This document shows, in pieces, positions 1 through 35,381 of a stretch of 35,381 bases of DNA. The stretch spans positions 1-35,381 of the forward strand of contig CAJXMB010000004.1 in assembly GCA_913056105.1 (NCBI GenBank), in the 5' to 3' direction. A model generated the notes under the pieces. That model was not told where the DNA came from. It made no database searches and was given only the letters and a program-made list of their open reading frames with translations. This DNA is from an uncultured Nitratiruptor sp. GTDB lineage: Bacteria; Campylobacterota; Campylobacteria; Campylobacterales; Nitratiruptoraceae. Numbering within the stretch: position 1 is the first letter of the stretch; each line of letters starts with the position of its first letter. The position numbers and the translations under genes are program-made.

Positions 1-95
1 AGATCTTCTAATTCTAAAATTTGCTCTTTAATATTTTTTTCAATCTTCTTTTTTCTCTCTAATAACAAATTTTTAAAATAATCTAACTCTAACAT
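1..95 (-). CDS. Probable DksA/TraR-family protein, N-terminus only (partial)
   Basis: The minus strand is open from an ATG at 95-93 to the window edge, giving 31 codons. An SD sequence AAGGA lies about 8 nt upstream. The peptide begins MLELDYFKNLLLERKKKIEKN and continues as a charged, coiled-coil-like helix. This resembles the N-terminal helix of DksA/TraR-type RNA-polymerase-binding proteins, but the diagnostic C4 zinc finger lies outside the window. The gene is divergent from yqeY, with an 87-nt gap holding a promoter for each strand. The reading frame and SD are seen directly. The family name is an inference from the helix pattern only. Confidence 0.5.
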   Translation of the reverse strand, partial: MLELDYFKNLLLERKKKIEKNIKEQILELED

Positions 96-121
96 AACTA
101 TCCTTACCAAAAGTTTTGTGA

Positions 122-130
122 ATTTTATCA
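122..130 (-). promoter_or_regulatory. Extended -10 promoter for the DksA-like gene
   Basis: The minus strand reads TGATAAAAT, which fits the TGATAWAAT extended -10 pattern that recurs in this window. It lies about 27 nt upstream of the ATG of the DksA-like gene. There is no clear -35, as is typical of Campylobacterota sigma-70 promoters. The same 9-mer precedes rsmD. Confidence 0.45.
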
Positions 131-146
131 TATTTTTCTTTTATTT

Positions 147-155
147 TGATATAAT
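147..155 (+). promoter_or_regulatory. Extended -10 promoter for yqeY
   Basis: TGATATAAT (TG-n-TATAAT) sits in a T-rich stretch 27 nt before the yqeY ATG. The identical 9-mer occurs before kdsB (3733) and valS (21662), in each case just upstream of an SD and a plus-strand gene start. No -35 hexamer is evident. Confidence 0.7.
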
Positions 156-182
156 TTGATTAATTTAATAAGAGGAGAGAAG

Positions 183-629
183 ATGAGTGAACTTAAAAAA
201 AGATTGCAAGAAGATCTAAAAAATGCAATGAAAGAGAAAGATATATTTAAAAGAGATACAATAAGATTTTTGATGAGTGCCATAAAACAGGTTGAAGTAG
301 ATAGTAAAAAAGAGTTAAGTGATGAGGATATTATAAAAATTATTCAAAAAAGTGTTAAACAAAGAGAGGATGCTGCTAAACAGTACAGAGATGCAAATAG
401 AGAAGATCTTTATGAAAAAGAGACCAAGGAGGCTCAATTACTAAAAACATATCTTCCAAAACAGTTAAGTGATGAAGAGCTTGAGAGTGAACTTAAAAAA
501 ATAATTGAAGAGATAGGCGCTAACTCTTTAAAAGATATTGGCAAAGTTATGGGAGTTGCAATGCAAAAACTCTCATATGTTGCAGATGGCAAAAGGATAA
601 ACCAAATAGTTAAAAAGATATTATCTTAA
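183..629 (+). CDS. yqeY: GatB/YqeY domain-containing protein
   Basis: A 148-residue protein starting [20 protein letters not shown], with the YqeY hallmark [16 protein letters not shown] and a C-terminal part ending [20 protein letters not shown]. The family resembles the tail domain of the GatB amidotransferase subunit and is thought to bind tRNA, but its role as a free-standing protein is not settled. The start is the ATG at 183, with GAGGAG 5-10 nt upstream. An in-frame TTG at 156 is rejected because it directly abuts the -10 element. The stop overlaps the 3' end of the convergent trpC. It appears monocistronic. Confidence 0.9.
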
Positions 630-1409
630 ACCTTTTATCTTTTTAACTTCTTTGGCAATATCTTTTTGCCTCATAAAGTGCTCTCCAATTAAAAATGCAT
701 CTACTCCAATTTTATTAAGTTCTCTAACTTGCTCATGCGAATTTATACCACTTTCTGCAACAATTATCTTTCCTTTTGGAATCAATGGAATCAATCTTTC
801 ACTCAAACTCATATCCATCTCAAAACTCTCTAAATTTCTATGATTGATGCCTATTATATTTGCTCCAGCAAATATTGCTTTAACTAAATCTTTTTTATCA
901 TGAATCTCAACTAAAGCCTCCATTCCTAAATGCCAAGTATATTCTAACAGCTCTTTTAGCTCCTTTCGAGAAAGAGCCTTAGCTATCAATAAAACAAAAT
1001 CTGCTCCATAAACCAAAGCTTCAACAAGTTGATATTTATCAATAATAAAATCTTTTCTTAAAAGTGGCATAGGAACATATCTTCTAACTTGAGTGATATA
1101 CTCAATATCTCCTTTGAAATAGTGTGGTTCAGTCAATATTGAAAGTGCATCTGCCCCACCCTCTTGATACTCTTTTGCAATAGATATTGGATCAAAATCT
1201 TCTCTTATTATCCCTTTACTTGGACTTGCTTTTTTAATCTCAGCAATTACTCTATAAGGATTATCTTTAGTTGATCTTAAAGCACTATCTACTGGCCTTG
1301 GGACAAATGGATTGTAAGCTAAACTTCTCCCAAGCCATTCCAATGGAAACTCTTTTTTTTTCTTCTTTAAATCCTCTTTTGTCTTTTTAATAATCTCATC
1401 TAAAATCAA
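621..1409 (-). CDS. trpC: Indole-3-glycerol phosphate synthase
   Basis: TrpC closes the indole ring from carboxyphenylamino-deoxyribulose phosphate in tryptophan synthesis; it is a cytoplasmic TIM barrel. Visible motifs in order are [13 protein letters not shown] (beta-1 catalytic lysine), [55 protein letters not shown] and the phosphate-binding [13 protein letters not shown] place the start at TTG 1409 (262 aa, [14 protein letters not shown]). It has AGAGAGG 7 nt upstream, and its TTGA overlaps the TGA of the preceding gene, which suggests translational coupling. A GTG at 1430 would add seven residues with less support. No other trp genes are nearby: it is the last gene of a minus operon with unrelated functions. 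Confidence 0.95.
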
Positions 1410-2677
1410 TTTTTTCCTCTCTTTAAACACTCTTTTATTTTTTCATAATGAAATTTTACCTCTTTGTCATTTAAACCAAGTTTTTTTACAACCCTTTTTA
1501 TTATTTTATAAGCTTCTTTACATTTTTGCTTTTTATAATATCCCCATGCTAAAGAGTCGAGATAGTATGGAGAGTTTGGCTCTTGTTTTAGAGCATCTTT
1601 TATAAGTTTGATTCCTCTGTCAATATCTAAATCATAATCAATATAAAGATATCCAAGATAGTTTAAATATATAGCATTTTTATCTTTTTTAAGAACCTTT
1701 TCTAATTTGTTTGAAACATCTTTTAAAAGTTTTTTATCCTTAACTTTTGAGCTTTCAAATTCAAACATAGCGCTTTTTGCTAAAAAATCAAGTTTTTTAC
1801 TTTTTTGATACAAAGATAGAGCTAACTTTGAAGCCTTTTTATACTCTTTTGTTAATTCATATAACTCAAGCAAAAGCTCATCATTTAATCTATTTTTTTC
1901 TAAAAAGCTTATAGCATCTTCATACTTTTTTTGATAGATATATATTTGAACAATTTTAATTCCAAAAACATCATCTTGATATCGTTTATAAAGTCTTTGA
2001 TAGACATTTAAAAGACTGTTTATATCATTGATTGCTGCATAAAAACTTGCAAGTTTTAAACATACAACTTTTGAGCATCCAAATATTCTACTATGAGTTT
2101 CAAGATATGAGATTGCTTCACTCTTTTTGTTTAGATATAAAAACATTATAGTTGCCATTTTATCAACTATTTCATCACTCTTTTTTATAGCATAAGCACT
2201 TTGATAATATTTTAAAGCCAAATCATACTTTTTTTCGCTCATGTAAATTGATGCTAAAAATTCATAATCTTGTGGTGATTTTGATAGTTTTATAGCTTTT
2301 AGCATATACTTTTTAGCATTTTTTAAATCTTTTTGTAAAAGATATAGATAAGATGTAATTCTAAGAAGCTCTAAACTATTTGGATACTCTTTTAAAAGAG
2401 CTAATGCCTCATTTTGTGCTTTTTTGAAATCTTTTAAAACAATCAAATTTTTTATCTCTTCAATCTTATATTCTACCCTTTTTGTTTTATCATAGAGAGT
2501 ATGAAATAGATTTGTACTATCTTGATAATCTCCTATTTGCCTAAGATAGAGTGCACTCATAATATATCTATCTTCACCTTCAAAAAGTTTTGGACAACAA
2601 CTTCTGCTTTGAGGTTGCTTTATACTGCATCCAGCAAAAAGTAAAATTAAAATTAATATAGTTTTATTCCAGGACAT
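1406..2677 (-). CDS. TPR-repeat lipoprotein
   Basis: A 423-residue protein with a lipoprotein signal: [17 protein letters not shown], lipobox Cys at 17. The mature part is almost entirely helical tetratricopeptide-like repeats. Clear repeats include the stretch around [28 protein letters not shown], then [19 protein letters not shown], and C-terminally [29 protein letters not shown]. It is probably anchored in the outer membrane facing the periplasm and acts as a protein-protein scaffold; the partner is unknown. The ATG at 2677 lies 25 nt inside the upstream ykgJ-like gene, and its TGA overlaps the trpC start. A short CC motif (SRSCCP) follows the lipidated cysteine. Confidence 0.82.
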
Positions 2678-3039
2678 TCTTTACATACCTCATTAATATA
2701 TTTTTTATCTTTGTATCTATCCCAAAAAGGAAATGTTCTACACTGGGTTGGCCTTACAGGATATATTTGACATCTACAATTTTTTTCATCAAAAAATAGA
2801 CATTGATATTCACCATTAATAACTATCTCTTTAATGCTAAAGCGATATTTTACCTTTTTTAGATAGTTTTTTATAAACTCATCTTTTAAGATTCCTAAAA
2901 AATTTGCAATATTTTCAATCTCCTCTTTATTTACCCATATATATCCACTCTCGCCTCTACAACAGTCGCCTTTGCAACTTTCACAAGCTTTTGGATCAAA
3001 AGCAAAACTAAATCCATCTTTTTTAATTAAATTTTGCAT
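2653..3039 (-). CDS. YkgJ-family cysteine-cluster protein
   Basis: A 128-residue protein with ten cysteines arranged as in the CxxCxxxCC family (YkgJ, putative zinc- or iron-chelating domain): C19, C22, C26, C27, C80, C88, C90, C100, C119, C122. The segment IYPVRPTQCRTFPFW is characteristic of the family. The molecular role of these proteins is poorly defined; metal binding is inferred from the cysteines. It starts at ATG 3039, overlapping the end of the methyltransferase gene by 13 nt with only a distant GGAG upstream, so translation is probably coupled. It belongs to the four-gene minus operon ending in trpC. Confidence 0.85.
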   Translation of the reverse strand: MQNLIKKDGFSFAFDPKACESCKGDCCRGESGYIWVNKEEIENIANFLGILKDEFIKNYLKKVKYRFSIKEIVINGEYQCLFFDEKNCRCQIYPVRPTQCRTFPFWDRYKDKKYINEVCKECPGIKLY

Positions 3040-3719
3040 TTTATACTATGAACTCCTGCTATTTGAAATGCCTTTTGTGCCTCTTTTGAGTATTTACCAT
3101 CTTCAAAAACAATTAAAGGGGCAAATATTTTACATAGAGATTTTGAGCTTTTTTTTGTGTAAATCAAAACTAAACTTGCCTCTTTATCTTTTTTTGGATG
3201 GATAAACTGCATAGCCTCTAATATAAATTTATATCTATCCAAAAGAGATAGAACTCTTTGAATCTGTTTTGCATCATAGCAAAATATAAATGCACCCTTT
3301 GGTTTTAAAATAGTGTTTGCCTTTTTTAATAGCTCTTCAAATGGTAGATGCAAAGAGTATCTACTTATATGAATCTCTTTTTTAGAACTTTTTAAAACAT
3401 TTTCATGATAAAAAGGTGGATTTGAGATTAAAAAATCAAACTTTTTTTCAAAATCTATATCTAAAAAATCACCAATTTTTAAATCAATATTGATTTTGTT
3501 TACTTTAGCATTTAGCTTTGTAAAAAATGCCATTCTTTTTTGTTTTTCAACAGAGGTTAAAGATATTTTAAAATCTTTGGCCACTAAAAGACCTAAAATC
3601 CCTGAACCTGAGCCTATATCTAAAACATTGCCTCTAATATTAAATCTTTTTATAAAACTATATAAAAAAATAGTATCACTATTATAACAATACCCATCTT
3701 CAGGTTGATAGATAATCAA
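3027..3719 (-). CDS. TrmN6-like tRNA1(Val) adenine-N6 methyltransferase family protein
   Basis: A class I SAM-dependent methyltransferase: the SAM loop VLDIGSGSGILGLL lies near the N-terminus and the adenine-N6 catalytic motif NPPF occurs in DFLISNPPFYHEN. The family includes E. coli YfiC/TrmN6, which methylates A37 of tRNA1(Val). I choose the TTG at 3719 (230 aa, MIIYQPEDGYCYNSDT). It has AGAGGG 5 nt upstream and matches the usual length of the family's N-terminus. A TTG at 3749 lies inside the promoter palindrome and has no SD. It is the first gene of the minus operon leading to ykgJ, the TPR lipoprotein and trpC. The substrate assignment is by family only. Confidence 0.82.
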   Translation of the reverse strand: MIIYQPEDGYCYNSDTIFLYSFIKRFNIRGNVLDIGSGSGILGLLVAKDFKISLTSVEKQKRMAFFTKLNAKVNKINIDLKIGDFLDIDFEKKFDFLISNPPFYHENVLKSSKKEIHISRYSLHLPFEELLKKANTILKPKGAFIFCYDAKQIQRVLSLLDRYKFILEAMQFIHPKKDKEASLVLIYTKKSSKSLCKIFAPLIVFEDGKYSKEAQKAFQIAGVHSIKCKI

Positions 3720-3728
3720 ACTACCCTC

Positions 3729-3752
3729 TTTTTGATATAATTGTATCAAAAA
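3729..3752. promoter_or_regulatory. Palindromic divergent promoter of trmN6-like gene and kdsB
   Basis: Two perfect 9-nt arms, TTTTTGATA (3729-3737) and TATCAAAAA (3744-3752), flank a 6-nt spacer. The plus strand contains the extended -10 TGATATAAT (3733-3741), facing kdsB. The minus strand contains TGATACAAT (3748-3740), facing the methyltransferase gene. The two -10 hexamers overlap by two bases, so two polymerases could not bind together. The whole intergenic gap is only 45 nt. Confidence 0.7.
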
Positions 3753-3764
3753 TAGAGGTAAAAA

Positions 3765-4475
3765 ATGGTAATTATTCCAGCAAGAGTCGATTCATATAGG
3801 TTTCCAAAAAAGATATTAGCAAAAATTGATAATACTCCTATGGTAATAAAAACAGCTCAAGCGGTTAAAAATATTGATGAGGTAGTAATCGCAACAGACT
3901 CATATGAAGTTATAGATATTGCAAAAAGATACAATTTTAAAGCAATTTTAACAGATAAAAATCACAAAAGTGGAACTGATAGAATCAATGAGGCAGCTTC
4001 TATACTTGGATTAGACAGTGATGAAATTATCATAAATGTTCAAGCAGATGAGCCTTTTATAGAAGAGGATGTTGTAAAAAAGGTATATGAGCTTACAAAT
4101 AAAAACAAAGATTCTAAAGATATTTTAATAAATAGCGCATATAAAATTATAGATAAAAAAGAGGCAATAAACCCAAATATTGTAAAAGTTGTGCTTGATA
4201 GCTGTAATATGGCTCTTTACTTTTCAAGAAGTCTTATACCATATCCAAGAGAAGAGATAGAAAATTTCAAAGGGCATTTAGGAATATATGGTTTTACTAA
4301 AAAGAGTTTAGAAAAGTTTTGCTCCTTAAAATCGGCTCCATTAGAGGATATTGAAAAATTAGAGCAACTAAGAGCCCTCTATCATGGATATAAAATTGCA
4401 ATGGTGGAAGTTGAGAGCAAAAGTATAGGAATAGATACAGTTGAAGATTTAGAAAGAGTTTTAAGAATTAATTAG
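3765..4475 (+). CDS. kdsB: 3-deoxy-manno-octulosonate cytidylyltransferase
   Basis: KdsB activates Kdo as CMP-Kdo for lipopolysaccharide inner-core synthesis (cytoplasm). The 236-residue protein begins with the nucleotide-binding signature VIIPARVDSYRFPKKIL. It also has VVIATDSYEV, the KSGTDRINEA motif, IINVQADEPFIEED, MALYFSRSLIPYPR and a C-terminal SIGIDTVEDLERV. SD AGAGG (3754-3758) precedes ATG 3765. It is transcribed alone from the palindromic promoter. Its last 15 nt overlap the convergent permease gene. Confidence 0.95.
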   Translation: MVIIPARVDSYRFPKKILAKIDNTPMVIKTAQAVKNIDEVVIATDSYEVIDIAKRYNFKAILTDKNHKSGTDRINEAASILGLDSDEIIINVQADEPFIEEDVVKKVYELTNKNKDSKDILINSAYKIIDKKEAINPNIVKVVLDSCNMALYFSRSLIPYPREEIENFKGHLGIYGFTKKSLEKFCSLKSAPLEDIEKLEQLRALYHGYKIAMVEVESKSIGIDTVEDLERVLRIN

Positions 4476-5279
4476 ACTCTCTTTTTGATTTGTAATAGAT
4501 TGCAAAAAGTCAGAAATATTTATAAGTGAGAAAGTAACTAAAAATATCATAAGTCCCGGAAAAAAACTTACCCACCAAGCAATATCTATAACCTCTTTTC
4601 CCTCGCTTAAAATTGAGCCCCAACTCATCTGCGGTGGCAAAATTCCAAGTCCTAAAAAACTAAGTCCAGATTCACTCAAAATTGCTCCCCCTACCCCAAA
4701 GGTAAAACTTACAAAAAATATTGGAGCAATAAGTGGTGTAAAATATTTTAATATTATTTTATATGAAGGAGTTTTTGCGATTTGAAGAATTTTTATAAAA
4801 GGCTTCTTTGTTATAGAAAAACTCTCGCTTCTTATCATCCTTGCGGTTGTCATCCAGCCCGTAATTGATATAACTAAAATCAAAACCAAACTTGAAGCTT
4901 GAATATAACTAACCAAAGCCAAAAGCAAAAAGAAAGTTGGAAATGTTAAAAATAGATCAACAACTATTACAAAAGTTTTATCTACTTTTCCTCTAAAATA
5001 ACCCGCACTAACTCCTGCAATCAAACCTATAAAAGAGGCAATCAACGCACTTCCAACTCCAATGGTTAAAGATACCTTTCCCCCCTCTATAACTCTTGCT
5101 AAAAGATCTCTTCCTAACCTATCTGTTCCAAATGGATGAGAGAGTGATGGTGGAAGCAAAATCAAATCTTGATTTAGCTCATATGGTGATTTGGTATAAA
5201 AAATATCTCCAAAAAAAGATAGTAAAAATATAAAAATCAATATCCCAACACTAAAATATGGAAAATTAGCCCTTTTCAA
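4461..5279 (-). CDS. DppC/OppC-type ABC transporter permease
   Basis: A 272-residue inner-membrane permease with an N-terminal membrane anchor and the family signature HPFGTDRLGRDLLARVIEGG, followed by about five more hydrophobic segments ending in a DppC-like C-terminus (GWMTTARMIRSESF, LSESGLSFLGLGILPPQMSWG). Such proteins are the 'C' permease of dipeptide, oligopeptide or nickel importers. The cytoplasmic EAA loop is degenerate: the position of EAA---G reads KIL---K (FIKILQIAKTPSYKII). The start is TTG 5279 with AAGGGA 5 nt upstream, one nt after the rsmD stop. No partner permease, ATPase or binding protein is in the window, so the substrate is unknown. Confidence 0.85.
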   Translation of the reverse strand: MKRANFPYFSVGILIFIFLLSFFGDIFYTKSPYELNQDLILLPPSLSHPFGTDRLGRDLLARVIEGGKVSLTIGVGSALIASFIGLIAGVSAGYFRGKVDKTFVIVVDLFLTFPTFFLLLALVSYIQASSLVLILVISITGWMTTARMIRSESFSITKKPFIKILQIAKTPSYKIILKYFTPLIAPIFFVSFTFGVGGAILSESGLSFLGLGILPPQMSWGSILSEGKEVIDIAWWVSFFPGLMIFLVTFSLINISDFLQSITNQKESLINS

Positions 5280-5280
5280 C

Positions 5281-5865
5281 TTATCCCTTATAGTAGCTTA
5301 AAGAGCTTTTTCCAAATTTTTTACTCTTTAAAAGAGTAAAATTACCAATTCTCTTTGGTGTTTCAAGTTTTGTCATATGCTCAACTATTATCATCTCTGC
5401 AGTCTCTTGTGGAATCTTTTGAATAGTTTCAAAAACTCTTTTATAAATCTCCTCTTTTCCCTCTCTAATAGAAAATGGTGGGTCAAAATAGAAATAGGCT
5501 TTTTCTTTCTCTCTTTTTAAAATATCTATAATATCAAAAATCCTCTCAAATGCATCACCAAAAAGCAAAGTTGCACTCTCTTTATCAATATTATCTATAT
5601 TTTTTTTAAGTGTACTGAAAGAGCCTCTGTCTAACTCAATAAAATATGCTTCTTTAGCTCCTCTACTAAGAGCCTCTAATCCAACGCTTCCACTTCCTCC
5701 AAAAACCTCTATAAAATTTTTATCAATAATATCATATTGCAAAGTATTAAATAGAGACTCTCTTAATATACTTTTTGAACTTCTTGTAACCTCTTTTGAT
5801 GGAAGAAGAATCTTTTTCCCTTTATATTTACCGCCAATGACTCTTGTAAAAAGCTCTTTTTTCAA
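5281..5865 (-). CDS. rsmD: 16S rRNA (guanine966-N2)-methyltransferase
   Basis: A 194-residue RsmD-family enzyme. It has the N-terminal [15 protein letters not shown], then [16 protein letters not shown], the SAM-binding [18 protein letters not shown] and the catalytic DPPF in [13 protein letters not shown]. It methylates G966 of 16S rRNA on the assembled 30S subunit. The TTG start at 5865 is supported by AGGA 8 nt upstream and by the conserved N-terminus starting straight after it. It leads a two-gene minus operon with the DppC-like permease. Pairing rRNA modification with a transporter suggests packing rather than shared function. Confidence 0.93.
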
Positions 5866-5889
5866 CTTTTTTTCCTATTTTTTATGTTA

Positions 5890-5898
5890 ATTTTATCA
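5890..5898 (-). promoter_or_regulatory. Extended -10 promoter for rsmD
   Basis: The minus strand reads TGATAAAAT, the same 9-mer as upstream of the DksA-like gene, 24 nt before the rsmD TTG. A second minus-strand TATAAT (5923-5918) lies farther upstream and could serve instead. Confidence 0.45.
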
Positions 5899-5910
5899 TA
5901 AACTTTTTTT

Positions 5911-5919
5911 GGATATCAT
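5911..5919 (+). promoter_or_regulatory. Possible -10 promoter for argG
   Basis: GGATATCAT is a one-base variant of the recurring GATATAAT core, preceded by a T-run, 27 nt before the argG ATG. That spacing matches yqeY. The match is weaker than at the other plus-strand promoters. The SD AAGGA (5936-5940) is clear. Confidence 0.35.
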
Positions 5920-5945
5920 TATACAAAATTACAAAAAGGATACAA

Positions 5946-7175
5946 ATGGCCAAAAAAGAGGTAAAAAAGGTTGTTTTAGCCTATAGCGGAGGGCTTGATA
6001 CATCAATCATTTTAAAGTGGTTACAAGATACCTATAACTGTGAAGTAGTAACTTTTACAGCCGATATTGGTCAAGGCGAAGAGGTTGAGCCAGCAAGAGA
6101 GAAAGCGCTTAAACTTGGAATAAAACCAGAAAATATTTTTATTGAAGATTTGAGAGAAGATTTTGTTAGAGATTATGTTTTTCCAATGTTTAGAGCAAAT
6201 ACAATCTATGAAGGAGAGTATCTTCTTGGAACCTCAATTGCAAGACCGCTTATTGCAAAAAGACAGATTGAGATTGCAAAAGAGGTAGGAGCAGATGCGG
6301 TAGCTCACGGGGCAACAGGAAAAGGAAATGACCAAGTAAGATTTGAGATTGGATATCTATCTTTAAATCCAGATATCAAGATAATTGCACCATGGAGAGA
6401 GTGGGATTTAAATTCAAGAGAGAAACTTTTAAATTTTGCAAAAGAGCACAATATCCCTATTCAAAAACATGGTAAAAAGAGTCCATACTCAATGGATGCA
6501 AATCTTTTGCACATCTCTTATGAAGGTGGAATTTTAGAAGACCCAAACAATGAACCAGAGGAAGATATGTGGAGATGGACAAACTCTCCTGAAAGTGCTC
6601 CTAATGAGCCAGAATATATAGAAATTGAGTATGAAAAAGGAGACCCAGTTGCTATAAATGGCGAAAAACTAACTCCAGCTAAGCTATTAACAAAACTAAA
6701 TGAGTATGGAAATAAACATGGAATTGGAAGAGTTGATATTGTAGAAAATAGATTTGTAGGTATGAAAAGTAGAGGATGTTATGAGACTCCTGGTGGTACA
6801 ATAATGCTAAAGGCTCATAGAGCAATTGAATCAATCACTCTTGATAGAGAAGAGGCTCATCTAAAAGATAAACTTATGCCAAAATATGCTGAACTTATCT
6901 ATAATGGCTTTTGGTTTTCACCAGAGAGAAAGATGCTTCAAGCAGCTATAGACAAAACTCAAGAAAATGTAAATGGAACAGTTAGATTAAAACTATACAA
7001 AGGAAATGTAATAGTTGTTGGAAGAAAATCGCCAAACTCTCTTTTTGCAAAAGAGTTTAGCACTTTTGAAGAAGATAGAGTCTATAATCAAAAAGATGCA
7101 GAAGGTTTTATCAAGCTAAATGCACTTAGATTTATCATCGAAGGCTATGTAAGAAAAAATAAAAATAAAGGATAG
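5946..7175 (+). CDS. argG: Argininosuccinate synthase
   Basis: ArgG joins citrulline and aspartate with ATP to make argininosuccinate, the penultimate step of arginine synthesis. The 409-residue protein has the N-type ATP pyrophosphatase loop AYSGGLDTS (12-20), then [33 protein letters not shown], the [17 protein letters not shown] segment and [15 protein letters not shown]. Length and motifs are normal for the family. ATG 5946 follows AAGGA with 5-nt spacing. It is the first gene of a tight plus operon with rplI, hslV, hslU and era; the gap to rplI is 2 nt. The block order matches what I recall from Campylobacter jejuni. Confidence 0.97.
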
Positions 7176-7177
7176 AC

Positions 7178-7624
7178 ATGAAAGTTTTATTGATAAAAGA
7201 TGTAAAAGGTTTAGGAAAAGCTGGAGAGATTAAAGAGGTAAAAGATGGATATGGAAGAAACTTTCTGATTGCAAAAGGTTTTGCAAAACTTGCTACAAAC
7301 GATGTTATAAGAGAGTATCAAGCAGAACAAAAAAGAAAAGAGAAACAAAAAGAAGATGAGATAAAAAGATTAAAAGAGTTAAAAAAGAAGATTGAAAATA
7401 TAAAACTTACTATTAAGCATAAAGTTGGAGCAAATGGAGCCCTATTTGGAGCTATTACCAACAAAGAGATAAGTGAGCATCTAAAAAAAGATTTTGAAAT
7501 TGAAGTAGATAAAAAACATATAGAGGTTCATCCCCCTATTAAACAGACTGGAGAGTTTGAAGTTGAAGTAAAGCTTGGACATGGAATTGATGCAAAACTT
7601 GATTTGATAGTAGAAGGTGAATAA
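7178..7624 (+). CDS. rplI: 50S ribosomal protein bL9
   Basis: A 148-residue bL9 with the family signature at the N-terminus ([21 protein letters not shown], then [13 protein letters not shown]). A long charged helix follows (about 45-75), then the C-terminal domain ([30 protein letters not shown]). It binds 23S rRNA near the L1 stalk and helps maintain reading frame. Start ATG 7178 comes 2 nt after argG. The stop TAA shares its last base with the hslV ATG, consistent with coupled translation. Confidence 0.97.
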
Positions 7625-8160
7625 TGTTTGAAGCGACTACAATTTTGGCCTATAGAGATGATAAAATGGCTGTTATTGGCGGAGATGGTCAAGTAACATT
7701 TGGCAATACTGTATTAAAAAGTAATGCAACTAAGATTAGAACTCTTTATAATAATAAAATTTTATCGGGTTTTGCAGGAAGTACGGCAGATGCTTTTAAT
7801 CTATTTGATATGTTTGAGGGAATTTTAGAAAATCAAAAAGGGGATTTGCTAAAGAGTGTAATAGATTTTTCAAAAGAGTGGAGAAAAGATAAATATCTTA
7901 GAAGATTAGAAGCTATGATGATAGTATTAAATAGAAAAAATATATTTATACTAAGTGGAAATGGAGATGTGGTTGAGCCTGAAGATGGCAAAATCGCTGC
8001 TATTGGAAGTGGTGGAAACTATGCACTATCTGCTGCAAGAGCTCTAAGTAGATTTTCAAATCTTGACCCAAAAGAGTTAGTTGAAGAGAGTTTGAAAATT
8101 GCAGGAGATTTATGTATATATACAAATAAAAATATAAAAATACTTACTTTGGAGGATTGA
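7624..8160 (+). CDS. hslV: HslV (ClpQ) protease subunit
   Basis: Peptidase of the HslUV two-component protease, a proteasome-like threonine peptidase. The 178-residue protein has [57 protein letters not shown] and [16 protein letters not shown]. Aligned to E. coli HslV, whose catalytic Thr follows the initiator Met, the nucleophile here would be Thr5, behind a short MFEA propeptide. That is like the extended N-terminus of Bacillus ClpQ. Release of Thr5 is inferred. It overlaps rplI by 1 nt and hslU by 1 nt. Confidence 0.96.
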
Positions 8161-9491
8161 TGGATTTAACACCAAAAGAGATTGTTAAATATCTTGATGA
8201 ATATATTATAGGCCAAAAAGAGGCTAAGAAGACTATTGCTATTGCCCTTAGAAATAGATATAGAAGAATGCAACTTCCAAAAGAGTTACAAGATGAGATA
8301 ATGCCAAAAAATATTTTAATGATTGGCTCGACTGGGGTTGGAAAGACTGAAATTGCAAGAAGGCTTGCAAAATCTTTTGATCTTCCATTTATCAAAGTAG
8401 AAGCAAGCAAATATACTGAAGTTGGATTTGTGGGAAGAGATGTTGAATCTATGGTTAGAGATTTGGTCGCAGCCTCAATCAATTTGGTAAAGGAGAAGCA
8501 TAAAGAAAAAAATCAAGATTTAATAGAAGATTATGTTAATAAAAAGATTCTTGAAAAACTTTTGCCACCTCTTCCAAAAATGGCAAATGAAAGTAAAAAA
8601 GAGGAGTATCAAAAGAGTTATGAAAAGATGAAAAAGAGGCTTTTAGATGGAGAGCTGGATAATTTAAAAATAGAGATTGAACTTCCAAAAAGTGGACTCA
8701 ATATAGAAGATAGCTCTTTGCCGCCTGAAATCGCAAGAGCACAAGAGTCTATTGCAAAAATTTTCACAATCGGTTTAAAAAAAGAGAGTATCAAAAAAGA
8801 GGTTAGTGTAAAAGAGGCAAGAGAGATTTTAAAAACAGAAGCTAGCGAAAAACTACTTGATATGGAGCAGATTAAGATAGAAGCTTTACAAAAAGCTCAA
8901 AATGAAGGAATAATCTTTATTGATGAGATAGATAAAATTGCAGTCTCATCAAAAGCTCAAGGAAGACAAGACCCAAGCAAAGAGGGAGTTCAAAGAGACC
9001 TATTGCCCATAGTTGAAGGAAGTAGTGTGAATACAAAATGGGGAACAGTTAAGACTGACCATATTCTATTTATTGCAGCTGGTGCTTTTCATGTAAGTAA
9101 GCCCAGTGACCTCATTCCTGAACTTCAAGGAAGATTTCCACTAAGAGTTGAATTAGACTCTTTAGATAAAGAGGCTCTTTATAAGATTTTAACTCTAACA
9201 AAAAATTCATTGATAAAACAGTATCAAGCTCTTTTAAAAGTTGAAGGGGTTGAACTTGTTTTTGAAGATGAAGCTCTAAAAGCTATTGCAAATCTATCAT
9301 ATGAAGCAAATCAAAAAATGGAAGATATTGGAGCAAGAAGACTTCATACAATAGTTGAAAATCTGCTTGAAGATATAAGTTTTGAGGCTGATGAACATAG
9401 AGGTGAGAAAATAATCATAGATAAAGAGTATGTGCACAAAAAACTTGATAATATTATTAAAGATGAAGATGTTGCAAGATATATTTTGTAA
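8160..9491 (+). CDS. hslU: HslU (ClpY) ATPase subunit
   Basis: AAA+ unfoldase partner of HslV. The 443-residue protein contains [20 protein letters not shown], Walker A GSTGVGKT (56-63), the pore loop region around YTEVGFVGRDVESM, Walker B IIFIDEIDKIA, the sensor region RFPLRVEL, GARRLHTIVENLLED and the C-terminal EDVARYIL that docks into HslV. The start is the ATG at 8160, where TGATG overlaps the hslV stop, with GGAGG (8151-8155) 4 nt upstream. An in-frame TTG at 8157 is too close to the SD. The era gene follows after 9 nt. Confidence 0.97.
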   Translation: MDLTPKEIVKYLDEYIIGQKEAKKTIAIALRNRYRRMQLPKELQDEIMPKNILMIGSTGVGKTEIARRLAKSFDLPFIKVEASKYTEVGFVGRDVESMVRDLVAASINLVKEKHKEKNQDLIEDYVNKKILEKLLPPLPKMANESKKEEYQKSYEKMKKRLLDGELDNLKIEIELPKSGLNIEDSSLPPEIARAQESIAKIFTIGLKKESIKKEVSVKEAREILKTEASEKLLDMEQIKIEALQKAQNEGIIFIDEIDKIAVSSKAQGRQDPSKEGVQRDLLPIVEGSSVNTKWGTVKTDHILFIAAGAFHVSKPSDLIPELQGRFPLRVELDSLDKEALYKILTLTKNSLIKQYQALLKVEGVELVFEDEALKAIANLSYEANQKMEDIGARRLHTIVENLLEDISFEADEHRGEKIIIDKEYVHKKLDNIIKDEDVARYIL

Positions 9492-9500
9492 AGAGAGTCT

Positions 9501-10376
9501 ATGAAGTCAGGATTTGTTGCTCTTATTGGAAGACCAAATGCTGGAAAAAGCTCTCTTTTAAATTGGTTGCTTGATTATAAAATCGCTTTAGTCTCTCATA
9601 AAGCACAAGCTACGAGAAAGAGATTAAATGCTATTGTTATGCATAAAGAGAGTCAGATAATCTTTATTGATACTCCTGGAATCCATGAAAAAGAGAGACT
9701 ATTGAATAAGTTTATGCTTGAAGAGGCATTAAAAGCTATAGGAGACTCTGATTTAATTCTTTTTTTGTCTCCTGTAAATGACTCTTTAGAGTATTATGAA
9801 AAATTCTTAGAATTAAATAGAAAAAATATACCTCATATTGTAGTTTTAACAAAGATTGATAGAGTTAATAATGCAAAGCTTCTAAAAAAGATAGATGAGT
9901 TTAAAAAGTATCAAGATAGATTTTTAGAGTTAGTTCCTATCTCTATTACAAAAAATATAGGAAAAGAGGAGCTATTAGATACTATAATTAAATACCTGCC
10001 TGAACATCCATACTACTACGACCCTGAACTTTTAACAACCGAGAATATTAAAGATATCTATAAAGAGTTAATAAGAGAGGCTATTTTTGAAAATTTAAGT
10101 GATGAGATTCCATATGAAAGCGATGTATTAATAGAAAAAATCGAAGAAAATCCAAATTTAGATAGAGTCTATGCAACAATAGTAGTAGAAAAGCCTTCTC
10201 AAAAAGGAATAATTATAGGAAAAAATGGAGCTACTATTAAAAGAGTTGGTTTTAATGCTAGAAAAAAACTTGAAGAGTTCAGCCACAAAAAGATATATTT
10301 AGAACTTTTTGTTGCTGTTAAAAGAGGTTGGAGTAAAAATAAAAAATCTCTGCAAGATTTAGGATACATTTTTTAA
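9501..10376 (+). CDS. era: GTPase Era
   Basis: Era is an essential GTPase that binds 16S rRNA during 30S maturation. The 291-residue protein has G1 GRPNAGKS (10-17), the effector region ATRKRLNAIV, G3 DTPG (57-60), G4 TKID (117-120, a common variant of NKID) and a C-terminal KH domain with GKNGATIKRVG and IYLELFVAVKRGWS. It is last in the argG-rplI-hslV-hslU-era run. The next gene, 109 nt on, has its own promoter. Confidence 0.97.
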   Translation: MKSGFVALIGRPNAGKSSLLNWLLDYKIALVSHKAQATRKRLNAIVMHKESQIIFIDTPGIHEKERLLNKFMLEEALKAIGDSDLILFLSPVNDSLEYYEKFLELNRKNIPHIVVLTKIDRVNNAKLLKKIDEFKKYQDRFLELVPISITKNIGKEELLDTIIKYLPEHPYYYDPELLTTENIKDIYKELIREAIFENLSDEIPYESDVLIEKIEENPNLDRVYATIVVEKPSQKGIIIGKNGATIKRVGFNARKKLEEFSHKKIYLELFVAVKRGWSKNKKSLQDLGYIF

Positions 10377-10428
10377 AAATAGCTTATAAATTTATTGAGA
10401 ACACAAGAGATTTTAAAGTTATTTGCGA

Positions 10429-10449
10429 TATAATTGTTAGAGGTGCCCT
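10429..10449 (+). promoter_or_regulatory. Promoter/leader element (copy 1) of the cts/msh-like operon
   Basis: TATAAT (10429-10434) is followed by TGTTAGAGGTGCCCT. The same 21 nt, with a single G/T difference at 10442, occurs at 34177-34197 before murJ. Transcription would be expected to start 6-8 nt after TATAAT, so the GTGCCC block would lie at or very near the RNA 5' end. A weak A/T hairpin (10457-10473) and a poor SD follow before the ATG at 10486. Confidence 0.6.
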
Positions 10450-10485
10450 TAAATATATAAAAAACTTTTTTATTAAAGTAAGAAT

Positions 10486-12004
10486 ATGAAAAAAAAAAGA
10501 ATTTAACACTGTTGTATCCATAAATCCATATTCTAAAACATATTATGAAAATAAAAATGGTAAATTAAAAAAGATTCAAACTCCTAAATTTTCAAGAAAA
10601 AGTTTTTTTATCTCTTTTTTAGCAACAAACAGATATATAACATCTCAACTCGAGATAAACAGAAATATTCCTGAAGAAGATTTAAAAGATGCAATTGAGA
10701 CAAAAGCGTATGAAGAATTGGGGTTAGATCCAACAAAAGAGTATAAAATAGAGATTTTAGAAATCCCTACTCCTCAAACAGATAAAAATAGAAAATTTCA
10801 TATATTTGTTGCTGATCCAGATGATATAAAAAAAGATTTCAATGAAGTTATCCAAAAAATACCCTATATAGACATTATCGCTCCTCTACCTCTCCTTTTT
10901 AAATATATTTATAAAAAAGAGATTTTAGAAGATAGTGGAGTTGATTGCTTTATATATTTTCAAAAAAATGATGCTTTTTTAACTATTTATCAAGAAGGAA
11001 GATATATATATTCAAAATCTCTTAACTACTCTTTAAAAGAGATGAGCGAGAGATTTAACGAAATAAGAGGAGAGAGAGTAGATGAAGATGAATTTATAAG
11101 ATTGCTATCTAAAGAGGGATTAAAGACTACAAATTTTGATATACAAGAGAGTTTAATGAAACTCTTTAATGAAATTTTTCTTAATATCAATGATATTTTG
11201 ATATATGCAAAAAGAACAAATGAGTTAGATAAGATTGATAGATTGTTTATAGGTAGTGAGTATGGTTATGTTTTAGGAGTTGAAGAGTATGCTCAAACAT
11301 ATCTTGGGATAAAATCTTTAGAGCTCTCATTTGATTATGGTTTTTCATATAATGAGCCTTTCATTGATGAGATACATAAACTTATGCAACTCTCAGCTCT
11401 AATGATTTTACAAGAAAACGAAGAGATACCAAGTCTAACAATTTTTAAAAGACCTCCCCCAATATGGCAAAGACCAAGCGGCCAACTTATAGGTGTAACA
11501 GCTGCTAGTATTTTACTATCTTTTTCATACCCTTTATATAATATAGCCTATAACTATAAATTAAAATATGATACTGCTTCTTTAAATAAACAGTATAACA
11601 AAATCCATAAAGAAAGAACCGATTTAGAAAATAGAATAAACTCTTTAAACAGAGAAAAAGAGGAGATCGCTTCTAAAATTAAAAAACAAAACAGTGTTTA
11701 TAAACAAAAAATGAGCATTTTAAATAGTATATATAATAAAAAAGTAAATTATCCTATGAAAGGCAAAATCATTGCTGAACTCTCTCAAGATTTACTAAAT
11801 TTTGGCATAAAAATAAAAAATTTAGACTCAAAAGAGAACAATATAATAATAGATGTTATATCAAATAGTGATAAAAAAATAACAAATTTTATAAAATTTA
11901 TTTCACATAAAAAGATTAATAAATATCATATTGAAACAGATAGGATTGAAAAAGAGAATAATGAAAACAGATACAGAAGTACTTTAAAGGTAGTTATAAA
12001 ATGA
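10486..12004 (+). CDS. PilM/MshI-like plus PilN-like fused assembly protein, frame disrupted by A10
   Basis: ATG 10486 is followed by ten A's and, as written, stops at 10504-10506. Removing one A (MKKKEFNTVVSINPYSKTYY) joins an uninterrupted frame from 10499 to 12004, about 505 codons. No ATG, GTG or TTG exists in that frame before TTG 10718, yet codons 10499-10717 encode family-like sequence (IPEEDLKDAIETKAYEELGL). The N-terminal two-thirds resembles the PilM/MshI/GspL cytoplasmic actin-like domain. One membrane span (ASILLSFSYPLYNIAY) follows, then a coiled coil and a PilN-like periplasmic domain. It would form the inner-membrane platform with the next gene. The frame break could be phase variation, polymerase slippage or sequencing error; the first in-frame alternative start, TTG 10718, would lose the N-terminal strand region. 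Confidence 0.7.
10489..10498 (+). repeat. A10 homopolymer inside the start region of the PilM/N-like gene
   Basis: Ten consecutive A's directly follow the ATG. It is the longest homopolymer I noticed in the window and the only one that breaks a conserved reading frame. A9 would give ATG-(AAA)3-GAA and the full-length protein. Confidence 0.85.
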
Positions 12005-12642
12005 ATCAAGGTAGTATCTTAGAAAAATTAGACTCTTTTCTTTTAACAAAAAAACCAAACGAGAGAGTGATTATATATTTATCTATATTTTTAATATTTT
12101 TTGCCCTATTTTTTCAATACCTTTTTCCTATCACAAAAAAAATGGTTCAAAAAAGTAAAACTAAAAAACAAGAGATTGAAAACAAAATTAAAGAGGATAA
12201 AGATTATATTGCCTCTATTACAATTGATGGCGATAAAGAGTTTTTAATAAAAAAACTAAACAAAGAGATAAAACAATTAAAAACTAAATTTGTAGATATC
12301 AGGGACAAAAATGACTATATAGATTTTCAAATTAAAAATATTAACAATTTAATCTATAATGAAAAAAATTGGGCAAAATTTTTAGACTCACTTGCTAAAA
12401 AAGCTATAAATAATGGTGTTGATATAGATTTTATAAGTAATGAATTTGTAAAAAACAGTCAAAATTTTGGGCATGTTTTGGAAATTGAGATAGGATGTAA
12501 CGGTGGATTTAAAAATATAATAGGATTTATAAACTCTATTGAAGAGAGTGATTTAGTTGTTGATATATATGATATAAATATGAAAAGCAATTTTAATATC
12601 CAAACAGATTTAAGGGTATCGGTATGGGGAATAAATTACTAA
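12001..12642 (+). CDS. PilO/MshJ/GspM-like inner-membrane assembly protein
   Basis: A 213-residue bitopic protein. It has a short cytoplasmic tail, one membrane span at about 23-45 (VIIYLSIFLIFFALFFQYLF), a lysine-rich coiled coil (about 50-115) and a small mixed alpha/beta periplasmic domain (KFLDSLAKKAINNGVDIDFI, VLEIEIGCNGGFKNIIGFI). This layout and its position right after a PilM/N-like gene match PilO, MshJ or GspM, which heterodimerise with PilN/GspL through the coiled coil. The ATG overlaps the preceding stop as ATGA, giving coupled translation. The assignment rests on topology and context because sequence conservation in this family is low. Confidence 0.72.
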   Translation: MNQGSILEKLDSFLLTKKPNERVIIYLSIFLIFFALFFQYLFPITKKMVQKSKTKKQEIENKIKEDKDYIASITIDGDKEFLIKKLNKEIKQLKTKFVDIRDKNDYIDFQIKNINNLIYNEKNWAKFLDSLAKKAINNGVDIDFISNEFVKNSQNFGHVLEIEIGCNGGFKNIIGFINSIEESDLVVDIYDINMKSNFNIQTDLRVSVWGINY

Positions 12643-13037
12643 TTTTTTTACTATTTTTTTTAATAAATTTTAGTTATGCAAATGATAGTTTCAAAAATAT
12701 TGATAACTTAATAGAAAAAATTAAAATAAAAAGAGTTGGTTTAAATAGTTATGAGATAAAAAAATTAAAAGATCCATTTTTTTATAGCAATAAAAGAATT
12801 ACTTTAAGAGCAAAAAGAAAACTATTCAATAAAACTATTAAACCATATTACAGATTAAGTGCAATTTTTAACGACAAAGCAAAAATAAATGGAAGATGGT
12901 ATAAAATTGGAAGCAGAGTTGGAAAATATAAAATTTTTGATATATGTAGTAACTGTGTTAAACTAAAAAGAGATAAAAAAGTTTTAACACTTTTCCTTGC
13001 TAAAAAAAGCAAAAGAGTTAAGATAACTATAGAGTAA
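12624..13037 (+). CDS. PilP/GspC-like periplasmic protein, CtsR position
   Basis: A 137-residue exported protein: signal peptide MGNKLLIFLLFFLINFSYA, probable cleavage after residue 19. The C-terminal 60 residues (LSAIFNDKAKINGRWYKIG, then GKYKIFDICSNCVKLKRDKK) look like the small beta 'HR' domain of GspC/PilP, which links the inner-membrane platform to the secretin. A pair of cysteines (C-S-N-C) lies in this domain. It overlaps the PilO-like gene by 19 nt and lies 14 nt before the secretin. In the C. jejuni cts cluster as I recall it, ctsR occupies this position before ctsD. The function is inferred from fold pattern and context. Confidence 0.68.
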   Translation: MGNKLLIFLLFFLINFSYANDSFKNIDNLIEKIKIKRVGLNSYEIKKLKDPFFYSNKRITLRAKRKLFNKTIKPYYRLSAIFNDKAKINGRWYKIGSRVGKYKIFDICSNCVKLKRDKKVLTLFLAKKSKRVKITIE

Positions 13038-13051
13038 TTTGGAGGCATAAA

Positions 13052-14488
13052 GTGAATAAAATTTTAAAAAAGATTATTTTGATTTTATTATTTTTTGGCA
13101 ATTCATTACTAATGGCTGATTGTCAAATGCAACTTTTCAATATCTCAAGTGCTCCTGGCACAAGGATTTTGGAGTTTGTTAATCAAATAGCAAATGAGTG
13201 CTCTTTAACAGTTATAGTAAAAGATAGATATGCAAAAAATATTTTAAGAAATAGATTAAACAAAATAGATCTAAAAAATGCTACATTAGATGATGTTTTA
13301 AATATTGTATTAAAAGAGAACAGTCTGAATTATGAATTAAAAGACAGTATTTTAAAAATTTCATATCTAATAACTAAAACTTTTCATATAGATTATATCA
13401 CAACAAAAAGAAAAGGTGAATCAACGACTGATGCATCTGTTGATATTGGAGGCCAATCAAGCGGAGGAGGAGGTTCAGGAAATGATGTCAATAAAATAGA
13501 ATCTAAAGATGAGTTTGATTTTTGGAAAAACACAAAAGAGGAGATATATAGTATCATAAATAGACCTGAAGATTCATATAAAGCACCTGAGCCAATAATA
13601 AATCAAGAAGCTGGACTTATCACAGTTACAGGGACTTTGCCGCAAATTAAAAGAGTTGAAAACTATTTAAAAAATGTGCAAGAAAGACTCCATAAAGAAG
13701 TAATGATTGATGTATCTATAATTGCTGTGACACTAAACAGAGATTTTACAAAAGGTATCGATTGGAGCAGGTTTGCTGCTAATTTTAATGGTACTTTAGA
13801 TTTTAATTATAATGGATCTGGAAGCCAAATTTTAAACCAAACATCATCCAGTGCCTCAACAACAGTCTTTTCATCTCAATTTAATATAAATGGATTACTA
13901 AATTTTTTAAAAACAAATGGAGATGTAAAGATTCTATCAAATCCTAAAATCTTGACTCTAAACAATCAACCAGCTTTAATAACAGTTGGTAAAACAATCA
14001 ATTATAATGTCCCAACAGAGGTTACAATAACTGAAAGTGGAAATTTAGGCACTCAAAGTTATACTCCATCATCTATATTTGTTGGAATTTTACTAAATAT
14101 TACCCCTGAAATTACTGATGATGGATATATTATCTTAAGAATAAACCCTTCTGTTTCAGAGTTAAATGACCCTACACAATTAGAGATTAGCCAAAATCAA
14201 AAGTTTAGAGAGATCGCACCTGATACAAAAGTAAAAAAGATCTCTTCAGTCTTAAAAGTAAAAGATGGCTCAACTATAATAATGGGTGGACTTATTACAA
14301 ATACAAAAAATCTAAGTGTAAATGGTGTTCCTATATTAAAAGATTTGCCTATTATTGGCTATGCATTTAAGAGTCAAAAGCAACAATTTAATAATGTAGA
14401 ATTAGTTTTTGTAATAAAACCAAAAATTATTAAACCAAGTAAAAAAACTATAACATTAAAAGATTTGGGATATAAAAGCATAAAATAA
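13052..14488 (+). CDS. mshL: Secretin, MshL/CtsD-like outer-membrane channel
   Basis: A 478-residue secretin with a signal peptide (IILILLFFGNSLLMA), an N-terminal domain with an STN-like part (LIVKDRYAKNILRNRL, DLKNATLDDVLNIVLKENSL), a Gly/Ser-rich linker (about 128-145), an N-domain (IITNQ-type repeat INQEAGLITVTGTLPQIKRV) and the C-terminal secretin domain. Secretin signatures are VKILSNPKILTLNNQPALI, VGILLNITPEITDDGYI, VLKVKDGSTIIMGGLI and VPILKDLPIIGYAF. It forms the multimeric outer-membrane pore of type II secretion, type IV pilus and DNA-uptake machines. GTG start 13052 is fixed by GGAGG 6 nt upstream. It is the CtsD position in the cts order. Confidence 0.93.
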   Translation: MNKILKKIILILLFFGNSLLMADCQMQLFNISSAPGTRILEFVNQIANECSLTVIVKDRYAKNILRNRLNKIDLKNATLDDVLNIVLKENSLNYELKDSILKISYLITKTFHIDYITTKRKGESTTDASVDIGGQSSGGGGSGNDVNKIESKDEFDFWKNTKEEIYSIINRPEDSYKAPEPIINQEAGLITVTGTLPQIKRVENYLKNVQERLHKEVMIDVSIIAVTLNRDFTKGIDWSRFAANFNGTLDFNYNGSGSQILNQTSSSASTTVFSSQFNINGLLNFLKTNGDVKILSNPKILTLNNQPALITVGKTINYNVPTEVTITESGNLGTQSYTPSSIFVGILLNITPEITDDGYIILRINPSVSELNDPTQLEISQNQKFREIAPDTKVKKISSVLKVKDGSTIIMGGLITNTKNLSVNGVPILKDLPIIGYAFKSQKQQFNNVELVFVIKPKIIKPSKKTITLKDLGYKSIK

Positions 14489-14490
14489 GC

Positions 14491-15297
14491 ATGAAAAAAA
14501 GTATATACAAAGAAGCTAAAGAGTGTTTTACTGAAACTGAAGATGCTAAATATTTTATAAGGCTTGATCAATCTGCACTATTTTTAGAAATATTAAAAGA
14601 GACAATTAAAAAGCCTCTTAAAATGATTTTACTGTATGGGGAGCCTGGTGTTGGAAAAACTATGCTTTTAAATAAACTCTATAGTGATATATCTAAAAAA
14701 GAGGAAAATATTTTTCTAATTTCAAGCCCAATTTTAGATGAAGAAAAATTTACTACAACTCTTTATAGAAAACTCTTTTTTGAAGAAGAAGATATCAATT
14801 TTGATAAATTTATTGATCTTATAAATCAAAAACTAAGATTTAATTCAACTACTGTTTTATTGGATGAAGCTCAACTTTATAGTGGCTCTCAAATGGAAAA
14901 AATTAGAATAATCTCTGATACAAGAAAGATAAAATTTGTTATTGCACTTCACAAAACCGACCAAGAAGATGTTATCGCAAAAGAGCACTTTAAAACAAGA
15001 ATTTGGGAAACAATAGAGCTTAAACCTCCAACATTAAATGAGCTTGGCATCTATATCAAAAAAAAGCTTTTGATGAAAAATCTATTTGATATAGCAAATC
15101 AAGTTGATAAAAATTGTATTAAATTTATATATAGATATACAAAAGGAAATTTTAGAGAGACAAATAAATTTATGTATAATCTATTTGAAATTTATGAATA
15201 TTATGAAGAGAGTGCGCCAAATAAAATAGATTATAGAAAAATTTCAAAAAAATTTTTAGAGATGTGTGCTATTAAATTAGGATATATTAATGTATGA
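14491..15297 (+). CDS. ExeA/MshM-like AAA ATPase, CtsP position
   Basis: A 268-residue AAA-type ATPase: Walker A GEPGVGKT (50-57), Walker B VLLDEAQ (122-128), an arginine-finger-like TRIWET segment and a small C-terminal helical lid (FIYRYTKGNFRETNKFMYN). It is related to ExeA/GspA/MshM ATPases, which assist secretin or pilus assembly. Unlike ExeA it has no C-terminal membrane or peptidoglycan-binding domain, so it would be cytoplasmic or recruited by partners. It lies 2 nt after the secretin and overlaps the following TPR gene by 8 nt. The equivalent C. jejuni gene (ctsP) encodes a nucleotide-binding protein needed for transformation. Confidence 0.85.
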   Translation: MKKSIYKEAKECFTETEDAKYFIRLDQSALFLEILKETIKKPLKMILLYGEPGVGKTMLLNKLYSDISKKEENIFLISSPILDEEKFTTTLYRKLFFEEEDINFDKFIDLINQKLRFNSTTVLLDEAQLYSGSQMEKIRIISDTRKIKFVIALHKTDQEDVIAKEHFKTRIWETIELKPPTLNELGIYIKKKLLMKNLFDIANQVDKNCIKFIYRYTKGNFRETNKFMYNLFEIYEYYEESAPNKIDYRKISKKFLEMCAIKLGYINV

Positions 15298-16102
15298 GAT
15301 AGAAGAGTTAGAAAAGAAGTGGAAAAAATATAGATTTAACAAATATTTCAAAATTGCTTTAACCTCTATTTTAACTATAATCTTTTTCATTGGAATATAT
15401 ACTTTTTTAGATCAATCAAAAAAAGATTTAGAAAAAAAATCTAATAAATTAAAGATTTCAAAAAAGCAAGATATTAAAACAGAAATAGATAATCAAATAG
15501 CAACTTCCAAAAAGAGAAAACTTGATACAAGCATAAGCAAAAAAAAGATAGCAAGCAACAAAAACAAGAAAATAGTTATTGATATAAATAGAAGTATCAA
15601 TGCAAAAGATAAAAATGAAGTGAGAACATCCTTTTTAGCTCCAGATTTAAGTTTTGAAAATAGATTAAATATTATTAAAAAAGAGAAAAAATTTGTAAAA
15701 GCAAAAAAAGAGATTAAAATCAACAAACCTCCTAAAAAGTTAGAGACAAAATTAAATCCTATTAAAAAAGAGAAAAAAATAGTTATAAAAACAACTGATT
15801 CTAAAAATTTTATAGATAGTTTAATAGCAAAATTTGAAAAAGAGAAAAGCCCTAAAATTGCTATTTTTTTATCAAAACATTTTTATAAAGAAAAAAATTA
15901 TAAAGAGTCTTTAAAGTGGGCTATAAGAGCTAATGAACTTGATAGTAACAGTGAAGATAGTTGGGTTTTATTTGCTAAATCTTCTATAAAACTTGGCAAA
16001 AAAGAGGATGCAATAAAAGCACTCAAAGCTTATCTATCTACTCATAACTCTTTTAAAGTAGAAGAGTTATTAAATAGCATCAAAACAGGAGAGTTTAAAT
16101 GA
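15290..16102 (+). CDS. Membrane-anchored TPR protein, MshN-like
   Basis: A 270-residue protein with a short cytoplasmic N-terminus, one membrane span (about 22-42, IALTSILTIIFFIGIYTFL), then about 130 residues of extremely lysine-rich, low-complexity linker. A C-terminal TPR-like pair follows (AIFLSKHFYKEKNYKESLKW, DSWVLFAKSSIKLGKKEDAI). MshN of MSHA pili has the same anchor-linker-TPR plan and position after mshM. The basic linker would sit in the periplasm; it could contact DNA or peptidoglycan, but this is conjecture. It overlaps both neighbours (8 nt upstream, ATGA downstream). Confidence 0.7.
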   Translation: MYEIEELEKKWKKYRFNKYFKIALTSILTIIFFIGIYTFLDQSKKDLEKKSNKLKISKKQDIKTEIDNQIATSKKRKLDTSISKKKIASNKNKKIVIDINRSINAKDKNEVRTSFLAPDLSFENRLNIIKKEKKFVKAKKEIKINKPPKKLETKLNPIKKEKKIVIKTTDSKNFIDSLIAKFEKEKSPKIAIFLSKHFYKEKNYKESLKWAIRANELDSNSEDSWVLFAKSSIKLGKKEDAIKALKAYLSTHNSFKVEELLNSIKTGEFK

Positions 16103-16647
16103 GATACTTTATAGTTATTTTTATTTTATTAACAAATTTTTATGCAAATGAGATATCGGTTAATCAATTAATCAAATATTACCAAGCAGGAGATTATAAA
16201 AAGGTATGCCTATATGGTATAAAAATTTTTCACAAATTAAAAAGAGATGAAAATTTGGTCTCTATGTATGGAATATCTTGTTTAAAATCAGATTATATAG
16301 ATAGGCTTGCTATTCCAGCTGTCGTTTTAAAAAAGAGTAAAAGTGGCAGAAAAAATGCAATATATTTTTTAACAATTATGCTTCAAAAAAAGATTCTATT
16401 AAGCTCTTTATTTGATAATTTTCAAATATCAAATGTAAAATTTCCTAATACCGACTATATACTTTCTAAAATTTTTAGATTATATCAAGAAAAGAGATAC
16501 AAAAAAAATAAAAATGAACTAATTTTTAAAGACCTAACAAACAAAGATAAAACATATAAATTGATTTTAATAAAAGATAAAGAACCTAAAATAGAGCTAT
16601 TGGAGTTAATAAACAATAAAATAGTAGATAAACATCTATACTGGTGA
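16099..16647 (+). CDS. Exported protein of unknown function in cts/msh-like operon
   Basis: A 182-residue protein with an N-terminal signal sequence (MRYFIVIFILLTNFYANEIS). The mature part is mostly helical with one TPR-like helix pair (VNQLIKYYQAGDYKKVCLYG, NLVSMYGISCL) and a beta-rich C-terminal tail (YKLILIKDKEPKIELLEL). Two cysteines (about 37 and 62) could form a disulfide. I do not recognise a family. It sits between the TPR protein and the GspE motor, where C. jejuni has ctsX, but I see no membrane anchor beyond the signal. The ATGA overlap with the TPR gene indicates co-expression. Confidence 0.6.
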   Translation: MRYFIVIFILLTNFYANEISVNQLIKYYQAGDYKKVCLYGIKIFHKLKRDENLVSMYGISCLKSDYIDRLAIPAVVLKKSKSGRKNAIYFLTIMLQKKILLSSLFDNFQISNVKFPNTDYILSKIFRLYQEKRYKKNKNELIFKDLTNKDKTYKLILIKDKEPKIELLELINNKIVDKHLYW

Positions 16648-16654
16648 GGATAAA

Positions 16655-18370
16655 ATGGAAAAGATTTTACCTCTACTTTTTAAAAAATCTAAAATACCTT
16701 CTGAGATTGTCAACAGGATTTTAAAAAATTATACTCCCAAAAATGAAAAAGAGATAATCAATAGCTTAATTAAACAAAAATTTTTTGCTAAAGAGATTAG
16801 AGTTGGAGATATTAGTATTGAAGAGATTAATGAAGTTTTACCAGATGATTTACAAGAGAAGATTTTAAAAAATTTAGCATCTATTTTAAATATAGAGTAT
16901 ATAGATTTAGACTCAATTGATATTGATTTTAAATTAGCCTCAAAAGTTCCTTTAAATCAATTAAAAAAGATTGAAGCCATTCCAATAAAAGAAGAAGATA
17001 TCCATATTGTTGTTGCATTTAAAGATCCAACTGATATTTATGCAAAAGAGTTTGTCCAAAGATTTTTTCCAAAAAAATTAATCAGACCAGCAATCTCTCC
17101 TAAAAAACAGATTGATAATTTTTTAAATAGACTTGAAGTAAATGAGAGTGTTAAAGATTTAATTAGTGAAATTAGAAAAGAGATTGTAACTGGAGCAATA
17201 AAAGAAGATGGTGACTCAAGTGCTATTTTGAAACTCATCTATATAATATTACAAACAGCAATTTTATCAAAAGGGAGCGATATACATATTGAACCAACGG
17301 AAAAAAACTGTATTGTTAGAACAAGAATTGATGGAATACTGACAGAAAGTTTTATCTTTGATAAAGATATCTACCCTCCTCTATCTTCAAGATTAAAACT
17401 TTTAGCTAATCTTGATATTGCTGAAAAGAGAAAGCCTCAAGATGGAAGATTTTCTGCTACAGTTGGTAAAAAAGAGTATGATTTTAGAATATCAACTCTT
17501 CCGATCTTTAATGGCGAGTCGATTGTAATGAGAATTTTAGATAAAACAAAAGCTATGATTAAACTTGAAGATGCTGGTATGAGTGAATATAACTATAAAA
17601 TATTTACTAAATCACTAAAAACTCCATATGGAATCATTCTTGTAACAGGTCCTACTGGAAGTGGTAAATCTACCACTCTATATGGTGCTTTGAATATGTT
17701 AAGAAGTGTAGAAAAAAAGATTATTACAGTTGAAGACCCTATCGAATACCAGATGAACCTTGTTCAACAATCCCAAGTTCAACCAAAAATAGGCTATACA
17801 TTTGCTTCTGCACTGAGGTCAATTCTAAGACAAGACCCTGATATTATAATGGTTGGAGAAATTAGAGATCAAGAGACACTTAGAATTGCTATTCAAGCAG
17901 CATCAACTGGACACCTTGTTTTATCAACTCTACATACGAATGATGCAATAAGTTCAATCACAAGAATGGCTGATATGGGAATTGAGCCATATCTAATAAG
18001 CGGCTCTCTCATTGCCATAGAGGCTCAAAGATTGGTTAGAAAGATATGTCCATATTGCAAAGAAAAAACAATTCTTTCTCCTAATATTATAGAAGATATA
18101 AAAGAGTATCTACCTAAAGATTATCAGTTTTACAAAGGAAAAGGTTGTAAACATTGTAATATGACTGGATACTTGGGAAGAGAGATGGTATCTGAAGTTT
18201 TATATGTAGATGAAGAGCTATCAAGTATGATTGCAAGGGGAGATAGCAAAGAGAAAATTTATGAGTATGCTAAAGAGCATGGGTTTGTTACAATGTTTCA
18301 AGATGGTATAAATAAAGCATTAAGGGGTGAAACAACAATTGAAGAGGTAATGAGGGTTACAAGAGTATGA
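16655..18370 (+). CDS. gspE: GspE/PulE/PilB-type secretion ATPase, CtsE-like
   Basis: A hexameric motor ATPase for pseudopilus extension. The 571-residue protein has an N-terminal MshEN-like domain (about 50-150), then a PAS-like N2 region (GSDIHIEP at 207-214), Walker A GPTGSGKST (332-340), Asp box ITVEDPIEYQ, Walker B DPDIIMVGEIRD, His box STGHLVLSTLHTNDA and a four-cysteine zinc site (C465, C468, C498, C501). All catalytic elements are intact. SD GAGGA lies 4 nt before ATG 16655. The stop overlaps the gspF start as ATGA. Confidence 0.95.
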   Translation: MEKILPLLFKKSKIPSEIVNRILKNYTPKNEKEIINSLIKQKFFAKEIRVGDISIEEINEVLPDDLQEKILKNLASILNIEYIDLDSIDIDFKLASKVPLNQLKKIEAIPIKEEDIHIVVAFKDPTDIYAKEFVQRFFPKKLIRPAISPKKQIDNFLNRLEVNESVKDLISEIRKEIVTGAIKEDGDSSAILKLIYIILQTAILSKGSDIHIEPTEKNCIVRTRIDGILTESFIFDKDIYPPLSSRLKLLANLDIAEKRKPQDGRFSATVGKKEYDFRISTLPIFNGESIVMRILDKTKAMIKLEDAGMSEYNYKIFTKSLKTPYGIILVTGPTGSGKSTTLYGALNMLRSVEKKIITVEDPIEYQMNLVQQSQVQPKIGYTFASALRSILRQDPDIIMVGEIRDQETLRIAIQAASTGHLVLSTLHTNDAISSITRMADMGIEPYLISGSLIAIEAQRLVRKICPYCKEKTILSPNIIEDIKEYLPKDYQFYKGKGCKHCNMTGYLGREMVSEVLYVDEELSSMIARGDSKEKIYEYAKEHGFVTMFQDGINKALRGETTIEEVMRVTRV

Positions 18371-19611
18371 ACTACTATATAGCAACAGTTCTCTCAAGAG
18401 GAAAAAAAGAGAGTTTTTTATTAAAAGCTGAAAACAAAAAAGAGGCGCTAAATCTTGCAAAAATAAAACATAGTGGAATAATTTTAAAGGTTGAAGAGAC
18501 TAATCCACCTTTAGAAGATAGAATTGAAGAGTTTAAGCAAAAATTTTTAAAATTTATGAAAGAGAAAAAGGTAAAGCAAGACCAACTAATTGCCTCTATT
18601 AGACAACTTGCTGTTATGACAAATGCTGGAATTCCTCTAAATGAGGCTATAAAAGAGATTGCAAACTCTACAGTTGATAAAAATCTATCACAAATTCTTT
18701 CAAAAATGGGAGAAGATATAGATTCTGGACTTAGTCTATCTCAAGCAGCCGAAAATTTTAAATACCAATTAGGTCTGCTTACTATAACAATGTTAAAACT
18801 TGGAGAGCAAACTGGTAATATGCCTGAAGCTCTTTTTAGCTTGGCAAATATTTTAGAGGAAATTAGAGACAATATTGCAAAATTTAAAAAAGCTATTAGA
18901 TATCCACTTATAACACTCTCTGCTATGGCTATAGCTTTTGTAGTTCTTATTATGTATGTTGTTCCAAAGTTTAAGTCAATTTTTGAAAGATTCCACGCCC
19001 AGCTTCCACTTCCAACAAGAATTCTGCTTTGGTTAGAACACGCTTTTTCAACATATGGATTGCAGATTTTAATAGGTTTTATTATAACCATATCAGTAAT
19101 TTTGTACCTTTATAGAAACAATGAAAAATTTAAATACTACACAGATAAATATCTATTAAAAATCTATTTAATAAAAGATATCATATTTTATGCAACACTT
19201 AGTAGATTCTTTTTAGTTTTTAGTGAACTTGTTGCAGCAGGAATTCCAGTAGCAGATGCATTGGATCGCTCTGTCTCTATGATAGATAATAGTTATATTA
19301 AAGAGAGACTCAATTTAGTTAAAACATATGTTGGAAGAGGAACCACTCTAACGGAAGCCTTTGAAGAGACAAAACTTTTTGAAAATATGATTATACAGAT
19401 GATAAAAGCGGGTGAAACAAGTGGACAGCTTGAGGATATGATGGAAAATGTAACAGATTACTATAGAATGAAATTTAACTATATTTTAGATAATCTATCA
19501 TCATTTATTGAGCCAATTCTTTTAACTGTAATTGCGGTTTTAGTAATTCTTTTAGCTCTTGGTATATTTTTACCTATGTGGGATATGGCAAAAGCAGTCA
19601 AAGGGCATTGA
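18367..19611 (+). CDS. gspF: GspF/PilC-type inner-membrane platform protein, CtsF-like
   Basis: A 414-residue polytopic platform protein with two repeated GspF domains. The first is SIRQLAVMTNAGIPLNEAIK (about 77-96) with LTITMLKLGEQTGNMPEAL; the second is LSRFFLVFSELVAAGIPVA with IQMIKAGETSGQLEDMM. There are three membrane segments (about 177-197, 235-255 and 380-405). It couples the GspE motor to the pseudopilus. A short N-terminal beta domain (YYIATVLSRGKKESFLLKA) precedes the repeats. It is the last gene of the operon and runs 14 nt into the convergent uvrD gene. No pilin gene follows. Confidence 0.94.
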   Translation: MNYYIATVLSRGKKESFLLKAENKKEALNLAKIKHSGIILKVEETNPPLEDRIEEFKQKFLKFMKEKKVKQDQLIASIRQLAVMTNAGIPLNEAIKEIANSTVDKNLSQILSKMGEDIDSGLSLSQAAENFKYQLGLLTITMLKLGEQTGNMPEALFSLANILEEIRDNIAKFKKAIRYPLITLSAMAIAFVVLIMYVVPKFKSIFERFHAQLPLPTRILLWLEHAFSTYGLQILIGFIITISVILYLYRNNEKFKYYTDKYLLKIYLIKDIIFYATLSRFFLVFSELVAAGIPVADALDRSVSMIDNSYIKERLNLVKTYVGRGTTLTEAFEETKLFENMIIQMIKAGETSGQLEDMMENVTDYYRMKFNYILDNLSSFIEPILLTVIAVLVILLALGIFLPMWDMAKAVKGH

Positions 19612-21619
19612 TAAGACCAGCTTCAATTAAAAAGCAGGATGGTTTAAAATCTATTTTTTTGTTTCTATCATATTTTGCAAAAGATAGAAAAAGTCTATTT
19701 TTTGCTCTTGTTACTGCAACATAAAAGAGTCTTCTCTCCTCTTCTAAACTTCCCCCTTTTGAGATAAGCTTTCTATTTGGAAATCTACCATCAGCTAAAT
19801 CTATAATATAAACTTCATCAAACTCCAATCCTTTGCTTGCATGAACTGTTAAAAGATTTACACCTCTTCCTTGGCTTATCTCATTTTGACCTAAAACTAA
19901 TGCATTATAAAATCTATTTAAATCCTTATAACTTTTTGATATCTCTTTTAAAAGAAAAACCTTTTTATCTATCCTCTCAATGGCATTTGATTTTAAATTC
20001 TCATCAATTGAGCCATCTTTTAGGATTGCTCTTTTATCTGATAAAGTATTTTTAATATAGCTAAAAAGATTCGAGTTTATAATTTTTTCAATAATTGATG
20101 TTGGATTTGATACCCTTTTTAAATCTTTAAATAGATTATAAAACTCATATAAAAACCAAGCTCCATCTTTTGATAGTTTTGGGTGTTTTAAAAGTGAGCT
20201 TCTTTTAAAATCTTCACTAAAATTTAAATCATTAAATCTACTTTTGCTTCCAATTTGAAAAAAATCATCAAACAGAGCCAATTGATAATTTTTAGCTCTC
20301 TTTTTAAAAGGATTATCTATATCGTTTGGATTTAAAATCCCCTTTTTAAAATTCCCATCCCCTAAAACTACTGCTCCATCATATAGCTCTTTTGCTATTG
20401 AGGGACCAATCCCTTTTGCATACTCAAAAATATGTATAAAGCTCATAACATCTTTTGGATTGATAATAAGCGCAATAATATCTAATATAGCTTTTACCTC
20501 TTTTGTATCAAATAGACTAATTCCACCTCTTCTTTTACACCCTACTCCTATCTCTCTTAAGCTTGCCTCAATACCATCTGCGCTTGAGTTGTTTCTAAAA
20601 ATAACAGCTATATTTTCATAAGGTGTATCAGAAGCTTTTATCCTTCTTGCAATATCTTTATATTGCTCCATAACCTCATTGTAAATAAAAAGTTTTGGTT
20701 TTTCAAACTCATCTTCTCTTACGACTTCTAACTTTTTTGGGTATATTCTTTCATTATTTATAATTACTCTGTTTGCCAAAGAGAGGATATGTTTTGTTGA
20801 CCTATAGTTTTTTGTTAGATTAAAAATCTTTGCATCTTTGTATCTATCTTTAAAGCTTGCTATTATATCAATATTTGCACCATTAAAAGCATAGATACTT
20901 TGGTCATAATCTCCCACACAAAACAAAGATTTTGATTTTAAACTATCAAGCATAGATGATTGAAGATTATTTGTATCTTGATATTCATCTACTAATATCT
21001 CAACAAACTCCCCAACTTCATTTGCACTCTCTTTTGCTTTGATTAAGAGGTCATTAAAACTTACAAATCCATACTCATCTTTTGTCCTCTCATATTCATC
21101 TACTATATCATTATAGATATCGATAAACAGCTCTTGTTCTTCTTTTTCTTTAGCTATCCACTCCCCAAAGCTTATATTTAAAACCCTGTTTTGATAAAGT
21201 GAGTACAAATCATATAGATATGAAGCACTAAATGGCTTTTCTTCAAAAATATAAAAATTTCTCTTTTCATATATGCTTTTAAATAGAGTTTTCAACTCCC
21301 TTGGCTGTTTTAAAACAATATTTTGATTTAATTTTTTTAACCATCTATAGCTTACTGCATGAAAAGTACCTGCCTCTATTTTTGAAACCTTCTCTTTATC
21401 ATAATATCTTGCTACTCTACTTATCATCTCTGCCGCAGCCTTATTTGTAAAAGTTAAAAGCAAAATTTTATCTGCATCAACTCTTTCATCTAAAAGATAA
21501 CCGATTCGTCCAACTATGGTTGAAGTCTTTCCTGTTCCAGCACTTGCAATTATTAGGTTGTGTCCAAGTGGAGCAGTTGCAGCTTTGAATTGCTCTTTAT
21601 TTAATCTTGATAGAGGCAT
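19598..21619 (-). CDS. UvrD/Rep-family ATP-dependent DNA helicase
   Basis: Superfamily 1A 3'-5' DNA helicase, 673 aa. It has a Q motif (LNKEQ), Walker A ASAGTGKTS (25-33), motif Ia LLLTFTNKAAAEM, motif II VDEYQDTNN, motif III FCVGDYDQSIYAFNGAN, motif IV LTKNYRS, motif V LLTVHASKGLEFDEVYI and motif VI RRLFYVAVTRAK. UvrD acts in nucleotide excision and mismatch repair and Rep at blocked forks; the motifs do not separate these. ATG 21619 has AAGGA 8 nt upstream. It is transcribed alone, divergent from valS and tail-overlapping gspF. Confidence 0.93.
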   Translation of the reverse strand: MPLSRLNKEQFKAATAPLGHNLIIASAGTGKTSTIVGRIGYLLDERVDADKILLLTFTNKAAAEMISRVARYYDKEKVSKIEAGTFHAVSYRWLKKLNQNIVLKQPRELKTLFKSIYEKRNFYIFEEKPFSASYLYDLYSLYQNRVLNISFGEWIAKEKEEQELFIDIYNDIVDEYERTKDEYGFVSFNDLLIKAKESANEVGEFVEILVDEYQDTNNLQSSMLDSLKSKSLFCVGDYDQSIYAFNGANIDIIASFKDRYKDAKIFNLTKNYRSTKHILSLANRVIINNERIYPKKLEVVREDEFEKPKLFIYNEVMEQYKDIARRIKASDTPYENIAVIFRNNSSADGIEASLREIGVGCKRRGGISLFDTKEVKAILDIIALIINPKDVMSFIHIFEYAKGIGPSIAKELYDGAVVLGDGNFKKGILNPNDIDNPFKKRAKNYQLALFDDFFQIGSKSRFNDLNFSEDFKRSSLLKHPKLSKDGAWFLYEFYNLFKDLKRVSNPTSIIEKIINSNLFSYIKNTLSDKRAILKDGSIDENLKSNAIERIDKKVFLLKEISKSYKDLNRFYNALVLGQNEISQGRGVNLLTVHASKGLEFDEVYIIDLADGRFPNRKLISKGGSLEEERRLFYVAVTRAKNRLFLSFAKYDRNKKIDFKPSCFLIEAGLINAL

Positions 21620-21647
21620 AAAATTCCTTTAAATTTTTTGAGATGTT

Positions 21648-21656
21648 ATTTTATCT
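21648..21656 (-). promoter_or_regulatory. Possible -10 promoter for the helicase gene
   Basis: The minus strand reads AGATAAAAT, one base from the TGATAAAAT found before rsmD and the DksA-like gene. It lies 28 nt upstream of the helicase ATG. It sits 6 nt from the valS -10, so the two promoters largely share DNA. Confidence 0.4.
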
Positions 21657-21661
21657 ACTTT

Positions 21662-21670
21662 TGATATAAT
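21662..21670 (+). promoter_or_regulatory. Extended -10 promoter for valS
   Basis: TGATATAAT is identical to the yqeY and kdsB promoters. It is followed by a 31-nt leader with AAAGG (21687-21691) before ATG 21702. There is no evident T-box or attenuator structure in this short leader. Confidence 0.7.
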
Positions 21671-21701
21671 TTCGCTAAAAAATAGTAAAGGTTTTTTATA
21701 G

Positions 21702-24335
21702 ATGGGCAGTAATAGATATAATCCAAAAGAGATTGAAAAAAAGTTTTATGAGATTTGGGAAAAAAGAGGTCTATTTGAGATAGATAGCAATAAAGATATT
21801 CAAGAAAAAGATAAAACCTTTTGCATTATGATGCCTCCTCCAAATGTAACTGGACGATTGCATATTGGACACGCTTTAACATTTACCCTTCAAGATATTA
21901 TTGTTAGATACAAAAGAATGGATGGATACAAAACTCTTTGGCAACCTGGAACAGATCATGCTGGAATTGCTACACAAAATGTAGTTGAAAGAGAGCTTTT
22001 AAAAGAGGGGACTACCAAAGAAGAGATAGGAAGAGAAAAATTTTTAGAAAAAGTTTGGAAATGGAAAGAGGAGTATGGCAAAACAATAGTTGAGCAGTTA
22101 AAAACTTTAGGTGTTAGTCCAGCGTGGAGCAGAGAAAGATTTACTATGGATGAAGGACTAAAAAATAGCGTTAGAGAGGCTTTTGTTAAGCTCTATAATG
22201 AGGGTTTGATTGTTAAAGGAAACTATATGGTAAATTGGTGCACTCATGATGGTGCACTAAGTGATATTGAGGTTGAGTATAAAGAAGAGAATGGAAAACT
22301 ATATTTTATGAGATATCCTTTAGTAGATGATAGCGGCTATATTGTAGTTGCTACAACAAGACCTGAGACATATTTTGGTGACAGTGCTGTAATGGTAAAT
22401 CCAGATGATGATAGATATAAAAACTTAATAGGTAAAAAAGTAAGACTTCCGTTGATTGATAGAGAGATTCCAATCATTGCTGATAGTTATGTAGATATGG
22501 AATTTGGAACAGGAGCTGTTAAGGTAACTCCTGCGCATGACCCAAACGACTATGAAGTTGGGAAAAGACATAATTTAGAGTTTATAAAAGTCTTTGATGA
22601 AAAGGGAATTTTAAATGAAAATGCTGGAGAGTTTAAAGGGTTAGAGAGATTAGAGGCAAGAGATAAGATAGTAGAAAAACTTAAAGAAGAGGGTTTTATT
22701 GAAAAAATCGAAGATTACAAACATCAAGTTGGACACTGCTATAGATGCTCAAATGTTGTAGAGCCATACATCTCAAAGCAGTGGTTTGTAAAGGCTGATA
22801 TTGCAAAAGAGGCTATAAAAAAGGTAAATGAGGGTGAAGTTAAATTTTTTCCAAGTCACTGGATAAATAGTTTTAATGCTTGGATGAGAGAACTTAGAGA
22901 TTGGTGCATATCAAGGCAACTTTGGTGGGGACACAGAATTCCAGTTTGGTATTGCAAAGATTGTGGATATGAATGGGCAAGTAAAAAGGAAAAAGAGAGC
23001 AAATGTCCAAAATGCTCCTCAACAAATATATATCAAGACCCTGATGTTTTAGATACTTGGTTTAGCTCTTCTTTGTGGCCATTTTCAACGCTTGGTTGGG
23101 GAAATGGTGATTGGGGAAAAAATGAAAAGTGGTTTGAAAATGATTTAAAAGAGTTTTATCCAAACTCTCTTTTGATTACTGGATTTGATATTTTGTTTTT
23201 TTGGGTAGCAAGAATGATGATGATGGGAGAGCATTTTATGCATGAGCTCCCATTTAAAGATATATATCTTCATGCATTGGTTAGAGATGAGCATGGACAA
23301 AAGATGAGTAAATCAAGAGGAAATGTAATAGACCCCCTTGAGATGATTGAAACATATTCAACTGATGCTCTAAGATTTACTCTTGCAATCTTAGCCGTTC
23401 AAGGAAGAGATATAAAACTAAGCAAAGATAGCTTAGAGCTTTCAAGAAACTTTACAAATAAACTCTATAATGCAGCAAGATTTTTGCAACTAAATCAAAA
23501 AAGTTTTAAAGATTTAGATGAGATTGAGATAAAAACTGATCTTGGAAAATATATCTTAAGTAGGTTTAATAGAGCCATAAAAGAGACAAGAGAGAATTTA
23601 GATAGTTACAGATTCAATGATGCAGCAACAACACTATATAGATTTTTATGGGGAGAGTTTTGCGATTGGGGAATTGAGCTTAGCAAAGCAAACAAAGATG
23701 CAATTAGTGAGCTTGGAGCAATCTATAAAGAGTCTATGAAGCTTTTACACCCATTTATGCCTTTTATTAGTGAATATCTATACCAACTATTAAGCAATCA
23801 AGATTTAGAAAATAGCAAATCAATTATGATAAGTAGATATCCAAAAGTAACCTTTTTTGATGAAGAGATAGAAAAAAGATTCTCGCTTATAATTGAGGCA
23901 ATTGTATCAATTAGGAGAGCAAAAACTTTGGTTGATTTGGCAAATAAAAAGATTCAAAAAGTTTATATTAAATTTGAAAGCAATATCGATAAGAGTGATA
24001 TAGTTCCTTATATTCAAAAATTGGCAAAGGTTGAAAAGGTAGAGTTTACATCTAAAAAGATTGAAAATGCAATAGTTGATGTTAGTGATAATTTAGAGGT
24101 ATTTGTGCCAACTAAAACTATTGATTTAACACCTATTTTAAATAGGCTAAAGAAACAAAAAGCAAAAATCCAAAAAGATTTAGAAAAGGTAGAAAAAATC
24201 CTATCAAACAAAAATTTTATCAAGAATGCTCCAAAAAATGTAATAGAGCAAAATCAAAAACAAAAAGAGGAGCTAAGTGAAAAGCTATCAAAAGTTATAA
24301 AAGAGTTATCAAGTTTGGAGAGTATAGATGGATGA
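21702..24335 (+). CDS. valS: Valyl-tRNA synthetase
   Basis: Class Ia aminoacyl-tRNA synthetase charging tRNA-Val, 877 aa. It has HIGH (54-57, in PPPNVTGRLHIGHALT), a CP1 editing domain (TTRPETYFGDSAVMVNP, GTGAVKVTPAHDPNDYEVG), zinc-binding cysteines (CKDCGYEW and CPKCSSTN), KMSKS in GQKMSKSRGN near residue 533, an anticodon-binding helical region and a C-terminal coiled coil (about 800-877) typical of ValRS. Length and motifs are normal. The 3' end overlaps dut by 8 nt. Confidence 0.97.
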   Translation: MGSNRYNPKEIEKKFYEIWEKRGLFEIDSNKDIQEKDKTFCIMMPPPNVTGRLHIGHALTFTLQDIIVRYKRMDGYKTLWQPGTDHAGIATQNVVERELLKEGTTKEEIGREKFLEKVWKWKEEYGKTIVEQLKTLGVSPAWSRERFTMDEGLKNSVREAFVKLYNEGLIVKGNYMVNWCTHDGALSDIEVEYKEENGKLYFMRYPLVDDSGYIVVATTRPETYFGDSAVMVNPDDDRYKNLIGKKVRLPLIDREIPIIADSYVDMEFGTGAVKVTPAHDPNDYEVGKRHNLEFIKVFDEKGILNENAGEFKGLERLEARDKIVEKLKEEGFIEKIEDYKHQVGHCYRCSNVVEPYISKQWFVKADIAKEAIKKVNEGEVKFFPSHWINSFNAWMRELRDWCISRQLWWGHRIPVWYCKDCGYEWASKKEKESKCPKCSSTNIYQDPDVLDTWFSSSLWPFSTLGWGNGDWGKNEKWFENDLKEFYPNSLLITGFDILFFWVARMMMMGEHFMHELPFKDIYLHALVRDEHGQKMSKSRGNVIDPLEMIETYSTDALRFTLAILAVQGRDIKLSKDSLELSRNFTNKLYNAARFLQLNQKSFKDLDEIEIKTDLGKYILSRFNRAIKETRENLDSYRFNDAATTLYRFLWGEFCDWGIELSKANKDAISELGAIYKESMKLLHPFMPFISEYLYQLLSNQDLENSKSIMISRYPKVTFFDEEIEKRFSLIIEAIVSIRRAKTLVDLANKKIQKVYIKFESNIDKSDIVPYIQKLAKVEKVEFTSKKIENAIVDVSDNLEVFVPTKTIDLTPILNRLKKQKAKIQKDLEKVEKILSNKNFIKNAPKNVIEQNQKQKEELSEKLSKVIKELSSLESIDG

Positions 24336-25014
24336 AAAAATTTTAGAGATGCTCCAACTTCAAAATAGATTAAATTCTGATACAAATGGAGTAAATTGGA
24401 GAGATGGTTTTACAAAAAACGGGAAAAAAATCAATTGGAAAAGATGTATATATATGGAAACAGCTGAATTGATTGACTCTTTTCCTTGGAAGCATTGGAA
24501 AGATATAGACTCCAATATTGATATAGATAATATTAAAATCGAAGTTGTTGATATTTGGCACTTTTTGATGAGCTATCTTTTAGAGTTCCACGACCCTATA
24601 AAATTAACCAATATAATATCAAACTTCATCGATTCAAAAAGCGATATTAAGATTCCACAAAAGTGGCAAAAAGAGGATAATGAAAAGATAGATATTTTTT
24701 TGGATATATTTGAAGAGATGATGGCTCTATCTTTAATAAAGAGTGATGATGAGGTATATCAAGAGAGTCTGTTGGAGCAATTTTTTAAAATTTGCGATAG
24801 TGTGAATTTAAGTTTTAATGAACTTTATAAACTATATATTGGAAAAAATGTATTAAATAAATTTAGACAAGACTTTGGTTATAAAGAGGGAGCTTATAAA
24901 AAGATATGGGATGGCAAAGAGGATAATGTCTGGATGCAAGAGATTTTAGAAAAAGAAAAAGATATAGATTTTGATAGTTTATATAATAGATTAAAAGAGG
25001 TTTATCCAGATTAA
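24328..25014 (+). CDS. dut: Dimeric all-alpha dUTPase
   Basis: A 228-residue dUTP diphosphatase of the dimeric MazG-like superfamily, as in Campylobacter, rather than the trimeric beta form. It hydrolyses dUTP to dUMP, limiting uracil in DNA and feeding dTMP synthesis. Family features are the N-terminal LQLQNRLNSDTNGVNWRDG, the metal-binding YMETAELIDSFPWKHWK and VVDIWHFLMSY, and the C-terminal NKFRQDFGYKEGAYKKIW. The start ATG 24328 lies inside the valS end with GGAG 7 nt upstream. Its stop shares the palindrome TTAA with the stop of the convergent bactofilin gene. Confidence 0.92.
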   Translation: MDEKILEMLQLQNRLNSDTNGVNWRDGFTKNGKKINWKRCIYMETAELIDSFPWKHWKDIDSNIDIDNIKIEVVDIWHFLMSYLLEFHDPIKLTNIISNFIDSKSDIKIPQKWQKEDNEKIDIFLDIFEEMMALSLIKSDDEVYQESLLEQFFKICDSVNLSFNELYKLYIGKNVLNKFRQDFGYKEGAYKKIWDGKEDNVWMQEILEKEKDIDFDSLYNRLKEVYPD

Positions 25015-25403
25015 TCTTTATAAGGGCTCTCTTTTTTATTTTCTAACAACTTTTTACTTTTTGATTTTAAAACCGAGCTTCCTTCAAAAAGACCACCTTT
25101 ATCTATTATTAAATTTTCAACAACTATCTCGCCTCTTAAAACTCCATCTTGTAAAATCTCTATCTCTTCACACTCTGCTTGTCCTATAAATTCTCCATTT
25201 ACAATTAACCGTTTTGCTTTTAGCTCTCCTTTTACAATTCCACCTTTGCCTATACTTACTATATTTGATGAAAATATTTTTCCTTCCCACTCCCCTTCTA
25301 CATGTAGTTTAGCACTTAAACTACTCTCCCCTTTTATCTTTGTTCCACTGCTAATAATTGTTGTAGATTTATCTGCTGAAGTTGAGTGTTTAAAAATTCC
25401 CAT
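25011..25403 (-). CDS. Bactofilin (CcmA-like polymer-forming protein)
   Basis: A 130-residue bactofilin: a central right-handed beta-helix built of short hydrophobic turns (SSGTKIKGESSLSAKLHVEG, KGELKAKRLIVNGEFIGQAE, LIIDKGGLFEGS) with short unstructured ends. Bactofilins polymerise without nucleotide and scaffold cell-wall enzymes; in Helicobacter pylori CcmA partners with M23 peptidases for helical shape. Here it directly follows an M23 peptidase, 1 nt apart, and its SD AAGGA is formed by that gene's last codons. It is the last gene of the long minus operon. A role in cell curvature or width is inferred from this pairing. Confidence 0.93.
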   Translation of the reverse strand: MGIFKHSTSADKSTTIISSGTKIKGESSLSAKLHVEGEWEGKIFSSNIVSIGKGGIVKGELKAKRLIVNGEFIGQAECEEIEILQDGVLRGEIVVENLIIDKGGLFEGSSVLKSKSKKLLENKKESPYKD

Positions 25404-25404
25404 C

Positions 25405-26304
25405 TTATTCCTTTAATTTTTCTATATATTTTTTTTGCCACTTAACAGCTTCTATCAAGGATAGCCAATCCACTCTTTTCTCTTTTTTAAAGATTTTATC
25501 ATAATTTTTTAGATTCCAATTTAAAAAATATTTTGGATTTAGTGCAATATTTAGATATCTAATCTCATAATGAAGATGTGGACCATTACTAAGTCCACTA
25601 TTTCCAGTAAGTGCAACTAAATCCCCTTTTTTAACAAACTCTCCTCTTTTAACTAAAATCTTGCTTAAATGTCCATAAAGGGTTTTAAATCCAAAATTGT
25701 GATCAATTATAAGTAGATTTCCATAACCACTACTTTTATGATAATTAGCAAATTCAACTACTCCATCTGCTGGTGCATAAACTTTAGAGCCAAATTTAGC
25801 TCTTAAATCAATACCTCTATGAAACTCTTTTTTATGAAGCATTGGATTTATTCTCCATCCAAAAGGAGATGTAACTACCATAGTTCCAACTGGAGAGCCA
25901 TTAGGAATAGCTCTTAAAATCAATTTTTTATCAATAAGATCAAGTTTAGCTAACTCCAATCTTTTAAAACTATCCACATCCTTTGGCGGAGTAAAATTTA
26001 TAATATCTTCAATATCAGCAATTTTGTCATTTATCTGGTTTAAAATTTTCTCTTTGTACTCTATTTTGTTTTTTAAATCTTTATTACTCTTTTCTAAAAA
26101 GAATTTAGTCTCTTTTAGCTTCTTAATAGTTTTAGACTGATTTTCAACTTCACTTTTTAAATATTTTATTGTTACTACAGAAATTGCTAAAAATATAAAA
26201 ATCATTAAAATAAAAGTAATAAGAAATCTTTTGATAAGTTGTGAAATTGTGTACTGCTTTGAACCCTTAAGTGTTGTTATGGTAATTAATAGTTTATTTC
26301 TCAT
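25405..26304 (-). CDS. M23-family membrane-anchored peptidoglycan peptidase
   Basis: A 299-residue protein: cytoplasmic N-terminus, one membrane span (about 27-49), a periplasmic coiled coil (about 50-105) and a LytM/M23 domain (about 145-255). The zinc site is complete: H162 and D166 in FHRGIDLRA, H212 in YGHLS, and H243 and H245 in GPHLHYEI. It probably cleaves peptide cross-links in peptidoglycan. The layout matches Csd1/Csd2-type shape endopeptidases and the downstream bactofilin supports that. It starts 11 nt inside the preceding membrane-protein gene. Confidence 0.92.
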   Translation of the reverse strand: MRNKLLITITTLKGSKQYTISQLIKRFLITFILMIFIFLAISVVTIKYLKSEVENQSKTIKKLKETKFFLEKSNKDLKNKIEYKEKILNQINDKIADIEDIINFTPPKDVDSFKRLELAKLDLIDKKLILRAIPNGSPVGTMVVTSPFGWRINPMLHKKEFHRGIDLRAKFGSKVYAPADGVVEFANYHKSSGYGNLLIIDHNFGFKTLYGHLSKILVKRGEFVKKGDLVALTGNSGLSNGPHLHYEIRYLNIALNPKYFLNWNLKNYDKIFKKEKRVDWLSLIEAVKWQKKYIEKLKE

Positions 26305-27064
26305 CTATTAAAAGCTCTTTTGCAAAAACATATATAGCTGCATTATATAGACTAAGAAGATACAATAAAAGTAGTGCCACAGGCAAAAGTATAAATGTTG
26401 AAGAAAGAAGTATTGAAAATATATATACAAAAGTTACAATAATTGACCAAATAAAGATCAAAATAAAATACTCTTTATTAAAGGTCTTTTTCCAAAATTT
26501 TGGATTTAAAAGCAAAAAACTATTTTTAAATGCCTCGTTGAAATTTTCACTAAATATTATTTTTCCAAAAACTGCAGGAAAAACATATAACAAAAAACCA
26601 ATAATTAGTAATATTATTATAGAAGGTATAGAGTATTGAGTTGCCATTTCAAACATTAATTGATTAGAATTCATATTGCTAAAATATTGCATATTTATTG
26701 CTCCAAAAGGAATTGATATGATAAAAAATATAAAAAATAGCAACAAAGCAATAAAAAATAGACCCAAAAATCCCCCTGAAGCAATAGAGAGATATTTTGT
26801 TAAAAAGTCTGCTATTTTTGTCTCAGAAGCTTTAGTAGCTATCTCATCAATAGTTTCAATTTCATTTACACTTTTTCCAAAATATATCTGAATTGATAGA
26901 CTCAATATTGAGTAAAAAATTGCAAATATTATCCCTAAAATTGGAATAGCGCTAAAAATAAGCAAAACTACTAAAATAGCTAATGCTCCAAATGAGAGTG
27001 CATAATTTCCCTTAAAGAAATTAATACTAAGTTTCATTGCTGTTATATTACTTTTTTCAATCAT
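26294..27064 (-). CDS. Polytopic membrane protein of unknown function
   Basis: A 256-residue protein with about five to six hydrophobic segments: about 22-45, 48-62, a long pair at 98-120, 148-168, 200-220 and 225-245. There are two soluble loops, one acidic (NEIETIDEIATKASETKIAD) and one containing ENFNEAFKNSFLLLNPKFWK. The last resembles the intracellular loop of DUF4013-type or similar multi-pass proteins, but I cannot name a family with confidence. ATG 27064 has a strong SD AGGAG. The position between HIT and the M23 peptidase may be simple co-transcription. Confidence 0.75.
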   Translation of the reverse strand: MIEKSNITAMKLSINFFKGNYALSFGALAILVVLLIFSAIPILGIIFAIFYSILSLSIQIYFGKSVNEIETIDEIATKASETKIADFLTKYLSIASGGFLGLFFIALLLFFIFFIISIPFGAINMQYFSNMNSNQLMFEMATQYSIPSIIILLIIGFLLYVFPAVFGKIIFSENFNEAFKNSFLLLNPKFWKKTFNKEYFILIFIWSIIVTFVYIFSILLSSTFILLPVALLLLYLLSLYNAAIYVFAKELLIDEK

Positions 27065-27073
27065 TTTCTTCTC

Positions 27074-27568
27074 CTAATTAAAATAGTCTTTTGAAAAATT
27101 TTTTAATGTTTTATAAATCTTTTCAAAATCTGTGCTATAAACTCTTGTATTGGCAATAGAGGTTATAAAGTTTGTATCTCTTTGCCATCTTGGAACTAAA
27201 TGCATATGAATATGCTCAGCTATTCCAGCTCCTGCAGCTACTCCAAGATTCATACCTATATTTACACCCTCTGCATTAAACTTCTCTTTTAAAAGAGCAA
27301 CTCCTCTTTTGGCTAAAAAACTCATTCTAAGCCAAGTTTCATCTTTTAGACTTTCAAGATTATCTAAATGCATATGCGGGATAATCATGAAATGACCTGG
27401 AGTATATGGGTATTTGTTCATAACTATAAAACAACTTTCATCTCTAAAGAGCACATGGTTTTTCTCATCCATTGATGGATTTTTGCTTATATTGCAAAAA
27501 ACACAACCTTTTTCTTTTTTATCATTTATATATTCACTCCTCCATGGAGCATATAAGATATTTAACAC
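27074..27568 (-). CDS. HIT-family nucleotide hydrolase/transferase
   Basis: A 164-residue histidine-triad protein. It has an N-terminal CxxC (GCVFCNI), the NKYPYTPGHFMIIPHMH segment and the catalytic triad HIHMHLVPRW, followed by a C-terminal tail typical of the Ap4A phosphorylase-like HIT branch. Likely substrates are AMP-linked or dinucleoside polyphosphate molecules; the exact one is unknown. The GTG start at 27568 is supported by AAGGA 6 nt upstream, which overlaps the TRAP gene's TAA stop. It is part of the ruvA-to-bactofilin operon. Confidence 0.93.
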   Translation of the reverse strand: MLNILYAPWRSEYINDKKEKGCVFCNISKNPSMDEKNHVLFRDESCFIVMNKYPYTPGHFMIIPHMHLDNLESLKDETWLRMSFLAKRGVALLKEKFNAEGVNIGMNLGVAAGAGIAEHIHMHLVPRWQRDTNFITSIANTRVYSTDFEKIYKTLKNFSKDYFN

Positions 27569-27577
27569 TTTTTATCC

Positions 27578-29425
27578 TTAAAGTTTAATTATACCAGGAA
27601 AAATTAATAAAACTATTAAAGCCAAAATTTGCAAAATAATAAATGGAATTACTCCTTTATAGATATCTTTTGTGCTTACCAAATTTCCAGCTGCTCCTTT
27701 TAGATAAAAGAGAGCAAATCCAAAAGGAGGAGTTAAAAAGCTACTTTGTAGATTCATAGCTATTAAAATAGCAAACCATATTGGGTCAATTCCAAATGTA
27801 TGAATAATTGGAACAAAAAGCGGTATAACAATAAACGATATTTCTACAAAATCAACAAAAAATCCAAGTATAAAAATTGAAACCATTGCTATAAAGATAA
27901 ATAGCCACTTACTTCCTATATCTTGACTAAAAAAGTTATGAACTAACTCTCCACCTCCTAACTCATTAAATACCAAACTAAAAGTTGTAGCACCTATTAA
28001 AATCGCAAAAATCATAGAGGTTAGCTTAACTGTCTCAATAGTTGAATATTTAATCATCTCAAAATTTAGGCTTTTGTTAAAAAGAGTTAAAACTAAAGCA
28101 CCAACAACACCCATTGCAGCTGATTCAGTAGGAGTTGCAATCCCAGCAAATATTGAGCCAAGCACTGCTACAATAAGCAAAAATGGAGGAATTATAGAAA
28201 AAAGAATATCTTTTTTTGTTACCTTTTTTTCAAGCTTCACAGGAGGAGCTGCATCTTTTTTAATATATGAATATATGAAAATATATGCTATATAAAAAGC
28301 CACAAGTAAAAGTCCAGGAACCACAGCAGCTCTAAATAGATCTCCCACACTAACACTCATAACATCGCCCAAAATAATTAAAACTATTGATGGAGGTATG
28401 ATTTGCCCAAGTGTTCCACTTGCAACTATAGTTCCAGAAGATAGCTTTTTATCATATCCATATTTTAACATTATAGGAAGGCTTATAATACTCATCATAA
28501 CAACACTTGCTCCAACAATCCCAGTAGCTGCGGCTAAAATTGCTCCAACTACTACTATGCTTACTGCTAACCCTCCTCTAACTTCTCCAAAAGCAGCACC
28601 AAGATTTTCTAAAAGATTTTTAGCTAAATTACTCTTTTCTAAAATAAGTCCCATCAAGATAAATAGTGGAACTGCCATTAAAGTAAAATTTTGCATAATT
28701 CCATAGATTCTCATTGGAAGCATCTTAAATATATCTAAACTCAAATCATAATCACTAAAAGCAAATAAAATCCCAATAAATCCAAAAACAAAAGCTACCC
28801 TAAACCCACTCATAAGCAAAACTAAAGCCAATAAAAACATCAAAATTGATGGCTCTAAAATAAAATTTAAATCTAAACTAAATAGATACAGAATAGCTCC
28901 AAAAACAATCAAAGAAAAAAGAATAAATTTAAAATTTTTTATTTTCATATATGACTTTATAATCTCAGAAATTGCTTGCAAAAAGAGCAAAATCGCACTT
29001 ATCACAATAGCGGATTTAATCAAATATCTACAACAAAGACCTCCAGGATCACTTGAGGATTCATGTTGTATGTAACTTTGAAGAGCAAAATCATATCCAA
29101 AATAGATAATAAGAAGTGAAAAAGGGATAATTAAAAATAGATTATCTAAAATATTTATATACTCTTTTGTTTTTGAAGAGAATTTTTCAAAAAATATATC
29201 AACTCTTACATGTTTATCATGTTTTAAGGCATATCCAATTCCAAGTAAAAAAGTTAGATCAAAAAAGTGCCACTCAAGCTCTTGAAGAGCGATTGAACCT
29301 TCGTGAAATAGGTATCGCATAAAAGCATCATAAAAGACTAAAAATGCTAAAGCTAAAACTATAAAAGATGCAATAGAGGCAACAAAACTATTTAATCTAT
29401 CTATATAGTAAGAAAGTTTATTCAC
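27578..29425 (-). CDS. Fused TRAP transporter permease (DctQ-DctM)
   Basis: A 615-residue inner-membrane protein combining both TRAP permease subunits. The N-terminal 175 residues form four helices of DctQ type (ELEWHFFDLTFLLGIGYALK, HVRVDIF), and the remainder is DctM (PLFILMGLILEKSNLAKNL, GTLGQIIPPSIVLIILGD, GIATPTESAAMGVVGAL, FLTPPFGFALFYLKG). TRAP systems import organic acids using an ion gradient and a periplasmic binding protein. No DctP-type binding protein is in the window, so the substrate is open. I choose GTG 29425, with AAGGA 7 nt upstream, over a TTG at 29455 that lacks an SD and overlaps the small membrane-peptide gene. Confidence 0.92.
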   Translation of the reverse strand: MNKLSYYIDRLNSFVASIASFIVLALAFLVFYDAFMRYLFHEGSIALQELEWHFFDLTFLLGIGYALKHDKHVRVDIFFEKFSSKTKEYINILDNLFLIIPFSLLIIYFGYDFALQSYIQHESSSDPGGLCCRYLIKSAIVISAILLFLQAISEIIKSYMKIKNFKFILFSLIVFGAILYLFSLDLNFILEPSILMFLLALVLLMSGFRVAFVFGFIGILFAFSDYDLSLDIFKMLPMRIYGIMQNFTLMAVPLFILMGLILEKSNLAKNLLENLGAAFGEVRGGLAVSIVVVGAILAAATGIVGASVVMMSIISLPIMLKYGYDKKLSSGTIVASGTLGQIIPPSIVLIILGDVMSVSVGDLFRAAVVPGLLLVAFYIAYIFIYSYIKKDAAPPVKLEKKVTKKDILFSIIPPFLLIVAVLGSIFAGIATPTESAAMGVVGALVLTLFNKSLNFEMIKYSTIETVKLTSMIFAILIGATTFSLVFNELGGGELVHNFFSQDIGSKWLFIFIAMVSIFILGFFVDFVEISFIVIPLFVPIIHTFGIDPIWFAILIAMNLQSSFLTPPFGFALFYLKGAAGNLVSTKDIYKGVIPFIILQILALIVLLIFPGIIKL

Positions 29426-29429
29426 TATT

Positions 29430-29528
29430 TCATCCTTTTTTAAAAAAGTATTCAAAAATTTTTTGTAAAGCTACTATCACAAATACCAAAATTACAATTG
29501 CTAAAAATTCAAGAAAAAAGTTTTTCAA
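29430..29528 (-). CDS. Small 32-residue membrane peptide between murF and the TRAP gene
   Basis: TTG 29528 opens a 32-codon frame ending TGA 29430. The peptide begins MKNFFLEFLAIVILVFVIVA and ends with a basic, aromatic tail, EYFFKKG, giving one hydrophobic span of about 17 residues. SD AAGGA (29539-29535) lies 6 nt upstream and overlaps the murF stop. Its own stop lies 4 nt before the TRAP GTG, and its 3' end supplies the TRAP SD. It therefore fills the only gap in the operon and has the same stop-over-SD spacing as its neighbours. The function is unknown. It could be a membrane peptide attached to MurF or to the transporter, or a leader ensuring TRAP translation. Confidence 0.6.
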   Translation of the reverse strand: MKNFFLEFLAIVILVFVIVALQKIFEYFFKKG

Positions 29529-29537
29529 ATCCAATCC

Positions 29538-30968
29538 TTACATATATGATGGAGCATCATTACTAAATAGTATCAAATCTTTACTTTTTGTATAATTAGC
29601 CAAAACATCTTGAAGATTTGATTTATCTTTTAAAATAATCTTTTTTGCTCTTTTTATATTTTTATCTAAAACATCTCTATTTATTTTTCCTGTAATTATT
29701 ACCAAATCAAAAACTTCATCAATCTTTTTAGCAAGTTTTTCATTTGCCTCTTTGGTTGATTCAACAATCCCTGGAGTTACCACAACCTTTCTTCCTTTAT
29801 AACTTTTTACAAGTTCATATGAGCTAATCATTCCCTCTAAATTCCCATTATAACTATCATCTATAATTATTTTACCATTTGCCTCTATCTTTTGGAGTCT
29901 ATGCTCTATTGGTTTTAAAGAGAGCAGAGCTTTTTGAATCTCATCTATGCTCATTCCTAACTCATAAGCTACCATTATAGCAGCAGTTAAATTGATAGCA
30001 TTAAAAGCTCCTAAAATTGGTGCTTTAAAATGGTAATTTTTACCATTAAGCTCTAAATCAAAGCTAATCCCATCTAAAGAAGCCTCAACATTTTTTATAT
30101 TTTCTCCAAATTTTACAAACTCTTCTTTTTTATTTACTGGTATTTCATAATATAAAAAGGCTTTTTTTAGCTTTTTTGAAGATAAAATCTCAAGTTTTGT
30201 AGCAATAATATTTTCTATAGTCTTAAAATATTCAATATGTTGAGGTCCAATTTTTCCAACTATAACATACTCTGGATTTAAAAATGAGCTAATTTCATAT
30301 ATATCACCTCTCTCTCTTGCTCCTGCTTCGGCAATATAGATTTGAGTATCAAGAGGCAGATCCTCATTTATATCTTTTAAGATTCCCCCCAAAGTATTTA
30401 CACTTCTTGGCGTTGCATAGACTCTAAATCTATTTTTTAAAATCTGGTATAAAAAGTTTTTAATGCTTGTTTTACCATAGCTTGCAGTTACTCCAATAAT
30501 AGTTGGATTAATTTTTTCAAGCCTTTTTTTGGCTTGGTTTTTATATATTGTAAACAAAAACTTTTCAACAAGATTTGAGATTATCAAAGCTATAGCAATG
30601 GGAATAATGGTTGGAAAAACTTTGCAATTAAATTTTGCTAAACATAGCAGATCTAAAAAGAGTGTAGTAAAAAAGAGCAAAAGAAAAAATCTCTTTACTC
30701 TTCCAGTTAAAACCAACTTTTTATCCAACTTTTTTTGCCAAAGAAAAAGAGTTAAAATATAAAAGATTAAAAATATAAAGATATATTCTTTAATAGCAAA
30801 ATATATAAACAGAGGAAGTAGAAAAAAAACAATATGTAAAAGAGGTTGATGGTGGTGTAAAATAACTCTATTAATCTTATAGTTATACCATTGAAGATTT
30901 AAAATAAGATAATATCCAATGGATAAAACAAAAATTAGATGCTCTAAAAGATATAATAAATCCATCAT
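29538..30968 (-). CDS. murF: UDP-MurNAc-tripeptide:D-Ala-D-Ala ligase with N-terminal membrane domain
   Basis: MurF adds D-Ala-D-Ala to UDP-MurNAc-tripeptide, the last cytoplasmic step of peptidoglycan precursor synthesis. The 476-residue protein has about 150 N-terminal residues with four hydrophobic segments (about 4-25, 42-76, 92-111, 117-134). A Mur ligase follows: ATP loop GVTASYGKTS (159-168), the YIAEAGARERGDI and GKIGPQHIEYF region, the LGAFNAINLTAAIMVAYELG helix and KIIIDDSYNGN. The membrane extension is unusual outside Campylobacterota and would hold the enzyme near MraY. It overlaps acyP by an ATGA. The ddl gene, which makes its D-Ala-D-Ala substrate, is four genes upstream in the same operon. 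Confidence 0.94.
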   Translation of the reverse strand: MMDLLYLLEHLIFVLSIGYYLILNLQWYNYKINRVILHHHQPLLHIVFFLLPLFIYFAIKEYIFIFLIFYILTLFLWQKKLDKKLVLTGRVKRFFLLLFFTTLFLDLLCLAKFNCKVFPTIIPIAIALIISNLVEKFLFTIYKNQAKKRLEKINPTIIGVTASYGKTSIKNFLYQILKNRFRVYATPRSVNTLGGILKDINEDLPLDTQIYIAEAGARERGDIYEISSFLNPEYVIVGKIGPQHIEYFKTIENIIATKLEILSSKKLKKAFLYYEIPVNKKEEFVKFGENIKNVEASLDGISFDLELNGKNYHFKAPILGAFNAINLTAAIMVAYELGMSIDEIQKALLSLKPIEHRLQKIEANGKIIIDDSYNGNLEGMISSYELVKSYKGRKVVVTPGIVESTKEANEKLAKKIDEVFDLVIITGKINRDVLDKNIKRAKKIILKDKSNLQDVLANYTKSKDLILFSNDAPSYM

Positions 30969-31234
30969 CTAACTATCTCAAATCCATCGGTATAGATCTC
31001 ATCTAACTCTTCAACCTCTATATCTTTTACATCTGATAGTGGTGGTCCTTTTTTAAGAGCTTTTAAAAAATTATCAAATTGAATCTCTTTTAAAGTTACA
31101 ACCACTTCAACTCTTCCATCTTCTAAATTTCTAACATATCCATTAATCTTTAGTTTATCTGCAATCTCTTTTGTATATTTTCTAAACCAAACCCCTTGAA
31201 CTCTTCCACTAACTAAAAATTTATATGTTTTCAT
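30965..31234 (-). CDS. acyP: Acylphosphatase
   Basis: An 89-residue enzyme hydrolysing carboxyl-phosphate bonds. The catalytic loop SGRVQGVWFRKYT carries the phosphate-binding Arg, and NGYVRNLEDGRVEV carries the catalytic Asn. The start is ATG 31234 (MKTYKFLVSGRVQG), with GAGGA about 6 nt upstream. A longer frame from 31270 would add 12 residues lacking SD support. It overlaps the hydrolase gene upstream by 14 nt and murF downstream by 4 nt. Confidence 0.93.
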   Translation of the reverse strand: MKTYKFLVSGRVQGVWFRKYTKEIADKLKINGYVRNLEDGRVEVVVTLKEIQFDNFLKALKKGPPLSDVKDIEVEELDEIYTDGFEIVR

Positions 31235-31946
31235 ACTCTTCCTCAATCTTTTGTGAGATACTTTTAGCATTTTTTAAAAAAAAGTAGTGATCTCCATCAA
31301 ATTCAAAAAATCTACTTTTTTTAATCAAAGAGGCAATTTTTTTACCACTATCAAGAGAAGTTGCTCTATCATCTCTTCCCCAAAAAATAAGCGCATCTTT
31401 TTTATAATTTGCAAAGATAGAGCTAAAATCCTCATCTACAACATTCTTAAATGTCTCATACATATTTTCATCCATTTTTTTAACATCTCTTGATACAAAA
31501 AACTCTCTTAATCTCCTACTTCCAAAAGGTTTTAAAAGTTTATATAAAAATATCTTTGCCTTAACCCTAAATGGCTTTTTTTCTATAATTCCTGCGCTAC
31601 TTAAAAGCACAAGTAGTTTTGGCTCTAAAAGTGTTGCAACCTTACCTCCAAAAGAGTGCCCAACAATAATATCTTTTTTAAAATTTAGTTTTTCTAAAAA
31701 AAGCTCTACTATGTTTGCATAATCTTTTGTTGTTAAAATTTGAGTATTTAAAGATTTTCCAAAGCCAGGCATATCCAAATATATATGTCTAAAATCTTTT
31801 AGATACTCTTTAAAAGCAGCTTTCATAACATCTTTGCTGCTTCCCCACCCATGCAAAAATATAATATTTTTCTCATTTTTGATATTTAAAATCTCATAAT
31901 TTATCTCAAACTTTTTATCTTTATAAAAAATCTCTTTTTGTGCCAA
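31221..31946 (-). CDS. Alpha/beta-hydrolase fold protein
   Basis: A 241-residue alpha/beta hydrolase. It has an HGWG oxyanion loop (32-35), nucleophile elbow GHSFGG with Ser98, an Asp in FWGRDD and His in FEFDGDHYFF, so a complete triad is present. Substrates of such proteins cannot be read from sequence; esters or lipids are possible. TTG 31946 has AAGGGA 6 nt upstream. It lies between the TRIC-like channel and acyP in the long minus operon. Confidence 0.9.
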   Translation of the reverse strand: MAQKEIFYKDKKFEINYEILNIKNEKNIIFLHGWGSSKDVMKAAFKEYLKDFRHIYLDMPGFGKSLNTQILTTKDYANIVELFLEKLNFKKDIIVGHSFGGKVATLLEPKLLVLLSSAGIIEKKPFRVKAKIFLYKLLKPFGSRRLREFFVSRDVKKMDENMYETFKNVVDEDFSSIFANYKKDALIFWGRDDRATSLDSGKKIASLIKKSRFFEFDGDHYFFLKNAKSISQKIEEEYENI

Positions 31947-31955
31947 ATATATCCC

Positions 31956-32564
31956 TTATAAAATTTTTGGTAGATGCCAATCTTTAAAATAGGCAATCAA
32001 TCTTAAAGTTAGAGCTATTGAAAATATAATAAAAATTGTACAAAAATTTAATTCATAAAATCTATCTATTATAAATATCAAAGCACCAACAAATAAAGAA
32101 ATAGTTGCATATACTTGCTCTTTTAAAACTGTTGGTAATCTATTTAGTAAAATATCTCTTAAAATCCCTCCTCCAACAGCAGTTATCATAGCTAAAAAAA
32201 TCACACCAAAAAAGTTTAAACCGCTATTTACTCCTATGATTGAGCCAGTTGTTGAAAATGAAACCAATCCTATTGAATCACTTATTATAAATATTTTTCT
32301 CTTTTGAAAGTCCAAATTTCTATGCAACTTTAAAAAAATTGCAAATAAGATTACAGACAGCACTAAAATAGTTGGGAAAAAGTTCATAAAAGAGTAAGGC
32401 AGATGCCCAACTATCACATCTCTTATGATCCCTCCTCCAAGTGCGGTTAAAAAAGATGCTATAAAAATGCCTAGAATATCAAGTTTTTCTTCCACTCCTA
32501 CCCAAAATCCACTAAGAGCAAAAGCAATAATTCCAATAGATTCTGTGATATCAAGTAGACTCAT
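31956..32564 (-). CDS. TRIC/UPF0126-family membrane protein
   Basis: A 202-residue protein with seven hydrophobic segments and the family's duplicated signature: TALGGGIIRDVIVGHLPYSF in the first half and TAVGGGILRDILLNRLPTVL in the second. Prokaryotic TRIC proteins form trimeric cation channels, with each protomer made of two inverted three-helix repeats. ATG 32564 directly abuts the ddl stop (TAAATG, zero gap) and has no strong SD, suggesting coupled translation. The ion carried is unknown. Confidence 0.92.
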   Translation of the reverse strand: MSLLDITESIGIIAFALSGFWVGVEEKLDILGIFIASFLTALGGGIIRDVIVGHLPYSFMNFFPTILVLSVILFAIFLKLHRNLDFQKRKIFIISDSIGLVSFSTTGSIIGVNSGLNFFGVIFLAMITAVGGGILRDILLNRLPTVLKEQVYATISLFVGALIFIIDRFYELNFCTIFIIFSIALTLRLIAYFKDWHLPKIL

Positions 32565-33596
32565 TTATCTATTTTTCATACCTTGAATAGAGTTTATATA
32601 TCTATAATCAATTTTTATAGATTTTTCTTTTGGAATATTTCTTGATAATTTTTCTAAAACAGTTTCAAAATCGCTAAAAAGATAGTTTGCTAAACTTCCA
32701 GGAACTGGATTTATCTCATTTAAATAGATGTTGTTCTCTTTAACAAAAAAATCGCATCTAATAAGTGAGCCTAAAAACAAAGGTTCATAAATCTTTTTAA
32801 AAATCTCTTTTAATCTATCTTCTAAACTTTTTTCAATATTTGCACCTTGAATTTCACTATTTCTTGAAAAATCTAAATATTTCTTCTCAAAATCTAAAAA
32901 ATCACTCTTTTTTGGCTCTTCTATTATAGAAAATATAAAATCATTAGCTTTACATCCTGCTAAATTATACTCTTTAATGCCCTCTATAAATGGCTCAACT
33001 ATTACTTCATCATCAAACTCAAAAGCTGTATCCAAAGCATAACTTAACTCATCTTTATCTCTAACAACACTAACACCAATAGAGCTTCCTAGTCTAAGAG
33101 GCTTTATAATCACAGGAAAATCAAATTTTATAGGCTCTACACTCTCTTTGCTTATAACTTGATACTCAAGAACATCAACTTCAATCTCTTTTGCAAACAT
33201 TTTGGTAAAATGTTTATTAAAACTTATTACACTTGCTTCAATTCTTGGTCCTATATAATCTATACCATAAAAATCCAAAAGAGCTGGTAGTTTCCCATCC
33301 TCTCCATCTCTTCCATGAACCAAATTTATAGCCACATCAAAATCGACTCTTTTTCTGCCTAAAATAGTTTTTTGATAAAAACCCTCTTTTGTCAAATATA
33401 TTTTTGGACTCTTTTTATACTCATATGAACTAAAAAAGCTTGATTTCATATCTTTTTTATCTATTAGATAAAACTCTCTATTTTCATCTATAAATATAAA
33501 TATACTATCTTGTAGCTTCTTTTTTAAAACAATAGCACTTACAATACTTATCTCATGCTCATAACTACTACCACCAAAAATTAAACCATACTTCAT
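32565..33596 (-). CDS. ddl: D-alanine--D-alanine ligase
   Basis: Ddl makes the D-Ala-D-Ala dipeptide that MurF adds to the peptidoglycan precursor. The 343-residue ATP-grasp protein has MKYGLIFGGSSYEHEISIVS, VHGRDGEDGKLPALLDFYGI, VIIKPLRLGSSIGVSVV, EPFIEGIKEYNLA and the metal-binding IYLNEINPVPGSLANY. Start: ATG 33596 with AAGGAG 5 nt upstream. A TTG codon one position earlier is too close to the SD. ruvA precedes it by 9 nt. The Tyr-Leu-Phe (YLF) near the C-terminus fits a dipeptide-forming Ddl rather than a depsipeptide ligase, but this is only suggestive. Confidence 0.95.
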   Translation of the reverse strand: MKYGLIFGGSSYEHEISIVSAIVLKKKLQDSIFIFIDENREFYLIDKKDMKSSFFSSYEYKKSPKIYLTKEGFYQKTILGRKRVDFDVAINLVHGRDGEDGKLPALLDFYGIDYIGPRIEASVISFNKHFTKMFAKEIEVDVLEYQVISKESVEPIKFDFPVIIKPLRLGSSIGVSVVRDKDELSYALDTAFEFDDEVIVEPFIEGIKEYNLAGCKANDFIFSIIEEPKKSDFLDFEKKYLDFSRNSEIQGANIEKSLEDRLKEIFKKIYEPLFLGSLIRCDFFVKENNIYLNEINPVPGSLANYLFSDFETVLEKLSRNIPKEKSIKIDYRYINSIQGMKNR

Positions 33597-33605
33597 CAAA
33601 CTCCT

Positions 33606-34163
33606 TTAAATCTTTTGCAATTTTTTAAGTGCCTCTTTGACTAAAGATGTAGTATCATCTGATTGACACTCAGCTAAAACCTTTTGAACTAAATCTTTTT
33701 TAAATCCCAATGATTCAAGTGCCAATGCTGCCTCATTAAAAGCTGAGCTTTGTGGCAAACCACCCTCATCTAAACTAAACTCTCCAAGTTCAACCAATAT
33801 CCTTGAAGCACTTTTAGCTCCAATTCCTGGAACCTTTTTTAACATAGGTATATTTTTCTCTTTTACAACTTTAACAAACTCTTTTGGTTTAAATGTAGAG
33901 CATATTGCCATTGCAACTTTTGGACCCACTCCATTTATCTTAATAAGTCTTTCAAACATATTTTTTTCATTAATATCTAAAAATCCATATAGAGTCTCAC
34001 TATCTTCTCTAATAATATGAGAAATATGCAACTTAATCTCTTTTCTTTCTATTGCATTGCTACAATTTACTGAGATAAAAACTTCATAAATCAGACCATT
34101 TACATTTAGATGCAAAAATGTTGGCTCTTTTTTTTCAACTTTTCCAATCAATCCAACTATCAA
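33606..34163 (-). CDS. ruvA: Holliday junction branch-migration protein RuvA
   Basis: RuvA binds Holliday junctions and loads the RuvB motor. The 185-residue protein has an N-terminal OB-fold ([36 protein letters not shown]), a double helix-hairpin-helix ([35 protein letters not shown]) and a small C-terminal RuvB-binding domain ([13 protein letters not shown]). TTG 34163 is supported by GGAG 6 nt upstream and the canonical MIVGLIG start. It is the first gene of the long minus operon. ruvB and ruvC are not in the window. Confidence 0.95.
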
Positions 34164-34176
34164 AATTTTCTCCGTA

Positions 34177-34197
34177 TATAATTGTTAGATGTGCCCT
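34177..34197 (+). promoter_or_regulatory. Promoter/leader element (copy 2) upstream of murJ
   Basis: TATAAT (34177-34182) followed by TGTTAGATGTGCCCT, identical to 10429-10449 except for one base. It lies 61 nt before the murJ ATG on the same strand. The element lies within the ruvA-murJ divergent gap, so the minus strand could also be affected. A weak minus-strand TATAAA (34206-34201) might drive ruvA. Confidence 0.6.
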
Positions 34198-34205
34198 AAA
34201 TTTAT

Positions 34206-34255
34206 ATAGAAATATACCAAAAAAGAGCTTAAGTTATTTTTTGGTATATTTTTAT
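34206..34255 (+). promoter_or_regulatory. Long hairpin in the murJ leader
   Basis: Left arm 34210-34224 (AAATATACCAAAAAA) and right arm 34237-34251 are perfectly complementary over 15 bp around a 12-nt loop that contains CTTAAG. Allowing one G-U pair, the stem extends to 19 bp (34206-34224 with 34237-34255) and ends 2 nt before the murJ ATG. It is A/U-rich with only two G-C pairs. No good SD exists elsewhere in the leader, so the hairpin occupies the ribosome-binding region. Confidence 0.6.
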
Positions 34256-34257
34256 CT

Positions 34258-35381
34258 ATGTTTAAAAAAATATTTACTAATAGTTTTGGAATACTCTTTT
34301 CAAGAGTTCTTGGATTTTTAAGAGACCTTCTAACTGCTTCAATCCTTGGAGCAAATATATATTCAGATATATTTTTTGTTGCTTTTAAATTTCCAAATCT
34401 TTTTAGAAGAGTTTTTGCAGAGGGTGCTTTTACGCAAGCCTTTTTACCAGCCTTTAGCCATGCAAAATATAAAAGTAGTTTTGCAGCTGCAATTTTTATT
34501 AGATTTTTTTTAATAATTCTTATTTTTTCTATAATTGTTACCCTTTTTTCTCCAATTTTTACTAAATTAATCGCTTTAGGATTTGATAAAAAGCTCATCT
34601 CTTTAGCCTCACCCTATGTTGCAATCAACTTTTACTATCTTGATTTTATATTTATTGTTACATTTTTAGCTGCTCTTTTACAATACAAAGAGCACTTTGC
34701 AACAACTGCATTTTCAACAGCACTTTTGAATCTCTCTTTGATAACATCTTTGATTCTTTTTCAACATAGCCAAAAAAGCACAATTGTCTTAGCTTTAAGT
34801 ATAGCGGTATTAATAGGTGGATTTTTGCAACTTTTAACTCACCTATATATGGCTAAAAAATTAAATATTTTAAAAAGATTAATTATAGCTATAAAAGCAA
34901 ATAGAAAAAAAGAGGATTTAAGCACTTTTTATAAAAATTTCTTTCCTGCAATAATAGGTAACTCCACCGCTCAAATTTCTGCCTTTATAGATACCTGGCT
35001 TGCATCATTTTTAGCAAGTGGCTCTATTAGTTATCTATACTACTCAAATAGAGTCTTTCAACTACCTTTAGCACTTTTTGCTATAGCAACCTCGGTAGCA
35101 CTTTTTCCAACTATCTCAAAAAAGATAAGAAACAAAGATTATAAAGAAGCAAGGAAGCTTTTTGAAAAGAGCTTTTGGTTTTTACTATATCTTTTAACTC
35201 TTTCAATGGTTGGAGGAATTATTTTAAACAAAGAGATTGTTTGGCTTCTTTTTGAAAGAGGCTCATTTACCCATCAAGATACGCTAAATACTGCTTTAGT
35301 TTTAGCTATGTATATGATTGGACTACTTCCATATGGACTAAATAAGCTCTTCTCTCTTTGGATATATGCAAATCAAAATCA
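34258..35381 (+). CDS. murJ: Lipid II flippase MurJ (partial, 3' end outside window)
   Basis: MurJ/MviN moves lipid II across the inner membrane for peptidoglycan assembly. The 374 visible residues contain the N-terminal signature NSFGILFSRVLGFLRDLLTA, FFVAFKFPNLFRRVFAEGAF with TQAFLPAF, and about nine to ten hydrophobic helices including the SYLYYSNRVFQLPLALFAIA segment. ATG 34258 is the only start giving the conserved N-terminus; it lacks a recognisable SD and sits 2 nt behind a long hairpin. It is divergent from the ruvA operon, which carries ddl and murF of the same pathway. Confidence 0.94.
   Translation, partial: MFKKIFTNSFGILFSRVLGFLRDLLTASILGANIYSDIFFVAFKFPNLFRRVFAEGAFTQAFLPAFSHAKYKSSFAAAIFIRFFLIILIFSIIVTLFSPIFTKLIALGFDKKLISLASPYVAINFYYLDFIFIVTFLAALLQYKEHFATTAFSTALLNLSLITSLILFQHSQKSTIVLALSIAVLIGGFLQLLTHLYMAKKLNILKRLIIAIKANRKKEDLSTFYKNFFPAIIGNSTAQISAFIDTWLASFLASGSISYLYYSNRVFQLPLALFAIATSVALFPTISKKIRNKDYKEARKLFEKSFWFLLYLLTLSMVGGIILNKEIVWLLFERGSFTHQDTLNTALVLAMYMIGLLPYGLNKLFSLWIYANQN

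Follow-up and report, generated by a model that had tools for sequence, protein, structure and literature searches.

The window, i.e., the whole stretch of 35,381 nucleotides that was analysed, comes from an uncultured Nitratiruptor sp. and carries on its minus strand the murF gene and, downstream of it, the dctQM gene of a fused TRAP permease (Table 1). Both neighbours are recognised by Pfam, MurF through Mur_ligase_M (6e-26) and the permease through DctM (1e-85) and DctQ (1.6e-19). The stop codon of murF is TAA 29540-29538 and the start codon of DctQM is GTG 29425-29423, which leaves a gap of 112 nt (29537-29426, minus strand) between them. An earlier note on this DNA had described a 32-residue frame, preceded by a Shine-Dalgarno sequence, that fills the gap, and the coordinates as well as the placements of both Shine-Dalgarno sequences agree with this description. 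The frame comprises 32 codons, from TTG 29528 to TGA 29432-29430, and its 32-aa product is MKNFFLEFLAIVILVFVIVALQKIFEYFFKKG. The TAAGGA motif is spaced from TTG 29528 by 6 nt; an alternative in-frame TTG at 29534 would yield 34 aa and leaves no spacer after GGA. The AAGGA of dctQM stands 7 nt from GTG 29425, and AAAAGGA is found at the equivalent site in most relatives. In the window, the stop codon of the small gene is separated from the dctQM start by 4 nt.

Table 1. Features of the murF-dctQM region of the window
Feature	Coordinates	Strand	Evidence and remarks
Small gene, predicted 32-aa single-helix membrane protein	29430..29528	-	TTG start, TGA stop; homologues, low dN against near-saturated dS, AlphaFold2
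Shine-Dalgarno of the small gene, TAAGGA	29535..29540	-	Sequence; overlaps the murF stop codon; similar placement in most relatives
Shine-Dalgarno of dctQM, AAGGA	29433..29437	-	Sequence; within the final codons of the small gene
dctQM, fused TRAP permease, 615 aa from GTG 29425	27578..29425	-	Pfam DctM/DctQ; aligns with solved SiaQM
murF, upstream neighbour, outside the proposed functional unit	29538..30968	-	Pfam Mur_ligase_M; relatives throughout the order

A homologous protein of 32-38 aa with a single helix is encoded at the murF-dctQM locus in 18 of the 22 genomes of the Nitratiruptor-containing family, a small family of vent bacteria, both within the genus of the window and across the family, and the homologues carry their own start and Shine-Dalgarno sequence at the equivalent site. 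The profile matches in these 18 genomes are all 4e-16 or better, which has to be read with the fact that 16 of them are rows of the search model itself; the two genomes outside the model, G016 and G017, still match the profile at 4e-20 and 2e-21. Beyond the family, no convincing profile match was found among 399 genomes of the order and 397 of the phylum (samples that partly overlap). The weak matches obtained there (E 3e-4 to 7e-3) lie mostly inside larger open frames, e.g., at the C-terminal end of a membrane protein of 202 aa, and were rejected. The consensus of the small protein reads MEDIKxFxxEFLAIVALVLVIVALQKxFEYxFKRKMGE (alignment A1). Substitutions were analysed in a core of 24 codons, without the part that lies under the Shine-Dalgarno sequence and start of dctQM. 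In this core few nonsynonymous changes have accumulated, whereas synonymous sites are nearly saturated, and the entropies of the three codon positions are 0.74, 0.39, and 1.42 bits. The pair G009/G007 differs by 4 synonymous changes and by 0 amino acids.

Since the same protein, together with its start and Shine-Dalgarno sequence, recurs in 18 of the 22 family genomes, the status of the gene can be regarded as settled: judged from these sequence comparisons, the small frame is a genuine protein-coding gene under protein-level selection. Could it nonetheless be an open frame that arose by chance in an AT-rich gap? The gap is short and AT-rich, and the expected share of first-order Markov sequences of the same composition that contain a closed frame of 32 aa or more is 1.6%. 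However, chance does not explain a protein conserved in 18 genomes or a coding-type codon pattern; this conservation refutes the chance frame, which is extremely improbable. The expectation of the earlier note, that this is a real small protein of the easily missed kind, was thus borne out: the frame is conserved and its substitutions are skewed to synonymous sites, with dN well below dS, rather than falling on both kinds of site alike.

The product is predicted by AlphaFold2 to form one helix of about 30 residues (residues 3-32, mean pLDDT 92.5), in keeping with the single membrane span that had been proposed for it. The N-terminus is acidic and the C-terminus carries KRK, which, by the positive-inside rule, suggests an N-out/C-in topology. 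The basic aromatic tail that had also been proposed is present as well, but the conservation of its KRKMGE end in the relatives is confounded, because these last 6 residues are encoded by the Shine-Dalgarno sequence and start of dctQM. Conservation along the helix follows a 100-degree period (p = 0.008), and the conserved face is formed by alignment columns E10, F11, A13, I14, L17, V18, V22, L24, Q25, and F28. The small protein has no Pfam or NCBIfam family above cut-off and no sequence relative in the PDB; RnfA and Baculo_11_kDa, matched weakly and far below cut-off, were rejected as relatives. When 16 members of the small protein were compared with PHROGs, a single one matched, weakly, an unnamed family there (E 0.00098), and tblastn of one relative's homologue against plasmids gave no match.

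The two neighbours of the small gene differ in how they are linked to it. In 17 of the 18 genomes its end and the dctQM start overlap by 1-11 nt, while its distance to murF ranges from -4 to 130 nt, being 4-9 nt in most of the family. In three sister species inserts part murF from the small gene and leave the dctQM junction untouched. The insert of G002 and G004 is a multi-copy intergenic palindromic repeat (L007:2932-3060, L008:2932-3060), which is matched in part at about 10 or more sites in each genome and has a hairpin z of -4 to -5; the third species has a different hairpin-bearing stretch. The link extends to inheritance: the small protein occurs in 18 of the 19 family genomes with a fused DctQM and is absent from every family genome without one.

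Single genomes add detail to this pattern. In G005 (L108), dctQ and dctM are split genes and the small protein is missing. The MurF of G005 groups with genus g1 (100/99), and its DctM rejects the genus g1 position (AU p = 0.0018), a position as sister of the whole family being not rejected (p = 0.39). A replacement or transfer of the dctQ/dctM cassette is likely; whichever cassette moved, the small protein goes with the fused DctQM and not with MurF. G020, 71% complete, contains murF and lacks both DctQM and the small protein. G010 has a fused DctQM without the small protein, and its MurF sister G011 has the protein, so that its absence from G010 is most simply read as loss. In other families split dctQ and dctM genes often come directly after murF, with no small gene in between, and many Sulfurovum-type fused DctQMs do not have it either (L080, L121, L123, L124). 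The fused DctQMs of G010 and of the Sulfurovum type imply that TRAP transporters in general can function without the small protein. At L080 the fused DctQM follows a TlyA-type methyltransferase-like gene instead of murF. The only gene for a DctP-family binding protein in the genome of the window lies on another contig (G000:C5:19305-20153), unlinked to dctQM, and each family genome examined has exactly one DctP gene, away from dctQM.

Three roles had been put forward in the earlier note: an auxiliary subunit of the fused DctQM, a membrane adapter for MurF, and a translation coupler for the TRAP gene. An adapter that brings the MurF ligase to the membrane would agree with a gene that comes right after murF in most genomes of the family, but nature has separated the two repeatedly. 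G005 keeps a MurF of the family type without the small protein, G010 and G020 likewise have MurF and lack it, and the inserts of the three species fall between the two genes. Moreover, MurF was found in 97 of 100 order genomes searched, whereas the small protein is confined to one family. These natural separations contradict the adapter, which is very improbable.

The translation coupler or leader, in which the frame is translated only to open the dctQM start or to supply it with ribosomes, the peptide being functionless, deserves more weight, as the Shine-Dalgarno sequence of dctQM lies inside the small gene and stop and start overlap in 17 of the 18 genomes. Coupling is probably real as a by-product of this overlap, yet it cannot alone account for the helix-face pattern or for the amino acids conserved throughout the membrane span, which is encoded ahead of the Shine-Dalgarno sequence. 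A split dctQ that directly follows murF in other families needs no such frame, and a regulatory leader or attenuator was not found, the region having neither RNA structure (fold z 0.35) nor an Rfam match. A functionless coupler is consequently unlikely. Another reading is a membrane protein that has a function of its own, e.g., in membrane stress or in regulating another partner, and shares no more than a transcript with dctQM. In favour of such a function, most small membrane proteins lack a known partner, but this one is absent wherever the family lacks fused DctQM, was never found at another locus, and keeps its tight overlap with dctQM while the murF side varies; an independent function is accordingly rather doubtful. 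Among the three proposed roles the auxiliary subunit fits best, through co-inheritance, overlap, and the conserved helix face, since a conserved face is what one would expect where a helix packs against a partner, and not where a frame serves coupling alone. The small protein is thus regarded as a candidate inner-membrane accessory subunit of the DctQM TRAP permease, with a probability of about 0.7.

Accessory proteins of this kind are known from other transporters. KdpF of the KdpFABC complex has about 30 residues and one helix, and its gene lies just upstream of, and is tightly coupled to, the gene of the main transporter subunit. The small protein shares these features, but the transporter class is different (KdpF belongs to a P-type ATPase complex) and no relation was found through Pfam or NCBIfam. 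With 32-38 aa and one membrane helix, it falls within the size of the AcrZ/KdpF type of accessory protein, which has one membrane helix and no more than about 50 residues. The conserved genetic linkage to dctQM and the joint inheritance with it also agree with this type. AcrZ of E. coli is the one-helix partner of AcrB (PMC7267776). The binding of AcrZ to this RND efflux pump was shown experimentally, whereas the binding of the small protein to DctQM is what we infer, and no sequence relation between the two was found. The small gene overlaps the gene of its presumed partner, unlike acrZ, which is not known to be adjacent to acrB.

TRAP transporters are described as composed of P, Q, and M components, to which a soluble protein, TatT, is occasionally added (PMC5812351). 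As the T-component of TPAT systems, TatT resembles the small protein in being a further product encoded alongside a TRAP transporter; however, it is a soluble multi-helix protein (PMC5812351), and identity with TatT was rejected for a hydrophobic single membrane helix of 32 aa. The fusion helix of HiSiaQM is also one extra membrane helix on the TRAP scaffold (PMC10942642). It is internal to the fused chain, between Q and M, whereas the small protein is a separate upstream product. As the DctQM studied here is already a single fused frame of HiSiaQM length, which can be aligned with HiSiaQM almost from end to end, the small protein is not the TRAP fusion helix. A search of open-licence papers revealed no small membrane subunit of a TRAP transporter.

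An additional helix at a comparable site is found in the Nautiliaceae-type DctQ (f16; loci L093, L096, L099, L102, L105, L175, L177, L179, L185), where about 30 N-terminal residues, absent from ordinary DctQ, form a helix predicted by AlphaFold2 with a pLDDT of about 90; the best structural match of the model is a SiaQ chain (E 2e-3). Like the small protein, this helix stands just before DctQ and is followed by basic residues, but it is an in-frame part of DctQ and not a separate product. Descent of the small protein from it as a split-off relative was considered and rejected (hhalign probability 0.4%, homology not detected), and no homology was found between the small protein and DctQ itself. 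Given the lack of detectable homology, the two helices are at most convergent or parallel. The f16 case nevertheless establishes that a helix at the site before DctQ is compatible with DctQ.

How would an accessory subunit of this sort be made and act? The overlap with dctQM allows coupled initiation, so that a single mRNA may serve for both products, ribosomes that finish the small protein reinitiating at, or passing to, the overlapping dctQM start, and the stop/start overlap would keep the amounts of the two products in step. The small protein would insert beside the nascent DctQ domain of DctQM, N-out/C-in. In the solved SiaQM the Q/M scaffold is the static part of the elevator (PMC10942642), and it is on this scaffold that the conserved face of the helix would dock. 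Once docked, the helix may brace the elevator transporter or tune it, in the way that AcrZ acts on AcrB.

The results have consequences beyond a single locus. For curators, the homologues constitute a new small-protein family whose profile is ready for use (alignment A1). The case also illustrates that inserts between neighbouring genes and gene replacement can assign a protein of 32 residues to its partner. In this family of Campylobacterota, the TRAP transporter would, somewhat more probably than not, consist of P, a fused QM, and a membrane subunit of 32-38 aa, the first such subunit recognised, which would dock on the elevator scaffold and tune its stability, Q-mediated self-association or transport. 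A conserved, co-inherited helix that overlaps dctQM suggests that some TRAP transporters carry a further membrane subunit.
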